In this document: one piece after another, positions 1 through 64,000 of the stretch | Numbering within the stretch: the stretch's first letter is position 1 | Layout of the letters: each line of letters begins with the position of its first letter | Assembly (NCBI RefSeq): GCF_019021925.1 | Contig: NZ_CP058990.1 | Location: 2,816,001-2,880,000, forward strand | Length of the DNA: 64,000 bases | Direction of reading: 5' to 3' | DNA from: Cellulophaga sp. HaHaR_3_176 | GTDB lineage: Bacteria > Bacteroidota > Bacteroidia > Flavobacteriales > Flavobacteriaceae | Made by a program: the position numbers and the translations under genes | The notes under the pieces: model-generated | Seen by the model: only the letters and a program-made list of their open reading frames with translations | What the model was told of the DNA's origin: nothing | Database searches by the model: none

Positions 1-306
1 AGTGGAGCTACAATTTCTACTTCTGTATTATTAGGTGTCGATAAAACGAAAGCTGCACGTTTTTCTTTCTTAATGGTAGTGCCTCTTATTTTTGGTAAAA
101 TTGTTAAAGATCTATTAGGTGGCGAGTTAACTTTTTCAGGAGAAAATAACTTTGCAATGGGAGCTGGTTTTATCGCTGCTTTTTTAGCTGGTTTAGTTGC
201 TTGTACTTGGATGATTCAATTAGTTAAAAAAAGCAAGCTTTCTTATTTCGCTATTTATTGTTTAATTGTTGGCCTAATAGCTATCGCCTACGGATATTTA
301 GCTTAA
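1..306 (+). CDS. uppP: Undecaprenyl-diphosphatase UppP (BacA), C-terminal part
   Basis: The reading frame is open from base 1, so the gene starts before the window and only about 101 C-terminal residues are visible. They begin SGATISTSVLLGVDK, the end of the conserved SRSG-type active-site loop of the BacA/UppP family. At least three hydrophobic membrane segments follow (around LVVPLIFG, the GAGFIAAFLAGLVAC stretch and the C-terminal YCLIVGLIAIAYGYL). UppP is an integral membrane phosphatase that recycles undecaprenyl pyrophosphate to the monophosphate carrier used in peptidoglycan and surface glycan synthesis. truB follows after 19 bases, so the two are probably co-transcribed. Confidence 0.92.
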   Translation, partial: SGATISTSVLLGVDKTKAARFSFLMVVPLIFGKIVKDLLGGELTFSGENNFAMGAGFIAAFLAGLVACTWMIQLVKKSKLSYFAIYCLIVGLIAIAYGYLA

Positions 307-325
307 ACCCATTAGAACACACCTA

Positions 326-1024
326 TTGAAAACAAAAGAAGATTTTTTAGAAGGTCAAGTATTATTAATAGACAAACCTTTAACATGGTCTTCGTTTCAG
401 GCTGTAAATTCTGTAAAATGGACTATCAGAAAAAAGTTTGAACTTAAAAAAATAAAAGTAGGTCATGCGGGTACTTTAGATCCTTTGGCAACAGGTTTAC
501 TTATTATATGTACTGGTAAATTCACCAAAAGTATTAACGAAATACAAGGTCAAGCAAAAGAATATACTGGTACGATTACACTTGGTAGCACAACACCATC
601 ATACGATTTAGAAACCGAAATTAACGAAACCTTCCCTACTGAACATATCACCGAAGCTTTAATTAAAGAAGCTACGCAGCAGTTTATTGGCGATATCGAA
701 CAAGTACCACCTATTTTTTCAGCCTTGAAAAAAGACGGAAAAAGATTGTACGAATATGCTAGAGAAGGTCAAGAAGTAGAAATCAGAAAAAGAAGTATTA
801 CCATTTCTGAGTTTGAAATTACAAGTATAGAAGACAATAATGTTCACTTTAGAGTAGTGTGCAGTAAAGGCACTTATATACGCTCTTTAGCGTATGATTT
901 TGGCAAAACTTTGCAGTCTGGCGGGCACTTAACTGCCTTAAGAAGAACCAAAATAGGAGATTACAACGTAAATAAAGCAATCACCCCTGAGGATTTCAAT
1001 AAAATGGTAAATGCTATAAACTAG
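326..1024 (+). CDS. truB: tRNA pseudouridine(55) synthase TruB
   Basis: TruB isomerises U55 to pseudouridine in the T-loop of elongator tRNAs. The 232-residue product has the family motif GHAGTLDPLATG, with the catalytic Asp at residue 52, and a downstream VVCSKGTYIRSLA motif. The reading frame opens with TTG at 326. No better-placed ATG or GTG exists before the conserved DKPLTWSSFQ region, so a TTG start is accepted. There is no Shine-Dalgarno sequence. The length is somewhat short because the C-terminal PUA-like extension of enterobacterial TruB is mostly absent, as is usual in this phylum. Confidence 0.95.
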   Translation: MKTKEDFLEGQVLLIDKPLTWSSFQAVNSVKWTIRKKFELKKIKVGHAGTLDPLATGLLIICTGKFTKSINEIQGQAKEYTGTITLGSTTPSYDLETEINETFPTEHITEALIKEATQQFIGDIEQVPPIFSALKKDGKRLYEYAREGQEVEIRKRSITISEFEITSIEDNNVHFRVVCSKGTYIRSLAYDFGKTLQSGGHLTALRRTKIGDYNVNKAITPEDFNKMVNAIN

Positions 1025-1087
1025 AGCCAGTTACTGCCATTCAACGATTTTTTTAAAATATAATTCTAAAAATGTGGTTATAGAAAT

Positions 1088-1822
1088 ATGAATTTGAATC
1101 GAAGTCAACTTTCTTTATTAATTACTTTTTGCTCCATGTCTATCGTGGTGTTGATACTTTACAATATACACTTAGGTGGCAAAGAGAAAGAAGAGTATGT
1201 TATTGAAATGGCAATGATTGAAGATGATATTGAAGACATTATAAAGGAACAAGAACTTTTAGAAGACCAAGCAAAAGCTGAAAGTATAAAAAGCCACATG
1301 GCATACAATGAAGCATCAAAACCTAGCTACGGCAACCCAGAACCGTTAAAAACGCTTGAAGAATTAATGGAAGAAGCTGAAAGCTCTTCCGATAGCGACG
1401 AGCCTTCTGAACTCTTAACTTCTAGCTCAGGTGAATATGCTGCTAACTTAAAAGAATTACGTAAAAAAAGAAAAGAAGCAAAAGAGTTATTAGGGGAACG
1501 TGAAGCTCAAAAAGATGTACCTACAAATAACCTAGCAAAACGAAGAACATCAATCTCATATTCATTAGTTGATAGAGTTAAAAAACATTTACCGATACCA
1601 ATATATACGTGTATTGAAGGCGGTAAAATTGTTATTAATATTGAAGTAAATAGCAGTGGAAATGTTGTTGATGCTACTTTTAATAAAAAAAGTTCAACTA
1701 CAGATAATGGTTGCTTGATAGATAATGCTACTGCATACGCCTATAGATCAACTTTTACAAATAGCTCTAAAGGTTCTCAAAAAGGAACCATCACCTATTT
1801 ATTTCAACAAAAGGCTCGCTAA
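1088..1822 (+). CDS. TonB-like membrane-anchored protein
   Basis: This 244-residue protein has one N-terminal membrane segment (about residues 8-27) and then a long acidic and basic helical stretch (about 35-140). The C-terminal region (about 160-244) resembles a TonB C-terminal fold: GKIVINIEVNSSGNVVDA, a conserved Cys, and a final GTITYLF strand. Such proteins link the inner membrane to outer-membrane receptors. No ExbB/ExbD lies beside it, so a true energy-transducing role is unproven. Its last 24 bases overlap the convergent thioredoxin-like gene. The nearest relatives are annotated as energy-transducer TonB in Bacteroidota; this is family-level inference. Confidence 0.6.
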   Translation: MNLNRSQLSLLITFCSMSIVVLILYNIHLGGKEKEEYVIEMAMIEDDIEDIIKEQELLEDQAKAESIKSHMAYNEASKPSYGNPEPLKTLEELMEEAESSSDSDEPSELLTSSSGEYAANLKELRKKRKEAKELLGEREAQKDVPTNNLAKRRTSISYSLVDRVKKHLPIPIYTCIEGGKIVINIEVNSSGNVVDATFNKKSSTTDNGCLIDNATAYAYRSTFTNSSKGSQKGTITYLFQQKAR

Positions 1823-2428
1823 TAAATCTTTTATAGTATTTTGGCCTTTATCTTTTGTGTACCACATTTGTAAATCTTGTTTGAATTCTGGCGTTAAACT
1901 ACCATGCTCTTCCTTAAAATCATTTACCATTTTTGTAGCCACAGTTGGTCTCGGACCCCAATCGTTTATAACCTCACCCGTTATATCATCAACCATTATC
2001 AACTTAGGGATGGACAATGAATTATTATATAAAAAACGATTCATCAATTCTAAGTTTTCATCTCGCTGCAATACTTTAAAATCTATGTTCGAATTTAATT
2101 TTGCAATCTTGTTCATTATTGGCATTGTTTGGGCAGCATCACCACACCAACTTTCAGTTAACACCAACCAAGTTACTTTTCTATCGATTTTTTTAATTTC
2201 GATAGTATCTTCTTCACTAATTTTTAAAGTTTTATCTAAACGCTTCATACGCTTATCATTCAACAACGTATAGTTTATCAAATTATCGGTCTGAAAGATA
2301 CCTGTTGACTGCTTTAAAGCTACCAGTGCACTAACCTTAGATCTATATTCTTCATAAGAAATACCTTTAGGCAAACTCTCTTTTACGATTTCAAAAGTTG
2401 TTTTTGATATATTGGTTTCTTCTATCAT
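1799..2428 (-). CDS. Thioredoxin-like family protein
   Basis: A 209-residue cytoplasmic protein whose central region reads VTWLVLTESWCGDAAQTMP. This matches the thioredoxin-like family in which the usual CxxC centre is reduced to a single Cys (residue 95) followed by Gly-Asp. The strand-helix pattern around it and the cis-Pro-like SIPKLIMVD segment fit a thioredoxin fold. Without the second Cys a classical dithiol oxidoreductase activity is unlikely; a peroxidase, bacillithiol-type or structural role is possible. The gene is convergent with, and overlaps by 24 bases, the TonB-like gene. No signal peptide is present. Confidence 0.75.
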   Translation of the reverse strand: MIEETNISKTTFEIVKESLPKGISYEEYRSKVSALVALKQSTGIFQTDNLINYTLLNDKRMKRLDKTLKISEEDTIEIKKIDRKVTWLVLTESWCGDAAQTMPIMNKIAKLNSNIDFKVLQRDENLELMNRFLYNNSLSIPKLIMVDDITGEVINDWGPRPTVATKMVNDFKEEHGSLTPEFKQDLQMWYTKDKGQNTIKDLLASLLLK

Positions 2429-2573
2429 TTTTGTTGGATCAGTTATACTATAAAATTAAATTCTCCCTATTCTATAGGATATGAGATATATCATATTTGT
2501 AGAAAAAAAATAAAAAAACTTACAAACACATTTTTTATCGTGCCAGCATCATACTATGTTCCCCATCATAAAT

Positions 2574-3977
2574 TTATAAATTCTGTGGATTTACAGCCAA
2601 ACTATTAAATAATTTAGCCTTAGTTGTAAAGAATTTATTTTGCACCAATACCTGTTTTAATTTAGATTCTATTAATTTATTTTCCCTAGAGTTTATTAAA
2701 AATAAAGAACTTTCTCCGAAGCTAAACTTGCGTTCTTCCGCACTCAATAAGGTTTCATAATTAAACACCATATCATCTATAAGAACGTTTTGTTTCTCAA
2801 AAGAATCTAACTCACGATAAAGCGCAATTATTTTATTTTTAATTTGAATTTCAGCATTGTCAATTTCAAATTTAGCGTCTTGCATCTTAATTTTAGCTAG
2901 CTTTAAATCACCTCGTTCTTTCCTTAAAAAAATAGGCAATTGAAAACTAATTCCACCTTTGTAATAATCTGTTCGCAAAGAGTTTATTAGCTCAGGTGTT
3001 TCTGTTAAAAAATTATATTCGAGTTCAATTTTTGGTAGTAATTTATTTGCTTTCAAATTTTTATCAACTCGCAAACCATTTAATTTAAAGTCTAGTGATT
3101 TAAGTTTTGGGTGATTATCTATCGTAAAACTATCTAACGGTATTCCTGAAATTTCTAAGGTACTATCAATATCATTTTGCACTTCATCATCAGGCACAAC
3201 ATTAGGTTGTAACTCTACTGGTAAATTATTATTTAGCCATAAATACCCTGAAACCTCTAATGATTTTTGCATTAGCTTAACTCTTGCTTGCTCTAAATTT
3301 AAAGCTCTGTCTTGAACTACAATTTTTGCCTCAACAGTATCTATAGCGGCAATTTGCCCTACGGATGCACTTTTTTTAATACCTTGAAAACGTATTTTAG
3401 CATTCTCTAAAAATCCTTCAAATATTTTACTTTCACTATAAGCTTGTAGCCAATTAAAATAAGCTAAAGCGGCATCAAAAAGCACTTGATTGACTTCTAT
3501 ATCTCTATCAACCTTAGTTTGTTCTCTAAAATATTTCGCTTTTTTAAGCGTCGCCATTCGGTCATTAATCCATAAACCTTGCCCAACAGACATGCTTATT
3601 CCTGCACTATACAATCCATCATCAGGCACAGTATACTCAGGGTTTAAATAGGTACCTTCATTTTGTTCAAAAACACCTTTTAAGTTAATCCCATACCAAG
3701 TAGGTATTTTAAATGTCGCATTTAGCTTCTCATAGTATTCGGTTCCTTTAAACTGCTTAGTACCATAATCAACTTCAATTTTAGGATCAAAACTTCCTCT
3801 TGATTTTAAAAGATACGCTTGCCCTTCATCTAAAGTTAATTCTGCTTGTTTTGCAATCGGATGATATTTTTTCACATACCCCAGATATTCTTTAAATTTT
3901 AAAACAGAAGAATCAATCTGTTGTGCTGGCAAAGAGAAACTAATACACAATAAACCTAAAAAGATAAAATTTCTCAT
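2574..3977 (-). CDS. TolC-family outer membrane efflux protein
   Basis: A 467-residue protein with a signal peptide (MRNFIFLGLLCISFSLPAQ). It has the long amphipathic helical repeats of TolC-like trimeric outer-membrane channels, including the two-fold-repeated halves and the conserved ANKLLPKIELEY segment before the second half. It is the outer-membrane exit duct of the exporter encoded just upstream. Its ATG overlaps the stop codon of the HlyD gene by one base (TAATG), which indicates translational coupling. The substrate is unknown. Confidence 0.85.
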   Translation of the reverse strand: MRNFIFLGLLCISFSLPAQQIDSSVLKFKEYLGYVKKYHPIAKQAELTLDEGQAYLLKSRGSFDPKIEVDYGTKQFKGTEYYEKLNATFKIPTWYGINLKGVFEQNEGTYLNPEYTVPDDGLYSAGISMSVGQGLWINDRMATLKKAKYFREQTKVDRDIEVNQVLFDAALAYFNWLQAYSESKIFEGFLENAKIRFQGIKKSASVGQIAAIDTVEAKIVVQDRALNLEQARVKLMQKSLEVSGYLWLNNNLPVELQPNVVPDDEVQNDIDSTLEISGIPLDSFTIDNHPKLKSLDFKLNGLRVDKNLKANKLLPKIELEYNFLTETPELINSLRTDYYKGGISFQLPIFLRKERGDLKLAKIKMQDAKFEIDNAEIQIKNKIIALYRELDSFEKQNVLIDDMVFNYETLLSAEERKFSFGESSLFLINSRENKLIESKLKQVLVQNKFFTTKAKLFNSLAVNPQNL

Positions 3978-5326
3978 TATTTTTTGTCTTTAGTTGAAGT
4001 AACATCAGGCTGATAATAATTTGGCGGAAAACCATTTAATTGACGCCATAACTCATACCAAATAGGAACATCTTCTAAAAGAGCAACCGTATTAGCTCCT
4101 GAGCCTACACGTATTTGATCTGGCCAAGATTGATCGTCTGGGTCTTGAGAAAGTAATACCCTATACTTACCATTCGGACTTATAAAAGTTTCAATAGCAA
4201 CCACAACACCACCATATGTACCATGCGAGGCATTAGGCCAACCGCTAAATACAATAGATGGCCAACCATCAAACTGAATACGCACTTTTTCTCCTTTATG
4301 TATCAAAGGCAAATCTAAAGGTGTTATATACATCTCGACAGCCTTATCATAATCTACAGGCATTATACCCACTAACTGATCACCTTCTTTAAAAGTTTCT
4401 CCTAAACCTGCTTGTATTGCTTTATTTATATAACCATTTTGTGGAGCTTTTATATAGTATAAATCATTTCTCATTTCATAATTCGTAAATTGATTTTCTA
4501 ACTTACTCACTTGTGCCTGAGAATCAAATTGCCCTGATTGGGCTGTATACATATCGCTTTGAGCCTTTGAAATTTTATCTGTATATGCAGCTTGCACACT
4601 ATTAATTTCCATAGAGGCATTTAAAATATCATTTCTGCTTGTTAATAATTTATTTTCTTGAGCAATTAATTTAGCTTGGGTTTCTTGCAATTTTAGCCTT
4701 TTTTCTTCTACATCAGTAAGTGCTTTTAGGCCTTCTTTTTCTAATTGAACCGTACGGTTGTATTGACGTTCTGCTATTTCAAGATTTGTATTTGCAGCTT
4801 GAAAATCGATACTATCGCTTTTCACTTTAAGCTTAGATTGTATTAATTTATTCTTTGCTTGCTCTAACTTTAGTTTTCGTTCTGTAGACAAGGCTCCTAT
4901 CTGATTATTTAACGCCTGCACCTTACCTTCATAAGAAACTACAGACATTTCTTTTGCTTTTATTTGATCGCCTGTACGCTCTACTAATTGAGGATCAAAA
5001 TATTCGTTTTTTATTTCTGAAATAAATAAAATAGTATCTCCCTTACTTACATAATCCCCTTCTTGCACAAACCACTTTTCTATTCTACCTGGTATTGGCG
5101 ACTGAATAGTTTGTGGTCTTTGATCAGGCTTTAAAGTTGTTAAGGCTCCATTACCTCTTACATTCTGAGTCCATGGCAAAAATAAAACCACACAACCAAA
5201 CAAAGCAGACCCTATTAAAAATCTATTAAAATATTTATAATGCTTTTTATGAAAAACACGCTCTGCAGACTTGTACACACTAAGGTTTACCTTTTTATTT
5301 AATATGTTATTTGAGATATTAAGCAT
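3977..5326 (-). CDS. HlyD-family periplasmic adaptor (membrane fusion protein)
   Basis: A 449-residue adaptor with a short cytoplasmic N-terminus and a single membrane segment (about residues 34-52). A biotinyl-lipoyl half follows (SPIPGRIEKWFVQEGDYVSKGD), then a long coiled-coil hairpin (about 115-270), and the second lipoyl and beta-barrel part (KAPQNGYINKAIQAGLGET). It bridges the inner-membrane ABC protein and the TolC channel. The gene lies 8 bases after the ABC transporter gene and overlaps the TolC gene by one base, giving an operon of all three exporter components. Confidence 0.88.
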   Translation of the reverse strand: MLNISNNILNKKVNLSVYKSAERVFHKKHYKYFNRFLIGSALFGCVVLFLPWTQNVRGNGALTTLKPDQRPQTIQSPIPGRIEKWFVQEGDYVSKGDTILFISEIKNEYFDPQLVERTGDQIKAKEMSVVSYEGKVQALNNQIGALSTERKLKLEQAKNKLIQSKLKVKSDSIDFQAANTNLEIAERQYNRTVQLEKEGLKALTDVEEKRLKLQETQAKLIAQENKLLTSRNDILNASMEINSVQAAYTDKISKAQSDMYTAQSGQFDSQAQVSKLENQFTNYEMRNDLYYIKAPQNGYINKAIQAGLGETFKEGDQLVGIMPVDYDKAVEMYITPLDLPLIHKGEKVRIQFDGWPSIVFSGWPNASHGTYGGVVVAIETFISPNGKYRVLLSQDPDDQSWPDQIRVGSGANTVALLEDVPIWYELWRQLNGFPPNYYQPDVTSTKDKK

Positions 5327-5334
5327 AGCTTTAT

Positions 5335-7002
5335 TTAATTAGCATTTATAATTTTACCTCCATCAAGTGTGATTATTCTATCTACTCGATTTTCCCAGTT
5401 TTTATCGTGACTAACAATAACCAATGACCAAGGATTTGATTTATCAGATAAAAAATTCATAATTGAAATCACTTCTTCTACATCTAATTGATCTAACGGT
5501 TCCTTTAAAATCAATAACTTTGGTTTTCGAACAATAGCTCTTGCTAAAAGGATTTTTTTAGCAACGTTATGTGGTATTTGCTGTCCCTCAGGAAATAAAA
5601 TTGTATGAATACCTTTTGGTTGTTCTTTTACAAATTTTGTTAAGCATGTTTTTTCAATTGCCCAATACAAATCTTTCTGCGATATTGTTTCGTCTCCAAA
5701 TGTTATATTGTTTAATATACTACCCTCAAAAGGGCTCTCTTCAGTAAAAGATTGGCCAATAAACGATCGGTAATGATTTGGCACAATATTATCCAATGCT
5801 ATATTATTTACATAAACAGCCCCTTCTGTCGGCCTCACTAAACCAGCCATTAATCGTAATAATGTAGTTTTACCTGACCCATTTTTACCTAACAAAAGTG
5901 TTGTTGTATTTGGTAAAATTGTTAACGAGATATTGTCTAATATTTTATTTTTAACACCGTAAGACTTATAACTTAAATCAGATATTTCGACTGTTAAGCT
6001 TGTTTCAGTTGTTAATGGAACCTCCCCTTTTTGCGACTCTAAATCTTTATCTACTACTTGCCCTAATTTCTCTAATGAAGTTAATAAATCATATATAGTT
6101 TCTAACCCACGAATTAATTTTTCTACCGAACTAATAACTAGTAAAATAATTATTTCAGCAGCAACAAACTGACCTATATTCATTTCTTGATTTAAAACCA
6201 ACAAGCCTCCAATAAGCAATAAACCTGCTGTTACCAAAACCTTAAAACCTATCATTTGAATAAACTGAATGACTAAAATTCTAAAATGGTTTTCTCTTGC
6301 TTGAAGATATTCTCCTACTAGTTCATCATTTTTATCAAGTCCATGAGTCGTATTACCTGATAGTTTAAAACTAACAAGAGAACGAGCAACTTCTTGAATC
6401 CAATGTGCTACTTTGTATTTATATTTAGATTCTTGTAAACTTGTTTCTAATCCTTTTTGAGCTGTAAATTTAAATACCACATAAATTAGCAACATTAATA
6501 ACAAGCCATAAATAATAAAAAATGGATGATAAAATGATAATAACAGCAACCCAAAAATAATTTGCAGTAAGGCCGCAGGAAAATCTAATAAAACTTTAGA
6601 AAGCGATTTTTGAACCGTAAGTGTGTCAAAAAATCTATTAGCTAGCTCCGGCGGATAGTAATCGCGAAGCTCACTCATTTTTATTTTCGGAAAACGATAA
6701 ATAAATTCAAATGATGCTCTTGTAAAGATTTTCTGCTGAACGTTTTCTATAATTCTAATTTGCATTAGCTGCAACAAACCACCAAAGGCCACACCACCAG
6801 TTACCAAAACAACTAAAACAATCCAAGAAGTGCTAATTTGAGCGCCCTGAATTAAATTAATAATTGCCTGAATACCTAAAGGCAATGTTAAGTTTACGAT
6901 ACCCGCGAAAATAGCATAATAAAAAGTTTGGAAAATATCGCGTTTATCAAGTTTTAGTAACCCTATTAAACGCTGCCAAGCTGTAAGTACATTTTTTGCC
7001 AT
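5335..7002 (-). CDS. ABC transporter (membrane plus ATPase half), degenerate ATPase motifs
   Basis: A 555-residue half-transporter with an N-terminal exporter-type membrane domain (about 1-310, six hydrophobic segments) and a C-terminal nucleotide-binding domain. Walker A is intact (LLLGKNGSGKTTLL), as are the Q-loop (FIGQSF) and the H-loop (VIVSHD). The signature LSGGQ is replaced by IPHNV in EGQQIPHNVAKKILLARA. Walker B reads LLILKEP, with Lys where the Mg-binding Asp is expected; the catalytic Glu is kept. No peptidase-C39 domain precedes the membrane part. It is the inner-membrane motor of the HlyD/TolC exporter and probably dimeric. Substrate unknown; see findings for the odd motifs. Confidence 0.85.
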   Translation of the reverse strand: MAKNVLTAWQRLIGLLKLDKRDIFQTFYYAIFAGIVNLTLPLGIQAIINLIQGAQISTSWIVLVVLVTGGVAFGGLLQLMQIRIIENVQQKIFTRASFEFIYRFPKIKMSELRDYYPPELANRFFDTLTVQKSLSKVLLDFPAALLQIIFGLLLLSFYHPFFIIYGLLLMLLIYVVFKFTAQKGLETSLQESKYKYKVAHWIQEVARSLVSFKLSGNTTHGLDKNDELVGEYLQARENHFRILVIQFIQMIGFKVLVTAGLLLIGGLLVLNQEMNIGQFVAAEIIILLVISSVEKLIRGLETIYDLLTSLEKLGQVVDKDLESQKGEVPLTTETSLTVEISDLSYKSYGVKNKILDNISLTILPNTTTLLLGKNGSGKTTLLRLMAGLVRPTEGAVYVNNIALDNIVPNHYRSFIGQSFTEESPFEGSILNNITFGDETISQKDLYWAIEKTCLTKFVKEQPKGIHTILFPEGQQIPHNVAKKILLARAIVRKPKLLILKEPLDQLDVEEVISIMNFLSDKSNPWSLVIVSHDKNWENRVDRIITLDGGKIINAN

Positions 7003-7005
7003 GCT

Positions 7006-7680
7006 TTAATTTTGTATTGTTTTTAGAACTACTTCTGTAAAGTAGCATGTTGAAGATTTAGAATTATGACAATCAGTAAGCGTTGGAAAATGTTCTTTTA
7101 AAAAAAACTGATGCAAATTTCCCTCTAACACAGTACTCGCCATACTCGAAGCATATTTATATTCAGAATTTACTCCTGTAATCATTTCTGCTAACCTAGC
7201 AATAAGCCTTTTATAAATAGTAAAATAACCATCTTTATTCTCCTCATCAACTTCTTTAGTTAAATATGATTTTGAATATTCATTAATGACAATTTTACTT
7301 AAAACAATTTCATTGATATGTGAAAAATGAGAATCTTCTTCGATCACTTTAGTCACAACCTCTATCGCTTTCGTAAGTTTTTCAATAGGGTTAGTTATAC
7401 TATTAGTTGAAAATACTAAATGATATTCTAACCAACCCCAATACCAAGAGGTTAAATACAATAATAGTTTATGTTTATTCTCAAAATAACGATAAATAGA
7501 ACTCTCATTAGACTCAATAGCTAAACCTAGTTTTTTGAATGTAAATTTTTCGAAACCAATTTCATGAATTAATAAAATACTATCTTGAATTATTTTCTTT
7601 CCTAATTCAGAAGATTCAGGGTCTTTGATATAAATCTTATCATTAATAGTAATTTTCATCGATTGTAATAGCCTATCCAT
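7006..7680 (-). CDS. TetR/AcrR-family transcriptional regulator
   Basis: A 224-residue protein whose residues about 25-75 form the TetR helix-turn-helix, ending in the typical SSIYRYFENKHKLLLYL. The C-terminal ligand and dimerisation part is not conserved. It is the first gene of the minus-strand operon, 3 bases before the ABC gene, and so is the likely local repressor of the exporter and of itself. A palindromic region upstream (7712-7740) is a plausible operator. An internal ATG at codon 8 is an alternative start. Confidence 0.85.
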   Translation of the reverse strand: MDRLLQSMKITINDKIYIKDPESSELGKKIIQDSILLIHEIGFEKFTFKKLGLAIESNESSIYRYFENKHKLLLYLTSWYWGWLEYHLVFSTNSITNPIEKLTKAIEVVTKVIEEDSHFSHINEIVLSKIVINEYSKSYLTKEVDEENKDGYFTIYKRLIARLAEMITGVNSEYKYASSMASTVLEGNLHQFFLKEHFPTLTDCHNSKSSTCYFTEVVLKTIQN

Positions 7681-7711
7681 CTCTAATAAATTATTATTTT
7701 AATCACGAATT

Positions 7712-7740
7712 TAATAGTATTGCTATTAATACGCAATAGT
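7712..7740. promoter_or_regulatory. Candidate TetR operator (inverted repeats)
   Basis: Two overlapping inverted repeats lie 32-60 bases upstream of the tetR start: TAATAG-N5-CTATTA (7712-7728) and ATTGC-N9-GCAAT (7719-7737). The latter extends imperfectly to AGTATTGC/GCAATAGT. TetR-family regulators usually bind such palindromes in their own promoter. The function is inferred from position only. Confidence 0.35.
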
Positions 7741-7815
7741 TAAACATTTTATTTTAAAAGCCTTACCTTGAAAAAAATTATAAACCAGAATTAGTTAATT
7801 TAATTTCTAATAAAA

Positions 7816-7823
7816 TAGATTTG
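7816..7823 (+). promoter_or_regulatory. -7 box (TAGATTTG) of tag
   Basis: TAGATTTG matches the Bacteroidota sigma-A -7 consensus TAnnTTTG and lies 31 bases upstream of the tag ATG. No good TTG element is visible 17-23 bases upstream, so only the -7 half is supported. Confidence 0.4.
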
Positions 7824-7853
7824 TAAATCTTATCTACCTTTAAAAGAACTAGA

Positions 7854-8417
7854 ATGGAAAAACATAGATGTGGATGGTGCCAAGGTGATGATCTTTATGA
7901 AGCGTATCATGACTTAGAGTGGGGAGTACCCGTTAAAGATGATGACAAACTATTTGAATTTTTAATTCTAGAAACTTTTCAAGCGGGGTTAAGCTGGATT
8001 ACAATTTTGAGAAAACGAGAAAATTTCAGAAAAGCATTTGACAATTTTGATTATAAAAAAATTGCGACTTATAATGAATCCAAAATTGAATCTTTATTGC
8101 AAAACGCAGGAATCATTAGAAACAAACTTAAAATTAGAGCCACCATTTCTAACGCAGATGCGTATATGAAAATTCAAGAAGAATTTGGTAGTTTTAGCAC
8201 TTATATCTGGAATTTTGTAGATGGAAAAACTATCAAGAATAAAGTAAAGCATTATAAAGAAGCACCTGCTAACACGGAACTATCTGATAAAATCAGTAAA
8301 GATTTAAAAAAAAGAGGCTTTAAATTTGTTGGCAGTACCGTTATATATGCGCAAATGCAAGCAACCGGTATGGTTAATGATCACGAAATAAATTGTTTTA
8401 GATATGAAGAAGTTTAG
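7854..8417 (+). CDS. tag: DNA-3-methyladenine glycosylase I
   Basis: Tag removes 3-methyladenine from alkylated DNA in base-excision repair. The 187-residue protein carries the family start RCGWCQGDD and the zinc ligands Cys6, His19, His177 and Cys181 (DHEINC near the C-terminus). The catalytic-pocket segment LILETFQAGLSW contains Glu40 and Trp48. Length and motifs are those of an intact enzyme. Its end overlaps the next gene by 14 bases, suggesting co-transcription with two secreted-protein genes of no obvious repair role. Confidence 0.95.
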   Translation: MEKHRCGWCQGDDLYEAYHDLEWGVPVKDDDKLFEFLILETFQAGLSWITILRKRENFRKAFDNFDYKKIATYNESKIESLLQNAGIIRNKLKIRATISNADAYMKIQEEFGSFSTYIWNFVDGKTIKNKVKHYKEAPANTELSDKISKDLKKRGFKFVGSTVIYAQMQATGMVNDHEINCFRYEEV

Positions 8418-8979
8418 TCTTTTATTATTGTTACTAATTAGTACCCTAACTTGTTTTAGTCAAATAAAATTAGAAAGAGAATTTCGTATTAAAAAATCTG
8501 AATTCCCGTCAGAAGCATTGTCTTTAATCAAAACAAAGCTAACAGATGCAAAAAAAATAAAATTCTATAAAGAGATTGACAGTAGCAAGGTAACTTTTGA
8601 AGCTAAATTTAAAAAAAAGCGCTTATGGTATAGCGTAGAATTTAATGAACAAGGTCATCTACAAGATATTGAAGTTTTAATTAAAAGTATTGATATACCT
8701 AATGACACTTTTGAAAACGCAACTAAATATTTAGACCAGAATTTTGAGAAATATAAAATTGTAAAAATTCAACAACAATACCCCGTTATTGAAAATGATG
8801 AAAAAACTATAAATAACGCTTTTCAAAACCTTATGTTACCTACTGTTAATTATGAAATAATGATTAATGGTAAAAAAGAAAAAAACTTCGAGAAATTTGA
8901 AATCTTATTTGATGCTACAGGAAAATTTAAATCTATTCGAAAATCACTTCCTATTAATTATGATCACATACTTTATTAA
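8404..8979 (+). CDS. Secreted PepSY-like protein of unknown function
   Basis: A 191-residue protein with a clear signal peptide (MKKFSLLLLLLISTLTCFSQ). The mature part has two alpha/beta repeats (FPSEALSLIKTKL...VTFEAKF and later TKYLDQNFEKYKIVKI...VNYEIMINGK) with the look of a PepSY-like fold. It is probably periplasmic. It overlaps tag upstream by 14 bases and the DUF2490 gene downstream by 20 bases. I do not recognise a specific function; the PepSY-like assignment rests on pattern only. Confidence 0.6.
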   Translation: MKKFSLLLLLLISTLTCFSQIKLEREFRIKKSEFPSEALSLIKTKLTDAKKIKFYKEIDSSKVTFEAKFKKKRLWYSVEFNEQGHLQDIEVLIKSIDIPNDTFENATKYLDQNFEKYKIVKIQQQYPVIENDEKTINNAFQNLMLPTVNYEIMINGKKEKNFEKFEILFDATGKFKSIRKSLPINYDHILY

Positions 8980-9649
8980 AATTTTTATTTTTAGTTGCAT
9001 ATTACTTTCAACAACCCAGTTCTTTGCCCAGGGCAATTTTACTGGTTTTATTGAACCTGATTTTTCTATTAATTATGATATTAGCAAAAACTATTCTCAC
9101 AACTTTTCAATAGCGAATAGAATTTATTTTTATAAAGACAATGACTATAACGTTGAAGTAAGGCAACTTGATTTTAAACATTTTTCAAATTTTAAATTAA
9201 AATATAACCAGAGTGTTGCATTTGGTATTCAGTACCGATTTAGAGAAACCTTTGAAAAAAATAAAAATAACGAGTTACGTTTTACTGAACAGTATAACTT
9301 TACACACAAGCCGAGTAATGTAAGATATGGTCACCGACTTAGAGCAGAACAACGCATAGCTCGTAATTTAACAACACACAGGTTTAGATATAGGTTTGCT
9401 GCTGATATGCCATTAATGGGCACTATTTTAGATACTGGAGAACCTTATTTTATTGCTTCGACTGAAAGTTTATTAAGCGTAGCAAAAGGGTATAAACCAA
9501 GCTATGATCAAAGATTTACAAGCTCAATAGGTTTTGTATTAACAGAAAATACAAAACTACAAGCTGGCTTGGAGTATCGATTTGAAAATTATAATATTGA
9601 AACAACTCAAAACCTGTTTATTTTAACATCGTTAAGCCTGTCTTTATAA
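8960..9649 (+). CDS. DUF2490 outer-membrane beta-barrel protein
   Basis: The product from ATG 8960 is 229 residues. It begins with a signal peptide (MITYFIKIFIFSCILL...FFAQ) and continues as alternating amphipathic strands ending in an aromatic/leucine terminal strand, as in DUF2490 barrels (GHRLRAEQRIARN, RFRYRFAADMPL). An upstream in-frame ATG at 8867 would put 31 residues without signal-peptide character in front and overlap the previous gene by 113 bases, so 8960 is preferred. The role is unknown; the family is common in Bacteroidota beside PepSY-like proteins. The stop overlaps the convergent aat gene by 6 bases. Confidence 0.75.
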   Translation: MITYFIKIFIFSCILLSTTQFFAQGNFTGFIEPDFSINYDISKNYSHNFSIANRIYFYKDNDYNVEVRQLDFKHFSNFKLKYNQSVAFGIQYRFRETFEKNKNNELRFTEQYNFTHKPSNVRYGHRLRAEQRIARNLTTHRFRYRFAADMPLMGTILDTGEPYFIASTESLLSVAKGYKPSYDQRFTSSIGFVLTENTKLQAGLEYRFENYNIETTQNLFILTSLSLSL

Positions 9650-10288
9650 ATAGGATATAAATGTTTGCCTGGATATTTCTTCTGCTCCCAAACTTTCTAA
9701 ATGTTCAGTATACACTTGACAATCAATAAGCTTGTAATTATTTTCTTGTAGTTCTTTTGCTAAATGTATAAAAGCAAATTTTGAAGCATTACTTACTAGA
9801 CTAAACATGCTTTCTCCACAAAATACATCACCTAAATTAATACCATATAAGCCACCAACTAATTCTTCATCTTCCCAAACCTCATAAGATTCGGCTACAC
9901 CCCTTTTATGAAGCTCTAGATACGCTGTTTTCATATTACTCGTAATCCAAGTCCCTTCTTGCCCCTCTCTTTCTATAGCTGAACAATTATCTAAAACAGA
10001 CTGAAAACAAGTGTTTTTTGTTAATTTAAATTGAGTACTCTTTAGCACTTTTTTCATGCTTTTAGAAATCTTTATTTTTTTAGGAAACAGTACCATTCTC
10101 GGGTTTGGACTCCACCAAAGAATAAGCGAGTCTTCATTAAACCAAGGAAAAATTCCGCTTTTATACGCAAGTAATAGCCGCTCAGGAGATAAATCACCTC
10201 CATAAGCCAACAAGCCCTCTTCATCTGCATTTTCAACAGGAGGAAAATATAAAGAGTTTGGCTCTAAAACTATAGGTTGTTGATTCAA
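9644..10288 (-). CDS. aat: Leucyl/phenylalanyl-tRNA--protein transferase
   Basis: Aat transfers Leu or Phe from charged tRNA to N-terminal Arg or Lys of proteins, marking them for ClpS/ClpAP degradation (N-degron pathway). The 214-residue sequence has the diagnostic GIFPWFNEDSLILWWSPNPRMVLFP block, the EGTWITSNM segment and the FCGESMFS motif. Length is normal. It is convergent with the DUF2490 gene and lies about 105 bases beyond the DUF3127 stop, separated from it by a terminator hairpin, so it is transcribed independently. Confidence 0.95.
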   Translation of the reverse strand: MNQQPIVLEPNSLYFPPVENADEEGLLAYGGDLSPERLLLAYKSGIFPWFNEDSLILWWSPNPRMVLFPKKIKISKSMKKVLKSTQFKLTKNTCFQSVLDNCSAIEREGQEGTWITSNMKTAYLELHKRGVAESYEVWEDEELVGGLYGINLGDVFCGESMFSLVSNASKFAFIHLAKELQENNYKLIDCQVYTEHLESLGAEEISRQTFISYL

Positions 10289-10337
10289 TTTCTATTTTAA
10301 AAATTTAAATTAAAAATATACTAAACTTTTATAAAAA

Positions 10338-10373
10338 TAAAAAACCTGAATTGCGAAAGCAAGACAGGTTTTA
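10338..10373 (-). terminator. Rho-independent terminator after DUF3127
   Basis: On the minus strand a stem AAAACCTG-CTTGC pairs with GCAA-CAGGTTTT around a TTTC loop and is followed by TTTATTTT. It lies just after the DUF3127 stop and before aat. Confidence 0.75.
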
Positions 10374-10393
10374 TAAGTATTGTTATTTACAAC

Positions 10394-10774
10394 CTAAAAA
10401 GGTAAATCATCATGATCTTCTTCATTCAAATTATCTGCAGGCTGGAAAGAATCCATCGGTGGAGCTGGAGGAATACCTGAATCAGTTGAAGCAGCAGCTT
10501 GTAAATTCTCAATTCTCCATCCTTGAATAGAGTTGAAGTATTTAGTTTCGCCTTGAGGGTTAACCCATTCTCTACCTCTTAAATTAATTCCTATTTTAAC
10601 TGGCTGACCTACAGCTACGCTGTTTAATAAATCACATTTATCCTGAACAAATTCAACCATTATGTGTTGCGGATATTGCTCTTCTGTTGTTACAACAACT
10701 TCTCTTTTTCTAAATCCGTTACTTCCAAAAGTTTGCGTTTCGCCAACCATTTTTACTTTTCCTTCTACTTCCAT
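10394..10774 (-). CDS. DUF3127 OB-fold-like protein with SSB-type acidic tail
   Basis: A 126-residue DUF3127-family protein. Its core (GKVKMVGETQTFGSNGFRKREVVV...GINLRGREWVNPQGETKYFNSI) has the strand pattern of an OB-fold. The C-terminus is a disordered Pro/Ser/acidic tail ending EEDHDDLPF. The SSB protein in this window (41967-42440) ends the same way, DDDLPF, the docking tip through which SSB recruits replication and repair proteins. This suggests a single-stranded nucleic-acid-binding role. It is 6 bases downstream of the flavin reductase gene in the same operon. Confidence 0.75.
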   Translation of the reverse strand: MEVEGKVKMVGETQTFGSNGFRKREVVVTTEEQYPQHIMVEFVQDKCDLLNSVAVGQPVKIGINLRGREWVNPQGETKYFNSIQGWRIENLQAAASTDSGIPPAPPMDSFQPADNLNEEDHDDLPF

Positions 10775-10780
10775 TTCCTC

Positions 10781-11653
10781 TTATTTTGATAATAATACTT
10801 TCCAAGCGGAAAGTACGTCGTTTTTATGTAAATACTCTTGTGCTTTTTTATGTAATTGGTTTTCTATACCAGAATTTATTAAGGCCTGAATTTCTGAATT
10901 ATCTTTCAAAAAAGCAGTTATATCTTCTTTAGTCGGTAATTTTTCAACATTACCTAATTTACCTAAATCGTTACCTGTTAAAACAGAACTTAACCTAATA
11001 TTATTAGGTATATTATCAACTCCAACACCTAAAGATGAAAGGGGTTTCGGCACTTCAAAAAGGCCAGCGTTAGCACGGCTATACCAGTTACCACCCATAC
11101 GAGCGACTAAATCTATTTTGGCCTGATCAATACTACCATTTTCATCTAAAATAGCTTTATCAATATGCACTTTAACTACTTCTGAAAATATTAAGTTTCC
11201 CGCCCCTCCATTTTCTCCTAAAGCTTCTACTTTTATCACCTTACACTCAAATTGCACTGGTGACTCAGCAACCCTAAATGGTTTTACAATGTCCGATTTC
11301 AACATTGTTAAACCTGCTTTTAAAAACTCATTTTCACCTTCAGCATATTCTGTACTAGACAAAGACATCTGTTGTACAATATCATAATTTACGATATTAA
11401 CAACCACCTCCTTAGTCTTCAAAACATTTTCTAAAGTGTGCTTAGTCGTATTATCCCTAACTCTTCTCGAAGGAGAAAAAATTAAAATAGGAGGATTCGC
11501 ACTAAAAACATTAAAGAAACTAAAAGGCGAAAGGTTTGGCTTTCCGTTCTCGTCTAAAGTACTAGCAAAAGCTATTGGTCTAGGACCAACTGCACCTAAA
11601 AGATAGCCATGTAATTTGGCTGTTATAACATCTTTTGGCAATACAGAAATCAT
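10781..11653 (-). CDS. Flavin reductase-like (FMN-binding split-barrel) protein
   Basis: The 290-residue product matches the flavin-reductase/FMN-binding split-barrel family, with HGYLLGAVGPRPIAFASTLDE and NLSPFSFFNVFSANPPI near the N-terminus. Such enzymes reduce FMN or FAD with NAD(P)H, or act as flavoprotein oxidoreductases. The frame extends to an ATG at 11680, but a TACTTTTG -7 box at 11670-11677 would lie inside that version. The ATG at 11653 (MISVLPKD) matches the usual family start and is chosen; 11662 is also possible. The C-terminal 80 residues are helical and not recognised. Confidence 0.8.
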   Translation of the reverse strand: MISVLPKDVITAKLHGYLLGAVGPRPIAFASTLDENGKPNLSPFSFFNVFSANPPILIFSPSRRVRDNTTKHTLENVLKTKEVVVNIVNYDIVQQMSLSSTEYAEGENEFLKAGLTMLKSDIVKPFRVAESPVQFECKVIKVEALGENGGAGNLIFSEVVKVHIDKAILDENGSIDQAKIDLVARMGGNWYSRANAGLFEVPKPLSSLGVGVDNIPNNIRLSSVLTGNDLGKLGNVEKLPTKEDITAFLKDNSEIQALINSGIENQLHKKAQEYLHKNDVLSAWKVLLSK

Positions 11654-11669
11654 TTCTCGCATAGAAATA

Positions 11670-11677
11670 CAAAAGTA
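11670..11677 (-). promoter_or_regulatory. -7 box (TACTTTTG) for flavin reductase-DUF3127 operon
   Basis: TACTTTTG on the minus strand fits TAnnTTTG and lies 17-24 bases before the preferred start at 11653, implying a very short leader. No well-spaced TTG is seen upstream. Confidence 0.4.
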
Positions 11678-11778
11678 CATAAATTAGCAACATATATGAA
11701 AGTTAGTAGTTATCAAATGCATAGAATAACTTTTAACAATTTGCGTTATATTGTAAGAATTAATAACCATTTAATTGG

Positions 11779-12927
11779 ATGAACTTTAACCCAGAGAAAA
11801 AAACCACAACTATTATTCTTCAAGTAGCATCATTTGCTATAGTGAGTTTGATACTTTGGAACACCAATAGCTTTTTTAAAAAATTTAAAGAAGAAGAACG
11901 TAATAAAGTAGAAATTTGGGCAAGTGCCCTTGTAGAATTACAATCGCTACCTGCAGATGCTGACCCTGGAAATCTACCTTTAAAAATTTTTCAAAATAAC
12001 ACTACTACACCTATGATTCTAGTAAATAGGGATGGAGCTATTAAAGTTAGCAACATGCCTAAAGAATTTGCAACGGATACTGTGGTTGTTAAAAGTAAAA
12101 TTGAAAAGTTTGAAAGCGAAAATACACCTATAAAAATAGATTATAAAGGAGAAGAGCTTGCTACTTTATATTATGGAAATTCTGAAGTTTTAAATAAATT
12201 AAAATATTACCCTATTGCTCTACTTTTAATTATATTCCTTTTTGCTGCGGTTATTTATTTCTTTTTTAAGATCAATAAATCATCAGAGCAGAACAAGCTT
12301 TGGGCTGGTATGGCAAAAGAAACTGCTCACCAAATAGGTACACCATTAACATCTTTATTAGGCTGGAATGAGCTTTTGAAGGCTGAAAATGTAAATCCAA
12401 ATATAACTTCTGAAATTGAAAAGGATATTTCTAGATTAGAAATTATTACAGAACGTTTTTCTAAAATTGGATCACTACCTGTTTTAAAAGAAACAAATAT
12501 TGTTGCCGAAACACAAAATGCTTTTGAGTATTTAAAAAACAGAAGTTCTAAACTCATTCTTTTTTCAATAGACAGTAGAATTGATGAAATCCCTGTATTA
12601 TTAAATAAACCTCTGTATCAATGGACTATTGAAAACCTTGTTAAAAACGGCATTGACGCCATGCGTGGCAAAGGAAGTATTAGTGTAGAAATTTTAAAAG
12701 AAGGTAATAATGCCGTAATTTTGGTGTCTGACACAGGACAAGGTATATTAAAACGCAACTTTGACACTATTTTTAATCCTGGTTTTACTTCTAAAAAAAG
12801 AGGTTGGGGACTAGGCCTTTCTTTAGTCAAAAGAATTGTAGAAGAGTATCATAAAGGAAAAATCAAAGTTCTTTCTTCTAGTAAAGAAGGTACTATAATG
12901 AAAATGTCTTTTAAAATAAACTCATAA
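11779..12927 (+). CDS. Membrane sensor histidine kinase (orphan)
   Basis: A 382-residue kinase with two membrane segments (about residues 12-30 and 143-162) enclosing a roughly 110-residue periplasmic sensor region. Then come a HisKA domain with H-box AKETAHQIGTPLTSLLGW, an N-box (NLVKNGIDAM), a G1 box (VSDTGQGI) and a G2 box (GWGLGLSLVKRIVEE). All catalytic boxes are present. No response regulator is adjacent, so its partner lies elsewhere. A small zinc-ribbon membrane protein follows after 3 bases and is probably co-translated. Confidence 0.92.
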   Translation: MNFNPEKKTTTIILQVASFAIVSLILWNTNSFFKKFKEEERNKVEIWASALVELQSLPADADPGNLPLKIFQNNTTTPMILVNRDGAIKVSNMPKEFATDTVVVKSKIEKFESENTPIKIDYKGEELATLYYGNSEVLNKLKYYPIALLLIIFLFAAVIYFFFKINKSSEQNKLWAGMAKETAHQIGTPLTSLLGWNELLKAENVNPNITSEIEKDISRLEIITERFSKIGSLPVLKETNIVAETQNAFEYLKNRSSKLILFSIDSRIDEIPVLLNKPLYQWTIENLVKNGIDAMRGKGSISVEILKEGNNAVILVSDTGQGILKRNFDTIFNPGFTSKKRGWGLGLSLVKRIVEEYHKGKIKVLSSSKEGTIMKMSFKINS

Positions 12928-12930
12928 GTT

Positions 12931-13287
12931 ATGGCGAAGATTATAATGGAAGTGATAAAAGAGGCAGAATTAACGAATAATTGCCCCGAATGCTTTAATC
13001 AAGAACTAAAATTATCTTTTTACCAAAAACACTCACATGGTAAGTTTGTTCACAAAGTCACCAACGAAGTTAGCTCTGAAATAAAATGTAAAAAGTGCTT
13101 TACACTTATTTACCCTGTTACTTGGACGCCGGATATTGAACGTGTTTTCGAATATTATCAAAAAACCGCTATTCCGCAAAAAAGTGCAACTAAGTATACG
13201 AGCTTATTTTATATTCTTGTATTAATAGCAATATTTATTATTGCTGCTGGATTTTATATCGTTTTAAATAAAGAAAATCTTTTTTAA
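12931..13287 (+). CDS. Small zinc-ribbon membrane protein
   Basis: A 118-residue protein of unknown function. Two CxxC pairs (CPEC at about residues 18-21 and CKKC about 35 residues later) form a putative zinc ribbon. A single membrane segment follows near the C-terminus (SLFYILVLIAIFIIAAGFYIV). It lies 3 bases after the histidine kinase stop, so it may belong to the same signalling unit, but nothing in the sequence shows its role. It is convergent with the HIT gene 4 bases downstream. Confidence 0.65.
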   Translation: MAKIIMEVIKEAELTNNCPECFNQELKLSFYQKHSHGKFVHKVTNEVSSEIKCKKCFTLIYPVTWTPDIERVFEYYQKTAIPQKSATKYTSLFYILVLIAIFIIAAGFYIVLNKENLF

Positions 13288-13291
13288 AGGA

Positions 13292-13693
13292 TTACATTCC
13301 TTGATTTAATTCCGCTTTAATTTTGTCTGCAATAGCGATAAATTCTTCTTCTGTAAATGAAACTTTAGACTGAAAAGTTGCATCTTTCATTTCATTTAAA
13401 GGTATTAAATGCACATGTACATGTGGCACTTCTAAACCAATTACAGTCATACCTACACGCTTGCACTCAATAGCTTTTTCTAATGCCTTACCAACTTTTC
13501 TTGAGAAAGCCATTAAAGCCATATATGTAGCCTCATCAAGATCTAAAATTTTATTCACTTCCTTTTTTGGAACACAAAGTGTATGCCCTTTTGCGTTAGG
13601 ATTGATATCTAAAAAAGCAAAAAAATTATCGTCTTCTGCAATTTTATAACATGGGATTTCGCCCGATATAATTTTAGTGAAAATTGTAGCCAT
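13292..13693 (-). CDS. HIT-family nucleotide hydrolase
   Basis: A 133-residue histidine-triad protein with the catalytic motif HVHVHLIPL and the family segments FTKIISGEIPCYKIAED and FLDINPNAKGHTLCVPKKE. HIT proteins of this branch hydrolyse AMP-lysine or other purine nucleoside phosphoramidates (HinT-like). Length and motifs are complete. It is followed after 37 bases by the BLUF gene on the same strand, probably by chance as much as by operon structure. Confidence 0.93.
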   Translation of the reverse strand: MATIFTKIISGEIPCYKIAEDDNFFAFLDINPNAKGHTLCVPKKEVNKILDLDEATYMALMAFSRKVGKALEKAIECKRVGMTVIGLEVPHVHVHLIPLNEMKDATFQSKVSFTEEEFIAIADKIKAELNQGM

Positions 13694-13730
13694 AATGCAA
13701 ATACTGTTTTTATTAAAAATAAATAATTAG

Positions 13731-14159
13731 CTAAACAGGGCTTTTGATAATTCTACTTATCCCCGCCCAAAACATCATTAAAGTAGTTGTTGGTTTCTCG
13801 GTAAATTCTGAAAGTAGTATTAAATTATTTGCATAACTTTTAACTTCTTCATTCGCATTTTCACCCTTATCAAAATTGGCGTATGCCATATTCCATTCTG
13901 GAAAAAAACGCTCTTCTTTTAATCCTTCTGAAAGAATTTTGACACTATAATGTCTAGGATCTTTGGCTATTTTAGAAAAAATATCTTTTACTTTTTTTCT
14001 GTCTCCTTCTAAAATTTGAATAAAATAGTTATCATAAAACACCAAACAACCTGTAATTTTATTATCTAAATTGAATTTATTAGCACTCTCTAAAATATCA
14101 GAAATATCCTGTTTGCTAATATTATTTTTCGCTACAGAGCGATACGCTAATTCAAACAT
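13731..14159 (-). CDS. BLUF-domain blue-light photoreceptor
   Basis: A 142-residue stand-alone BLUF protein that should bind FAD and sense blue light. All key residues are found at the right spacing: Tyr6 (FELAYRS), Asn30, Gln48 (YFIQILEGD), and Trp89 and Met91 (EWNMAY). These correspond to AppA Tyr21, Asn45, Gln63, Trp104 and Met106. No effector domain (EAL, GGDEF, cyclase) is fused, so it must act through a protein partner. The roughly 45-residue C-terminal extension is helical, as in short BLUF proteins. Neighbours are HIT and greA; neither is an obvious partner. Confidence 0.92.
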   Translation of the reverse strand: MFELAYRSVAKNNISKQDISDILESANKFNLDNKITGCLVFYDNYFIQILEGDRKKVKDIFSKIAKDPRHYSVKILSEGLKEERFFPEWNMAYANFDKGENANEEVKSYANNLILLSEFTEKPTTTLMMFWAGISRIIKSPV

Positions 14160-14214
14160 TCAATAAAATTAAATTAAACACTTAAGATAAGGTAAATACT
14201 TTACTAAAAAATAA

Positions 14215-14691
14215 CTACGCTCTTGTAATTTCAATAATCTCAAGTTTTAAAACTCCATTAGGTATTGTAATTTCAGCTGTATCACCTACTTTTTTACCTA
14301 ACAAACCTTTACCGATTGGGGAGTTTACAGAAATTTTACTGGTTTTTAAATCTGCTTCACTTTCTGCTACCAAAGTATATTTCATTTCCATTCCATTGTT
14401 TTGGTTTTTAAGCTTTACTGTAGAAAGCACCAAAACTTTAGATGTATCTAATTGAGATTCATCAATTAATCTTGCATTTGCATATACATCTTCTAGCTTA
14501 GAAATTCTAAGTTCTAAAAGACCTTGAGCCTCTTTAGCTGCATCATATTCAGCATTTTCAGATAAATCTCCTTTATCTCTAGCTTCAGCAATGTCTCTAG
14601 ATGCCTTCGGGCGTTCTATATCTTTAAGTTGATTAAGTTCGTCTCTTAACTTCTTTAATCCTTCTGCTGTATAATAAGATGTTGTACTCAT
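14215..14691 (-). CDS. greA: Transcription elongation factor GreA
   Basis: GreA rescues backtracked RNA polymerase by stimulating transcript cleavage. The 158-residue protein has the N-terminal coiled coil with the acidic tip (ARDKGDLSENAEYDAAKEAQ) and the C-terminal FKBP-like domain (SPIGKGLLGKKVGDTAEI). Both are complete. The gene is monocistronic or first in its unit, with a -7 box and a hairpin in the leader. Confidence 0.96.
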   Translation of the reverse strand: MSTTSYYTAEGLKKLRDELNQLKDIERPKASRDIAEARDKGDLSENAEYDAAKEAQGLLELRISKLEDVYANARLIDESQLDTSKVLVLSTVKLKNQNNGMEMKYTLVAESEADLKTSKISVNSPIGKGLLGKKVGDTAEITIPNGVLKLEIIEITRA

Positions 14692-14718
14692 AATTATAAC
14701 AATTTGTAAAATAAGAAA

Positions 14719-14753
14719 ATCCTCTTTTTTATAGAGGATTTATGACAAATATA
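14719..14753 (-). promoter_or_regulatory. greA -7 box and 5'-leader hairpin
   Basis: TATATTTG on the minus strand (14746-14753) fits the -7 consensus TAnnTTTG. Within about 5 bases downstream begins a perfect 8-bp hairpin, AATCCTCT/AGAGGATT (14719-14741), which would form the very 5' end of the transcript. The only TTG upstream is too close for a consensus -33 element. Confidence 0.5.
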
Positions 14754-14803
14754 CATTTTTTTTGTTCAACTTTGTGATGGGTATATTAAAATACAGAGGT
14801 GTT

Positions 14804-15253
14804 ATGTACAGATTATTAGGTCTTTTTTTAATGGTATTTATTTTTTCTTGCAGTAAAAATTCTACCAATAGGAATCCATATTTACAAGAGTTTAATTTTA
14901 GGTTTGATATTAATACAAATCTTCCCTTATATAGCGGACTAACTAATGAAGGTAGCGCTATCTATATATCAAATGAACAAGCAGGAACTCGTGGTATTTT
15001 TGTAATTAAAACACTATCATCTTTTAGTGGGTTTAGAGCTTTTGAAGCAAGCTGCCCTAACCATACACCTAACGAGTGCTCTACTATGTCATTAGACTCT
15101 AGCAGAAACTCTGTAACCTGCGAATGTGAAGATTATAATTATTCATTATTTACTGGCCAATTACTAAATAGCCCTGAAGATGACACTCGATTCTATAACA
15201 TGTTAGAATACACGGTTACTACTTCAGGCAATATAATTTCAATTACGAATTAA
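14804..15253 (+). CDS. Lipoprotein with degenerate Rieske-like domain
   Basis: From ATG 14804 the 149-residue product starts with a lipoprotein signal (MYRLLGLFLMVFIFSC, acylated Cys at 16). In-frame starts at 14762 (TTG) and 14777 (ATG) only lengthen the signal. The mature part resembles a Rieske domain: CPNH, about 17 residues, then CECED followed by YSLFTGQLL and a final hydrophobic strand. The His ligands of a true CxH...CxxH cluster are not in place, so no [2Fe-2S] centre is expected. Function unknown. The stop overlaps the convergent SRPBCC reading frame by 4 bases. Confidence 0.55.
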   Translation: MYRLLGLFLMVFIFSCSKNSTNRNPYLQEFNFRFDINTNLPLYSGLTNEGSAIYISNEQAGTRGIFVIKTLSSFSGFRAFEASCPNHTPNECSTMSLDSSRNSVTCECEDYNYSLFTGQLLNSPEDDTRFYNMLEYTVTTSGNIISITN

Positions 15254-15727
15254 GTTTCTAAAAATTGATTAACAGTACCATTCTCCGCAATCTCTTTTAA
15301 TGCTATATTTTTTTGAGTTAGAAATTTGATCATATATTTTTTTAGGAAAAGAATATTTGCAAGTTTACCTAAAATTCCCAAAGGTGCTTCATAATGAAAT
15401 ACATCAATCATTAAAGTAAAACCGCCTTTATCTTCAAAAATATGCTCATGTTTGAAAGAATTAAATGCTCCTGAAACCATTTCATCTACAAAATAATCTG
15501 GCTTTTCGAATACTGTTATTTTAGATGTTAAATTTTGATACACACCAAAATGCTTCGCTCGCCATGTAACAGATTCTCCCAAACTTATTAAACCAGAAGT
15601 CTTCCCTGCTATTGCTGTTTCATTAGTTTTTGATGTTGATAACTTATAGAAGATCAACATTTCTTATTAAATCAAAAACCCTATCAATAGGTAATACAAT
15701 TCGAGTTTCTAATTTAATTTCTGGCAT
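15250..15727 (-). pseudogene. SRPBCC-family protein gene, frameshifted
   Basis: The 3' part (15250 to about 15660) encodes a typical SRPBCC/START-like ligand-binding protein (STSKTNETAIAG, GESVTWRAKHFGVYQNLTSKIT, YFVDEMVSGAFNSFKHEH). Its missing N-terminus lies just upstream in another frame, starting at ATG 15727: MPEIKLETRIVLPIDRVFDLIR, followed by NVDL. That frame ends at a TAA at 15646-15644. Removing one T (for example base 15648) joins them as NVDLHKLSTSKT, the family pattern. The gene begins 3 bases after the Gfo/Idh/MocA stop, in the same operon. It is either a true one-base disruption or a sequencing error. Confidence 0.8.
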
Positions 15728-15730
15728 ATA

Positions 15731-16705
15731 TTAGCGTAGTATTTTATCCATTACCCAAGCTGTATGTAAAGCAGTTTCACCAGTTGATGGATGTTTAACA
15801 CCTTCTAAAAGATCAGCTTTTAAATTATTTACATGAAACTCCTGTACATGTTTTGGGTTTTCAATAAAAAGACTTTTAACGCCACTATTATTATCTAAAA
15901 CAACATCTTTTTCAGCAAAAACAGGAAAACTTATTTTACCTCTACTACCTAATATTTCGACTCTATCTTCTCTTTTTAAACTACCAAAATTCCAGCTACC
16001 TTGCCCCGTTACTCCATTTTCATGAATCCAACAAGATGTTATCGCATCTTTAGCAGTATACAAACCTTGTTGGTTTGTACTAAAGCCATTTACTTTTTCA
16101 AAATTACCTAATAAATAAGCGAACAAGTCTAACCCATGACTTGCTAAGTCATCAAAATAACCTCCCGGAGCAATTTTAGCATCTGTACGCCAGTTGTACT
16201 CCCCGCTCAAATCAATCTCATTAGCTGGTTTAGAAAAATTCCAACTTATATGCCTTACCACCCCTATTTCACTTTCTTTTAACCACTTTTCAACTTGTAA
16301 AAAGCGAGGCAATGATCTCCGGTAATAAGCTACAAACAAAGGTGTGTTTTGCCTTTTAAAAGCTTCTACAATCGCCAAACCATCCTCGTAAGATGGCGCT
16401 AATGGTTTTTCAATACAACATGGTTTACCAGCCGCTGCTACCAACAAGCCATACTGCTTGTGCGTATCGGGTGGTGTTGCTATGTAAACAGCATCAATGT
16501 TTGGATCATTTATCAAACTTTCAGCTTCTGAATAAAATTTTGGAACATTATGTCTTTTAGCAAAACCCTCTGCCTTTTCAGCATTTCTACGCATTACAGC
16601 ATCTAAACTAAAACCTTTTGTAAGTTGATAGGCTGGACCACTTTTAACTTCTGTTACTGCTCCACATCCTATAATTCCCCAACGCAAAAGCTTTCTATCT
16701 TCCAT
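15731..16705 (-). CDS. Gfo/Idh/MocA-family oxidoreductase
   Basis: A 324-residue NAD(P)-dependent dehydrogenase with an N-terminal Rossmann motif (WGIIGCGAVTEVKSGPAYQ) and the family signature EKPLAPSYEDG, whose Lys is the catalytic EKP lysine. The C-terminal half carries FDDLASHGLDLFAYLLG, with the His typical of the active site. It probably oxidises or reduces a sugar, inositol or pyranoside, but the substrate cannot be read from the sequence. ATG 16705 is chosen over an upstream TTG at 16714. The frameshifted SRPBCC gene follows 3 bases later. Confidence 0.88.
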   Translation of the reverse strand: MEDRKLLRWGIIGCGAVTEVKSGPAYQLTKGFSLDAVMRRNAEKAEGFAKRHNVPKFYSEAESLINDPNIDAVYIATPPDTHKQYGLLVAAAGKPCCIEKPLAPSYEDGLAIVEAFKRQNTPLFVAYYRRSLPRFLQVEKWLKESEIGVVRHISWNFSKPANEIDLSGEYNWRTDAKIAPGGYFDDLASHGLDLFAYLLGNFEKVNGFSTNQQGLYTAKDAITSCWIHENGVTGQGSWNFGSLKREDRVEILGSRGKISFPVFAEKDVVLDNNSGVKSLFIENPKHVQEFHVNNLKADLLEGVKHPSTGETALHTAWVMDKILR

Positions 16706-16745
16706 ATTATTCAACTATCATAAATTTGAGTACTAAAATAAGGAA

Positions 16746-16778
16746 ATAAAAAAAGGGTTTCTAAAAAAGAAACCCTTC
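16746..16778 (-). terminator. Terminator after thiamine-type TonB receptor
   Basis: Minus-strand stem AAGGGTTTC/GAAACCCTT with a TTTTTTA loop, followed by TTTTTTTATTT. It lies about 30 bases after the receptor stop and about 40 bases before the oxidoreductase start. Confidence 0.8.
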
Positions 16779-16805
16779 AATAATACAAACTTATAAGCTA
16801 AGTTT

Positions 16806-18932
16806 TTAAAAGTTTAATGTTGCACCTAACAAGAAGTTTGTTCCTGCTTGTGGATAGTACCCTTGTACCTCAAAGGATGTTGGACCTTCCCAAAAATTTA
16901 AATAGGTATACCCGTTTGATTCATACTCTTCATTAAAAATATTATTTACCAAACCTGACAAAACAATTGATTTGAAAATAGAGTTTGTTTTAATTTCATA
17001 AGTAACATTAAAATCGTTTGTAAAGTAAGCATCTAACTTAGAAGCTTCCGTATCTGTATTACTTAAATATTGCTCGCCTACATATTTGGACAACAATGAA
17101 AAACTTAAATTTTCTAGCAGTTTATAGGTTAAAATATTACCTGCAATAAATGAAGGAGAGAAAGCTATATTTGTATCTCCTATATTACTTATAACACCAT
17201 CTCTATCCAATATAAAATCTTCAATTTTATTCGTACTCAATGCTATATTTGGTGTTATTTTAAATTTTTCGCTGACACTAATATTCGCATCAATTTCAAG
17301 ACCTAATCTATAGCTATCAGGTACATTTGCTCTTAAATAATTACCAACATCATCTATATTACCTGTTAACACTAACTGATCTTTATATTTCATGTAATAT
17401 ACGTTAGTATTAATCTGTGTGTTTTGAGAAACGTAACGCCAACCTAACTCAAAATCATTTAACCTTTCTGGTTTGGGCGAGCCACTTTCGTAATCTGTTC
17501 TATTAGGTTCTCTATTTGCAACGGCATAAGAAAAATAAAGGTTATTATTTTTATTTACATCTAATGTAATTCCTGCTTTCGGGTTAAAAAAATCAAAAGT
17601 ATCATCAACTAAACCTGTTTCATCACCATTAGCTTTGTAATTAACTGATCTATATTGTAAATCTCCAAAAAGACTCCATTTATCATTTAACTTATAATTT
17701 ACTTTCGTGTAAAAATTAAAATCTGTTTTTGTTGAGTTATTTTCATAATAACGATCTCTAATTTCACTTAAGCTTGCATAACGCGCCCAAATAACTTCGC
17801 CATAATGCGTGTTTTCATACTTATTCCAACCTCCACCAAAAATTAGATCTAAATTTTCATTTACATAATTTGCAGAAAAAACAGTTCCATAGAAGTGATT
17901 ATCTAACCAACGTCTACGAATAATATCTGTAGTATTCACATCTTCTCCATTTACAGTAATTGGTTCAAAACCATATGTTTCAAAATCGTCTTCTTCTTTA
18001 TATTGCTCAAAATATCCACGTCCTCTGGTATAATGAAATGCTAAATTAGTACTCCAAAATTTATTTAATTTTTGATTCCACAACAACTGAGAATGGTCTT
18101 GTTTATAATTATCAACCTCATTTTCGTATGTATATGGATTTGCTGTTCTATCTGTTTCTAATTGCGAAGCTTCTATTCCGAACCAAGATTGATACGTAAT
18201 TTCATGGCCCCCGAACTGCAATGCTTTAATTAAAGTATTTTCATCTTTATAAGCAGCTTGTAAAAAATAAGATTTTAAATCAGAGAAAGCTCTATCAACA
18301 TATCCGTCTGAGTCAATTTTTGATAACCTACCTGAAACTTCTATATGGTCGTTTAATAAACCTGTACTAAACTTTAATGTGTTTTTTAAGGTATTGAAGC
18401 TACCAATTGAAGAAGAAATTTGAGCATAAGGATCTTCTGAAAAACCATCTGTTAACAAATTTAAACTAGCACCAAAAGCACCTGCACCATTTGTTGATGT
18501 ACCTACACCACGTTGCAATTGTAAACTCTCTACAGATGAAGCAAAATCTGGCATGTTCACCCAAAAAGTACCTTGAGATTCTGCATCATTGTATGGTATA
18601 CCGTTAATAGTAACATTAACTCGCGTAGCATCACTACCACGAACCCGAATACCTGTGTAACCTACACCTGCGCCAGCATCTGACGTTGTAACTACAGATG
18701 GTAAAAAGTTCATTAAAATAGGAATATCTTGCCCTAAATTTCTTGGCTTGATTTGTTCTTTCGTTAAATTTGAAAAGGTAACAGGAGTCTCTTTTGTTAC
18801 TCTAATCGCTGAGACAAAAACCTCATCTAAAACCACTTTTTTTCCTTCTAAAGAATCAGTTGGTTTTTGCTGTTGTGAATTCGCGTTTATTGCGACACAT
18901 AAAATGGCAAATACTGTACATACAATTTTCAT
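16806..18932 (-). CDS. TonB-dependent outer-membrane receptor, probably for thiamine
   Basis: A 708-residue receptor with a signal peptide (MKIVCTVFAILCVAINANSQ), a plug domain (about 45-160; GVGYTGIRVRGSDATRVNVTI and YNDAESQGTFW) and a 22-strand barrel ending in FLLGATLNF. It lacks the N-terminal carboxypeptidase-like domain of SusC proteins. The gene lies behind a TPP riboswitch. In Bacteroidota such riboswitch-controlled receptors are predicted to import thiamine or its precursors; the substrate here is inferred from that control. It is monocistronic, bounded by a terminator. Confidence 0.85.
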   Translation of the reverse strand: MKIVCTVFAILCVAINANSQQQKPTDSLEGKKVVLDEVFVSAIRVTKETPVTFSNLTKEQIKPRNLGQDIPILMNFLPSVVTTSDAGAGVGYTGIRVRGSDATRVNVTINGIPYNDAESQGTFWVNMPDFASSVESLQLQRGVGTSTNGAGAFGASLNLLTDGFSEDPYAQISSSIGSFNTLKNTLKFSTGLLNDHIEVSGRLSKIDSDGYVDRAFSDLKSYFLQAAYKDENTLIKALQFGGHEITYQSWFGIEASQLETDRTANPYTYENEVDNYKQDHSQLLWNQKLNKFWSTNLAFHYTRGRGYFEQYKEEDDFETYGFEPITVNGEDVNTTDIIRRRWLDNHFYGTVFSANYVNENLDLIFGGGWNKYENTHYGEVIWARYASLSEIRDRYYENNSTKTDFNFYTKVNYKLNDKWSLFGDLQYRSVNYKANGDETGLVDDTFDFFNPKAGITLDVNKNNNLYFSYAVANREPNRTDYESGSPKPERLNDFELGWRYVSQNTQINTNVYYMKYKDQLVLTGNIDDVGNYLRANVPDSYRLGLEIDANISVSEKFKITPNIALSTNKIEDFILDRDGVISNIGDTNIAFSPSFIAGNILTYKLLENLSFSLLSKYVGEQYLSNTDTEASKLDAYFTNDFNVTYEIKTNSIFKSIVLSGLVNNIFNEEYESNGYTYLNFWEGPTSFEVQGYYPQAGTNFLLGATLNF

Positions 18933-18993
18933 TCGTACTATAAATTAAGTGACGAATAAAAGGGGTAATTATTCCTGTTTGTAATTGATTTTC

Positions 18994-19034
18994 TAGGTTT
19001 TGTTCTGCAAAATATTAGCATAACAAGAAACCTA
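18994..19034 (-). other. Hairpin in leader between TPP aptamer and receptor gene
   Basis: On the minus strand TAGGTT-TC-TTGTT pairs with AACAA-AACCTA around a loop of about 17 bases. It lies between the riboswitch and the receptor start. No U-run follows, so it is not a clear terminator; it could be part of the expression platform. Confidence 0.35.
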
Positions 19035-19045
19035 AACGTTCCTAA

Positions 19046-19140
19046 TGGCGATTTACGCGTCCCTTGGCAGCATTACCCGCCCAGGTTCATTGGGTATAAT
19101 CTCAGCTTTATTCTTAAATAGAATTCGGCACCCCTTTGAG
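19046..19140 (-). promoter_or_regulatory. TPP (thiamine pyrophosphate) riboswitch
   Basis: Read on the minus strand the region shows the conserved THI-box elements in order. They are GGGGTGCC (paired later with the 3' strand), GCTGAGATTATACCC, AATGAACCTG, a short variable arm GGGCGGGTAATGCTGCC, and AAGGGA closing the P1/P2 helices. CTGAGA and the TGAACCTG-type segment are the TPP-pyrimidine and pyrophosphate binding parts. It lies about 115 bases upstream of the TonB receptor start, so that gene should be repressed by TPP. Confidence 0.92.
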
Positions 19141-19146
19141 ATACCG

Positions 19147-19154
19147 CAAATATA
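19147..19154 (-). promoter_or_regulatory. -7 box (TATATTTG) upstream of the TPP riboswitch
   Basis: TATATTTG on the minus strand fits TAnnTTTG and lies 6 bases before the first conserved bases of the aptamer, placing the transcript start at the riboswitch 5' edge. No clear TTG element is seen upstream. The rest of the 18933-19306 gap holds the riboswitch and leader hairpin; no other gene is visible. Confidence 0.5.
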
Positions 19155-19306
19155 CTATCGTATTTATTAATTTGAATACTAAATAACAGAAAATAAAAAA
19201 CGCTCCCTTTTTTATTAAAAAAAAGAAATATCCACAACATATAATTAACATTACACTGCCAACTATGTTTATAAAAAAAACGTAAGTATATTAGTAGCTA
19301 TAATGT

Positions 19307-21787
19307 ATGGAAAAGAATAAATCAAAAAATAAATTTACGCTTCGAATTATACTGAGTTACCTTATTTTAGGCGGCCTAGCATTAATTGCTGGTATTTTTA
19401 TACTTGCAGAAGTAAAGAGCTACTTAGTTACAGACACATCAAGCAAAAACGATACAAAGCTTATTAGAACAGGCTCTTTGCTTACACAACTATATGAAGC
19501 GGAAAGCTTATCTAAATTAGCATTACAGACAAAAACTAAAGAAAATTTTACTGCTTATGCTCAAAAAATAGATTCTGTTTCTGTCGAAATAGACTCTTTA
19601 AAGCAAGTTATATTTAACCCTTATCAGACTAAATTATTAGATAGCGTTCAATATTTATTAAAACAGAAAACATATAACAACGAAGAATTAAGAAGACTTA
19701 AACTAAAGAATGATGCTAATAGTTCGCTTGACGCTGCCTTAAATAAATTCTTAAAGATGGAGGCTTCTTTTGAGAAAATATCCATCTATGATTTTAACCC
19801 AACTCCACAAAAATTACCTGAATACGAGCGTAAGGTTCTTGAAGATTGGGTTGCATTACTAAATGCGAATGTACCCAGCAATAATAAAACTAACCCCAAC
19901 ACAAAAAACATAGATTCTATTTTACAGGTTTCTAAAAAGATTTTAACAGAAGCAAAAAATAAAGACGCACTCACGCAACGCTCACTTGCAGAAAAAGAAA
20001 TGGAAATCAATAAAAACGATCTTGATTTATCACAACAATTACGCAGAATTATTTCCGCCTTTGAACAAGAAGTAATAAATGCTACTTACAACGACAATCA
20101 AAAAAGAGAAGATATTTTAAACAGAAGTACGCGCTTGGCTGGTATTGCTGCTCTACTCGGCTTTATTGTGGTTGGTATATTTACTTTTCTAATAACTCGC
20201 GATTATTGGCGTGTACAAACATACCGTCAGAATTTAGAGGAGGAAAAAAAATACTCTGAATCTTTATTAAAAAGTAGAGAGCAATTGATATCGACTGTGA
20301 GTCACGATTTACGAACGCCATTAAACACCATTACAGGGTACTCTGAATTAATGGAAAACACTGGCCTTACGGGTAAACAGGTTGGTTATTTACGAAATGT
20401 AAAATCTGCAGCAAAGTATGTAGATAGTTTAGTAAATGACCTATTAGATTTTTCTAAGCTCGAAGCTGGAAAATTAAAGATTGAGAATATTCCGTTTATT
20501 TTATCTGATTTGATTGAAGAAACATCATCTAACCTTCAAGAAATTAATAAGAAAAAAAATATTGAACTTATTATTCAAATAGATGATAAGCTTGACCAAG
20601 CTGTAATTGGCGATCCGTTTAGAATAAGACAGGTATTAACTAATTTAATAAGCAATGCTTACAAATTTACCCACGAAGGGAGTATTAAGGTAATTGCCTC
20701 TGTAGAAATAGATCAACATAAAAAATACCAAACCAAAATAGCTGTTATAGATTCAGGAATAGGTATTGAAAAAGAAAAACAGCAACATATTTTTAAAGAA
20801 TTTACGCAGGCAGATGATAGTACTGAAAAGAAATATGGTGGTTACGGATTAGGATTAACCATTTCAAAAAAACTTGCTGAATTATTAAACGGTTCTTTAA
20901 AATTAAAAAGTGAAAAAGATAAAGGGAGCACCTTTACTCTTCAAATTCCTTTAGCTGTTTCAGAAAACAAAACTATTATAAAAAAGAAAAAATTAGTTTC
21001 ATTTATAAAACCAGGCTTATCAATTTTATTAATTGACGATGATACTGCTATGCTACGTTTACTGAAAGAAGTATGCGAAACACTACATATCGAAGCCATA
21101 AGTTTCTCTGATTTTAATGAGATTGACAAAACTAAAAATTTAAAATATGATGTAGTTTTAACGGATATACAAATGCCCACTATTGATGGCTTTGAGGTTT
21201 TAAAACATTTAAAAAGCGGCAATTATAAACATTATAAGAACCAGCCAATTTTAGCGATGACAGGCAGAAAAGATCTTAGCCAAGAAACGTATTATAAAGC
21301 CGGTTTTACAAGTACACTACAAAAGCCATTTTCTAAAGATATTTTCTTAGATGAGTTAAGTACATTGTTCCCCGAAAAGGCACTGAATGTTGAAAACAAA
21401 AGTAAAATTGTTACAAAAAATATAATTTCATCGCTTTATAGCTTAGATACTATATCTTCATTTTTAGGAGATAACGATGATGGTGTAAAGGACGTTATTA
21501 ATACTTTTTTAATAGATACAGAAACTAACGTTACACAATTAAAAAACGCTACACGAACTAAAGATTTAAAAACGATAAATTCAGTTACTCACAGAATGCT
21601 ACCAATGTTCAGACAGCTACAAGCAAACGAAATTATACCAACGCTTGAACAGTTTGAAACCTTAAAAGAAGATGAACTAACAGACAAAGAGATTAAGACA
21701 AAATTTAGAAAGGTTGAAAATAGTATTATAGCACTAAAACTAGCTTTAAATACTAATCAAATTATAAATCCAGATTATAATGGTTAA
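19307..21787 (+). CDS. Hybrid sensor histidine kinase with receiver and Hpt domains
   Basis: An 826-residue phosphorelay kinase. The order is: membrane segment (about 12-32), a helical periplasmic region (about 35-270), a second membrane segment (about 272-296), HisKA with H-box STVSHDLRTPLNTITGYSEL (His333), HATPase with DSGIGIEKEK and GYGLGLTISKKLAELL, a receiver domain with Asp620 (VLTDIQMPTIDGFE), and a C-terminal Hpt-like domain with His762 (SVTHRMLPMFRQLQ). All four phosphotransfer stations are present. The gene converges on, and overlaps by 26 bases, the NtrC-type regulator, its most likely output partner. Confidence 0.93.
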   Translation: MEKNKSKNKFTLRIILSYLILGGLALIAGIFILAEVKSYLVTDTSSKNDTKLIRTGSLLTQLYEAESLSKLALQTKTKENFTAYAQKIDSVSVEIDSLKQVIFNPYQTKLLDSVQYLLKQKTYNNEELRRLKLKNDANSSLDAALNKFLKMEASFEKISIYDFNPTPQKLPEYERKVLEDWVALLNANVPSNNKTNPNTKNIDSILQVSKKILTEAKNKDALTQRSLAEKEMEINKNDLDLSQQLRRIISAFEQEVINATYNDNQKREDILNRSTRLAGIAALLGFIVVGIFTFLITRDYWRVQTYRQNLEEEKKYSESLLKSREQLISTVSHDLRTPLNTITGYSELMENTGLTGKQVGYLRNVKSAAKYVDSLVNDLLDFSKLEAGKLKIENIPFILSDLIEETSSNLQEINKKKNIELIIQIDDKLDQAVIGDPFRIRQVLTNLISNAYKFTHEGSIKVIASVEIDQHKKYQTKIAVIDSGIGIEKEKQQHIFKEFTQADDSTEKKYGGYGLGLTISKKLAELLNGSLKLKSEKDKGSTFTLQIPLAVSENKTIIKKKKLVSFIKPGLSILLIDDDTAMLRLLKEVCETLHIEAISFSDFNEIDKTKNLKYDVVLTDIQMPTIDGFEVLKHLKSGNYKHYKNQPILAMTGRKDLSQETYYKAGFTSTLQKPFSKDIFLDELSTLFPEKALNVENKSKIVTKNIISSLYSLDTISSFLGDNDDGVKDVINTFLIDTETNVTQLKNATRTKDLKTINSVTHRMLPMFRQLQANEIIPTLEQFETLKEDELTDKEIKTKFRKVENSIIALKLALNTNQIINPDYNG

Positions 21788-23126
21788 TTTTATTATAAAG
21801 AGTTTTACGAGTTATTTGTAACAGTTTAGCCGCTTTAGATTTATTGAAATTTGTTTCTTTTAATGCTCTCAAAATTTGCTCTTTTTCATAGGCGTCTTTC
21901 GAGAAATTTTCTCCGACTACTTTTTTGCTAGGCTCAAAAAGCTCCTTAGGTAAAACAATCGTATCTATATAATCTCCATTTGTTAAAAGTACAGATCGTT
22001 TTATTACGTTTTGAAGTTCTCTTAAATTACCAGGCCAGTGGTATTTTCTAAATACAGCTTCGGTTTCGTCAGATAAGCCTAATACTTTTTTATCTAATGA
22101 TTTGTTCGCTTTATCTAAAAAGAAGTCTGCAAATAAAATCAGGTCTTCTGAACGTTCTTGTAAAGAAGGTGTTTCAATCGAAAATTCATTTATTCGGTGA
22201 TATAAATCTTCTCTGAAAGTACCTTTTTCTACAGCATCAATTAAATCTTCATTTGTAGCTGTAATTACGCGAACATCAACACTTATTTCTTTTGTACTAC
22301 CTACACGTTTAATTTTTCTTTCTTGTAATGCTCTTAATAATTGTATTTGATTTTCGTAAGAAAGGTTTCCTATTTCATCTAAAAATAAGGTCCCTTTATT
22401 CGCAGCTTCAAAATGTCCAATTTTATCTTCAATTGCCCCTGTAAAACTACCTTTAACATGCCCAAAAAATTCGCTTGTAGCAATTTCTTTTGGTATAGCT
22501 CCACAATCTACTGCTATAAAATTAAAATCTTTTCTTTTACTATTATCATGTATTGCCTTAGCGGTAACTTCTTTTCCTGTTCCACTTTCACCTGTAATTA
22601 AAATTGACATATCAGTTGGCGCTACCAATTTGATATATTCGTTTAATTTTTTCGAAGCATCACTAATACCAGAAATAGATCCAGATTGAACCGCCTTGTT
22701 TTCTTCTTTATGGCTTTGCTTTTCTTTTACTGTAGGTGTTGATTTTAGCCCATCCAAAGAAGTGTTTTTTTGCTCTAAAGCATTGTTAATTACCATAACA
22801 ATTTCCTCAGGAGTAAAAGGCTTAGATATATAATCGAAAGCCCCTTTTTTCATTGCATTTACAGCCGAGCTAACTTCTGCATAACCAGTCATAACAATAA
22901 CTGGTGTTTTTGGGTTTATAGCCTTGATTTCTGATAATAACTGAATGCCGTCGTAATTCGGCAATCTTAAATCTGTTATTACTAAATCAAATGTATCATT
23001 TTTAAATTTCTTCTTTCCTTCTTCTGCATTGAAGCTTATGATAACTTCAAATTCTTTCTTCGTCAAAAACTTTTGTAACATTTGACAAAAAGCAGCATCG
23101 TCTTCAATAATTAGAATTTTCGGCAT
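21762..23126 (-). CDS. Sigma-54-dependent NtrC-family response regulator
   Basis: A 454-residue regulator. Residues 1-120 are a receiver domain (phospho-acceptor Asp52, VITDLRLPNYDG). Residues about 150-390 are an AAA+ sigma-54 activator domain with Walker A GESGTGKE, a sigma-54-contact loop GSFTGA (Ser for the usual second-position Ala), and Walker B GTLFLDEIG. The last 45 residues are a Fis-type helix-turn-helix (ILRALKETNFNKSKAAKLLQ). It needs RpoN for activity. Immediately downstream on the same strand lies the PepSY-like gene cluster with sigma-54-like promoters. Confidence 0.95.
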   Translation of the reverse strand: MPKILIIEDDAAFCQMLQKFLTKKEFEVIISFNAEEGKKKFKNDTFDLVITDLRLPNYDGIQLLSEIKAINPKTPVIVMTGYAEVSSAVNAMKKGAFDYISKPFTPEEIVMVINNALEQKNTSLDGLKSTPTVKEKQSHKEENKAVQSGSISGISDASKKLNEYIKLVAPTDMSILITGESGTGKEVTAKAIHDNSKRKDFNFIAVDCGAIPKEIATSEFFGHVKGSFTGAIEDKIGHFEAANKGTLFLDEIGNLSYENQIQLLRALQERKIKRVGSTKEISVDVRVITATNEDLIDAVEKGTFREDLYHRINEFSIETPSLQERSEDLILFADFFLDKANKSLDKKVLGLSDETEAVFRKYHWPGNLRELQNVIKRSVLLTNGDYIDTIVLPKELFEPSKKVVGENFSKDAYEKEQILRALKETNFNKSKAAKLLQITRKTLYNKINHYNLDL

Positions 23127-23199
23127 ATAATTAGGTTGTACTATACTTACGCAAAGAAACTACTTTTAAGATTGCTTTCATACTTTAAAATTATCTTAA

Positions 23200-23228
23200 A
23201 AAAAAAGGGAGCGTAAAAACGCTCCCTT
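23200..23228 (-). terminator. Terminator after PepSY-like gene 1
   Basis: Minus-strand stem AAGGGAGCGT.../...ACGCTCCCTT followed by a run of T. It differs from the GGTTGC terminators that follow the other four paralogs. Confidence 0.8.
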
Positions 23229-23269
23229 ACAAACAAACCAACTTGATACAAATCAAAAAACTGGGTTTA

Positions 23270-23572
23270 TTATAGTTCTATCCAATTTCCTTCTTCATCT
23301 GCGTAAACAGTACTTGCTGAACCATCTTCACTTGAAAGTTCTAATTTATACTGCATTTCTTCGTTTACGTATGCTTTATTAATTGTTGCTGTTCCAAAAT
23401 CTTTTGCAACTGCTTCAACTACTGCTTGTGGCAAAGCTTCTGCCATTATTTCTGAGAAATTATCTTGAGTATCCTCAATAACTTCTGTTGATATCATTGC
23501 TATTTCGCTCTCTTGAGCAAATGCTGTTAAACCTACTAATGTAAATACTGATGCTAAAAATAACTTTTTCAT
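23270..23572 (-). CDS. Small secreted PepSY-like protein, paralog 1
   Basis: A 100-residue protein with a signal peptide (MKKLFLASVFTLVGLTAFAQ). The acidic mature domain, LPQAVVEAVAKDF...INKAYVNEEMQYKLEL...VYADEEGNWIEL, fits the PepSY-like (DUF2874-type) fold. It is one of five homologous genes in a row (23270-26165). It carries a sigma-54-like element and three upstream boxes (see 23620-23749). The role is unknown; PepSY-like proteins are usually periplasmic. It is the copy closest to the regulator gene. Confidence 0.8.
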   Translation of the reverse strand: MKKLFLASVFTLVGLTAFAQESEIAMISTEVIEDTQDNFSEIMAEALPQAVVEAVAKDFGTATINKAYVNEEMQYKLELSSEDGSASTVYADEEGNWIEL

Positions 23573-23619
23573 GATATATATGTTTTAATGATTATTAGTA
23601 TTAAACTTATTATACCTAT

Positions 23620-23749
23620 AGAAAATATAATGCCGCTTGCTTAAAACAATACCAAATAAACATATAATGCTAAAAATCAACAACTTACAACAATTTAATG
23701 AAAAATGATTTTGTATAAATTTGGGTAAAGACGCTATGATGTGTGTAAT
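23620..23749 (-). promoter_or_regulatory. Sigma-54-like promoter and three upstream boxes of PepSY-like gene 1
   Basis: Minus-strand CGGCAT-TATAT-TTTCT at 23620-23635 resembles the -24/-12 element TGGCAC-N5-TTGCW, with TC for GC at -12. Plus-strand-written boxes TGTATAAA (23712), TGGGTAAA (23722) and TGTGTAAT (23742) lie 77, 87 and 107 bases upstream of its outer edge. The rest of the 317-base gap holds only the terminator of the next gene. Confidence 0.55.
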
Positions 23750-23820
23750 AAAGAAACATAATTAAGAACTTTATTTCTTTTATTGCTCTATACTATTATT
23801 ACCTTAAAAATAGTATACTA

Positions 23821-23849
23821 AAAAAGGTTGCCGAAGCAACCTTTTTTTA
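23821..23849 (-). terminator. GGTTGC-type terminator after PepSY-like gene 2
   Basis: Minus-strand stem GGTTGC/GCAACC closed by the extra-stable C(TTCG)G tetraloop and followed by TTTTTT. The A-tract makes it potentially bidirectional. The same hairpin recurs at 24377, 25014 and 25797. Confidence 0.9.
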
Positions 23850-23889
23850 AATTGAACTAAGTCAATTATCTATTTTATAATTAAGTAAT

Positions 23890-24195
23890 TTACATATTTA
23901 ACCACTTACCATTTTTATCTACATATACAATATATGATGATGTACCACCTTCATTAAAAAGCTCTAGCTTATACTGCCCTTTCTCATTTACAGATGACTG
24001 AGTTATTATTGCTGCAGAATAATCTTTTGCAGTTGCTTTAAAAACTGCTTCTGGTAAATCTCCTGTCATAATTTCTTTAAAACCATCTTGAGAAGTTCCT
24101 ACAACTTCAATCGGTTCAGCTTCAACCTCATTATCTTGAGCAAAGGTTACAAAGCTTGTTAATAAAAATACTGACGCTATGAATATTTTTTTCAT
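23890..24195 (-). CDS. Small secreted PepSY-like protein, paralog 2 (divergent)
   Basis: A 101-residue member of the five-gene family with a signal peptide (MKKIFIASVFLLTSFVTFAQ) and the shared core LPEAVFKATAKDY...QSSVNEKGQYKLELF...VDKNGKWLNM. It is the most divergent in sequence among the MKK-type copies. Unlike the other four it has no recognisable sigma-54-like element or TGTGTAA boxes in front of it. A 12-bp palindrome lies about 100 bases upstream instead. It may be regulated differently or be decaying at the promoter. Confidence 0.78.
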   Translation of the reverse strand: MKKIFIASVFLLTSFVTFAQDNEVEAEPIEVVGTSQDGFKEIMTGDLPEAVFKATAKDYSAAIITQSSVNEKGQYKLELFNEGGTSSYIVYVDKNGKWLNM

Positions 24196-24297
24196 AATAT
24201 GTTTTTAAAAAATTGAATTTTAAGTATAAATTATAGCACTTGCATTATATAATAATTCCAGACTTAAGAGAATTTATACTTACAGTTTATAATTAAT

Positions 24298-24331
24298 AAA
24301 CGTTGATAACAGGTTTCTATTATCAACGTTT
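24298..24331. repeat. 12-bp perfect palindrome
   Basis: AAACGTTGATAA (24298-24309) and its inverted copy TTATCAACGTTT (24320-24331) enclose a 10-base loop. T-rich sequence follows only on the plus strand, where no gene precedes it. It lies upstream of PepSY-like gene 2, roughly where the other copies carry their boxes. Function unknown: cryptic terminator or protein-binding site. Confidence 0.6.
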
Positions 24332-24376
24332 ATTTTTTTGATTTATTTTTCTAAGAATTTTTTAATTTTTAAACGT

Positions 24377-24405
24377 AAAAAAGGTTGCCGAAGCAACCTT
24401 TTTTT
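24377..24405 (-). terminator. GGTTGC-type terminator after PepSY-like gene 3
   Basis: Same GGTTGC-TTCG-GCAACC stem and T-run on the minus strand as at 23821-23849, about 40 bases after the stop of gene 3. Confidence 0.9.
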
Positions 24406-24444
24406 ATCAAACTAAACCAACTATCTAAATCTCAATTAAACAGG

Positions 24445-24750
24445 TTACATGTCTAACCAATTACCTTCTTTATCTGCATAAACAGTACCTGCTGTACCAT
24501 CTTCTAAAGAAACCTCTAATTTATATTGCTCTTTATCATTTACATATGATTTATCGATACTTGCCGTAGGGTAGTTTTTACCTACTGCTGCAGTAACTGC
24601 TTCTGGCAATTGATCATTTGCTACTTCTGTAAAACTATCTTGAGTTGCTACTACTACTACTGTTTCAGTGTTCATTGCTGTATCACTCTCTTGAGCAAAT
24701 GCTGTTAAACCTACAAATGTAAATACTGATGCTAAAATTACTTTTTTCAT
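24445..24750 (-). CDS. Small secreted PepSY-like protein, paralog 3
   Basis: A 101-residue protein with a signal peptide (MKKVILASVFTFVGLTAFAQ) and the core LPEAVTAAVGKNYPTAS...SYVNDKEQYKLEVS...VYADKEGNWLDM. It differs from paralog 4 by one residue (Val for Glu in VVVVATQD versus VVVEATQD), so the two arose by a very recent tandem duplication. It has its own sigma-54-like promoter, upstream boxes and terminator, so each copy is an independent transcription unit. Confidence 0.82.
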   Translation of the reverse strand: MKKVILASVFTFVGLTAFAQESDTAMNTETVVVVATQDSFTEVANDQLPEAVTAAVGKNYPTASIDKSYVNDKEQYKLEVSLEDGTAGTVYADKEGNWLDM

Positions 24751-24799
24751 AATATATGTGTTTTGAAATGTTTATTAATATTAAACTTATTATATCTAT

Positions 24800-24929
24800 T
24801 GAAAATATAATGCCAACTAAAAAAAAGAGCTTAAATAAATTATAAATAACTAATTATCAGTTGTTTAATATAATTTTGAAATATTTTAAACTGTGTAATG
24901 ATGGGTAAAAGCGCCACAAATTGTGTAAT
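24800..24929 (-). promoter_or_regulatory. Sigma-54-like promoter and three upstream boxes of PepSY-like gene 3
   Basis: Minus-strand TGGCAT-TATAT-TTTCA at 24800-24815, preceded by T. Boxes TGTGTAAT (24892), TGGGTAAA (24902) and TGTGTAAT (24922), written on the plus strand, lie 77, 87 and 107 bases upstream. The remaining part of the 325-base gap shows only the next terminator. Confidence 0.6.
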
Positions 24930-25013
24930 TAATAAACGCTTAAAAATTCTTAATTCTTATTTTTTCATAATATGAAGAAGTAAAGAATAATCAATTATTT
25001 AAATTTTAAACGT

Positions 25014-25042
25014 AAAAAAGGTTGCCGAAGCAACCTTTTTTT
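25014..25042 (-). terminator. GGTTGC-type terminator after PepSY-like gene 4
   Basis: Identical in stem and loop to the hairpin at 24377-24405, 34 bases after the stop of gene 4. Confidence 0.9.
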
Positions 25043-25075
25043 ATCAAACTAAACCAACTATCTCAATTAAACAGG

Positions 25076-25381
25076 TTACATGTCTAACCAATTACCTTCT
25101 TTATCTGCATAAACAGTACCTGCTGTACCATCTTCTAAAGAAACCTCTAATTTATATTGCTCTTTATCATTTACATATGATTTATCGATACTTGCCGTAG
25201 GGTAGTTTTTACCTACTGCTGCAGTAACTGCTTCTGGCAATTGATCATTTGCTACTTCTGTAAAACTATCTTGAGTTGCTTCTACTACTACTGTTTCAGT
25301 GTTCATTGCTGTATCACTCTCTTGAGCAAATGCTGTTAAACCTACAAATGTAAATACTGATGCTAAAATTACTTTTTTCAT
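25076..25381 (-). CDS. Small secreted PepSY-like protein, paralog 4
   Basis: A 101-residue near-twin of paralog 3 (one substitution), with the same signal peptide and PepSY-like core. The secreted part is acidic and about 80 residues long. No catalytic motif is visible; related PepSY-like proteins are thought to act as periplasmic inhibitors or binding modules. It is controlled by its own sigma-54-like element at 25431-25446. Confidence 0.82.
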   Translation of the reverse strand: MKKVILASVFTFVGLTAFAQESDTAMNTETVVVEATQDSFTEVANDQLPEAVTAAVGKNYPTASIDKSYVNDKEQYKLEVSLEDGTAGTVYADKEGNWLDM

Positions 25382-25430
25382 AATATATGTGTTTTAAAAT
25401 GTTTATTAATATTAAACTTATTATATCTAT

Positions 25431-25560
25431 TGAAAATATAATGCCAACTTAAAAAAAGAGCTTAAGCAAATCACAAACAACTAACTGTCAGTACTTTAAA
25501 TGATATGGGGATTTTAGTACTATGTGTAAACTTGTGTATTAATTATGGGCTTTGTATACT
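25431..25560 (-). promoter_or_regulatory. Sigma-54-like promoter and three upstream boxes of PepSY-like gene 4
   Basis: Minus-strand TGGCAT-TATAT-TTTCA at 25431-25446. Boxes TGTGTAAA (25523), TGTGTATT (25533) and TGTATACT (25553), written on the plus strand, lie 77, 87 and 107 bases upstream. These boxes are outside the duplicated block and differ in bases from those of gene 3, yet keep the spacing. Confidence 0.6.
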
Positions 25561-25796
25561 AGGTAAACACTATTTTACACAATTAAAATATAACTGCGTT
25601 GCTTGATAAGAATACAGAAAACCTACAATGGTATTTTAAATAAACGATTTATCATTTGTCTAACACATGCAACTTAATTTTATGCCCGCCTATTTATAAC
25701 TCTAACTACTTTTTAAACCTCCTGATAAGCTTCAATAAACGTTTCTACTCTCATCATAAAATATGAGATACGGTTTTTTTTGTAAAGTTCAAAAAC
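25561..25796. other. Non-coding stretch without recognised feature
   Basis: This is the middle of the 478-base gap between PepSY-like genes 4 and 5. It contains an inverted-looking TTTTACACAATT near 25574 but no gene, hairpin or promoter that I can support. Confidence 0.5.
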
Positions 25797-25827
25797 AAAA
25801 AAAGGTTGCCGAAGCAACCTTTTTTTA
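25797..25827 (-). terminator. GGTTGC-type terminator after PepSY-like gene 5
   Basis: Fourth copy of the GGTTGC-TTCG-GCAACC hairpin with flanking A and T tracts, about 33 bases after the stop of gene 5. Confidence 0.9.
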
Positions 25828-25859
25828 AACCAAACTAACTAATCCTATCTAATACTATT

Positions 25860-26165
25860 TTACATATCTAACCAATTACCTTCTCCATCAGCATAAAGTT
25901 CTAATCCTTCTCCGCCTTCAACCGATACTTCTAATTTATATTCTGCCTCACCATTTACATGAGCTTTTTTAATCGTTGCTCCCGGAAAATCTTTTTCAAA
26001 TGCTGCAGTAATAGCCTCTGGTAATGCTTCTATTTTAATTTCAGAAAAATCTTGTGCAAAAATTTCTTCCATTATACCGTCATGAAATATAGGTGCTGGT
26101 ATTGCAGCATTCATTGATCCTAAACTTCCTATTGCAATTGCTGTTGCGTATACTAAATTTTTCAT
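25860..26165 (-). CDS. Small secreted PepSY-like protein, paralog 5
   Basis: A 101-residue family member with a different signal peptide (MKNLVYATAIAIGSLGSMNA). The C-terminal core is the same: IEALPEAITAAFEKDFPGA...AHVNGEAEYKLEVS...LYADGEGNWLDM. It is the most distant member by N-terminus but keeps the family ending GNWLDM. Its promoter has the best -24 match (TTGGCAC), located right after the DUF4301 terminator. The first gene of the cluster in transcription order. Confidence 0.8.
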   Translation of the reverse strand: MKNLVYATAIAIGSLGSMNAAIPAPIFHDGIMEEIFAQDFSEIKIEALPEAITAAFEKDFPGATIKKAHVNGEAEYKLEVSVEGGEGLELYADGEGNWLDM

Positions 26166-26216
26166 GTTGTTATATTTTAATTATTTGACATCTAATTTTG
26201 TTCCTGATTGATATAT

Positions 26217-26345
26217 AGAAAGAATAGTGCCAAATAAAAAAAAACCTAAAAATCAAAATAAGTATTTGATTTTTAGGTTTTTACAATTAAAATTTAAAAA
26301 CACAAAGTGTGTAAAATTGTATACTTAAACTATATATTGAGTAAT
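26217..26345 (-). promoter_or_regulatory. Sigma-54-like promoter and three upstream boxes of PepSY-like gene 5
   Basis: Minus-strand TGGCAC-TATTC-TTTCT at 26217-26232, preceded by TT. Boxes TGTGTAAA (26308), TGTATACT (26318) and TGAGTAAT (26338), written on the plus strand, lie 76, 86 and 106 bases upstream. The DUF4301 terminator (26235-26282) sits between boxes and promoter, yet the spacing is kept. This element lacks the TATAAT seen further downstream in genes 1, 3 and 4. Confidence 0.6.
26235..26282 (-). terminator. Terminator of the DUF4301 operon
   Basis: Long minus-strand stem AAAAACCTAAAAATCAAA/TTTGATTTTTAGGTTTTT followed by TTTTATTT. It ends the operon that starts at 29950. Confidence 0.85.
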
Positions 26346-26356
26346 ATATGCACAGT

Positions 26357-27904
26357 TTATTCTGAAACTTGATGTGCAGGTTTTAATAAATCATTAACTG
26401 TTTTTACAGGATTAAAAGTTACTAGAGGCACCTCAACAAAAATAGTATTCCAAAAAGCCATTGCTCCGTTCCATAAACCAGGAAGCTCTAATGCTTTTAA
26501 TTCTTTTCCATCTTTTGTTTTATCAGTAATAAAACCTTGTTTTTCATCGACAAAGTTTAATAAATTATATTTTTCTCCTTTATGATTTTTAACGCCACAA
26601 ATTAAATCTACAGGGTTAAAATGAGTTGAATTGCTAAAAATCTCTTTTTGTTGCGAATTAGAAACATCGACTTGAGCAGATTCGATAATTTGCAATGAAA
26701 TATTATCTTTTTTATCTTTTATCCAAAAAGGACCTCCACCTGGTTCTCCTTCATTTTTAACCATTCCACAGACACGAATAGGTCTATTTATTTTATCTTT
26801 TAAAATCTCTAATTGCTCTGCCTGTGAGTACCCTTTAAAGTGATCTGATATTTTTGCATTCAATTCATTTTCTAAAAATTCTTTAATTTCAGAAATTGAT
26901 TGTGTATTCACATCTGATCCTTTTTCTAACAAAGCGGCATAACTAAATGCCTTTTGTTGAACCTTTAAAAGCAGACCTGCTAAAACTTTTTTACTATCCG
27001 AAACTTCGTTCAACAAATCAGAAGTAACTACGTTATCTATATTCTTGATAAAAATAACATCTGCATTTTGCTCGTTTAAATTTTCAATTAAAGCCCCATG
27101 CCCTCCTGGTCTAAACAAAAGCGAATCGTCTGAGTTTCTAAACAAACTATTATCCATATTTACAGCAATAGTATCCGTTTGCGGCTTTTGAAATGAGTAG
27201 CTTACATTAAAAGATGTGTTAGTTTGACTCGACACACGCTCTTTTACTTTGTCAAATTCTGCATTAAACATATCGCCATGCTGCTCAGAAATCGTAAAAT
27301 GCAAATTAGCTTCGTTATTTGTGTTTGCATAAAGCGACGCTTCTTTTAAATGCTCTTCAAAAGGCGTTGATGCAAAATCTTTATAATTATGAAAAGGTAA
27401 TAATCCTTTTGGGAAAAACCCGTAATTAAGTCCTTTTTCACTTAGCATTTCTTCAATAAACAAATACAACTCTTCTCCTTTAGTAGTAGCCTTACCTTTT
27501 ATTCTTTTTTGAATAATTTCATAAAAAGGTAAACTTTTTAAGCCTTCGCTGAATGTTTTTATAGCCGAATCATTAGTTCTGCCCAAATAAGCCTCTAAAG
27601 TTTCTTTTTCAGAATTATACTTATCTAAAAAATTGAAAAATGCTTTAAACATTCTTGATGCTGCGCCGGAAGCTGGAACAAATTTCAATAAAGACTTATT
27701 TTCTTTATTGCTTTCAAAAAAGCTTATTAATTCTTGTTCTTCCTTTTTATCAAATTTTTCTATGCCTTGCCCTATAACAGCTGCACTTTCTAATTTAACG
27801 AAGGGAATACCTTCTTTAAAAGTTTCTATTTGATTTAAAACCTTTTTTTCTTCAATTCCTTTTGATGCTAATTGTTTTTTGTCTGTTTCTGAAAATTTAG
27901 TCAT
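26357..27904 (-). CDS. DUF4301-family protein
   Basis: A 515-residue cytoplasmic protein of the DUF4301 family, recognised from VPASGAASRMFKAFF near residue 80, LLFRPGGHGALIENLN in the middle and RVCGMVKNEGEPGGGPFW later. The SGAASRM and GGHG motifs recall nucleotidyltransferase-type sugar-phosphate binding folds, but this is a resemblance only. Its ATG overlaps the stop of the NadR-like kinase by 4 bases (translational coupling). It is the last gene of the PPTase/thiamine-binding/PnuC/kinase operon. Molecular function unknown. Confidence 0.8.
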   Translation of the reverse strand: MTKFSETDKKQLASKGIEEKKVLNQIETFKEGIPFVKLESAAVIGQGIEKFDKKEEQELISFFESNKENKSLLKFVPASGAASRMFKAFFNFLDKYNSEKETLEAYLGRTNDSAIKTFSEGLKSLPFYEIIQKRIKGKATTKGEELYLFIEEMLSEKGLNYGFFPKGLLPFHNYKDFASTPFEEHLKEASLYANTNNEANLHFTISEQHGDMFNAEFDKVKERVSSQTNTSFNVSYSFQKPQTDTIAVNMDNSLFRNSDDSLLFRPGGHGALIENLNEQNADVIFIKNIDNVVTSDLLNEVSDSKKVLAGLLLKVQQKAFSYAALLEKGSDVNTQSISEIKEFLENELNAKISDHFKGYSQAEQLEILKDKINRPIRVCGMVKNEGEPGGGPFWIKDKKDNISLQIIESAQVDVSNSQQKEIFSNSTHFNPVDLICGVKNHKGEKYNLLNFVDEKQGFITDKTKDGKELKALELPGLWNGAMAFWNTIFVEVPLVTFNPVKTVNDLLKPAHQVSE

Positions 27905-28464
27905 TTAGCTAGTAATTTATTTATGTGTTCAACAGCTGTTTTTAATCTCGTATTCTTATCTCCTTTTAAAAGTACATACTTCCGATTATATTTCTCTAAG
28001 GTTTCTTTAAAATACTCAAACATTCGTTCTCTTTCTAATGGCTTATCTCTTAAGTCATCTTCTTCCCAAGGAATATCTATATAAGTTAAGAAGTATAAAT
28101 CGTATGTATTTTGTAATGCATGCTTTTCTAAAACAGGATCGCAATACCCTATATAATATGCTTCCGAATATACTTTGGTTTCCAGTAAATCGGTATCGCA
28201 AATCAAAATTTTATTTGCTCTTTTAGTAAGTTTATTTTCTAATCGTATTTGACCTTCTGCAATTGGCAATAAATCTTTTGGCTCACACGTTTTTTTTTCT
28301 TCGTTCCATTTATCTTGTAAATACTCTCGAGCATATTCAGGTGTCCAAACAGTGTTGTAATAATGTGCCAATTGGCCTGAAAGTGTTGTTTTACCAGTTG
28401 ACTCAGGGCCAAACATAACTACCTTTATAATATCTGAGGGCTCTTGTTTATATTTTTCTTCCAT
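27901..28464 (-). CDS. NadR-like P-loop kinase (ribosylnicotinamide or thiamine kinase)
   Basis: A 187-residue stand-alone P-loop kinase with Walker A VVMFGPESTGKTTLS, followed by TPEYAREYL and CDTDLLETKVYSE. This is the arrangement of the ribosylnicotinamide-kinase domain of NadR (AAA_28 type); the adenylyltransferase domain of full NadR is missing. It overlaps the PnuC-type transporter gene by 40 bases, so it probably phosphorylates and traps the imported vitamin. The substrate is nicotinamide riboside by family. Thiamine is an alternative because of the thiamine-binding protein upstream. Confidence 0.75.
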   Translation of the reverse strand: MEEKYKQEPSDIIKVVMFGPESTGKTTLSGQLAHYYNTVWTPEYAREYLQDKWNEEKKTCEPKDLLPIAEGQIRLENKLTKRANKILICDTDLLETKVYSEAYYIGYCDPVLEKHALQNTYDLYFLTYIDIPWEEDDLRDKPLERERMFEYFKETLEKYNRKYVLLKGDKNTRLKTAVEHINKLLAK

Positions 28465-29057
28465 GCAGAATAACCAAAAATTGCAATAATTGTAAATATT
28501 AAATATTGTAAACTTGTAAATGTAAAACCTTTATAAAAATATAGTGGAACCGAAATTATATCACCGACAATCCAATATAACCAATTTTCAACTTTTCGTT
28601 TAGCCATTAACCACATTCCAACAAAAAATATAGCAGTTGTTACAGTATCTATATAAGCCACCCAACTGGTCCATTTATCAAAAATTTGATATACTATAAA
28701 TACGAATACTATTGTTATTAAAAATATGGCTATTGAAATCAGATGCTCTTTTCGTGTTGTTTTTGATATTTGAGTTATCTGTTCACCACCTTTTTTCCGT
28801 GTCCAAACATACCAACCATATATGCTCATTATAAAATAATAAGCATTAATCATCATATCACCAAGTAGCCCCCAAACAATTAATAAATAAACAAAAATTG
28901 ATGTGCTTATCATCCCCGTAGGGTAAACTAAAATATTATTCTTTTTTGAAAAAAGCACAGATAACAAACCAAAAACAACAGCTATTATTTCTAATACTAT
29001 ATGGTAGGTTTCGTACGTTGAATATTGCTCAAATAGAAAATTAAAAATGGGGCTCAT
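28425..29057 (-). CDS. PnuC/PnuT-family vitamin transporter
   Basis: A 210-residue membrane protein with about seven hydrophobic segments and the PnuC-family motif NWLYWIVGDIISVPLYFYKG near residue 160. PnuC facilitates diffusion of nicotinamide riboside; close homologues (PnuT) carry thiamine in Bacteroidota. It overlaps the YkoF-like thiamine-binding gene by 17 bases upstream and the kinase gene by 40 bases downstream. Context points to thiamine as well as to nicotinamide riboside, so no gene symbol is assigned. No TPP riboswitch lies before this operon. Confidence 0.82.
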   Translation of the reverse strand: MSPIFNFLFEQYSTYETYHIVLEIIAVVFGLLSVLFSKKNNILVYPTGMISTSIFVYLLIVWGLLGDMMINAYYFIMSIYGWYVWTRKKGGEQITQISKTTRKEHLISIAIFLITIVFVFIVYQIFDKWTSWVAYIDTVTTAIFFVGMWLMAKRKVENWLYWIVGDIISVPLYFYKGFTFTSLQYLIFTIIAIFGYSAWKKNINKSPQIL

Positions 29058-29301
29058 ATTCGCTTCTGTCTGATTTTACTATTTTCATAAAAAGAACTCC
29101 ATTATCCATCAACTCAAAAGCTTCTTTAATATCATTCTGAAGTACAGACATTACTTTATCATAATCTCCATAAACTTGAGTGCTTAAAGGGTTTTCTAAA
29201 ACCGTTAAGCCTGATGCTCGTAATTTTTTTATAAAATTAATTATAACCTCTTCAAAAGTATCTTGTAATGGCGATAATGTAAGCTCAACAGAAATATTCA
29301 T
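29041..29301 (-). CDS. YkoF/MTH1187-like thiamine-binding protein
   Basis: An 86-residue cytoplasmic protein matching the small thiamine-binding family (MTH1187/YkoF half-type). It shows MNISVELTLSPL, then an amphipathic helix FEEVIINFIKKLRASGL, TVLENPLSTQVYGDYDKV, and a final strand VLFMKIVKSDRS. Family members form ferredoxin-like tetramers that bind thiamine or hydroxymethylpyrimidine. It overlaps the PnuC-type gene and starts 16 bases after the PPTase stop. Confidence 0.78.
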   Translation of the reverse strand: MNISVELTLSPLQDTFEEVIINFIKKLRASGLTVLENPLSTQVYGDYDKVMSVLQNDIKEAFELMDNGVLFMKIVKSDRSEYEPHF

Positions 29302-29317
29302 TTTCGATAAATTTATT

Positions 29318-29950
29318 TTATAATTTTATAGCATACACACAAGTATAACCTTCAAACTCTATATAATCAACAGAATAAGAAGAGTTTTTACCTTCATATA
29401 AAATTTCGGCAATACTTTCGCCTTCTTCTAAACCAAACTCTTTTACATCTATATGATGTAAAAAACTTAATCCTTTTTGAGAGTAAATCTTATAAAGTGA
29501 TTCCTTAGCTCCCCAAACAACAGTAAGCTTTCTAATTATAGCATCAGAATTTGCTAAAGTTTTATACTCTTCAATTTGGGTGAATTTATGAGCGATTTTT
29601 AAAATCTTATCTCTTTGTAATTCAATATCAATACCAACCTCATCAGTACCCGCAACAATAATGCCTGTAAAAACATTAGAGTGAGTAATAGATATATGGT
29701 TACCATCTTTCAGAAAAGGTTTACCAAATTCGTTATAATATAAATCATGATCTACATAACCAGCTGTTGCTAATAAATGTCGAATACTTAAAAATCCTTT
29801 TCTGTGTTGTTCAGATTTCATACCCGACATACGTTTTTCGCATACATCAGTTAATATAATTCCATCTGCAAGTTCGTCCTCATTCTCCGTTATCTTCCAG
29901 ATATAAACGGTAATGCTAGGTGTTACTGTTATTGTTTTGTAAAGAGGCAT
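29318..29950 (-). CDS. 4'-phosphopantetheinyl transferase superfamily protein
   Basis: A 210-residue PPTase of the Sfp/AcpT type. The Mg-binding motif GIDIELQ and the second motif VVWGAKESLYKIY are both present, as is the HSNVFTGI segment with the His that contacts CoA. It moves the phosphopantetheine arm from CoA to an acyl or peptidyl carrier protein. It is first in a five-gene operon. A link to the vitamin-uptake genes downstream is not evident; the operon may be a convenience grouping. Confidence 0.88.
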   Translation of the reverse strand: MPLYKTITVTPSITVYIWKITENEDELADGIILTDVCEKRMSGMKSEQHRKGFLSIRHLLATAGYVDHDLYYNEFGKPFLKDGNHISITHSNVFTGIIVAGTDEVGIDIELQRDKILKIAHKFTQIEEYKTLANSDAIIRKLTVVWGAKESLYKIYSQKGLSFLHHIDVKEFGLEEGESIAEILYEGKNSSYSVDYIEFEGYTCVYAIKL

Positions 29951-29989
29951 GGCTTTAGTACCTTTGTAGCCACTAATTTATAGTGGCTA
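29936..29989 (+). promoter_or_regulatory. ahcY promoter (TTTG-N19-TACCTTTG) and +1 hairpin
   Basis: TTTG at 29936-29939 and TACCTTTG at 29959-29966 are separated by exactly 19 bases, a textbook Bacteroidota sigma-A promoter. It is followed directly by a perfect 9-bp hairpin TAGCCACTA/TAGTGGCTA (29967-29989) at the expected transcript 5' end. The -33 box lies inside the PPTase start region of the divergent operon. Confidence 0.75.
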
Positions 29990-30026
29990 TAATTGCTATT
30001 TAACGAAAGTAAAAATAAAAAAGGAT

Positions 30027-31343
30027 ATGAGCACTAAAACAGTTTCCTATGTACCTAATAAGGTAAAAGATATTTCTCTTGCAGATTGGGGAAGAAAAGA
30101 AATAAACTTAGCTGAGGCTGAAATGCCAGGCTTAATGTCATTAAGAGAAGAATATGGTGACGAGCAACCTTTAAAAGGCGCTCGTATTGCTGGTTGTTTA
30201 CACATGACTATTCAAACAGCTGTACTTATTGAAACTTTAGTTGCCTTAGGAGCTGAAGTTACTTGGAGTTCTTGTAATATATTCTCTACCCAAGATCAAG
30301 CTGCTGCTGCAATTGCTGCTGCAGGAGTACCCGTTTATGCTTGGAAAGGTATGAATGAAGAAGAATTTGACTGGTGTATTGAACAAACGTTATTCTTCGG
30401 TGAAGATCGCAAGCCATTAAACATGATTTTAGATGATGGTGGTGATTTAACAAATATGGTTTTAGACAAATACCCTGAACTTGCAAAAGGTATTAAAGGT
30501 TTATCTGAAGAAACTACAACTGGAGTACACAGATTGTACGAGAGAGTTAAAAATGGTACACTACCAATGCCTGCCATTAACGTAAACGATTCAGTTACAA
30601 AATCTAAATTCGATAACAAATATGGTTGTCGTGAGAGTGCTGTAGATGCTATCAGAAGAGCTACAGATACAATGTTAGCTGGTAAAAGAGTTGTAGTTGC
30701 TGGTTATGGTGATGTTGGTAAAGGTACTGCTGCTTCTTTTAAAGGTGCCGGCTCTATCGTAACCGTTACTGAAATTGATCCTATTTGTGCTTTACAAGCT
30801 GCAATGGATGGTTTTGAAGTTAAAAAATTAGAAACTGTTGTTGGTAATGCTGATATTGTAATTACTACTACTGGTAACAAAGATATTATCCGTGCTGAGC
30901 ATTTTCAAGCAATGAAAGATAAAGTTATCGTTTGTAACATTGGACATTTCGATAATGAAATTGATATGGCATGGTTAAACAAAAACTATGGCAATACTAA
31001 AGATGAAATTAAACCTCAAGTAGATAAGTATACTATTGATGGTGTAGACATCGTTTTACTTGCTGAAGGTCGTTTAGTAAACTTAGGTTGTGCAACTGGC
31101 CACCCTAGTTTTGTAATGAGTAATTCATTTACAAACCAAACTTTAGCACAAATTGAACTTTGGAAGCATAGCGATAAATATAAAAACGAAGTTTATATGC
31201 TACCTAAGCACCTTGATGAAAAAGTTGCTAAATTACACTTAGCTCGATTGGGAGTTGAATTAACAGAATTGAAAGATTACCAAGCGGAATATATTGGTGT
31301 AACTGTTGACGGCCCATTTAAGCCAGAATATTACAGGTACTAA
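30027..31343 (+). CDS. ahcY: Adenosylhomocysteinase
   Basis: AhcY splits S-adenosylhomocysteine to adenosine and homocysteine, relieving product inhibition of methyltransferases. The 438-residue protein has the full set of motifs: [17 protein letters not shown] near residue 55, [18 protein letters not shown] substrate loop ([11 protein letters not shown]), the NAD-binding [12 protein letters not shown] and the C-terminal [10 protein letters not shown] that closes the neighbouring active site. Length is typical. It is transcribed from its own strong promoter, divergent from the PPTase operon. Confidence 0.97.
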
Positions 31344-31420
31344 TTAAAATAAATATTTTAATCTAAAATCCTTATTTGAGTAATACAAGTAAGGGTTTTA
31401 GTTTTTACAACAAACAATTA

Positions 31421-32524
31421 ATGAATATACTTTTAACTGGAGCTACTGGAACCTTAGGTTCAAGAGTTTTATTTTCACTTTTAGAGCAACGTTTCGATAC
31501 TATAGAAAAGCTCTACCTTCCCGTTCGTAAAAGAACAATTACTTCTCCAGAAGATCGTATTAAAAATGTAATTTCAAGTGAATTTGCTACCGATTTTATT
31601 AAAGAAAATCTAATTGAGATTTTTAATAAAATAAAAGTTATTGATGCTGATGATTTACTAAATCCTGATTCTTTCTTAGAAAATAATAAAGTAGATTATT
31701 TCATTCATTCTGCTGGCTTTGTAAACTTATCTACAGACCCAAATGCAAAACAAGAAATTTTCAAAGAAAACTTACAGTTTACAAAAGACATTTTCAATGC
31801 CTTTTACAAGCACATTGTAAAGTTCGTTTATATAAGTACAGCTTTTGCCGCTGGCAATATTGGCGGAACAATAGATAATGATTACACGGTTATTGAAACC
31901 GAAGATTATAGAAACCATTATGAAGCATCAAAGCATGCTTCTGAGAAGTTTTTGCTTAAAGCAGGAAAAGAAAAAAATATTCCTATTCAAATATTAAGAC
32001 CTAGCGTACTTGGTGGAAATATAAATGAAAGCCCCAATTACTTTATATCGAAGTACATGGTTTTTTATCTGTTTGCTAAATTTTTTAATAATAATAATTC
32101 TGATGATGCTATTAGAATTACAAGTAACATAGATACCGGCTTAAACATTATTCCAACAGATTATGCCGCACAAGTAATCGCTAAAGTTATTTCTTCTGAT
32201 ATTGAACAATTAAATATTGTACACTCAAAAGAAACAAATATGATAAAAGGTATTTCTAAAATTTTGAATGTAGTTGAATTTTCTAACTTTACTTTTACTG
32301 ATGAATTAATTAATTCATCAACTGGCTTTTCTTCAAAACTAGAGCAGTTTTACTACGAAACAATTGGCGTGCATTTACACCCATACATGACATCAAAACC
32401 TAATGAATGGGACACCAAATTATTAGAAAGCATATTACCGATACCAACATATAATTTAGAAGATTATTTATCTGAAACTGTTGCATTTGCAAAAGACAAA
32501 AACTTCAGAAATCAGAAATGGTAA
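31421..32524 (+). CDS. NAD(P)-dependent SDR/thioester-reductase-like protein
   Basis: From ATG 31421 a 367-residue extended SDR begins MNILLTGATGTLGSRVL (NAD(P)-binding TGxxGxxG). It has the catalytic Ser in FVYISTAFAAG and the YxxxK motif in HYEASKHASEK. The architecture matches the male-sterility/thioester-reductase branch (NAD_binding_4), which reduces thioesters or modifies lipids. A TTG at 31376 in frame would add 15 residues and is unlikely. It follows ahcY by about 75 bases and precedes a bidirectional terminator. Substrate unknown. Confidence 0.8.
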   Translation: MNILLTGATGTLGSRVLFSLLEQRFDTIEKLYLPVRKRTITSPEDRIKNVISSEFATDFIKENLIEIFNKIKVIDADDLLNPDSFLENNKVDYFIHSAGFVNLSTDPNAKQEIFKENLQFTKDIFNAFYKHIVKFVYISTAFAAGNIGGTIDNDYTVIETEDYRNHYEASKHASEKFLLKAGKEKNIPIQILRPSVLGGNINESPNYFISKYMVFYLFAKFFNNNNSDDAIRITSNIDTGLNIIPTDYAAQVIAKVISSDIEQLNIVHSKETNMIKGISKILNVVEFSNFTFTDELINSSTGFSSKLEQFYYETIGVHLHPYMTSKPNEWDTKLLESILPIPTYNLEDYLSETVAFAKDKNFRNQKW

Positions 32525-32541
32525 TCCTTTTTAAATCAAAA

Positions 32542-32580
32542 AAAACCTCTAATATTTATTTATTAGAGGGTTTTACTTTT
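32542..32580 (+). terminator. Bidirectional terminator between SDR and phytase genes
   Basis: Stem AAAACCTCTAATA/TATTAGAGGGTTTT with T-rich sequence on the plus strand and AAAAA (minus-strand U-run) on the other side. It serves both converging genes. Confidence 0.8.
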
Positions 32581-32594
32581 TAACTTATTGTAGC

Positions 32595-33620
32595 TTACTC
32601 TTTCTCCGCTAAGCCTAATACGTCTAAATCGTAGAAGTAAAAATTTTTCTCATCATTCATAGCTACAAAAAGGCCACTTTTAAAAGTTGAATTCAAAGGC
32701 ATTGTTACCACATCGCAACCATCCGTTTCAAGGGTTGATAAGTTCACCGCTTTTACAAACTCATTTGTTGTTCTAGAAAATACATTAAACTGCCCTTTTT
32801 GTTGATCAGAAACAATTATATAACCCTCTCCATTATCATATCTAGCAATTGCAATACCTTCTATGTCTGACTTAAAATAATCACCACCGAAACAACTAAT
32901 TTCTTCATTTCCCATTTCTGGCTCTGCATAATATTTTCTTATACAATGTTGCTCATCAGAATAATAAACAAATCCCAGTTCGTGATCTACTGCTATGGCT
33001 TCAATTTCTTTTTTACCACTAAAATTTCCAAACTTTCTAACCAACTCAACTTGAACATTACCAGAAGTATTTGTCACTAATTTATACTGATATAAATATT
33101 TTTCCAGAGGACCTGCTTTACGACCTACAATCGCATAAATAGCTCCATCTTTTGGAGACTTATATAAACTAATTCCCATCGGAAATTGAAATTCAGCATT
33201 TGCTTCATCAGTAAAAACAGGAAAACCACCATTATCTAAAGGTTTCATATCAGGTACCGAAAACAACCTTATTTGTTTCTTTTCACGCTCCGTAAACATT
33301 AAAACATCTACCGTCGTAGAATCATTTAATTGAAAGCCATATGCAAGATCTACGTTATTTGGTCTTTTTATATTTCTAATGGTTTTACTTTCCATTACCT
33401 TCCCATCTAAATCAAATGCATAAATAGCACCATTAGTTTCTTTATCAGTACCGAAAACAATACTTTTTGATGCATCTGTAGGATTCACCCAAATTGCAGG
33501 GTCGTCGGTATCATTTAACGTAAACTCCGTAATAACTGATGGACTTATAGCTGGCAAACTATTAATCTTACAAGATGAAATTATTAAGCTTGTTAATGAG
33601 TATATAAATATTTTTTTCAT
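32595..33620 (-). CDS. Beta-propeller phytase lipoprotein
   Basis: From ATG 33620 the 341-residue product has a lipoprotein signal (MKKIFIYSLTSLIISSC). It is a beta-propeller phytase: DTDDPAIWVNP at the first blade, RPNNVDLAYGF, VYYSDEQHCIRKY and SDIEGIAIARY, which carry the Ca- and phosphate-binding acidic residues. The enzyme releases phosphate from phytate at the cell surface. An upstream in-frame start at 33659 is not a signal peptide and is rejected. It follows a TonB receptor on the same strand, a pairing known in phytate-using Bacteroidota. Confidence 0.88.
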   Translation of the reverse strand: MKKIFIYSLTSLIISSCKINSLPAISPSVITEFTLNDTDDPAIWVNPTDASKSIVFGTDKETNGAIYAFDLDGKVMESKTIRNIKRPNNVDLAYGFQLNDSTTVDVLMFTEREKKQIRLFSVPDMKPLDNGGFPVFTDEANAEFQFPMGISLYKSPKDGAIYAIVGRKAGPLEKYLYQYKLVTNTSGNVQVELVRKFGNFSGKKEIEAIAVDHELGFVYYSDEQHCIRKYYAEPEMGNEEISCFGGDYFKSDIEGIAIARYDNGEGYIIVSDQQKGQFNVFSRTTNEFVKAVNLSTLETDGCDVVTMPLNSTFKSGLFVAMNDEKNFYFYDLDVLGLAEKE

Positions 33621-33717
33621 GACATAAATTTTATAATAAAGACTAGTTCTTAAAAACAATCTTCACTTGTTTTATTGAATTTTATTTGTTTTTATGAGGC
33701 AGCACCTAATCTGATTT

Positions 33718-36582
33718 TTATTTTTTAAATAAATCGTATTTCAATCCAAACGTTAGGCGTTGTCCGTAATACTCCAACTGTTGTGTACGGCTTTCAACAC
33801 CTTGAAAATAGCGTAATGGTTGGTTTGTGATATTATTTAAATCCATGTAAAAACTCAAACTTTTATCTACTTTAAAAGAAGCGTTAAAATCCACGAATAA
33901 TTGAGTGCCATAATATCTATCTTCAAACTCATTACCACCCAATTCATCTATATAAGAATCAGAAAAATTTGTAGAAAGTCTTGCTGAGAATTTTTTATCG
34001 TTATACCCTAATGAAGCATTAAAGGTATTTGGTGTTGTATTGGGTAAATCTATATTTTCTCTCTCTTCTCCATCTTCATTTTTTATACCATCAGCTGAAG
34101 AAGAAATAAAAGTGTAATTTACATATAAACTAAAATTACGCGCAAACCCTGGAAGAAAATCTAATTGACGCTGGAAAGCAAATTCCGCCCCAAATATTTT
34201 TGCCCCATCTCCATTAAGTGGTTGAAACAATTCATAACCCGTTGTTCCTGTTCCAAAAGCTTCATCTACAGTCTCTGTTCTTGAAGTATAAATAAAATTA
34301 TCTATGTTTTTATAGAATACACCTCCTGAAATAATCCCTACACTCTCAAAATAATGCTCTCCCATAACATCAAAATTCATCGATGTTGTTGCTTCCAAAT
34401 CAGGGTTACCAATAACAATTTCTTCATCACCAGATATTATATCTACAGAAGGAACTAAGTCTGCATAATTAGGTCTAGCTAATGTATTTGTCCATGCAAA
34501 ACGTAAAATTGTTTGCTCTGCAAGAGCATATTTTAAATGCATACCAGGCATTATGTTTGTATAAGAACTCTCTTTTGTTATTTGTCCTTCTAAATTCTCC
34601 TCATCCGCAATTCTATTCCCTATTGCCGTAATATTAGTTGCTTCAACTCTTACCCCAAAAAGAGCACTTAATTTTTCTGTGACTTTTTGGTTTGTCATTG
34701 CATACCCTGCAAACACATTTTCATCTACATTAAAATTTGCTCTTAAAAACTCGTCTGGCACAGATTCTCCGTTAACTAAATTCAAAGCTCCTAACCATTT
34801 TTCGTCAGCAAATGTGCCTATCTCATACTGGCTACCTGCTAAAAATTTAGAATCTGATAAATTATTTGTAGGCACACTGGCCAAAGTTGGAAAATCATCT
34901 TCAAGATCAAATTCAAAAAAATTATTATCTCTTAATTTAGATTTTATTCTTGCTCTTGCTCCAAATTTCACAAAACCATCTCCATTTCCGAAAATATCTG
35001 ACGGAAGTTCAAAATTTACAAATACATTAAAATCTTTTTCTTCTGTATATTGATTCTCTTCTGTAGCTTCATCATATTCAAAATTATCGAGACTTGCATC
35101 TGCAACATTTTCAGTTATAAACAGAGGATAATTTGAGTCAGTATTATCATTTAACACACTATACTCACTTTTAAAAACGATATATCTTTCGTTTAATCTT
35201 TCCTCTGATGCTTTTGCTAAAGAAGTCATCCAATCTACTTTTAAATTACCCCATAAATGTTTTCCACCAAGACTATAGTTTTGCATACGTTGATCTTCTA
35301 AACGACGATTTTTGTTTCTATCGTTATCAATACCGCCTTTCGTCTCTCTTGATATTTCCGCAGGAAACCTTGTTACGATTCCGTTAGTAATCGTAAAATC
35401 ACTCTCTTCAATATCTTCTGCATCTAACATTTCACTTTGCACTCTAAATCTATTTTCCCTGTCATCTCTCCAGTTATAAATCGTTTTTAAAAAAACAGAG
35501 TTATTAGCATTGAACCTATAATCCATATTAGCAGAAAAACTTCTTCTAATACGCTGAACTAGGTACTCACGTTGCTCGAAAACATTTGCATAAGGATCAA
35601 CATCTATTTCTTCCAAAATAGGCTCTCCTTCACCATCATCAGATCCTGTATAATATTCAAACTCATCTGTCCATTCTGCTTCAATATTATCAGAACCAAA
35701 ATCACTTGCGTTGTAAGATGCCGAGAGCATCCACCCAAATTTACCGTTAGTACTTCTATCACCTAAAAGAAATGAACCATTATAATTTAATTTATCATTA
35801 ATAAAATTAACTCCAGAACCTAAAGTAGATGACAACCTAAAGCTCTGTGAAGATGTTCTTGTAATTAAATTTACAGAACCACCCAATGCATCTGCATCCA
35901 TATCAGGTGTAACTGCTTTACTAACTTCAATGGTTTGAATCATGTCTGCCGGAATTAAATCCATCTGAACATTTCTATTATCACCTTCTGCCGATGGTAT
36001 ACGACTACCGTTTAAAGTAACAGAGTTTAATTGAGGTGAAAGCCCACGAACAATTACATTTCTAGCCTCACCTTGATCAACCTGCATAGTTATACCTGGT
36101 ATACGTTTTACAGCATCACCTATGTTAGAGTCTGGAAACTTCCCGATCTGATCTGTTGACACAACATTTGTAATATTTAAGTTTGTCTTTTGTGTATTCA
36201 ATGCTTTTGACTGACTACTCAAACCATAACTTACAACATCAACTCCATCAAGCTCTACACTTTTAGGTGTGATATAAATTGATACTACAGCTGTTTCATT
36301 ATTTACTACAGTTACACTTTGTTCTAAATCTGCGTACCCTAAATAAGACACAAAAAGACTGTATGTTCCCGTCGGCACATCAATTAAAGAAAATGTACCA
36401 TCAAAATCAGTTACTGATCCTTTTTTTAATGTTTTAATAAATACTGTTGCACCTGGTACATTTATTCCGTTCTCGTCAGATATAGTACCTTTTACATTTC
36501 CACTTTGCCCCATAATTGCAGTACTACAACAAGCAACAAGCAGTAGAAATAAAGTGAATTTTAATGTTTTAATAGATTTCAT
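33718..36582 (-). CDS. TonB-dependent receptor with carboxypeptidase-like domain, phytase-linked
   Basis: From ATG 36582 a 954-residue receptor: signal peptide (MKSIKTLKFTLFLLLVACCS), carboxypeptidase-regulatory-like domain (GNVKGTISDENGINVPGATV), a plug domain (about 130-260; SNIGDAVKRIPGITMQ, VIVRGLSPQLNSVTLNG) and a large barrel ending LTFGLKYDLFKK. It belongs to the long TonB-Xanth/Caul-type receptors rather than SusC, and no SusD gene is adjacent. It lies about 100 bases before the phytase gene and probably imports phytate or its products. The in-frame extension to 36684 has no signal character. Confidence 0.87.
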   Translation of the reverse strand: MKSIKTLKFTLFLLLVACCSTAIMGQSGNVKGTISDENGINVPGATVFIKTLKKGSVTDFDGTFSLIDVPTGTYSLFVSYLGYADLEQSVTVVNNETAVVSIYITPKSVELDGVDVVSYGLSSQSKALNTQKTNLNITNVVSTDQIGKFPDSNIGDAVKRIPGITMQVDQGEARNVIVRGLSPQLNSVTLNGSRIPSAEGDNRNVQMDLIPADMIQTIEVSKAVTPDMDADALGGSVNLITRTSSQSFRLSSTLGSGVNFINDKLNYNGSFLLGDRSTNGKFGWMLSASYNASDFGSDNIEAEWTDEFEYYTGSDDGEGEPILEEIDVDPYANVFEQREYLVQRIRRSFSANMDYRFNANNSVFLKTIYNWRDDRENRFRVQSEMLDAEDIEESDFTITNGIVTRFPAEISRETKGGIDNDRNKNRRLEDQRMQNYSLGGKHLWGNLKVDWMTSLAKASEERLNERYIVFKSEYSVLNDNTDSNYPLFITENVADASLDNFEYDEATEENQYTEEKDFNVFVNFELPSDIFGNGDGFVKFGARARIKSKLRDNNFFEFDLEDDFPTLASVPTNNLSDSKFLAGSQYEIGTFADEKWLGALNLVNGESVPDEFLRANFNVDENVFAGYAMTNQKVTEKLSALFGVRVEATNITAIGNRIADEENLEGQITKESSYTNIMPGMHLKYALAEQTILRFAWTNTLARPNYADLVPSVDIISGDEEIVIGNPDLEATTSMNFDVMGEHYFESVGIISGGVFYKNIDNFIYTSRTETVDEAFGTGTTGYELFQPLNGDGAKIFGAEFAFQRQLDFLPGFARNFSLYVNYTFISSSADGIKNEDGEERENIDLPNTTPNTFNASLGYNDKKFSARLSTNFSDSYIDELGGNEFEDRYYGTQLFVDFNASFKVDKSLSFYMDLNNITNQPLRYFQGVESRTQQLEYYGQRLTFGLKYDLFKK

Positions 36583-36748
36583 TTTCGTTGGTTTTATTAC
36601 CGACAAAACTATGTATACCAAACAGATACAATGTTTATTTAAAGAGAACAAAAAGGAAAGATTAGTTAAAACGAATAGAAACAATAAGGCAACAATAAGA
36701 ATTTATTTACATTGAGCTAACCCTTTGCAAATATTACGCACGAAACAC

Positions 36749-38326
36749 CTAAAAAGACTTTAAAAAAGCGCTCAAACTTTCTTTAGAATCGATTGGTAAT
36801 TTTTTTCTGAGTCTGTAACGAGAAACTCGAACACTATCAGGTGTCAACCTTAATATAGATGCTATTTCTTTTGAGGTTAAGTTAAGACGTAACAGAATAC
36901 TCAATCGCAATTCTGCAGCAGATAAAACACTTAAAGCTGAATTTGTAATTCTCTTAATATAATCTGGATGTGTTTCTTTAAAAAATGACATAAATTCATC
37001 CCATTCATCTTCTTGTTCTAAATTATAGTCAATCTCGCCAATTACTTCATTTAGCTTTCTTTTTAAATCAACATTTGTACGTTCTAAACTATTTTTTAAA
37101 GTATTAGAAAGATTAGAAAGCATTTTATTTTTCTGAGATAAGTGAAGGCTATATCTAGAAAGCGTTAAATTCTTTAAATCCACCTCTTTTTTAAGGCTAT
37201 CTTCTTCTATTTTCTTTTTCTCTAATTCAGCATTAACAATTCGCTTCTCATATTCTAAAGCCTGCTTTAGTACTCGACGCTTTTTTGAAATATATAAATA
37301 CCAAGCTAATCCTAAGAAAACAACTGCTATTATAGATAAAAGCAGTAAGTTATTATGCGCTTTATCAACTTTACTATTTTGAAGTAACAACCTTATTTTA
37401 GATTCTTTTTCTTTGGTATCATAAATTGTTTGGAGTGCATTAGCTTGATTACTACTTTGAAGTTTTCTATTCTCTATATCTAATTCAATAAATGTATTTA
37501 ATGCATTATTTGATTTTTCAAAATCCTGTAACAAAGCATAATTTTTAGAAAGATCCTTATACGAACTAGCTTCTCTTTCCGTATCTCCAATTTGTTTCGC
37601 TACCGACAAAGATTGTTTAGTATAAATTAATCCTTTATCAAAAAAACCAGTTTTCCGATACACGTCGCCCAAATTGTTTAAAATACTAGATAATCTAACA
37701 TCTTGTTTATCTACATGAAGCGACAAAGCTTTTTCAAAATACTTTTTAGCAAGGTTAAATTGCTCCAAATCTTCATATATACTGCCAATATTTTCATTTA
37801 CGACTGATATTCCGTCGACGTCAGCTATTTGCTCATATAATAACAAACTCTCTTTTTGATGTTCTAAGGCTATTATATAATTTCCTTTTTTTTCAAAACA
37901 AGCACCTAAATTACTTTTACTATATGCAATTTTCTTAGTATCACTCAAATCAAAAGCCTCATCAACACCTTGCCTAAAATATCTTTCAGCAGTATCGTAA
38001 TTTTTTAAAGACAAATGAATTTCCCCTAATTTATTTAATAGCGAAATGCAGAGGGAATCTTGCTTACCGCCCTTACACAAATAAAGAGATTCATTAAATT
38101 GATTTATAGATTCTGTATAAACTGATTTTTGTTGGCAAAAAGCACCAAGATTAAAACGAGCTAAAGCTATTGTTTTAAAATTTTCAGATGCTATAGCTTT
38201 TTTCAACTCATCATTTAGTTTTATATAAACATCATCAGAGTTTGCTGCTTTAGAGGGCTGAGAATAAATAGTAATTGAAAAACAAAAAAGTGAAGTGCAA
38301 AATAAATAAAGTAAGTTTCTAACCAT
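36749..38326 (-). CDS. TPR-domain membrane sensor with LuxR-type DNA-binding domain
   Basis: A 525-residue protein from ATG 38326 (an upstream TTG is less likely). It has a signal/anchor (MVRNLLYLFCTSLFCFSITIY), about seven tetratricopeptide repeats (residues about 30-290; for example LNLGDVYRKTGFFDKGLIY), a membrane segment (about 322-340), a coiled coil (about 345-420) and a C-terminal LuxR-type helix-turn-helix (LNLTSKEIASILRLTPDSVRVSRYRLRKKL). This is a one-component membrane-bound regulator common in Bacteroidota. It is immediately upstream of the receptor/phytase pair on the same strand and is the likely local regulator. Confidence 0.85.
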   Translation of the reverse strand: MVRNLLYLFCTSLFCFSITIYSQPSKAANSDDVYIKLNDELKKAIASENFKTIALARFNLGAFCQQKSVYTESINQFNESLYLCKGGKQDSLCISLLNKLGEIHLSLKNYDTAERYFRQGVDEAFDLSDTKKIAYSKSNLGACFEKKGNYIIALEHQKESLLLYEQIADVDGISVVNENIGSIYEDLEQFNLAKKYFEKALSLHVDKQDVRLSSILNNLGDVYRKTGFFDKGLIYTKQSLSVAKQIGDTEREASSYKDLSKNYALLQDFEKSNNALNTFIELDIENRKLQSSNQANALQTIYDTKEKESKIRLLLQNSKVDKAHNNLLLLSIIAVVFLGLAWYLYISKKRRVLKQALEYEKRIVNAELEKKKIEEDSLKKEVDLKNLTLSRYSLHLSQKNKMLSNLSNTLKNSLERTNVDLKRKLNEVIGEIDYNLEQEDEWDEFMSFFKETHPDYIKRITNSALSVLSAAELRLSILLRLNLTSKEIASILRLTPDSVRVSRYRLRKKLPIDSKESLSAFLKSF

Positions 38327-38412
38327 AATAAACAATTAAAACAATTGTCCAAATTACTGGTTATAGTTTTCCTAAAGATTAAGAGTCCGTTACCTTATAG
38401 TGAAATTTAAAA

Positions 38413-38446
38413 CAAAAAAACTCTTTCCATTTCTGAAAAGAGTTTC
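38413..38446 (-). terminator. Terminator of rplU-rpmA operon
   Basis: Minus-strand stem AAACTCTTT/AAAGAGTTT followed by TTTTG, about 25 bases after the rpmA stop. Confidence 0.8.
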
Positions 38447-38471
38447 TAAATTTTGAATACTAGAAAGATTT

Positions 38472-38732
38472 CTAAGCCTCAAAAGGCTCAATAGAAACGA
38501 AAGATTTACCTCCTACTTTCTTTTGGAATTTTACGATCCCATCTACACGTGCGTGTAAAGTATGATCCTTTCCTGCGTAAACATTTTCTCCTGGATTGTG
38601 TCTAGTTCCACGTTGTCTAACGAGAATGTTGCCAGCTATTGCAGCTTGACCACCAAAAATCTTAACACCTAAACGTTTTGATTCTGACTCTCTACCGTTT
38701 TTAGAACTACCTACACCTTTCTTATGTGCCAT
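38472..38732 (-). CDS. rpmA: 50S ribosomal protein L27
   Basis: An 86-residue bL27 with the N-terminal [20 protein letters not shown], the conserved basic start that reaches the peptidyl-transferase centre, and the core [21 protein letters not shown]. No cleavable N-terminal extension of the Firmicute type is present. It lies 26 bases downstream of rplU in the usual L21-L27 operon. Confidence 0.98.
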
Positions 38733-38758
38733 TTTGTTACGGTTTTATTTTGTTATAC

Positions 38759-39418
38759 TTATGCTGGTTTCCCACCATCTAATTCATCTTGCCATTTCTT
38801 CAACTCATCCCATTTACCTTCAGCAGCTAATTTAGCTTGTGCAGGCCATGTATCAGTTACGTGGTTACCACGAACGTCAGCGATGATTTCAGAGATTTTT
38901 GCAGCATCAGTTTTTGCTAATTCAGCAAAAGTTGAAATTCCTGCAGCACTCAATGTTTCCGCAATTTTTGGTCCAATACCTTCAACTTTTTTCAAGTCGT
39001 CAGCTTTTCCATCTTTTTTAGGAGCAGCGGCTTTAGCAGCTACTTCTTTTTTAGGCTCAGCTTTTTTTGGAGCTGCTTCTTTTTTTGGAGCTGATTTTTT
39101 AGCACCAGAAGAAACTATACTCTCAATTACTAACTCAGTTAAATACTGTCTGTGACCGTTTTTAACCTTGTAACCTTTACGTCTTTTTTTCTTAAAAACG
39201 ATTACTTTGTCACCTTTAAGGTGCTTAATGACTTTTGCCTCAACAGCGGCTCCGTCTATAGCTGGGGCGCCAATAGTAATGTTGCTACCGTCTTCTAATA
39301 AAAGAACATTGTCAAAAGTAACTTTACTTCCTTCTTCGTTCTGTAAACGGTGAACATACACTTTTTGGTCTTTCGCAACTTTAAATTGCTGCCCTGCTAT
39401 CTCTACAATTGCGTACAT
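38759..39418 (-). CDS. rplU: 50S ribosomal protein L21 with C-terminal helix-hairpin-helix extension
   Basis: A 219-residue protein about twice the normal bL21 length. Residues 1 to about 103 are a complete L21 (MYAIVEIAGQQFKVAKDQK, FKKKRRKGYKVKNGHRQ). A Lys/Ala/Pro linker follows (about 105-137), then a helix-hairpin-helix domain, DDLKKVEGIGPKIAETLSAAGI (DLKKVEGIGPKIAETL core), and a Trp-containing tail. Such HhH domains bind nucleic acids. The extension is known from annotations in this group, but its role is not established. It is the first gene of the rplU-rpmA operon, driven by the promoter at 39473-39502. Confidence 0.93.
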   Translation of the reverse strand: MYAIVEIAGQQFKVAKDQKVYVHRLQNEEGSKVTFDNVLLLEDGSNITIGAPAIDGAAVEAKVIKHLKGDKVIVFKKKRRKGYKVKNGHRQYLTELVIESIVSSGAKKSAPKKEAAPKKAEPKKEVAAKAAAPKKDGKADDLKKVEGIGPKIAETLSAAGISTFAELAKTDAAKISEIIADVRGNHVTDTWPAQAKLAAEGKWDELKKWQDELDGGKPA

Positions 39419-39451
39419 AGCTTGTGTTTGTTATTAATCAATATTTCAACA

Positions 39452-39502
39452 CCTATTTTCAATAGGCGGGTGCAAATATACTGCTAATTCCTTAATAAAC
39501 AA
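39452..39502 (-). promoter_or_regulatory. rplU promoter (TTG-N19-TATATTTG) and leader hairpin
   Basis: Minus-strand TTG (39500-39502), exactly 19 bases, then TATATTTG (39473-39480). Just downstream is a hairpin CCTATT/AATAGG with a short loop (39452-39468), in the transcript leader. It could be a stabiliser or an L21-responsive leader. Confidence 0.75.
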
Positions 39503-39633
39503 GTGTTTTTATCATAAAATAAACTAATAATTCATACTCAAATAATCATCCAAAATTAAGAATAACGAACTACATTTAATTAAAGAAAAGAAAGAAATAG
39601 TATCTTTACTTTTATCACTTAAAGATTTTTGAC

Positions 39634-40050
39634 ATGAAAAAAATTACCTTACTTATCAGTTTCGCTTTATTGACTTTAACTTTTTCTTGCAAAGAAAAAC
39701 CTAAAAACGAAGAGCCTAGCCAAATGTTACAGGTAATGGCAGTACATGACGAGGTAATGCCTAAAATGAGTACTATAGGAAAATTAATTGGCCAAATTGA
39801 TGATAAAATTAATAAAGAAGGAAGTTCGGAAGCTCTTGTAAATGCCAAACAAGAACTTAAAGACAGTAACAAGGCTATGATGGATTGGATGAGAGGTTTT
39901 GGAGATAGATTTGACACCGATGAAATCATGAAAGGAAAAGCTTTGACCGACGAAAAAAAGAAATTTTTAGATGAAGAAGAGATAAAAGTTAACGCTCTTC
40001 GCGATAAAATGAATTCTAGTATTCAAAATGCCGAAGCAATTCTTAAATAA
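39634..40050 (+). CDS. Small helical lipoprotein of unknown function
   Basis: A 138-residue protein with a lipoprotein signal (MKKITLLISFALLTLTFSC, Cys at 19). The mature part is acidic, Lys-rich and almost fully helical, with no recognised motif. Similar small lipoproteins are common in Flavobacteriia. A TATCTTTA sequence at 39601-39608 is close to the -7 consensus. It converges on gldD, 8 bases away. Confidence 0.65.
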   Translation: MKKITLLISFALLTLTFSCKEKPKNEEPSQMLQVMAVHDEVMPKMSTIGKLIGQIDDKINKEGSSEALVNAKQELKDSNKAMMDWMRGFGDRFDTDEIMKGKALTDEKKKFLDEEEIKVNALRDKMNSSIQNAEAILK

Positions 40051-40058
40051 ATTTAAAT

Positions 40059-40625
40059 CTACTCTTCGCTAGACCATCTTAATGTTTCCATAATTGTTCT
40101 CATATCACTCTGTAGATAATCTGCGGCAGGTAATATGGAATCGTAGTTTGGTTTTCTATAAAAATATACAGAACCAGTTACAAAATGATTTATACTATCG
40201 GTTAAATAGAATTGTGATTGCGATGCAGCGTCCCCTATAATTTGAAAATAAGTTCCATAAACTTTATTATCCTCATTTATAAAAGTTCGTGGTTCAATTT
40301 TATCTGCCTTTTTCATATGTTCTAATGAAAGTTTTTCGGCATCAGTTATTAAATTTTTAAGATTATCATCTATTTTTTTATAGGTTATAAAAATAGCCCC
40401 CTTCATACCTGGATAATCTATAATAATTGCATTCTTATTTTTAATTACCGGCTTGGCTTGCTCATTATAATTAAATGTCAGCTCCCCAACGTTCAACTCA
40501 GCTTCTTTTGCCATAGGATACTCTAAACGAAGCATTGCCTTTGGCTTAGGCATAACATTTTCATCTTCACAACTTACGAGTAAAAAACCAAACAAGAATA
40601 ATACAACAGCAGATTTACAGTTCAT
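40059..40625 (-). CDS. gldD: Gliding motility lipoprotein GldD
   Basis: A 188-residue lipoprotein (MNCKSAVVLFLFGFLLVSC, Cys at 19) matching GldD: MLRLEYPMAKEAELN, a central DYPGMKGAIFITYKK segment and C-terminal SVYFYRKPNYDSILPAADYL with a WSSEE end. GldD is required for gliding motility and for type IX secretion in Flavobacterium johnsoniae. It overlaps gldE by 11 bases, and the gldE-gldD and mutY-ssb neighbours are conserved in the family. Confidence 0.92.
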   Translation of the reverse strand: MNCKSAVVLFLFGFLLVSCEDENVMPKPKAMLRLEYPMAKEAELNVGELTFNYNEQAKPVIKNKNAIIIDYPGMKGAIFITYKKIDDNLKNLITDAEKLSLEHMKKADKIEPRTFINEDNKVYGTYFQIIGDAASQSQFYLTDSINHFVTGSVYFYRKPNYDSILPAADYLQSDMRTIMETLRWSSEE

Positions 40626-41943
40626 TAGGCAATGTAACTTTAATTTGTTTCAATCTTTTTTTATCTAAACTTTCTACAATAAACTTATAGTCTTTAAATA
40701 AAATTTTTTCTCCTCTTTTAGGAAAACTACCTGCTATTTCTAAAATAAAGCCAGCAATTGTTTCAGATTCTCCTTTTTGATCTTCAAAGTCACTTTCATC
40801 ATCAATTTTTACGACACGATAAAAATCTTTCAGGTTCGTCTTTCCATCAAAAATATAATTATGATCATCTAATTTTGAGAATATTAAATCTTCATCATCA
40901 AACTCATCACTTATATCTCCAACAATTTCTTCAATAATATCTTCTAAAGTAACAATGCCTGAGGTTCCTCCGTACTCATCTACAACAACGGCTAAATGAT
41001 TTTTTTTATCTTGGAACTCCAATAATAAATCATCTAATTTTTTATTCTCAGGAACAAAATAGGGCTCCCTAATTAAAGACATCCAATTAAAAGTTTTACG
41101 CTCTATATAAGGTAGCAAATCTTTTACATACAAAACCCCTTGAACATTATCCATATTCTCGGTAAAAACAGGAATTCTAGAATATCCTCTTTTTTTAATT
41201 TCATCAATAACCTCTATGAATTTCATATCTGAGCTTAATGCAAAAATATCAATACGAGGACGCATTACTTGTTTGGTATCGGTATTACCAAAAGAGACAA
41301 TACCTTGTAATATCTTCTGTTCCTCTTTAGTTGTATCCCCTTCTGAAGTTAACTCCAAAGCTTGAGAAAGATGATCTACACTTAGGTTTGATTTCTGTTT
41401 CCCTAATTTATTATATAAGAATATGGTTACAGAACGCATCGGTGAACTTAATGGCGTAAATAAAAAATCTAAAACCTTTAAAGGAAATGCCATTGTTATT
41501 GCAAATGTTTTCTGATTTCTATTTGCATATACTTTCGGTAAAATTTCTCCAAACATTAATATTAAAAAAGTCACAACAACTACTTCTAACAAGAAACGAA
41601 CAGAAATAAAATCAAGTATTTGGTAATTGATATCAGCAAAAAAAACATCACCTAACGCCGTAAATAATAATACAATAGCAATGTTTATAGCATTGTTAGC
41701 AATTAATATAGTTGCCAAAAGTTTTTTAGGTTTATCTAAAAGCTTTACAACTATAGCACCTTTTGCCGTTTTCTCTTCATCAATACCATGAACATCTGTA
41801 CCTGAAAGTCCAAAAAAAGCTACTTCTGCTCCAGAAATTAAAGCAGAACATAAAAGTAATAATATAAGTACTACTATTTTTAGCACCAATGTACCATCTA
41901 GTACAATGAAATCTAATAATATCCTAAAGGGGTCTGGGTCCAA
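40615..41943 (-). CDS. gldE: Gliding motility-associated protein GldE (CNNM/CorC family)
   Basis: A 442-residue membrane protein: an N-terminal CNNM-type transmembrane domain (about 10-190, with ALISGAEVAFFGLS), two CBS domains (about 205-330, from TKQVMRPRIDIFAL through GYSRIPVF and VVVDEYGGTSGIVTLEDI) and a CorC/HlyC domain at the C-terminus. The family includes Mg/Co transport-related proteins. GldE acts with GldD in F. johnsoniae gliding. It overlaps gldD by 11 bases and follows ssb by about 23 bases. Confidence 0.92.
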   Translation of the reverse strand: MDPDPFRILLDFIVLDGTLVLKIVVLILLLLCSALISGAEVAFFGLSGTDVHGIDEEKTAKGAIVVKLLDKPKKLLATILIANNAINIAIVLLFTALGDVFFADINYQILDFISVRFLLEVVVVTFLILMFGEILPKVYANRNQKTFAITMAFPLKVLDFLFTPLSSPMRSVTIFLYNKLGKQKSNLSVDHLSQALELTSEGDTTKEEQKILQGIVSFGNTDTKQVMRPRIDIFALSSDMKFIEVIDEIKKRGYSRIPVFTENMDNVQGVLYVKDLLPYIERKTFNWMSLIREPYFVPENKKLDDLLLEFQDKKNHLAVVVDEYGGTSGIVTLEDIIEEIVGDISDEFDDEDLIFSKLDDHNYIFDGKTNLKDFYRVVKIDDESDFEDQKGESETIAGFILEIAGSFPKRGEKILFKDYKFIVESLDKKRLKQIKVTLPNEL

Positions 41944-41966
41944 AGTTGAAGTTTAAATTATTTTAA

Positions 41967-42440
41967 TTAAAATGGTAAGTCATCATCTTGTTGAGGCTGA
42001 CTATTAGCTGGTGCCGGAGAAGAAGGTTTATTTGTGTTTTCTGTTGGTTTCTGAGTCATTGGCTTTACAGATGGAGCTGATTGAGCGCCACCCATACCTT
42101 CTTTTTTAGTTGTTAAAAAAGTAAAGTCTTGAACATGAACCTCAGTTGTATATCGCGCTTGCCCATCCTCCCCTTGCCATTGTCTGTTTTTCAACCTTCC
42201 CTCTACGTAAACCTTGTCTCCCTTACTTAAATATTTTTCACAAACTTCAGCAGCTTTATTTCTAATAACAATATTGTGCCAATCTGTATTTACTACCTTT
42301 TCTCCTGTTTGTCTATTGGTATATGACTCGTTTGTTGCTAGCGGAAAACGCGCAATACAATTACCACCATCGAAATAATGAATTTTAACTTCATCACCTA
42401 AATGACCTATTAACATAACTTTATTTAACGTACCACTCAT
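41967..42440 (-). CDS. ssb: Single-stranded DNA-binding protein
   Basis: A 157-residue SSB with an OB-fold (LNKVMLIGHLGDEVKI, FPLATNESYTN, WHNIVIRNKAAEVCEKYLSKGD, VYVEGRLKNRQW), a disordered Pro/Gln/Asn linker and the acidic tip DDDLPF that docks partner proteins. It coats single-stranded DNA in replication and repair. It lies 25 bases after mutY, a functionally sensible neighbour. Confidence 0.96.
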   Translation of the reverse strand: MSGTLNKVMLIGHLGDEVKIHYFDGGNCIARFPLATNESYTNRQTGEKVVNTDWHNIVIRNKAAEVCEKYLSKGDKVYVEGRLKNRQWQGEDGQARYTTEVHVQDFTFLTTKKEGMGGAQSAPSVKPMTQKPTENTNKPSSPAPANSQPQQDDDLPF

Positions 42441-42465
42441 ACCATAAAATATTTTGACAAAAATA

Positions 42466-43503
42466 CTAAAAATTAAACGTCTTTATAAAATCTGCGATCA
42501 AAACTGGAACAGGATATTTACCTAAATCTTCTACTGGAATTCCGTTTAAAATTTCTCCTTCACTGCTCACTATCCAAAAAGTAGTATACAAATGCTGATG
42601 CGACAATTTATGTACGACCTTATCTGAATTATGCTTAACTAAATCAACACTTTCATCTATATCTATAAATTGGCTCAACTTAGATAAAATAATATTTTCA
42701 TCTATCTCGTTTTCAGCTTCCACAAGCGGAAATTCATATAAATTTTGCCAAATACCCTTACCTATCCTTTTCTGTAAATATGTTTCGTTATTATTATTTA
42801 CAATAACAAGGTAATTAAAATACCTGATTTTAACTTTAATCTTTTTTAATTTAACGGGTAGCTCACCTATTCTATTGTCTTTATAAGAAACACAATTATT
42901 TTTTAAAGGACAAACTGAGCAATTAGGGCTTTTAGGAGTACACTGTATAGCTCCAAACTCCATTATACCCTGATTATAATCTCTTATATCATCAGAGTCC
43001 ATTACTTTTCGAGCTAAATCTTTAAAGTGCTTAACACCCTCAGTACTATTAATAGGTAAAGCTATTCCAAAAAATCTTGACAATACCCTATATACATTTC
43101 CATCAACAACTGGTTCTGGTAAATTGAAACTAATAGATGCTATAGCACTCGCTGTATAATCACCAACCCCTTTTAACTTTAAAAGCTCTTTATAAGTATT
43201 AGGAAAAACGCCATTATAAGTATCAGAAACAATTTTTGCTGTTGCATGTAGGTTTCGAGCACGTGAATAATACCCTAAACCTTGCCAAAGTTTTAAAACC
43301 TCTTCTTCACTTGCCGACGCTAAATCTTGAATAGTTGGAAAATTTTTTACAAATTTCAAATAATAAGGAGTACCTTGAGCTACTCTAGTCTGCTGTAACA
43401 TGATTTCAGACAACCAAATATTATAAGGGTTTGTCGTATTTCGCCAAGGAAGATTCCTTTTGTTTTCAGCGTACCAGAGAAGAATTTGTTTCGAAAAAAT
43501 CAT
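42466..43503 (-). CDS. mutY: A/G-specific adenine glycosylase MutY
   Basis: A 345-residue MutY that removes A opposite 8-oxoG. It has the catalytic Glu33 in WLSEIMLQQTR, the helix-hairpin-helix LKGVGDYTASAIASI followed by the catalytic Asp in VVDGNVYRVLSRFF, the [4Fe-4S] ligands C-x6-C-x2-C-x5-C (CTPKSPNCSVCPLKNNC) and a C-terminal NUDIX-like domain for 8-oxoG recognition. Complete. First gene of the mutY-ssb-gldE-gldD unit. Confidence 0.96.
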   Translation of the reverse strand: MIFSKQILLWYAENKRNLPWRNTTNPYNIWLSEIMLQQTRVAQGTPYYLKFVKNFPTIQDLASASEEEVLKLWQGLGYYSRARNLHATAKIVSDTYNGVFPNTYKELLKLKGVGDYTASAIASISFNLPEPVVDGNVYRVLSRFFGIALPINSTEGVKHFKDLARKVMDSDDIRDYNQGIMEFGAIQCTPKSPNCSVCPLKNNCVSYKDNRIGELPVKLKKIKVKIRYFNYLVIVNNNNETYLQKRIGKGIWQNLYEFPLVEAENEIDENIILSKLSQFIDIDESVDLVKHNSDKVVHKLSHQHLYTTFWIVSSEGEILNGIPVEDLGKYPVPVLIADFIKTFNF

Positions 43504-43584
43504 TTATAAAAAGCTAAGCATCAAAAGTAATAGTTTATATACTTAAAATTAAGTTCTTTAGAGTGAACATTGAATTTTAATTTA

Positions 43585-43592
43585 TATATTTG
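43585..43592 (+). promoter_or_regulatory. -7 box (TATATTTG) of HU gene
   Basis: TATATTTG followed by C fits the -7 consensus and lies 38 bases before the HU start codon. An upstream TTG is only 12 bases away, so the -33 element is unclear. Confidence 0.55.
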
Positions 43593-43629
43593 CATCCCGA
43601 AAAAAACATAGATAAAGCTATTACAGAAA

Positions 43630-43920
43630 ATGACGAAAGCGGATATTGTAACGAGAATCTCAGAAAAACTGGGAATTGAAAAAGGAGATGTACAGGCAAC
43701 TGTTGAATCTTTTATGGAAGAAGTGAAATATTCATTGGAAAATGGAGACAATGTATATTTAAGAGGTTTTGGTAGTTTTATCATCAAAACTAGAGCTGAA
43801 AAAACAGGTAGAAATATTTCAAAAAATACTACCATTAAAATACCTGCTCATAATATTCCTTCTTTTAAACCAGCAAAGGTTTTTGTAGAAAGTGTAAAGA
43901 GCAATGTTGAAGTAAAATAA
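43630..43920 (+). CDS. HU-family DNA-binding protein
   Basis: A 96-residue HU/IHF protein: MTKADIVTRISEKLGIEKGD, VYLRGFGSFIIKTRAEKTGRN (the DNA-binding arm with NISKNTTIKIPAHNIPSF) and PAKVFVESV. It compacts and bends DNA. The sequence is complete. A small basic protein gene follows within 31 bases, likely on the same transcript, ending at the terminator at 44031. Confidence 0.95.
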   Translation: MTKADIVTRISEKLGIEKGDVQATVESFMEEVKYSLENGDNVYLRGFGSFIIKTRAEKTGRNISKNTTIKIPAHNIPSFKPAKVFVESVKSNVEVK

Positions 43921-43950
43921 AAAAATTATTAATCTTAAAAGTATATTTTT

Positions 43951-44040
43951 ATGCCAAGTGGTAAGAAGAGAAAAAGACATAAGGTAGCTACACATAAGCG
44001 CAAGAAGCGTAGAAGAGCTAACCGTCACAAGAAAAAGTAG
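43951..44040 (+). CDS. 29-residue basic protein, AURKAIP1/COX24-like
   Basis: An ATG at 43951 opens a 29-codon gene beginning MPSGKKRKRHKVATHKRKKR and ending in a second Arg/Lys/His cluster with a poly-Lys tail. Its KRKRHK...HKRKKR pattern resembles the COX24/AURKAIP1 domain of mitochondrial ribosomal protein mS38. Tiny homologues of this kind are annotated across Bacteroidota. Position between HU and ribonuclease G and the extreme charge suggest an RNA-binding or ribosome-associated role. The gene is easily missed by gene finders. Its stop codon is inside the terminator stem. Confidence 0.8.
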   Translation: MPSGKKRKRHKVATHKRKKRRRANRHKKK

Positions 44041-44064
44041 TTGTTTCAACTACTTTTTCGTTTT
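44031..44064 (+). terminator. Terminator overlapping the small basic-protein stop
   Basis: Stem GAAAAAGTAGTTG/CAACTACTTTTTC with a TTT loop and a following T-rich run. The 5' arm contains the last two Lys codons and the TAG stop of the preceding gene. Confidence 0.85.
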
Positions 44065-44207
44065 AATACGTTCATTGACATAGAAATTCTGAAAAGAATT
44101 TCATCAGGTTTACAAAAAAAACACAAACCTGTTAGACAAAATTGTTTAACCATTTATTTTTTAAATTGACTTTCAAAAAAAGTTGTATTTAAATAAATAG
44201 AGAAAAA

Positions 44208-45767
44208 TTGATTCAGGTGAATAGAGAATTAATCGTAAGATCTAGTTCCGAAACCGTCGATTTTGCCTTATTAAAAGATGGGAAATTAACTGAGTTACAA
44301 AAAGTAGAAGACAGTAATAATTTTTCTGTTGGTGATGTTTTCATTGCCAAAGTCAGAAAACCAGTTACTGGATTAAATGCTGCTTTTGTAAACGTGGGTT
44401 ACGAAAAAGATGCTTTTTTGCATTACCACGATTTAGGACCTCAGTTAGCTACCATGCTAAAATTCATAAAGCAAGCAAGCACAGGAAAATTAAAAGATTA
44501 TTCCTTAAAAGACTTCCCGTTTGAAAATGATATTAATAAAGATGGTGTAATTACAGATGTAATTAAAGCAAACCAATCTTTATTAGTGCAAATTGTTAAA
44601 GAACCTATCTCAACAAAAGGACCAAGAATAAGCTCAGAATTATCAATTGCTGGGCGTTACTTAGTTATGGTTCCATTTTCTGATCGTGTTTCTGTTTCTC
44701 AAAAGATAGAAAGTACAGAAGAAAAAGATAGGCTTAAAAGACTTGTAAAAAGCATAAAACCAAAGGGATTTGGTGTTATTATAAGAACAGTTGCAGAAGG
44801 CAAAAAAGTCGCAGAACTCGACAAAGATCTACAAAACTTACTGGCAAAATGGTCAGTAATGTGTAAAAAATTATACAAAGCTCCGCATCCATCAAAAGTT
44901 CTAGTAGAACTAAACAGAGCATCATCTATACTAAGAGATGTCTTTAATGATTCCTTTACAGGTATTCATGTTGATGACGAAGTGCTTTATGAACAAGTAA
45001 AAGATTACGTAGCTGAAATAGCTCCAGAAAAAGAATCGATTGTTAAATTGTATAGTGACAATACCGTTCCAATTTTTGAAAAATTTGGAATAGAGCGTCA
45101 AATTAAAACCTCTTTTGGTCGTACCGCTGCAATGAGCAAAGGTGCATACCTAATCATTGAACATACTGAAGCGTTACATGTTGTAGATGTTAACAGTGGA
45201 AACAGATCTAACAAAGCAAAAAACCAAGAAGACACTGCTTTAGAAGTAAACTTATTGGCCGCTTCTGAAATAGCTAGGCAACTTCGCCTACGTGATATGG
45301 GCGGGATTATTGTTGTAGATTTTATCGACATGACCAAAGGCGAGAATAGGAAAAAACTATTTGATCATCTTAGAGATGAAATGAAAGACGACAGAGCAAA
45401 ACATAAAATTTTGCCTCCTAGTAAGTTTGGCCTTATACAAATTACAAGACAAAGGGTTAGACCCGAAATGAATATTAAAACAACTGAAGAAGACCCTAAC
45501 CAAAAAGGTCAAGAGGTAGAAGCTCCAATTGTTTTAATAGATAAAATTAATGCCGATCTTGAGAAATTACTCAACGGACCAGCAAAGGATAATGGAATTA
45601 CATTAAACATTCATCCATTTATCGCTGCTTACATTACAAAAGGTTTTCCATCATTACGCTCTAAATGGTTTTTAGAACACAAAAAATGGATTAAAATACA
45701 ACCTAGAGATGCATATACATATCTCGAATACCGTTTTAAAAATAAAGACGGAAAAACCATATACTAA
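44208..45767 (+). CDS. rng: Ribonuclease G/E family endoribonuclease
   Basis: A 519-residue RNase E/G. It has an S1-type RNA-binding region (VGDVFIAKVRKPVTGLNAAFVNVGYEKDAFLHY), the catalytic segment with VVDVNSGN (Asp ligand of Mg) and DFIDM (second catalytic Asp), and no C-terminal degradosome scaffold, as expected for RNase G-type proteins. It processes rRNA and mRNA. The start is TTG at 44208; a GTG at 44217 fits the usual family N-terminus (NRELIVRSSSE) equally well. Confidence 0.92.
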   Translation: MIQVNRELIVRSSSETVDFALLKDGKLTELQKVEDSNNFSVGDVFIAKVRKPVTGLNAAFVNVGYEKDAFLHYHDLGPQLATMLKFIKQASTGKLKDYSLKDFPFENDINKDGVITDVIKANQSLLVQIVKEPISTKGPRISSELSIAGRYLVMVPFSDRVSVSQKIESTEEKDRLKRLVKSIKPKGFGVIIRTVAEGKKVAELDKDLQNLLAKWSVMCKKLYKAPHPSKVLVELNRASSILRDVFNDSFTGIHVDDEVLYEQVKDYVAEIAPEKESIVKLYSDNTVPIFEKFGIERQIKTSFGRTAAMSKGAYLIIEHTEALHVVDVNSGNRSNKAKNQEDTALEVNLLAASEIARQLRLRDMGGIIVVDFIDMTKGENRKKLFDHLRDEMKDDRAKHKILPPSKFGLIQITRQRVRPEMNIKTTEEDPNQKGQEVEAPIVLIDKINADLEKLLNGPAKDNGITLNIHPFIAAYITKGFPSLRSKWFLEHKKWIKIQPRDAYTYLEYRFKNKDGKTIY

Positions 45768-45770
45768 TAC

Positions 45771-45803
45771 AAAAGCGATCTCAGCAATGAGGTCGCTTTT
45801 TTT
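45771..45803 (+). terminator. Terminator after rng
   Basis: Stem AAAAGCGA-CTC/GAG-TCGCTTTT (one mismatch) followed by TTTGTTTT, directly after the rng stop. Confidence 0.85.
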
Positions 45804-45865
45804 GTTTTACACAAACTTGTTTTAGTACCTTTATTTTAAACTACAAATAGTATCGGATTTACAAC

Positions 45866-46342
45866 ATGTACAAACCTCAACCTTCATACACCATTAACGA
45901 AGCAACAAAAAAAATTGAGTATTTTTGTGCATATCAAGATCGTTGCCATAAAGAAGTTTCTCAAAAACTAAAAGAAATGGGAATGATTCCGATTGCCATT
46001 GACACAATCTTAAACACTTTAATTCAAGAAAATTATTTAAACGAAGAACGTTTTGCAAAAAGTTTTGCGCGTGGTAAATTTAGAATTAAAAAGTGGGGAA
46101 AAAGGCGCATTATAAATGAGCTAAAACAACGCGAAATTTCTAAATACAACATAAACACTGCTCTTAAAGAAATTGATGCAGACGACTACCTAAACACGTT
46201 GCATGCCCTAGCAGTTAAAAGAACTGAAGCTATCAAAGAAACTAACATTCAAAAGAAAAGAAAAAAACTAGCAGACTATTTATTATATCGTGGATGGGAG
46301 TCTAACTTAGTTTATGAAAAAATTACGGAGTTAATTAAATAA
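45866..46342 (+). CDS. recX: Regulatory protein RecX
   Basis: A 158-residue RecX-family protein that modulates RecA filaments. Its three helical repeats are visible: YFCAYQDRCHKEVSQKL, YLNEERFAKSFARGKFRIKKWGKRRI and KKLADYLLYRGWESNLVYE. Length is normal. recA is not in the window, so it is separated from its partner. It ends at a bidirectional terminator. Confidence 0.9.
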   Translation: MYKPQPSYTINEATKKIEYFCAYQDRCHKEVSQKLKEMGMIPIAIDTILNTLIQENYLNEERFAKSFARGKFRIKKWGKRRIINELKQREISKYNINTALKEIDADDYLNTLHALAVKRTEAIKETNIQKKRKKLADYLLYRGWESNLVYEKITELIK

Positions 46343-46375
46343 AAAAGGCGATTGTAAAACAATCGCCTTTTTTAT
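46341..46375. terminator. Bidirectional terminator between recX and OMP gene
   Basis: Perfect stem AAAAAAGGCGATTGT/ACAATCGCCTTTTTT. It begins inside the recX stop codon and ends about 20 bases from the convergent OMP stop. Confidence 0.88.
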
Positions 46376-46394
46376 TTAACCGAATAACATTCTA

Positions 46395-46889
46395 CTACAA
46401 GTTAAAAGTAGCTCCAAAACTGAATACAAATTGATTATGTAATTTCTCAGCAGGTGTTAAATTTTCTGTTTTATATTTTGCAAAAGGTGTTGATGCCTCA
46501 ATAAACAAACCAAAACCATCAGTAAAAAAATAACGCCCACCTAAATGACCACCAAAATTTTTAAGACCTAAGTTCAATCCAGGGTAAATATCTACATTAT
46601 CCCCTAATTGAAATACATTACCAAGGTTTGCATTAAAACGAGCTTTTAAATCTACTCTATCTCCAAAATCAGCCCCTAACTCTTTATCTATTCCTAAAAC
46701 ATAAGAAGAAGAAAGACCTAAAGAAAAATTCTCTCCCATACCATAATCATAAACAACTACGATACCTGTTCCATTTTTCTGAAAATTTGCTCCTATCTGA
46801 AATTTAGAATCTTCTTTACCCTCAAAAGCTTGAGCATTTACAAAAGACACACCTAAAATCATTGTTAAGGCAACTATAACTTTTTTCAT
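46395..46889 (-). CDS. Small outer-membrane beta-barrel protein
   Basis: A 164-residue protein with a signal peptide (MKKVIVALTMILGVSFVNAQ). The mature part is a set of about eight amphipathic strands (FQIGANFQKNGTGIVVVYDY, FSLGLSSSYVLG, NLGLKNFGGHLGGRYFF) ending FSFGATFNL, typical of OmpA/OmpW-like 8-strand barrels. No ligand or partner can be inferred. It appears monocistronic. Confidence 0.7.
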   Translation of the reverse strand: MKKVIVALTMILGVSFVNAQAFEGKEDSKFQIGANFQKNGTGIVVVYDYGMGENFSLGLSSSYVLGIDKELGADFGDRVDLKARFNANLGNVFQLGDNVDIYPGLNLGLKNFGGHLGGRYFFTDGFGLFIEASTPFAKYKTENLTPAEKLHNQFVFSFGATFNL

Positions 46890-46957
46890 AACTATTTTAA
46901 TAATATAATTAATACTTTTATTAAGCTGGCAAAGATATCCATTCTAGTTTAATTGCC

Positions 46958-47815
46958 CTATTTAGCCAGACTATTTGTTCTGTTAATTGCTTTTCTATTT
47001 TTCTTATCAATCCACTTCTGCCCATAAAGCCTCCTCATTATATTATCATAATATCGCATAAATATTAGATTATAAACTGCTTTACTTAAATTTTTAGGAT
47101 TGCGTGCCAATGCTCTTAAACTCATTGAAAAACCTGGAGTTATATATTTCATATAATGCCAATAACCTTCTGGCATATATAAAACCTCACCATGTTTTAA
47201 AAAAGTTTTGTGCCCTGATGCACTTTTTAATGCTGGCCATTTTTTAAAATCAGGGTTAGAGAAATCTATACTCTCATGAGTAATCAATGAATACGGTACC
47301 TTGTAAAGATGTTTGTTCTGAGATTGATCAAAAAGTATAATTTCTTTTTTCCCTTGAAAATGAAAATGGAATATGTTTGCTAAATCAATATCATAATGCA
47401 TAAAGGTATATGAATCTTGCCCTCCAAAAAACATCATAGGTAAGCCCTTTAGCATTTTCAAACCAAAATCAGGATAATTAAAATCATCTTGCAATTGAGG
47501 AACTTCTTTTAAAATATTCCACAAGAAAATACGAAATTTTGTAGGTCCTTTTTTTAATAAATCGACATATTCAGACATTTTCATCTTAGCATGCGCCTCG
47601 TTAAAGCCATCTTCATGACTAACGGGTCGATCATCATACAAGGGGACTATTTTTTCACCCGCAACCGATTTAATATAATCGAGATTCCATTTTTCATATG
47701 CAGGCCAATCTTCTATAAATCTCTCAATAACCACAGGCTTTTGAGGCTTAAAATATAGATTAATAAAGTCTTCTTTAGTAATATCTTTTACTCTAGGTAT
47801 TTCTTGTAAATTCAA
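46958..47815 (-). CDS. Cupin-like (JmjC-type) dioxygenase
   Basis: A 285-residue protein of the Cupin_8/JmjC-like family. It starts IPRVKDITKEDFINLYFKPQKPVVI (family entry motif) and has the iron ligands in FMHYDIDLANIFHFHFQGKKEI (HxD) with the distal His in LYMPEGYWHYMKY. Such enzymes are Fe(II)/2-oxoglutarate hydroxylases, often acting on proteins or tRNA. Substrate unknown. It lies about 110 bases after bioB, with no evidence for a role in biotin synthesis. Confidence 0.82.
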   Translation of the reverse strand: MNLQEIPRVKDITKEDFINLYFKPQKPVVIERFIEDWPAYEKWNLDYIKSVAGEKIVPLYDDRPVSHEDGFNEAHAKMKMSEYVDLLKKGPTKFRIFLWNILKEVPQLQDDFNYPDFGLKMLKGLPMMFFGGQDSYTFMHYDIDLANIFHFHFQGKKEIILFDQSQNKHLYKVPYSLITHESIDFSNPDFKKWPALKSASGHKTFLKHGEVLYMPEGYWHYMKYITPGFSMSLRALARNPKNLSKAVYNLIFMRYYDNIMRRLYGQKWIDKKNRKAINRTNSLAK

Positions 47816-47925
47816 TGATAAAACAATTTTAAAATAATATTAAATTTAAAAATCCTCTCGACTCTTAGCTTATTAAAATTATCATAAAAATGTCTGCTTA
47901 CTAAGTAAAGAATTTACCTTATCAC

Positions 47926-49014
47926 CTAAAGTTGAGTCTTTGATTTAGCCGCTTCGTTTCTTTCAATTTTATGACCAGGTCTAGACCATTTAGGTTTTTC
48001 ACCTAATGTCTGAAATTCTGAGTCTTGAGCTTCAACGGTTTTTGGTTGTGAAACTTTCGTGAATGGTTTTTGAGGGTTTAAACCTAATAATTCAAACATC
48101 TCCATATCTTGACTTACATCAGGGTTTGGAGTCGTTAAAAGTTTATCACCTGCAAAAATAGAATTAGCTCCTGCGAAAAAACACATCGCTTGGCCTTCTC
48201 TACTCATTTCAGTTCTACCAGCAGATAGTCGTACTTGTGTGTCTGGCATTACAATTCTCGTTGTAGCAACCATCCTAATCATATCCCAAATTGCAATAGG
48301 CTCAATATCTTCCATCGGAGTACCTTCTACAGCAACTAGTGCATTTATAGGCACTGACTCTGGTTGTGGGTTTAAAGAAGCTAAAGCAACTAACATACCC
48401 GCTCTATCTTCTAATTTTTCTCCCATTCCAATAATTCCACCACTACAAACAGTTACGTTTGTTTTACGAACATTGCTTATCGTATCTAAACGATCTTCAA
48501 AAGCTCTTGTTGAAATTACATCTTTATAATAATCTTCTGAAGTATCTAAATTATGATTATATGCATATAAACCAGCTTCTGCTAAACGTTTTGCTTGGTT
48601 TTCGGTAATCATACCTAATGTACAACAAACCTCCATATCAAGCTTGTTTATAGTACGTACCATTTCTAATACTTGATCAAACTCTGGTCCATCTTTAACA
48701 TTACGCCAAGCAGCACCCATACAAACTCTTGAACTACCAGATGCTTTTGCTCTAAGTGCTTGAGCTTTTACATGAGGCACAGTCATTAAATCGTTTCCTT
48801 TAACATCGGTATGGTAACGAGCGGCTTGAGGACAATACCCACAATCTTCAGGACAACCACCTGTTTTTATTGATAAAAGTGTAGATACCTGAACTGTGTT
48901 CGGATCATGATTTTTACGGTGTATTGTTGCCGCATCATACAATAACTCCATCATTGGTTTATTGTATATATCAAGTATTTCTTGTTTTGTCCAGTTGTGT
49001 TTTGTCTCGCTCAT
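47926..49014 (-). CDS. bioB: Biotin synthase
   Basis: BioB inserts sulfur into dethiobiotin. The 362-residue radical-SAM enzyme has the CxxxCxxC motif in GGCPEDCGYCPQAARYH and the downstream conserved Cys and Arg that bind the [2Fe-2S] cluster (VCMGAAWRN, CCTLGM, VRLSAGR). A TTG 24 bases upstream in frame lies within the -7 promoter box, so the ATG at 49014 is the start. It is separated from the ketosynthase gene by a terminator-like hairpin and has its own promoter. Confidence 0.96.
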   Translation of the reverse strand: MSETKHNWTKQEILDIYNKPMMELLYDAATIHRKNHDPNTVQVSTLLSIKTGGCPEDCGYCPQAARYHTDVKGNDLMTVPHVKAQALRAKASGSSRVCMGAAWRNVKDGPEFDQVLEMVRTINKLDMEVCCTLGMITENQAKRLAEAGLYAYNHNLDTSEDYYKDVISTRAFEDRLDTISNVRKTNVTVCSGGIIGMGEKLEDRAGMLVALASLNPQPESVPINALVAVEGTPMEDIEPIAIWDMIRMVATTRIVMPDTQVRLSAGRTEMSREGQAMCFFAGANSIFAGDKLLTTPNPDVSQDMEMFELLGLNPQKPFTKVSQPKTVEAQDSEFQTLGEKPKWSRPGHKIERNEAAKSKTQL

Positions 49015-49035
49015 GTGCTCAATTAAATCAAGTGT

Positions 49036-49067
49036 CAAAAATAGCCTTTTTGTAATTCAAATCCCAA
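49036..49067 (-). promoter_or_regulatory. bioB promoter (TTG-N21-TATTTTTG)
   Basis: Minus-strand TTG (49065-49067) and TATTTTTG (49036-49043) are 21 bases apart. The expected start site is about 15 bases before the bioB ATG. Confidence 0.6.
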
Positions 49068-49087
49068 TAAAGAAATTCTTGTTTATT

Positions 49088-49124
49088 AAAAAGCTCCTTC
49101 GAGAATAAATTCAAAAGAGCTTTT
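49088..49124 (-). terminator. Possible terminator/attenuator between ketosynthase gene and bioB
   Basis: Minus-strand stem AAAAGCTC/GAGCTTTT with a 20-base loop, followed by T then AATAAAC. The U-run is short, so read-through into bioB is plausible. Confidence 0.55.
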
Positions 49125-49147
49125 ACCTTTTTATTATCTTTCTTATA

Positions 49148-50302
49148 TTATTTTTTCAGCAATATGCTTACAGCATTACCACCAAATCCAACTGCATTTA
49201 CCAATACTCTTGAAATTTTATCAGGGTGCTTATCGTTTTTTATATAAGGTACATTAATTACTTTTTGGTGTTGTAGCATTAAAACCCCTAACTCTAAACT
49301 CAACATACCTGATGCACCAAAAGTATGACCTATCTTCCATTTATTTGTAGTACAAAATGGCTTCTTATTTTTAAATATTTTCTCTATTGCGTTAACTTCT
49401 GAAGAATCTCCTTTTTTTGTGCCAGGGGCATGCATTACAATTACATCAACATCATCAGGGCCTATAGTACCTAAAGCCATTTTCATGGAACGCTGAAAAC
49501 AAACTGCATCAGCAGAAATAGAGATATTATGTTCTAAAATTTCAGTAGCATAGCCTATGCCTTCAATTTCTGCTAAGCTATTTTCTGTTACTCCTTTTTC
49601 TAAACACACTACAGATGCACCTTCACCTAAAACCATAGAATTAAATTTTTTATCTAAATCTAAAGCTCGACAAGGATATTCTGTATTTTCTCTTGAATAA
49701 ATTTTCAATGCTTTTATTTGGGCAATTGTAAACGGTGTTAAAGGTGCCTCACTACCACCCACTAAAAACTTTTCTGCCATACCACCGCGCAACCACGCAA
49801 CTCCGTTTAATAAAGAGTGTAATGCTGTTGAACACGTTATTGAGTGTGACACTTCAGGACCTTTTGTTTGTAAATCGTGCGCTACCCATGAAGCTATATT
49901 ACCTAACGTTGTTGTTGGCGAAGCTAATGTTGTAGACACTCCATCTTTTATAAATTCTTCATGATATTTTTCAAACAAAGCAGTAGCCCCTCTTGAAGAT
50001 CCCATATTTATACCGAAATTATCACCTGCTTTCCAACCTGCGTTTTTTACAGCATTTCGAGAAGCAAATAATGCATACAAGACACTCTCATCTAAACTTT
50101 TATATTTAGCATCTGACTGCTGTAATTTTTTTATTTCCTTTTGTCCTTCACTAGTAAGTGCTCCTACCCAAACATCTTCATTATTAATGTTTCTCTTTTT
50201 CAAAAGAGTTTTATCTTTTTGGTATGCTTCCCATATCTCTTCTTGAGAAATTCCCAAAGGAGATATAGATGATATTGCAGTTATTGCTATTTTTTCAATC
50301 AA
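49148..50302 (-). CDS. Beta-ketoacyl synthase in biotin operon
   Basis: A 384-residue FabB/FabF-type condensing enzyme. The Cys-His-His triad is present: Cys157 in SHSITCSTALHSLL, the first His in IVMHAPGTKKGDSSE and the second in WKIGHTFGASGMLSLELG. The first His motif is MHAPGT rather than the usual AHGTGT. It lies 10 bases after bioA in the biotin operon, and no bioC/bioH is present in the window. A role in making the pimeloyl chain is an attractive inference. Confidence 0.85.
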   Translation of the reverse strand: MIEKIAITAISSISPLGISQEEIWEAYQKDKTLLKKRNINNEDVWVGALTSEGQKEIKKLQQSDAKYKSLDESVLYALFASRNAVKNAGWKAGDNFGINMGSSRGATALFEKYHEEFIKDGVSTTLASPTTTLGNIASWVAHDLQTKGPEVSHSITCSTALHSLLNGVAWLRGGMAEKFLVGGSEAPLTPFTIAQIKALKIYSRENTEYPCRALDLDKKFNSMVLGEGASVVCLEKGVTENSLAEIEGIGYATEILEHNISISADAVCFQRSMKMALGTIGPDDVDVIVMHAPGTKKGDSSEVNAIEKIFKNKKPFCTTNKWKIGHTFGASGMLSLELGVLMLQHQKVINVPYIKNDKHPDKISRVLVNAVGFGGNAVSILLKK

Positions 50303-50312
50303 AATCTTACTT

Positions 50313-51581
50313 CTAAATTAATTCCAAAACAGAACGTATACTATCATATATTTTCTGTAATTGTTGTTCTGTAATTACATAAGGTGCTGAAATATAAATG
50401 GTGCTTCCTAATGGGCGCAAAAATACTCCATCATCCATAAAATGCTTCATCAACTTATCTCTCAAACTTCCGTATCGTTCCATTTCAACATTTAAATCTA
50501 ACGCATATATAATACCCGTTTGCCTTGTTTGAAGCACTTTTGGGTGTTCTTTAATTTCTGCATTAAACTTTTTATGTGAAGCCATAATACGCTGTATATT
50601 ATCTTGAATTTCTTTCGATTTCAACAATTCTATACCTGCTAATGCAGCCGCACATGCTAATGGATTACCTGTATAGGTGTGACCATGAAATAAACCTTTA
50701 GAAATTTCACCGCTATAAAAAGCATCATACACATTTTGCGTACAACTTGTTGCCCCCATAGGCACCAAACCTGCAGTTAACGCTTTTGACATGCAAATAA
50801 CATCTGGTTTTGTAGTAATATAATCTGAAGCAAAATATTTTCCTGTTTTACCAAAACCTGTCATCACCTCGTCAGCAACAGTTATTACTCCGTACTTTTT
50901 TAGGAGTTTCAGAATTTCATTTAAACCATCAGCGTCATGCATTTGCATTGCTGCAGCTCCTTGTATTAAGGGCTCATATATAAAACCTGCTACATTATTA
51001 TTTTTCAACAGCTCTTCTAGCTGATCTAAGGTGTTTGATATATTTTCTTTTGTCGGAGGAGCTATACGCTCTACTTCAATAAAAAAATCTTCAAAAGGAC
51101 CATTATACACCGAAAGACCTGAAACTGACATTGCTCCAAACGTATCACCATGAAAAGCATCTTCAAAAGCTAATAAAACATTACGTTTTTCACCTCTATT
51201 AAAATGGTATTGCAAAGCCATTTTAATTCCGATTTCGGTAGATGTAGAACCATTATCAGAGAAAAATATTTTTTCTTGATTTTCAGGTAATATTTTTATT
51301 AATTCTTCTGATAATTTTACAGCAGGCTCATGTGTAAAACCACTAAAAACAATTTGATCTAATTGCTGCATTTGAGCTTGTACTCTACCTAAAATAAAAT
51401 CATTACAATGGCCATATACACTAGTATACCAAGATGATATACCATCGATATATTCTTTTCCTTCTTCATCTGTTAAAACACAACCTTTAGCTTTTGTTAT
51501 CGCCAACATGCTATCATGCAATTTATGCTGAGTTAAAGGATGCCAAATGTGTTTTTTATCTCTTTCTGAAATGTTTTTCAA
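50313..51581 (-). CDS. bioA: Adenosylmethionine-8-amino-7-oxononanoate aminotransferase
   Basis: BioA converts KAPA to DAPA with SAM as amino donor. The PLP fold-type I signature DEVMTGFGKTGKYFA, the Lys Schiff-base region CMSKALTAGLVPMGAT, and the N-terminal HIWHPLTQHK are all present. The open frame runs to a TTG at 51620. A near-consensus -7 box (CATCTTTG, 51618-51625) overlaps that site, so the TTG at 51581 (MKNISERDKKHIWHP, about 422 residues) is preferred. No ATG is available before the conserved region. Confidence 0.92.
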   Translation of the reverse strand: MKNISERDKKHIWHPLTQHKLHDSMLAITKAKGCVLTDEEGKEYIDGISSWYTSVYGHCNDFILGRVQAQMQQLDQIVFSGFTHEPAVKLSEELIKILPENQEKIFFSDNGSTSTEIGIKMALQYHFNRGEKRNVLLAFEDAFHGDTFGAMSVSGLSVYNGPFEDFFIEVERIAPPTKENISNTLDQLEELLKNNNVAGFIYEPLIQGAAAMQMHDADGLNEILKLLKKYGVITVADEVMTGFGKTGKYFASDYITTKPDVICMSKALTAGLVPMGATSCTQNVYDAFYSGEISKGLFHGHTYTGNPLACAAALAGIELLKSKEIQDNIQRIMASHKKFNAEIKEHPKVLQTRQTGIIYALDLNVEMERYGSLRDKLMKHFMDDGVFLRPLGSTIYISAPYVITEQQLQKIYDSIRSVLELI

Positions 51582-51670
51582 TTGTCGTATTTTTAAAAAA
51601 TCATTGTTAATACACTGCAAAGATGCTAATTAATATGCAACAATTACGACAAGATTAAAACTTAAAATGA

Positions 51671-52288
51671 CTAAAGTAAATCGATGCTTGGTTTTAAAAT
51701 GTCTGCATATTTTTTGATGGTAGCCTTATCAAAAACTAACTCTTCATTTATTCTACCAAGTATAGGAACTCCTGTTTTTTTACTAATAATTTCTTCTGTT
51801 GACGGATGTTCATCTCCACTAAATAAAATGACTACATCATAACCTTTTAATTTTAACCACTCTACAGTCAACAATGTATGGTTAATACTCCCTAAATAAT
51901 GTCTTGAAACAACTACAACCTTATAATCGGGCATAATAATATCTAACATTGTATCCTCTTCATTTAAAGGAACCAATAAACCTCCCGCACCTTCTATAAC
52001 CAAATGGTTATTTGTTTCAGGAGCTTCAATATGAAATCTATCAATTTCAACACCTTCTTTTGCTGCAGCAGCATGCGGGCTCATTGGATATTTTAACTCA
52101 TAACTGTTTTTGTGAATTACAGTTTTTGAATTTGATATTAAACTTTTCACCTTATGACTATCAGAGTTATCCAATTCTCCAGCTTGTATAGGCTTCCAAT
52201 AATCAGCCTCTAACGCTTCTGTTAAAATTGCTGATGCTATTGTTTTACCTACTTCTGTTGATATTCCTGTAACAAAAAGTCTTTTCAT
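51671..52288 (-). CDS. bioD: Dethiobiotin synthetase
   Basis: BioD carboxylates DAPA with ATP to dethiobiotin. The 205-residue protein has the P-loop FVTGISTEVGKT, the DAPA/phosphate-binding KPIQAGEL and the EGAGGLLVPLNE loop. It is complete. It lies 4 bases after the DUF2007 gene and about 90 bases before bioA. Confidence 0.95.
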   Translation of the reverse strand: MKRLFVTGISTEVGKTIASAILTEALEADYWKPIQAGELDNSDSHKVKSLISNSKTVIHKNSYELKYPMSPHAAAAKEGVEIDRFHIEAPETNNHLVIEGAGGLLVPLNEEDTMLDIIMPDYKVVVVSRHYLGSINHTLLTVEWLKLKGYDVVILFSGDEHPSTEEIISKKTGVPILGRINEELVFDKATIKKYADILKPSIDLL

Positions 52289-52292
52289 ATTT

Positions 52293-52673
52293 TTAAGGTT
52301 TTGTGATCATTTTACAATTTAAACATAAATATTTTCTCTTTTCAAAAAAAGGAAATAGCTTGTGAAAAATACTTTTTCTCTCGTAATAACTTTCTGATTT
52401 TTGAGCTTTACAGTTTGGGCATGTTATAGGCAATCCATCATCTCCAATAGCATAACTACGTATACTATCATAAATTTCTAAAGCCCTTTTCTCATCTTCT
52501 TTAAATACTTGTAGTTTTGCACCACCAATTGCATGGCTTATCATCGGATCTGAATTTAATGTGTTTTCATCTTTCAAAAAAACTTGAATTTCTTCAGATT
52601 CAAGCTTGGTTTTAAGCACTTGCATATCAGACACGTACTCGAATACAGCTATCGTAACAAACTTATCACTCAT
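52293..52673 (-). CDS. DUF2007 domain protein with zinc ribbon
   Basis: A 126-residue protein. Residues 1-75 are a DUF2007 (GlnB-like, putative signal-transducing) domain: VTIAVFEYVSDMQVLKTKLESEEI and GGAKLQVFKEDEKRALEIY. A C-terminal zinc ribbon follows with CPNC and CLNC. It overlaps bioF by 8 bases and bioD by proximity (4 bases), so it is embedded in the biotin operon. A role in biotin metabolism has not been shown. Confidence 0.8.
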   Translation of the reverse strand: MSDKFVTIAVFEYVSDMQVLKTKLESEEIQVFLKDENTLNSDPMISHAIGGAKLQVFKEDEKRALEIYDSIRSYAIGDDGLPITCPNCKAQKSESYYERKSIFHKLFPFFEKRKYLCLNCKMITKP

Positions 52674-53835
52674 TACTATTTAGTTTTTCTTTTAAATAAG
52701 ATAACACCTCAAAAATTTCTTTTTTTGTATTATAACTATGTAAACAAAATCGAATTCGCTCTTGCCCAATTGATACCGTTGGTGATAAAATAGCTTTTAC
52801 ATTAAAACCTTTTTCTTGAATATCTTCAGCTATTTGCTTCACTTCTTTATTACCTGAAATAACGCAACAATGTATTGCCGAAGCACTTGAAATAAAAAAC
52901 GAACTTAAATTTAAGAATTCTACCTGCTCATTAAAATATTTGATGTTATCTAACAATTCGACTCTGGCAGGTTTTAAATTTTCATGTTTTGTATGCAATT
53001 CAACATAAGCTACGCCAATTGTTGCTACAGAATGTGGCGGTAAACCTGTAGTATATATAAAACTACGTGCAAAGTTTATTAAAAAATTCTTTAATTTTTC
53101 ACTCCCTAAAACAGCAGCGCCATGGCACCCCATTGCCTTACCAAACGTTATTATTCGTGCAAAAACTTGATTTTGAATTCCTAATTCAGATACCAATCCT
53201 TCTCCGTTTTCCCCAAAAACTCCAATAGCATGGGCTTCATCAATAATAAAATTAAAATCGCTAGAGTCACAATAGTGAGCAAAAGATTTTAGATCAGGAG
53301 AATCACCATCCATCGAAAAAACAGACTCTGTGATTATATAAACTTCAGCAGTTTTTGAAGTAACCACTCGATCTATTACTCCTTTTAAATCCTCTAAATT
53401 ATTATGGCTAAATTTATATGATTTTGCGTTACTTATTGCTATTCCATCTCTAATACTAGCATGTATATATTCATCATAAAATATAAAATCTCCTCGCTGC
53501 GGAATGCAGCTAAAAAAACCCAAATTAGCATCATAACCTGAGTTAAATAACAAAGCAGCTTCTACTTTATGAAATTTTGCAATTTGCAATTCTACCTCAT
53601 CGTATAATTTATAATTACCAGAAATTAAGCGAGAACCGGTGGCTCCGTTTTGAATTATGTTTCTATCTGATAAGAAACTTGAAGTATTATTAAAAATAGT
53701 AGCATTTCTAGAAAAACCAATATAGTCGTTCGAATAAAAATCTACAAAACTAGTAGACGTGTTTAAAGACCGAATAGAGTTTTCAGATTCTCTTTCTTCT
53801 AATTTTTTATGAAGTTTATGTGGAAAACTTGACAT
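52666..53835 (-). CDS. bioF: 8-amino-7-oxononanoate synthase
   Basis: BioF condenses pimeloyl-thioester and alanine to KAPA. From ATG 53835 it has 389 residues with the PLP-type conserved FYSNDYIGFS, GATGSRLISGNY, DEAHAIGVFGENGEG and the Lys region RIITFGKAMGCHGAAV. An in-frame start at 53892 precedes the -7 box and is rejected. It is the first gene of the operon bioF-DUF2007-bioD-bioA-ketosynthase. Confidence 0.94.
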   Translation of the reverse strand: MSSFPHKLHKKLEERESENSIRSLNTSTSFVDFYSNDYIGFSRNATIFNNTSSFLSDRNIIQNGATGSRLISGNYKLYDEVELQIAKFHKVEAALLFNSGYDANLGFFSCIPQRGDFIFYDEYIHASIRDGIAISNAKSYKFSHNNLEDLKGVIDRVVTSKTAEVYIITESVFSMDGDSPDLKSFAHYCDSSDFNFIIDEAHAIGVFGENGEGLVSELGIQNQVFARIITFGKAMGCHGAAVLGSEKLKNFLINFARSFIYTTGLPPHSVATIGVAYVELHTKHENLKPARVELLDNIKYFNEQVEFLNLSSFFISSASAIHCCVISGNKEVKQIAEDIQEKGFNVKAILSPTVSIGQERIRFCLHSYNTKKEIFEVLSYLKEKLNSNE

Positions 53836-53839
53836 ACAG

Positions 53840-53847
53840 CAAAGGTA
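53840..53847 (-). promoter_or_regulatory. -7 box (TACCTTTG) of bioF operon
   Basis: TACCTTTG on the minus strand fits TAnnTTTG and ends only 4 bases before the bioF ATG. The transcript would therefore start at or next to the start codon, giving a leaderless or nearly leaderless mRNA. A TTA (not TTG) lies 18 bases upstream. Confidence 0.5.
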
Positions 53848-54035
53848 GTATTTTGCACAATAGACTAACGAATAATTAAGCCACATTCGCACATGGCGTT
53901 ACATATTTACTACAAATCATAATAAGTAAATATTAAATTCGTTTTTTATGTAGAAAATTATTTCAAACCGTTCGTCGAATATTTTATGTCACCTAACTAT
54001 ATTTAACTTATTTTTAACTTTTAATCGCATTCCTA

Positions 54036-56495
54036 TTGGCTAAATTTTTACTTCTATTTTTCTTGTGTTGTTCTTACTGCTTTGCACAAAGTATAAATTT
54101 CGATCAACTTGATAAAGAAAAGTGGTTACGATATAACGGTGGTATTTCTGCAAATGGGGTTTATTATGATGGCACTGCAGATCGTCAAAACCTTACGTAT
54201 TACCTTACCGGAAATTTAAATTTCAATATTGCGGGCTTATATAATATTCCGCTTTCTTTTACATACTCTAATCAAAATTTTGATTTCCCTAGCCCCTTTA
54301 GCTTTAATCGATTAAGTCTTCACCCTTCTTATAAATGGGCAACAGCACACATTGGAGATGTTAGCATGACCTTTTCTCCGTATACACTTAGCGGTCATCA
54401 ATTTACAGGTAGTGGCATTGAGTTAAATCCGGAAGGTAAATTTCAAGTGAGCGCAATGTATGGTCGTTTTTTAAAAGCTACAGAATATGACTCCATAGCG
54501 CAAGGAGGAATTACATCGTATAAAAGAAAGGGGTTTGGCCTAAAGACAGCTTATGATTTTGATTTTATGAAGTTGGGTGTTATTTTATTTAAAGCCTCTG
54601 ATGATGCCGAATCTATAACAGAACCTTTTCCTACAGAATTAAATTTATCACCAAAAGATAATGCCGTAGTATCTTTCGAATCTGATTTTAGAGTTTTTGA
54701 TAAGGCCAATATTCATATAGAATATGCAATTTCTGGTGTCACTGAAGATTCTCGATTAACAGAAGAAAGGCCCAATAGCGGCCTGCTTTCTTTTTTATTG
54801 AAAGAAAACATTAGTACTAATTATTACAATGCGATAAATGCTTCTTTTAATTACCCTGCAGGTAACGGAAGTTTAGGAGTTGGATATGAACGCATAGACC
54901 CTGATTATAAAACTCTAGGAGCTTATTATTTTAATAATGATTTAGAAAATATTACTGTAAATGCAAGCCAAACTATTTTTAATAATAAACTTAACTTAAG
55001 CGTTAATGCGGGTTTACAGCAAGATAATTTAGATAAAGCAAAAACGTCAGAACAACAACGTATTGTTAGTGCTATTAATGCTAGTTTAACAGCTTCAGAA
55101 AAATTGACATTAAATGGGTCGTATTCAAACTTTCAATCGTATACCAATATCCGTGATCAATTCGATTATATCAACCAAGTAGGTGCTCTTGATAATGTAG
55201 ATACATTAAACTACCGCCAAGTGTCACAAAATGCAAATTTAGGAATCAACTATATTCTTAAGCAGACGGAACAAAAGCAGCAAAGCACTAATCTTAATTT
55301 AGTATATCAAAACTCAAACAATGAGCAAGAGGGAGAAACTATAGATGGTGGAGAAAGTGCTTTTTATAATGGAACGGCCGCATATACTTTAGGCTATCCT
55401 GATAAAAATTTGAATATTTCATTAGCTGCAAATACATCTTTTAACACTACTGGTGAAGACAAAAGTTTAACTCTAGGACCTACATTAGCTATAGGTAAAC
55501 AATTTTTTGACAAACAATTACGAACTAATTTTTCTAGTTCTTACAACACATCATACAGTAACGGCGAACAACAAAACAATGTTTATAATTTTAGATTAGG
55601 CAGTAATTATGTTTGGTTCGAAAAACACAATTTAAGTCTTAATTTTTTAATGCTATTTCGTAATTCTGTTTTAAATACAAATCGCGATTTAACCATAACT
55701 TTTGGGTATAGCTACGCATTTGACAACTTTAAATTTCATCTTAATAAAGGAGAAAAAAACATTGATCATCGATTACAAAAAGCCACAAATGATATATGGA
55801 GTTTTAGATATAAAAATGTATCCTACAGTGGTACTGCTGCAGAACTTAATGAACAATTAACAAATGTTTTTCATAGCTCTGAATTTGCCAATATTCCTAA
55901 ATTTAAAAAAGATGATTTAGAATTACTATTGGCAATTACTAAAAAAGAAAGAAAAGAAGAAAGCTACAAAGAAAGTGCTTTAACCTTCTTAAAAGAATTG
56001 TATAGCTACGCTGATTTTAAAGAAACCTACGAGAAAGCCCTTTTTGCGGTCATCAGAAAAATACAAATTGATATGCGTAAAATCGATATCGCTCTTGAAC
56101 GCCTATTTGTATCTGCTAAACTTGAGGTTGATAACAACCCACTACATAATAAAAAAGAAAGTGACTATACTTCGGAAGATTTAGGGTTAGCACAAGACTA
56201 TAAACTTGCTGTAAAAGATCAAGAAACCCGCTTGAAAAAATTAGTAGGCCACCGTTGGATGGAAACTAAATTTGCTGAATTTACAGATATAAGTTTTGTA
56301 ATTGAACCATTAGGCTATTTAAGAGAGTTTAAAGAAAGTAACACGCTAGAAGCATATAAAATATTTGATGAAACTAAAGATGTTACCAAATTAAAGGACT
56401 ATTTAGAAAATGAAATTATTGATTTCTATTATAAGAAATCTTTAAAAGTGGTAAACCCTGAAAGTTTTGAATTACGATATATAAACAAAAACTAA
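54036..56495 (+). CDS. Large outer-membrane barrel-like protein of unknown function
   Basis: An 819-residue protein with a signal peptide (MAKFLLLFFLCCSYCFAQ) from a TTG start at 54036. Residues about 20-560 are amphipathic beta-strands with periodic NNL/YSN turns (for example TYYLTGNLNFNIAGLYNIPL, YNFRLGSNYVWFEKHNLSLN), as in a large barrel. Residues about 560-819 are helical and charged. No family is recognised. It is 89 bases upstream of the giant toxin gene on the same strand, with a hairpin between. A role in anchoring or exporting the downstream protein is inferred only from position. Confidence 0.6.
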   Translation: MAKFLLLFFLCCSYCFAQSINFDQLDKEKWLRYNGGISANGVYYDGTADRQNLTYYLTGNLNFNIAGLYNIPLSFTYSNQNFDFPSPFSFNRLSLHPSYKWATAHIGDVSMTFSPYTLSGHQFTGSGIELNPEGKFQVSAMYGRFLKATEYDSIAQGGITSYKRKGFGLKTAYDFDFMKLGVILFKASDDAESITEPFPTELNLSPKDNAVVSFESDFRVFDKANIHIEYAISGVTEDSRLTEERPNSGLLSFLLKENISTNYYNAINASFNYPAGNGSLGVGYERIDPDYKTLGAYYFNNDLENITVNASQTIFNNKLNLSVNAGLQQDNLDKAKTSEQQRIVSAINASLTASEKLTLNGSYSNFQSYTNIRDQFDYINQVGALDNVDTLNYRQVSQNANLGINYILKQTEQKQQSTNLNLVYQNSNNEQEGETIDGGESAFYNGTAAYTLGYPDKNLNISLAANTSFNTTGEDKSLTLGPTLAIGKQFFDKQLRTNFSSSYNTSYSNGEQQNNVYNFRLGSNYVWFEKHNLSLNFLMLFRNSVLNTNRDLTITFGYSYAFDNFKFHLNKGEKNIDHRLQKATNDIWSFRYKNVSYSGTAAELNEQLTNVFHSSEFANIPKFKKDDLELLLAITKKERKEESYKESALTFLKELYSYADFKETYEKALFAVIRKIQIDMRKIDIALERLFVSAKLEVDNNPLHNKKESDYTSEDLGLAQDYKLAVKDQETRLKKLVGHRWMETKFAEFTDISFVIEPLGYLREFKESNTLEAYKIFDETKDVTKLKDYLENEIIDFYYKKSLKVVNPESFELRYINKN

Positions 56496-56508
56496 AAAGG
56501 TAATAGCA

Positions 56509-56548
56509 AGAATGCTGGTGGCATATATTTTTAAACCACAAGCATTCT
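56509..56548 (+). other. Intercistronic hairpin
   Basis: AGAATGCT-GTGG pairs with CCAC-AGCATTCT, with one unpaired base per arm, around a T-rich loop. No U-run follows. It lies between the barrel gene and the toxin gene and may adjust their relative expression. Confidence 0.5.
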
Positions 56549-56584
56549 GTAATGTGAAAAGATAATTAGAGGAATAAAAATCCT

Positions 56585-59500
56585 ATGAAAAAAAATAAAA
56601 CATACACAAACCCAAAAAGCGTATTTGCTACAATTTTCAGATGTAAGCAAGGGCTACTTTTTTCGCTTTTTTACTTTTTTATTACTGGTGTTTTTGCCCA
56701 AAATTTTCCAGTTCAGATTATACCACAGGCAACGCCACCACCACCTATTTACCTATCTAATTATGCTGATGCTAGCACTGTAAACAGTCCGTTGCGGGTA
56801 CAAATAATTTTAAATGATTTAAATATACAAAGTAGAGAAGTACGTTTAAAAGTTTATTTTCAAGGCAGTGGTCTAACCTTTGAAAGCAATGATTTTGTTA
56901 CAGGTGCCTCTCCTTTATTTCTAGAAGGTGGCTCACCTTTAATTTTAACTAACGTAGAGCTAGCTCCATACTTCAAATTTGAAAATATCACAGGTATTTC
57001 TCCAAATGTATATGGCAACTCTATACCCGAAGGAACCTACCAATTTTGCTTTGAGATTTTCGATGTCGCTACAGGTAATCGTCTCTCTCGAAAAAGCTGT
57101 GTAACTAGTGTTATTTTTAAAAACGAACCTCCTTTCCTTATATCACCAAGAAATAAAGACAATATAGCAGAAACTAACCCACAAAATATTGTTTTTCAAT
57201 GGACGCCACGAAGTATTAATGTTACGAATGTGGAATACGAACTTAGTTTGGTTGAAATTTGGGACACGCAAATAGATCCTCAAGCGGCTTTTTTAAGCTC
57301 CCCTCCTATTTTTCAAACAACTACAACATCTACAACCTATGTTTTTGGGCCGAGTGATCCATTATTATTATCAGGTAAAAATTATGCTTGGCGTGTACAA
57401 GCAAAAGCAAAACAAGGCATTGAAGAAATTGGCCTATTTAAAAACCAAGGGTATAGTGAGATATTCTCTTTTAGCCACGCAAGTGCTTGTGATTTGCCAT
57501 TAAGTATTAACCATGAGGTTAAAGGGAGTACTATTACCAATATTTTTTGGGATGATTTTTCTAACGAAGTACCAGAATATACTGTTCGCTACCGTAAAAA
57601 AGGAAATAACAATGACTGGTTTTATAACAAAACGTCTTCTAACACTACATCGCTTTGGGATTTAAAAGCAGGAACTACATACGAATATCAAATTCGAAAA
57701 AAATGTAGTGTTACCGAAAGCGACTGGAGTATTACCAAGCAATTTACCACCCATATCGCCGATAATGAAGAGAGTGTTTACGAATGCGGTATTACACCAA
57801 ATTTTACACTGAGCAACACAGAACCTTTAGCTACAATTGAAAATGGTGAAAAATTTACTGCTGGCGATTTTCCTATACATGTATTAGAAGTTAGTGGTAG
57901 CAACGGCAGGTTTACAGGTAAAGGGTATGTTACTATACCCTATTTAAATAGTATTCGTGTAGGGGTAAAGTTTACTAACATTTTAATTAATACCGATAAG
58001 CAAATGGCCGAAGGTACTGTAATTACGATGTATGACCCTTCGCTAAAAAACCTTTTAGACGTTGACGATGCTATAGAAACTGTTAGCAATGCTGCTGAGG
58101 CAGTTGGCGAATTATTTGAAGGTGATAATGACCTTGATGAAATTCGTGTAAATTTTGATATACCTAAAGATAAATACACAGATTATATTTCGGTAAAAGA
58201 TGGTATTGTAACCATAACAAACCCAGCAAACGGTGCTACAGAAACAAGTCCACTTGGTGATGATAAAGTAATTGTAGATAAATCAGGACAAACATACCAT
58301 ATTGATGCTGGTGGAGCAATCACACCTGGTGGACAAATAGATCCAAGCGGCTCTGTTACAACTGGTAATGTTACTGGTGTTTCTAGAAATGGTGATTTAG
58401 AATCACTTACTGCACAAGGCATACAAGTAACTTTTGAAAGTACAGGAATATACGGGTACGACCAAATGCCAACGAGCGCTAATGATAAGTTAAAGAAAGA
58501 GTACACTACAGTACTTGATGCCTCTGGTAGCGATTATACTTTAGCACATATTGCAGTAGAAAATAAGAAAACAATTACTGTTACTGCAAAAGTAGCCTTC
58601 AATTCAAATTCAGATTATACTCTAGCTGACTTAAAATTTAAAACATTAACTGGTGAGCTTATACCAGTTGCAGTTATTAATGAAAGCAACAATACTATTG
58701 ACCTTAATTTTACTGGCCATTACACCACAGAAAGTGAAACTATTTATGCTGTTGTACCTTCAAAAGAAGATACTACGAAACAATTAACTGCTGGTGCATT
58801 TACCCTTTGGCATTTAACCGATAGAGTTATTGATGTTGTTTTAGTTTCTGTAGATAACGCTCCTTTACCTAACACTACCGAAATAGCTAAAATTTTCAAA
58901 AAAGGCGTTGCGACTTTTAATTTTGAAACTGAAACAGCCTCATTAAAAGGTTCTGATGCTTTAGGTGCTGACGAAACACTTGCCATTGCAGACAACCCTT
59001 GGTTAACAGCGTATAATGACGAACAAAAAGCACTCATTAAACACATAAAAGCTCAGTTTAATTATGATAAAGACAAATACTATGTATTAGTATTTAATGA
59101 TGATTTTAAAACCACCAAACCGCTAGCTGGTTTTATGCCATTACAACGCCAATTTGGTTTTGTTTTTAATGGTGGTTTAAATAAAGGGGAAGAAGCTAAA
59201 GGAGACGTAACTACAGTTACTGCGCACGAACTAGGCCATGGTGTTTTTGCATTACAACACCCATTTACTGAATACGGTACGGTTGAAGGAAGTACCGAGT
59301 GGTTAATGGATTACAAAGATGGTGCTACAGGTTTAAACCACATGAACTGGGCACAAATGCATAACCCTGCATTAAAGTTTTATGTGTTTCAAGATGAAGA
59401 GGATGGGGAAATAAATATTAATCAAACAGATCCTTTTGCCGATTATATTAAAAGCAAATTAAAAGAACTAGGAAATAATTTCTATGCAATTATTCATTGT

Positions 59501-61492
59501 GAAACTGGGTGTAATGAAAACAATAATGAAAGTAATTATCAGTATTCAGAAATAATTAAAGCTTCAGAAGAAATAAATTCTATAATTGATGGAAACCAAA
59601 ATAATTCAACCTTCTTTAAAACCAAAAATATATTTGAGTTTCGACTTCAGTTTGCTGAAAAAGCAAGCCAAAAATGCATGATAATTTATTATCAGGATAA
59701 TTCAAATAATAATAATAATAATAGTAGTGCAATTTTGGATAATTCTAATTCAGAAACAAATGAGATCTCAAAAAAGCTATTGTATGTTACTAAAGAGGAA
59801 ACTTTGGATTGTTTCGATTACTTAGCGAATTGGAATTCAGAATTATGTAGCTACAATACACAAAATATTTTTACACTTTCTTCAACACCATATTTTGACA
59901 CTTTATTTCAAGTAATAATAAACTGTATAAATAAGGATAATAATTCCGAACCAATAGATCTTGTTGCAATAGAAACTATCTTAAAAGATGCTGTTAAAGG
60001 TAAGCGAGATAACCAAAGTGTTGAGTACGCAAAAAACGGAAATGTTTACAAGCTAGATAAAAATGGTACAATTGAAAAAATTGATACTCCGCTCACTGAT
60101 AATGAAATTAATGAAGGTATATGGGAAGATGCATCTGAGGTAAAAATACGCTTGACACATAATAACAGTGGAATTTTACAATACCAAGCGTTAGGTTTAA
60201 ATAAAAAATTAAATTTTGATATTGCCAAAATAAATAAAACTGCAAATCTCATAGAAATTGCTTCAAAAATTAAAAATAGTGCAAATTTATTTTTTGAAGA
60301 AGCCAAAATTAAAACAGTTACTATTACACCTAAGGAGTTAGGTATTTCTTTAAACAATAACACTCAAGTGTTTGCAGATGGAAAAACACTACAAATAGAT
60401 GAAAATTCCGCAGGATGGAAAATTACAACAGAGGCATTAGGCCTTTTAACAAGTCTTTTAAAAACTGCCGAGATTGAAGAACAAACCTATTTAGAGAGCA
60501 CAGAAAACACAGCTACTATACATGCTCCTGGTTTAGTTACTGGAGGTGTTGAGGTTGTAGCTCAAAAGGTTACGGACCTTACTAGTTTATGTGTACAAGT
60601 AACAGATTTGGCTTTAAATGAAAAAGCTAGAGAGGAAATGTACAACCAATTCTACCAAATTAAAACACAAATAGGTGAAGACCCTTCTACTTTCTTCCCA
60701 ATTTTGGTAGATGTAACTATCGCCGCAACTACGGGTAATAGTACAGAAGAATGGAAAGAAACTTTAAACAAAGAAACAGATATAGGTAGGCGAAACCATA
60801 AAGTAACTTTTGGTACAGGTAATGCAGTTGTAACCGTAATGGCTGGAGCAGCAATTGTAAAAGATCTTCCTGAAATAATTGAGAAACTTGGAGAGAAAAT
60901 AGATGATATTTTAAAAATTGGAAACAAGGTTTTCAAATCTGCCGATGAATTTGCCGAGGCTATTTATAAAGCTCGAAATACAATTAGAAAAAAAATAATT
61001 GACTTATCTGAAACAAAAGATTTAGCAAAAGACTTTTTTGAACACATGAAAAAAACAGATATTTCTTTAAAAGATATGAGTTTTGAAGATTGGTTTAAAG
61101 ATACCTTCAAAAAGTACGACTTAAAAGGTGAACTTGTAAATTTTGAAGCACATCATGTAATACCTGCTGATGTTTTAAAGAACAACCCAGATCTAAAGGA
61201 ACTTTTGTTTGAGCTAAGAAAAACTGATCCTGATTTTGACTTCGATTTTAACAGTATAGATAATGGTATAATGATACAAAAGAAAAGTCTAAAATTAGAA
61301 AATAATGGACATACAAGTCACAAACAATATAATGACGCTATAAGTGATAAAATTACTGACATTATTAGTAATGCAAATAATCCACAAAGAGCTTTAGATG
61401 AAATAAAAGATTTAATAACTTCTACAAAAGAAACACTTAAAAAAGAAGTTTTATTAGGTAATAAAGATGTAAACGATATTATAGATTTTTAA
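56585..61492 (+). CDS. Giant secreted protein: FN3, zinc metallopeptidase and C-terminal AHH nuclease toxin
   Basis: A 1635-residue protein with a signal peptide (cleavage near residue 39, ITGVFAQ). The N-terminal beta-rich part (about 45-290) has repeated Ig-like segments. A fibronectin type III-like domain lies at about 300-390 (PEYTVRYRKKGNNNDW, YEYQIRKKC). A zincin motif HELGHG is at residue 881, with a third His 7 residues after the second (QHPF). A Cys- and Asn-rich region is at about 960-1110. The last 150 residues have FEAHHVIPADVL (His1523, His1524), DNGIMIQ and GHTSHKQY, the pattern of AHH-type HNH nuclease toxins. No type IX C-terminal domain is present. A probable immunity gene follows after 3 bases. 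Confidence 0.8.
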   Translation: MKKNKTYTNPKSVFATIFRCKQGLLFSLFYFFITGVFAQNFPVQIIPQATPPPPIYLSNYADASTVNSPLRVQIILNDLNIQSREVRLKVYFQGSGLTFESNDFVTGASPLFLEGGSPLILTNVELAPYFKFENITGISPNVYGNSIPEGTYQFCFEIFDVATGNRLSRKSCVTSVIFKNEPPFLISPRNKDNIAETNPQNIVFQWTPRSINVTNVEYELSLVEIWDTQIDPQAAFLSSPPIFQTTTTSTTYVFGPSDPLLLSGKNYAWRVQAKAKQGIEEIGLFKNQGYSEIFSFSHASACDLPLSINHEVKGSTITNIFWDDFSNEVPEYTVRYRKKGNNNDWFYNKTSSNTTSLWDLKAGTTYEYQIRKKCSVTESDWSITKQFTTHIADNEESVYECGITPNFTLSNTEPLATIENGEKFTAGDFPIHVLEVSGSNGRFTGKGYVTIPYLNSIRVGVKFTNILINTDKQMAEGTVITMYDPSLKNLLDVDDAIETVSNAAEAVGELFEGDNDLDEIRVNFDIPKDKYTDYISVKDGIVTITNPANGATETSPLGDDKVIVDKSGQTYHIDAGGAITPGGQIDPSGSVTTGNVTGVSRNGDLESLTAQGIQVTFESTGIYGYDQMPTSANDKLKKEYTTVLDASGSDYTLAHIAVENKKTITVTAKVAFNSNSDYTLADLKFKTLTGELIPVAVINESNNTIDLNFTGHYTTESETIYAVVPSKEDTTKQLTAGAFTLWHLTDRVIDVVLVSVDNAPLPNTTEIAKIFKKGVATFNFETETASLKGSDALGADETLAIADNPWLTAYNDEQKALIKHIKAQFNYDKDKYYVLVFNDDFKTTKPLAGFMPLQRQFGFVFNGGLNKGEEAKGDVTTVTAHELGHGVFALQHPFTEYGTVEGSTEWLMDYKDGATGLNHMNWAQMHNPALKFYVFQDEEDGEININQTDPFADYIKSKLKELGNNFYAIIHCETGCNENNNESNYQYSEIIKASEEINSIIDGNQNNSTFFKTKNIFEFRLQFAEKASQKCMIIYYQDNSNNNNNNSSAILDNSNSETNEISKKLLYVTKEETLDCFDYLANWNSELCSYNTQNIFTLSSTPYFDTLFQVIINCINKDNNSEPIDLVAIETILKDAVKGKRDNQSVEYAKNGNVYKLDKNGTIEKIDTPLTDNEINEGIWEDASEVKIRLTHNNSGILQYQALGLNKKLNFDIAKINKTANLIEIASKIKNSANLFFEEAKIKTVTITPKELGISLNNNTQVFADGKTLQIDENSAGWKITTEALGLLTSLLKTAEIEEQTYLESTENTATIHAPGLVTGGVEVVAQKVTDLTSLCVQVTDLALNEKAREEMYNQFYQIKTQIGEDPSTFFPILVDVTIAATTGNSTEEWKETLNKETDIGRRNHKVTFGTGNAVVTVMAGAAIVKDLPEIIEKLGEKIDDILKIGNKVFKSADEFAEAIYKARNTIRKKIIDLSETKDLAKDFFEHMKKTDISLKDMSFEDWFKDTFKKYDLKGELVNFEAHHVIPADVLKNNPDLKELLFELRKTDPDFDFDFNSIDNGIMIQKKSLKLENNGHTSHKQYNDAISDKITDIISNANNPQRALDEIKDLITSTKETLKKEVLLGNKDVNDIIDF

Positions 61493-61495
61493 ATC

Positions 61496-62167
61496 ATGAA
61501 ATATTTTAAATTAGAAATGGAAAGAAGATTTCCAGAACAAGATAAGGTCTTAGGTCATGCCAACGGTCAGTATGTCCCTAACGGCAAAATGTATTTTGAT
61601 AAAATAGGTAAAAGAGAAATACTTTTAAACACTCCAATCTTTGATTATTTTCATTTACAAAGCTATGGGCCTGAAAATGAATGGGAATGGAGACTACAAG
61701 ATGTGCATGGTGGTATAGGTGTTTATCCAAGGGGCGGTTATTGGTACATTTCTAATGATTTTAAAATATTATTAGAGAATTTTAAAATAGCACCATCTTA
61801 TCATTTTTATGAAACTAGGCTTTTATATCAAGACAAAAAATTAGTGTATTGGATATTCCAGTTTCCTACTAATCCGTTAGAAAATTATAACTATAAAAAA
61901 AGCGAATATTATTTAGACGGTGAAAGAGTAACTGGTTTAAAAAATGCAGATGAATATGATGCATATGATTATGATGTTTGGAAAAAAACAAAGAAAAAAA
62001 TAGAATGGAAAAAATTAGTATTACAAGATAATTACGATTTTTCTATTGGTATAGATGGCAGTAAAATAGTATCAGAAAATTTAAAAAATGCCATTGAAAA
62101 AATGCAACTAAAAGGTTTTATTTTTTCAGAATTAGATTATGAAGTAGTTGTTGAATCATTAATATAA
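61496..62167 (+). CDS. Probable immunity protein (Imm11/MXAN_0049-like)
   Basis: A 223-residue cytoplasmic protein without a signal peptide, starting 3 bases after the toxin stop. The start MKYFKLEM, the aromatic centre and the closing IGIDGSKIVSENLKNAIEKM plus LKGFIFSELDYEV recall the Imm11/Imm43 immunity family, where (V/I)SERLK...GFEF-type endings are typical. Position directly after an AHH nuclease toxin is the strongest evidence. The family assignment is tentative; the immunity role is inferred from context. Confidence 0.6.
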   Translation: MKYFKLEMERRFPEQDKVLGHANGQYVPNGKMYFDKIGKREILLNTPIFDYFHLQSYGPENEWEWRLQDVHGGIGVYPRGGYWYISNDFKILLENFKIAPSYHFYETRLLYQDKKLVYWIFQFPTNPLENYNYKKSEYYLDGERVTGLKNADEYDAYDYDVWKKTKKKIEWKKLVLQDNYDFSIGIDGSKIVSENLKNAIEKMQLKGFIFSELDYEVVVESLI

Positions 62168-62179
62168 AGTAACCCCGCT

Positions 62180-62428
62180 AGCGTGAGCGTCACGCTCGTG
62201 ACAGCAGTAGTAATTTAAGTATAATATGAAAAAAGTAAATAATAACCATGCGTAAAACACCCCTGCCTATCGGCAGTCCCCTCAAGGGGACAATTGTTAA
62301 CGTATAAGTTCCCCCTTACAAGGGGGTGCCCGCAGGGCGGGGGATGTAAAAAGGTTGAACAATGCTAGTAATTTGAAAAACAGTACAAAAAAATAAACAT
62401 AACACCCCCATAATCCCCTAAAGGGGAT
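62180..62428. repeat. Palindrome-rich intergenic region with REP-like hairpins
   Basis: Five or more hairpins lie in 250 bases. They include AGCGTGA/TCACGCT (62180-62196), TGCC/GGCA with GTCCCCT/AGGGGAC (62264-62291), CCCCCTT/AAGGGGG (62311-62326) with GCCC/GGGC (62328-62338), and ATCCCCT/AGGGGAT (62413-62428). The blocks at 62256-62291 and 62309-62345 are inverted copies of the same two-hairpin unit; 62402-62428 is a shorter direct copy ending 8 bases before the DUF559 gene. GC content is clearly higher than in the surroundings. Confidence 0.8.
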
Positions 62429-62436
62429 ACTAAATT

Positions 62437-62832
62437 ATGAACAAAAAACGCAACAACATAATACCCTATAACCCTAAACTAAAGGAGTATGCTAGGCAGT
62501 TGCGTAATAATAGCACCTTGTCGGAGGTTTTACTTTGGCAAAAAATAAAAGGGAAAGCATTGGGCGTTGAATTTCATAGGCAAGTACCCATAAATGAATT
62601 TATAGTAGATTTTTATTGCCACGAAATACAATTAGCCATTGAAATAGACGGCAGCAGCCACGATACTAAATATGATTACGATTGCCGCCGTCAAGGCATT
62701 TTAGAAACAAAAGGCGTAATCTTTATTCGTTTTGACAATCATACAGTAAAAAAAGAAATGTTCAGTGTTTTACAGGCATTAAAACATAAAGTAGCAGAAT
62801 TAAAAAACACCAATCATAACCAACAATTATGA
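62437..62832 (+). CDS. DUF559 endonuclease-like protein
   Basis: A 131-residue DUF559 protein of the PD-(D/E)XK/very-short-patch-repair-like superfamily. It has LRNNSTLSEVLLWQKIKGK, EFHRQVPINEFIVDFYCHE (with the D of the active site) and LAIEIDGSSHDTKYDYDCRR (E-x-D motif), then VIFIRFDNHTVKKE. It is intact. In Bacteroidota such genes often sit among palindromic repeats, as here, and are suspected to be mobile. Its TGA overlaps the ATG of the following large secreted-protein gene (ATGA). Confidence 0.85.
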   Translation: MNKKRNNIIPYNPKLKEYARQLRNNSTLSEVLLWQKIKGKALGVEFHRQVPINEFIVDFYCHEIQLAIEIDGSSHDTKYDYDCRRQGILETKGVIFIRFDNHTVKKEMFSVLQALKHKVAELKNTNHNQQL

Positions 62833-64000
62833 ATAAAAAATACCTATTACTACTAGTACTAATTTGGAGTTTTGTAGGGAGTGCAAAAACACCTCTACAT
62901 TCCAGCTATCTCACTTCGGCTACAACAGACCCAGGTGATTCGGTTAAAATTAAAAAAGCAAATGCTAGCCAGTTAAAATACCTGCAGCAATTAAATGCTT
63001 TGCGTACTAAAACTGCTCTGCCTATTACATCTACTACATTAAGCACAGATTTAAAGGGGGCTAATGATAACTCTTTAGGAAGTGTAGAAAGCACTAAAAC
63101 ATTCCGTGCTTTCCCTTCTCTAGACCAAAAAATAGTAGAAAACAACAATTTTAATATAAGTGTAGCTAAAAATAGCCCAGAGTTTACACCCGAGTTTATT
63201 GCTGCAAATTTTGAGGCCAACCCAAAAGTAGATACCATTGTTGCGCAAGCAAAAAAAGCTTTTGAAGAACTTAAAAAGCTAGGCAATTTTGTTGATATTT
63301 TAACCGGTAAAGAGTTGTTAGAGCTCCCAGTTGGTTTACGTAAAAAAGTAGATTCCACCTCAGGTAACTCGGTAGAATTAGCCATTGTTCAAGTCAAATT
63401 CACACCACAATATGCCGAATTTAAGGCGTGGGCAAAACTAATATTACCTGAACAAGGTGAAAATGGAGCCGCAGATCGTGAGCTTTACTTTGGTGCTGAA
63501 GGTATAAAAATGTCACACGATGGTGCTTTGTTAGGCGATATGAAATTGGTATTATTAGGCAACCAAGCCATACCGATTCAGGGAGATAACTGGCTACTAA
63601 CCTTAAAAGGCGGTATCGATTTAAAAACAGGTAATTTTACCGATCAATCATATGTTGAGTTTGATTGTGAAGGACTTAAAGGTATTGGGTTAGAAGGAGA
63701 TTTACGTATTTCTAGAAATGTGCTTTTACCTATTGACGACCAAGGGGAATATACTTGTGGGACTGTTTCAGAAAATCAGTATTTTGAAAATAAAGATGGA
63801 GATAAATTAATTGATAATAAGTGCTACGTTGGTGCATCTTTCAGTTTAGCTGCTAATGGATGGAATGATTTATTGATAAAAGATATTACGTTACCTAAAT
63901 TTGAGGTTGTTGGTCTTAAAGGTTGGGGTTTTCATATAGAAAATGCGACGCTCGATTTGAGTGATTCGCGTTCTTCTGATAGCTTTCAGTTACCAGAAAC
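62829..64000 (+). CDS. Large secreted protein, N-terminal 390 residues (partial)
   Basis: An open frame from ATG 62829 runs off the window end without a stop. It has a signal peptide (MNKKYLLLLVLIWSFVGSAK), a Ser/Thr/Lys-rich helical part (about 40-190), then repeated beta-type segments such as LYFGAEGIKMSHDGALLG, LLTLKGGIDLKTGNFTD and EGLKGIGLEGDLRISRN. No family is recognised. Its start overlaps the DUF559 stop by 4 bases, although the two are unlikely to be functionally linked. It probably belongs to the same surface/secreted locus as the two large genes upstream. Confidence 0.75.
   Translation, partial: MNKKYLLLLVLIWSFVGSAKTPLHSSYLTSATTDPGDSVKIKKANASQLKYLQQLNALRTKTALPITSTTLSTDLKGANDNSLGSVESTKTFRAFPSLDQKIVENNNFNISVAKNSPEFTPEFIAANFEANPKVDTIVAQAKKAFEELKKLGNFVDILTGKELLELPVGLRKKVDSTSGNSVELAIVQVKFTPQYAEFKAWAKLILPEQGENGAADRELYFGAEGIKMSHDGALLGDMKLVLLGNQAIPIQGDNWLLTLKGGIDLKTGNFTDQSYVEFDCEGLKGIGLEGDLRISRNVLLPIDDQGEYTCGTVSENQYFENKDGDKLIDNKCYVGASFSLAANGWNDLLIKDITLPKFEVVGLKGWGFHIENATLDLSDSRSSDSFQLPE

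Follow-up and report, generated by a model that had tools for sequence, protein, structure and literature searches.

The window analysed here is a 64,000-nt stretch of the Cellulophaga sp. HaHaR_3_176 genome (contig NZ_CP058990.1, positions 2,816,001 to 2,880,000) and contains five paralogous genes encoding PepSY-like secreted proteins, all on the minus strand: gene 1 (23270..23572; 100 aa), gene 2 (23890..24195), gene 3 (24445..24750), gene 4 (25076..25381), which is 99% identical to gene 3, and gene 5 (25860..26165). Their assignment is based on remote similarity, as the best paralog scores 22.3 bits against PF11396 (PepSY_like; gathering score 28.3 bits) and genes 1 and 2 give no match to this family at E 0.001, while a profile built from 16 PepSY-like sequences finds the solved structure 3db7 (E 4.8e-5). 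The neighbouring gene (21762..23126, minus strand) had been predicted to encode an NtrC-type activator and indeed specifies a full response regulator (Pfam Response_reg, Sigma54_activat and HTH_8) with a receiver, an AAA+ domain and a Fis-type HTH, which is the likely activator of the locus. A domain search and a motif check detected the AAA+ sigma-54 interaction domain together with Walker A and Walker B. In this protein, as in the regulators of all 80 related loci, a GSFTGA loop occurs in place of GAFTGA, a listed variant that is expected still to activate (PMC4641369, PMC6615313). Convergent with the regulator gene is that of a hybrid histidine kinase (19307..21787, plus strand; HisKA, HATPase_c, Response_reg), its likely partner.

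Four of the five paralogs, genes 1, 3, 4 and 5, are preceded by a -24/-12-like element of the form YGGCAY-N5-TTTCW, found to the base where the original prediction had placed it. These elements, all on the minus strand, are CGGCATTATATTTTCT for gene 1 (CGGCAT-N5-TTTCT; 23620..23635), TGGCATTATATTTTCA for both gene 3 (24800..24815) and gene 4 (25431..25446), and TGGCACTATTCTTTCT for gene 5 (26217..26232); each has a TGGCAY-like -24 part with GG. Operator scores for these four genes range from 21.5 to 23.3 and promoter scores from 10.3 to 10.8; gene 2, with scores of 17.2 and 8.3, respectively, has neither an operator nor a promoter element. As a genome-wide promoter finder the -24/-12 pattern was discarded, since it gave 37 matches versus 16 with a reversed control; among 30 matches inspected, 22 fell within ORFs and 8 outside, four of the latter being the promoters studied here.

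Upstream of each element are three direct boxes related to TGTGTAA, and all twelve start 77, 87 and 107 bases past the outer base of the promoter (76, 86 and 106 for gene 5), as had been claimed. The description as three direct boxes was incomplete, because a fourth, inverted half-site makes the outermost box part of a 17-bp palindrome (TGTGTAA-N3-TTACACA). The resulting operators, on the minus strand, span 23712..23758 for gene 1 (inverted half-site 23752-23758; boxes 23742-23748, 23722-23728 and 23712-23718), 24892..24938 for gene 3 (24932-24938; 24922-24928, 24902-24908 and 24892-24898), 25523..25569 for gene 4 (25563-25569; 25553-25559, 25533-25539 and 25523-25529) and 26308..26354 for gene 5 (26348-26354; 26338-26344, 26318-26324 and 26308-26314). 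Direct boxes alone were rejected as a description since, in 57 register-A sites selected without use of the inverted half-site (which has half weight in the later operator score), this half-site is conserved like the boxes; it is weaker in 24 register-B sites. The direct-repeat arrangement of half-sites 3 and 4 is unusual for a Fis-type dimer and counts against the binding model given below.

That box sequences drift while their spacing stays is seen with genes 3 and 4, in which the promoter core up to the ATG is 99% identical and the operators 54%. Across the 3.8-Mb genome, the pattern TAYHCA-N14-TAYMCA-N3-TTAYACA is matched without mismatch four times, each time before one of genes 1, 3, 4 and 5, so that a wider regulon in the same genome was rejected; with up to two mismatches three more matches appear, a reversed-pattern control giving 8. 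This pattern was derived from the four sites themselves and the independent test therefore lies in the relatives.

The loop between boxes and promoter contains an IHF-like site which had not been noticed before. It occurs without mismatch in the loops of gene 1 (AATCAACAACTTA; 23675..23687, plus strand) and gene 5 (AATCAAATACTTA; 26259..26271, minus strand) and with one mismatch in that of gene 3 (24855..24867, plus strand). More broadly, the consensus is both enriched and positioned in the loops, 30 of 94 containing it with 0 mismatches (shuffle mean 1.5, maximum 6), and two HU/IHF-family genes are found in the genome. The gene 5 site lies within the terminator of the upstream gene, a terminator-like hairpin (26240..26282, minus strand) which follows a DUF4301 gene and separates the gene 5 operator from its promoter; the box spacing is kept despite this intervening terminator, as originally proposed.

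When the module was sought in relatives, the operator was detected in 137 of 150 regions upstream of PepSY-like genes, compared with 0, 1, 0, 2, 0 and 0 of 150 in shuffled sets, bearing in mind that shuffles preserve base composition only and that the species sampled are related. The 150 regions comprise the five window genes and 145 genes in 73 relative loci (147 matches in 74 loci, less two with under 200 bp upstream), loci having one to five copies; the 137 positives span the window and 71 of the 73 relative loci with usable upstream sequence, and window gene 2 is among the 13 regions below the threshold. Box offsets of (20,30) were found in 82 of the 150 regions, when the median for the spacings tried was 3; the next-best offsets reached at most 40 regions and were mostly 1-2 bp away. 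Conversely, in 80 loci totalling 1.3 Mb, 78 of 80 strong box triples are situated no more than 330 bp upstream of a PepSY-like gene. Five of five strict operator sites also belong to PepSY-like genes. In a fresh set of 24 genera only 21 of 36 regions reached the operator threshold. The spacing itself is not exact across species, and the 77/87/107 of the original prediction is one of three registers: distances from box 2 to the promoter sort into 80-85 (n=42), 92-95 (n=88) and 104-107 (n=6), the 137th being a misplaced anchor. Because these registers are ca. 12 bp apart, the helical face is maintained, and a fixed spacing was rejected in favour of helical registers.

Several features point to sigma-54. 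The genome has one rpoN gene, whose product has a conserved RpoN box and a conserved residue aligning to R336 (our count), and rpoN was found in 100 of 100 sampled genera. GG is present in 136 of the 137 operator-bearing regions, a figure that the scoring favours, the -12 C in 121, and in 120 regions the two stand at sigma-54 spacing, 80-107 bp from box 2. The -12 part had been described as TC instead of GC, and, counting against a sigma-54 reading, the consensus GC at -13/-12, at its fixed distance from GG, was found in just 2 of the 137 regions, the -13 base being T in 95, C in 33, G in 6 and A in 3. Elsewhere, among 18 genomes of the genus, lon (COG0466) has a TTGC promoter in 10, no element being detected in the other 8. 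In 17 of the 29 loci inspected, all from the genus and its sister genus, ompH-like genes are preceded at 38-39 bp by a TTGGCACGATATTTTCWAT-type core. This has the same TTTC core as the PepSY-like promoters, with no operator, and agrees with the sigma-54 consensus YTGGCACG-N4-TTGCW except at -13. The idea of a TTTC element private to the PepSY-linked regulator is weakened by these ompH-like genes and by two GC promoters (in loci L041 and L044) that adjoin a GSFTGA regulator.

In 74 of 80 loci the regulator gene has a PepSY-like gene no more than 1 kb upstream, and the kinase is a convergent neighbour in 80 of 80, two being cut by a contig end. Among 100 genera, the PepSY-like gene was found in 33, the regulator in 36 and both in 32; the sole genome with the gene and no regulator (G115) also has no operator or promoter. 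A regulator with no detected PepSY-like gene occurs in three flanked loci (L039, L067 and L081) and in four of the 36 genera (G051, G052, G070 and G118). The switch is connected with the neighbouring NtrC-type regulator and hybrid kinase both by linkage and by co-occurrence in 32 of the 33 gene-bearing genera.

Taken together, these data make it very likely, at the level of sequence, that the locus comprises sigma-54 enhancer-promoters driven by the adjacent regulator with the PepSY-like proteins as output, an explanation which includes a proposed feedback on the kinase. The sigma-54 reading of the original prediction is supported, having passed most of the sequence-level tests applied. The hybrid kinase would phosphorylate the regulator, which would then bind the 47-bp operator formed by the 17-bp palindrome and two direct half-sites located two and three helical turns closer to the promoter. 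An IHF/HU-type protein may bend the AT-rich loop, so that the AAA+ ring could touch sigma-54 RNA polymerase waiting at TGGYAY-N5-TTTC, changes in loop length presumably being restricted to roughly whole turns of the helix. The output would be the PepSY-like paralogs, four of five in the window having their own promoter, which may bind the periplasmic domain of the kinase and damp it, following the published example of DbfQ and DbfS.

Considered alone, this feedback has slightly less than an even chance. In DbfQRS of Vibrio cholerae, the genes of a histidine kinase and a response regulator adjoin that of a small secreted PepSY-domain protein, which damps the kinase, and neighbourhoods of this type are reported in several phyla (PMC12714742). 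The resemblance lies in the proximity of the PepSY-like gene to regulator and kinase described above, with a PepSY assignment below cut-off; the present system differs in its hybrid kinase, its frequent multiple paralogs and proteins scoring under the PF11396 cut-off. The text of that paper mentions neither NtrC nor Bacteroidota, and rpoN is named there as a find of a biofilm screen. A comparable likelihood, again just short of even, attaches to a variant that overlaps the preferred explanation, in which the switch operates as proposed and the PepSY-like proteins act as effectors, such as protease inhibitors or metal binders, with no feedback. An effector family would be in keeping with the one to five copies seen at each locus, whereas the close linkage to the kinase and the DbfQ precedent favour feedback.

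Control of these sigma-54 promoters by another NtrC-type activator, the linkage being historical, is very unlikely. The genome does encode three further full activators (two with GAFTGA and one with GAFTSA), so that the regulator is assigned by linkage, but the gene accompanies the regulator in all but one genus, the exception being without operator, and strong operators are nearly limited to PepSY-like genes.

We consider it highly improbable that the promoters are of sigma-70 type, read as TTGGCA-16-TATAAT or as the flavobacterial TTG/TAnnTTTG, and activated from the direct boxes by an OmpR-like factor. The 10-bp direct repeats resemble OmpR-type sites, and TTGGCA-16-TATAAT, originally claimed for genes 1, 3 and 4, was confirmed for genes 3 and 4, with 11 of 12 bases agreeing with the consensus; gene 1 reads GCGGCA-16-TATAAT and gene 5, as predicted, has none. 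However, TATAAT with at most one mismatch occurs in 14 of 136 promoters (shuffle mean 18.9), exact copies being found in five, three of them in the window, and TAnnTTTG gives seven matches around the 136 promoters, at most three per offset with no clear peak. With TATAAT unenriched and TAnnTTTG peakless, this reading was rejected; the GG-to-C spacing, the IHF-like site and the linked NtrC-type gene fit sigma-54. Finally, reading of the element by an unrecognised factor that prefers TTTC, either a sigma factor or an accessory protein, as suggested by the operator-less core of the ompH-like genes and by the TTGC of lon, is extremely improbable given that this core equals the sigma-54 consensus save -13 and that the single rpoN of the genome and the NtrC-type gene next door suit sigma-54.

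Within the sigma-54 explanation, a tentative and rather unlikely extension is that Flavobacteriaceae use one sigma-54 with two kinds of -12 element, TTGC (lon) and TTTC (PepSY-like and ompH-like genes), in which T at -13 and the GSFTGA loop would tune or insulate the promoter and activator choice would reside partly in the -12 element besides the enhancer.

Among known systems, the E. coli glnAp2 enhancer similarly has two NtrC sites ca. three helical turns apart, lying ca. 110 and 140 bp before the start; it differs from the present case in belonging to the nitrogen regulon, in its canonical -12 and in a second site that is not a direct-repeat pair. In the Vibrio qrr family, controlled by LuxO and sigma-54, loop lengths of 61 enhancers cluster in ca. 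11-bp steps, and as here every target has NtrC-type sites and a sigma-54 promoter (PMC4740811). Those targets are small RNAs in another phylum; here, the operator combines a palindrome with direct half-sites, an IHF-like site is present, and the -12 element is TTTC. For Flavobacteriia, sigma-54 control has been predicted for ATP-dependent proteases including COG0466 (PMC12316311); that survey was keyed to TGGCAC-N5-7-TTGCT and to activators with exact GAFTGA, both absent here, and would thus probably miss the PepSY-like module. Literature searches listed no paper on a PepSY-like/sigma-54 module; PMC12316311 is not among the seven papers combining PepSY and RpoN, and PMC3162934 mentions neither Bacteroidetes, Flavobacter nor Gramella.

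Overall, the locus, present in a marine flavobacterium and in numerous relatives, looks like a dedicated self-regulating envelope circuit with an unusual base in its promoters. It represents a well-defined candidate regulon of sigma-54 in Bacteroidota, the zero-mismatch operator sites of this genome being confined to neighbours of the regulator, and a second natural family, beside Vibrio qrr, that seemingly tolerates only about whole-turn changes in loop length. It also raises doubt whether the sigma-54 consensus includes G at -13 in this group and makes feedback of PepSY proteins on a kinase testable outside Vibrio.

The host flavobacterial genome measures 3.80 Mb, and its closest named relatives among the best 80 loci of the regulator search belong to Cellulophaga. 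Five minus-strand paralogs (genes 1 to 5; 23270-26165), each encoding 100-101 aa with a signal-like N-terminus, are followed by an NtrC-type response regulator gene (21762..23126, minus strand), the neighbour named in the original prediction, on which a hybrid histidine kinase gene converges. Against PF11396 (PepSY_like) the small proteins reached at best 22.3 bits, under the 28.3-bit cut-off, and genes 1 and 2 had no PF11396 match in the Pfam search; a profile built from 16 relatives matched the solved proteins 3db7 (E 4.8e-5) and 3due (E 1.7e-4). Sequence comparisons make it highly probable that four of these PepSY-like genes, all but gene 2, are transcribed from sigma-54 promoters driven by the neighbouring regulator.

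The original prediction had placed a sigma-54-like promoter with three upstream TGTGTAA-related boxes before four of the five genes, and had proposed motif searches in this genome and in relatives. All four promoter elements and every box were recovered exactly where it had located them, gene 2 having neither. Genome-wide, the three-box pattern gave four zero-mismatch matches, all at these PepSY-like genes, and because it was derived from these sites the weight rests on the relatives. There, a combined operator model scored at least 19 in 137 of 150 PepSY-like upstream regions (five from the window), versus 0, 1, 0, 2, 0 and 0 in six sets of shuffles which, as in the loop comparisons below, kept base composition only. 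In a fresh set of 24 genera, 21/36 regions reached this score.

The promoter consensus T-YGGYAY-YATWTTTTCW was obtained from 128 of the 150 regions anchored on YGGYA, an anchor that itself fixes GG and A. Above the operator threshold, GG occurred in 136/137 regions, and jointly with a -12 C and a box 2-to-promoter distance of 80-107 in 120. The -13/-12 dinucleotide was TC in 95, as predicted, and GC in only 2 (CC 21, CT 11, GT 4, AC 3, CG 1); since the score weights T and G equally at -13, with C lower, the G deficit is not built into it. Two PepSY-like promoters of relatives carry GC there (L041 7384 and L044 7412), natural exceptions with which the function of the -13 T could be probed. TTTC is shared beyond the PepSY-like genes: TTGGCACGATATTTTCWAT-type cores occur 38-39 bp upstream of the ATG of an ompH-like gene in 17/29 loci, all from the window genus and its sister genus; none was found in the other 12, including two in which another start had been called. 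One such core, TTGGCACGATATTTTCTAT, lies 39 bp before the ATG in locus L082 (1501-2342; own genome C1 ca. 70590-71428) and is kept within the window genus, and no PepSY-type operator was seen at that gene. In a survey of 29 lon loci, of which one miss lacked a usable ORF, TTGGCAT-N5-TTGC was found in 10/18 genomes of the window genus (no element in 8/18), with TTGC in 4/11 loci outside it; L089 1501-1516 is a canonical example.

The fixed box spacing predicted holds in the window; across relatives, box 2-to-promoter distances fall into three registers of 80-85 (42 regions), 92-95 (88) and 104-107 (6), the 137th region (distance -30) being a misplaced promoter call. The first two registers coexist in 31 of 71 locus groups. 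The resultant length peaks at 12.0, the longest period tried (0.852), versus 0.752 at 10.5, so that the register step exceeds one B-DNA turn; for Vibrio qrr loops, the published steps are ca. 11 bp (PMC4740811). Distances in the 21 fresh-set regions were mostly 81-85, 93-97 and 105-106 (outliers 64, 114 and 120). Within the loop between operator and promoter, the IHF consensus WATCAANNNNTTR occurs without mismatch in 30/94 loops, against a mean of 1.5 and a maximum of 6 in shuffles, and with at most one in 68 (mean 23, max 36). Among same-strand zero-mismatch sites of registers A and B, 13/15 lie 72-74 bases from the operator, and operator and IHF-like site thus move together. The best site in the gene 4 loop has 2 mismatches. 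The host has two HU/IHF-family genes, whose products are candidates for recognizing these sites by sequence; an HU/IHF-family match lies at 43630-43896 (plus strand).

The three boxes are present as described, but the description was incomplete: in 57 aligned register-A sites a fourth element, TGTNTA, lies ten bases before box 1, outside the three boxes (T 92%, G 94%, T 91%, T 89%, A 96%), and together with box 1 forms a 17-bp palindrome, TGTGTAA-N3-TTACACA, the kind of site expected for a Fis-type HTH dimer. It is weaker, and mostly begins with C, in the 24 register-B sites; the window copies read TGTTTC, CGTTTA, TGTTTA and TGTGCA. More distant genera again show near-perfect palindromes, with drift in half-sites 3 and 4. 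A strict four-half-site pattern, which fits one of the four window operators, gave five sites in four of 100 genomes, all before a PepSY-like gene, and none in the same genomes when reversed. In locus L018 (7060-7300), an operator, an IHF-like stretch and a TGGCACTG-TTTTTC promoter precede no PepSY-like ORF up to a terminator-like hairpin, and may represent either a relict or a small-RNA gene.

Genes 3 and 4 (24445-25450) share 99% identity between promoter core and ATG, versus 54% in their operators and ca. 51% in the next 120 bp outward; therefore either the gene was copied without its operator or the latter has diverged rapidly. Spacing and the letters of the half-sites are kept, in agreement with the prediction of conserved spacing outside the duplicated block, and the pattern suggests conversion restricted to gene and promoter core. 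Terminators were flagged by a scan downstream of genes 1 and 5, and GGTTGC-TTCG-GCAACC-like hairpins between A and T runs were read after genes 2, 3 and 4. The predicted terminator between boxes and promoter exists at gene 5, whose loop holds a hairpin behind a DUF4301 gene, with an IHF-like site within it. A hairpin, AAACGTTGATAA...TTATCAACGTTT, also lies upstream of gene 2 (23890-24445). Gene 2 may be transcribed by read-through, or it may be silent.

Among the best 80 loci of a larger set searched with the regulator, 74 have one to five PepSY-like genes, one of them on the regulator's strand and within 1 kb upstream of it; three (L039, L067, L081) have none despite sufficient flank, and in L045, L049 and L079 the contigs end too early to judge. 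L039 carries an operator-like triple near its edge (255, minus strand) and no PepSY-like genes adjoining the regulator; those of this species may be located further off. In all 80 the kinase is convergent and the regulator's sigma-54 contact loop is GSFTGA (GAFTGA in two and GAFTSA in one of three other full activators of the host). When 100 genera of the family were sampled, the PepSY-like gene was found in 33 (E up to 1e-8), the regulator in 36 (E up to 1e-150) and both in 32 (Fisher p 1.3e-20, treating genera as unrelated; the species being related, counts are not independent events). Four have the regulator without the gene; in G115, the genus with the gene alone, neither operator nor promoter was found. 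rpoN, on whose presence the prediction depends, occurs in all 100 and hence does not discriminate.

Sigma-54 holoenzyme would be poised at the promoter while the regulator, presumably under kinase control, would occupy the 17-bp palindrome and both direct half-sites, a loop bend delivering its AAA+ ring to sigma-54. By our count, the centres of the palindrome and of the direct half-site pair lie ca. 140 and 110 bp before the expected start, resembling in distance the glnAp2 activator sites, which lie close to these positions. In Bacteroides thetaiotaomicron, PepSY-like genes are listed with a sensor kinase as up 2-5-fold upon iron loss (PMC10434189), a hint that points to the signal only. The closest tested precedent considered here is DbfQ; this secreted PepSY protein binds the kinase DbfS and pushes it toward phosphatase activity (PMC12714742). 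By this analogy we tentatively propose that the PepSY-like proteins feed back on their kinase; if true, a strongly self-driven output damping its own kinase would constitute a homeostatic envelope loop.
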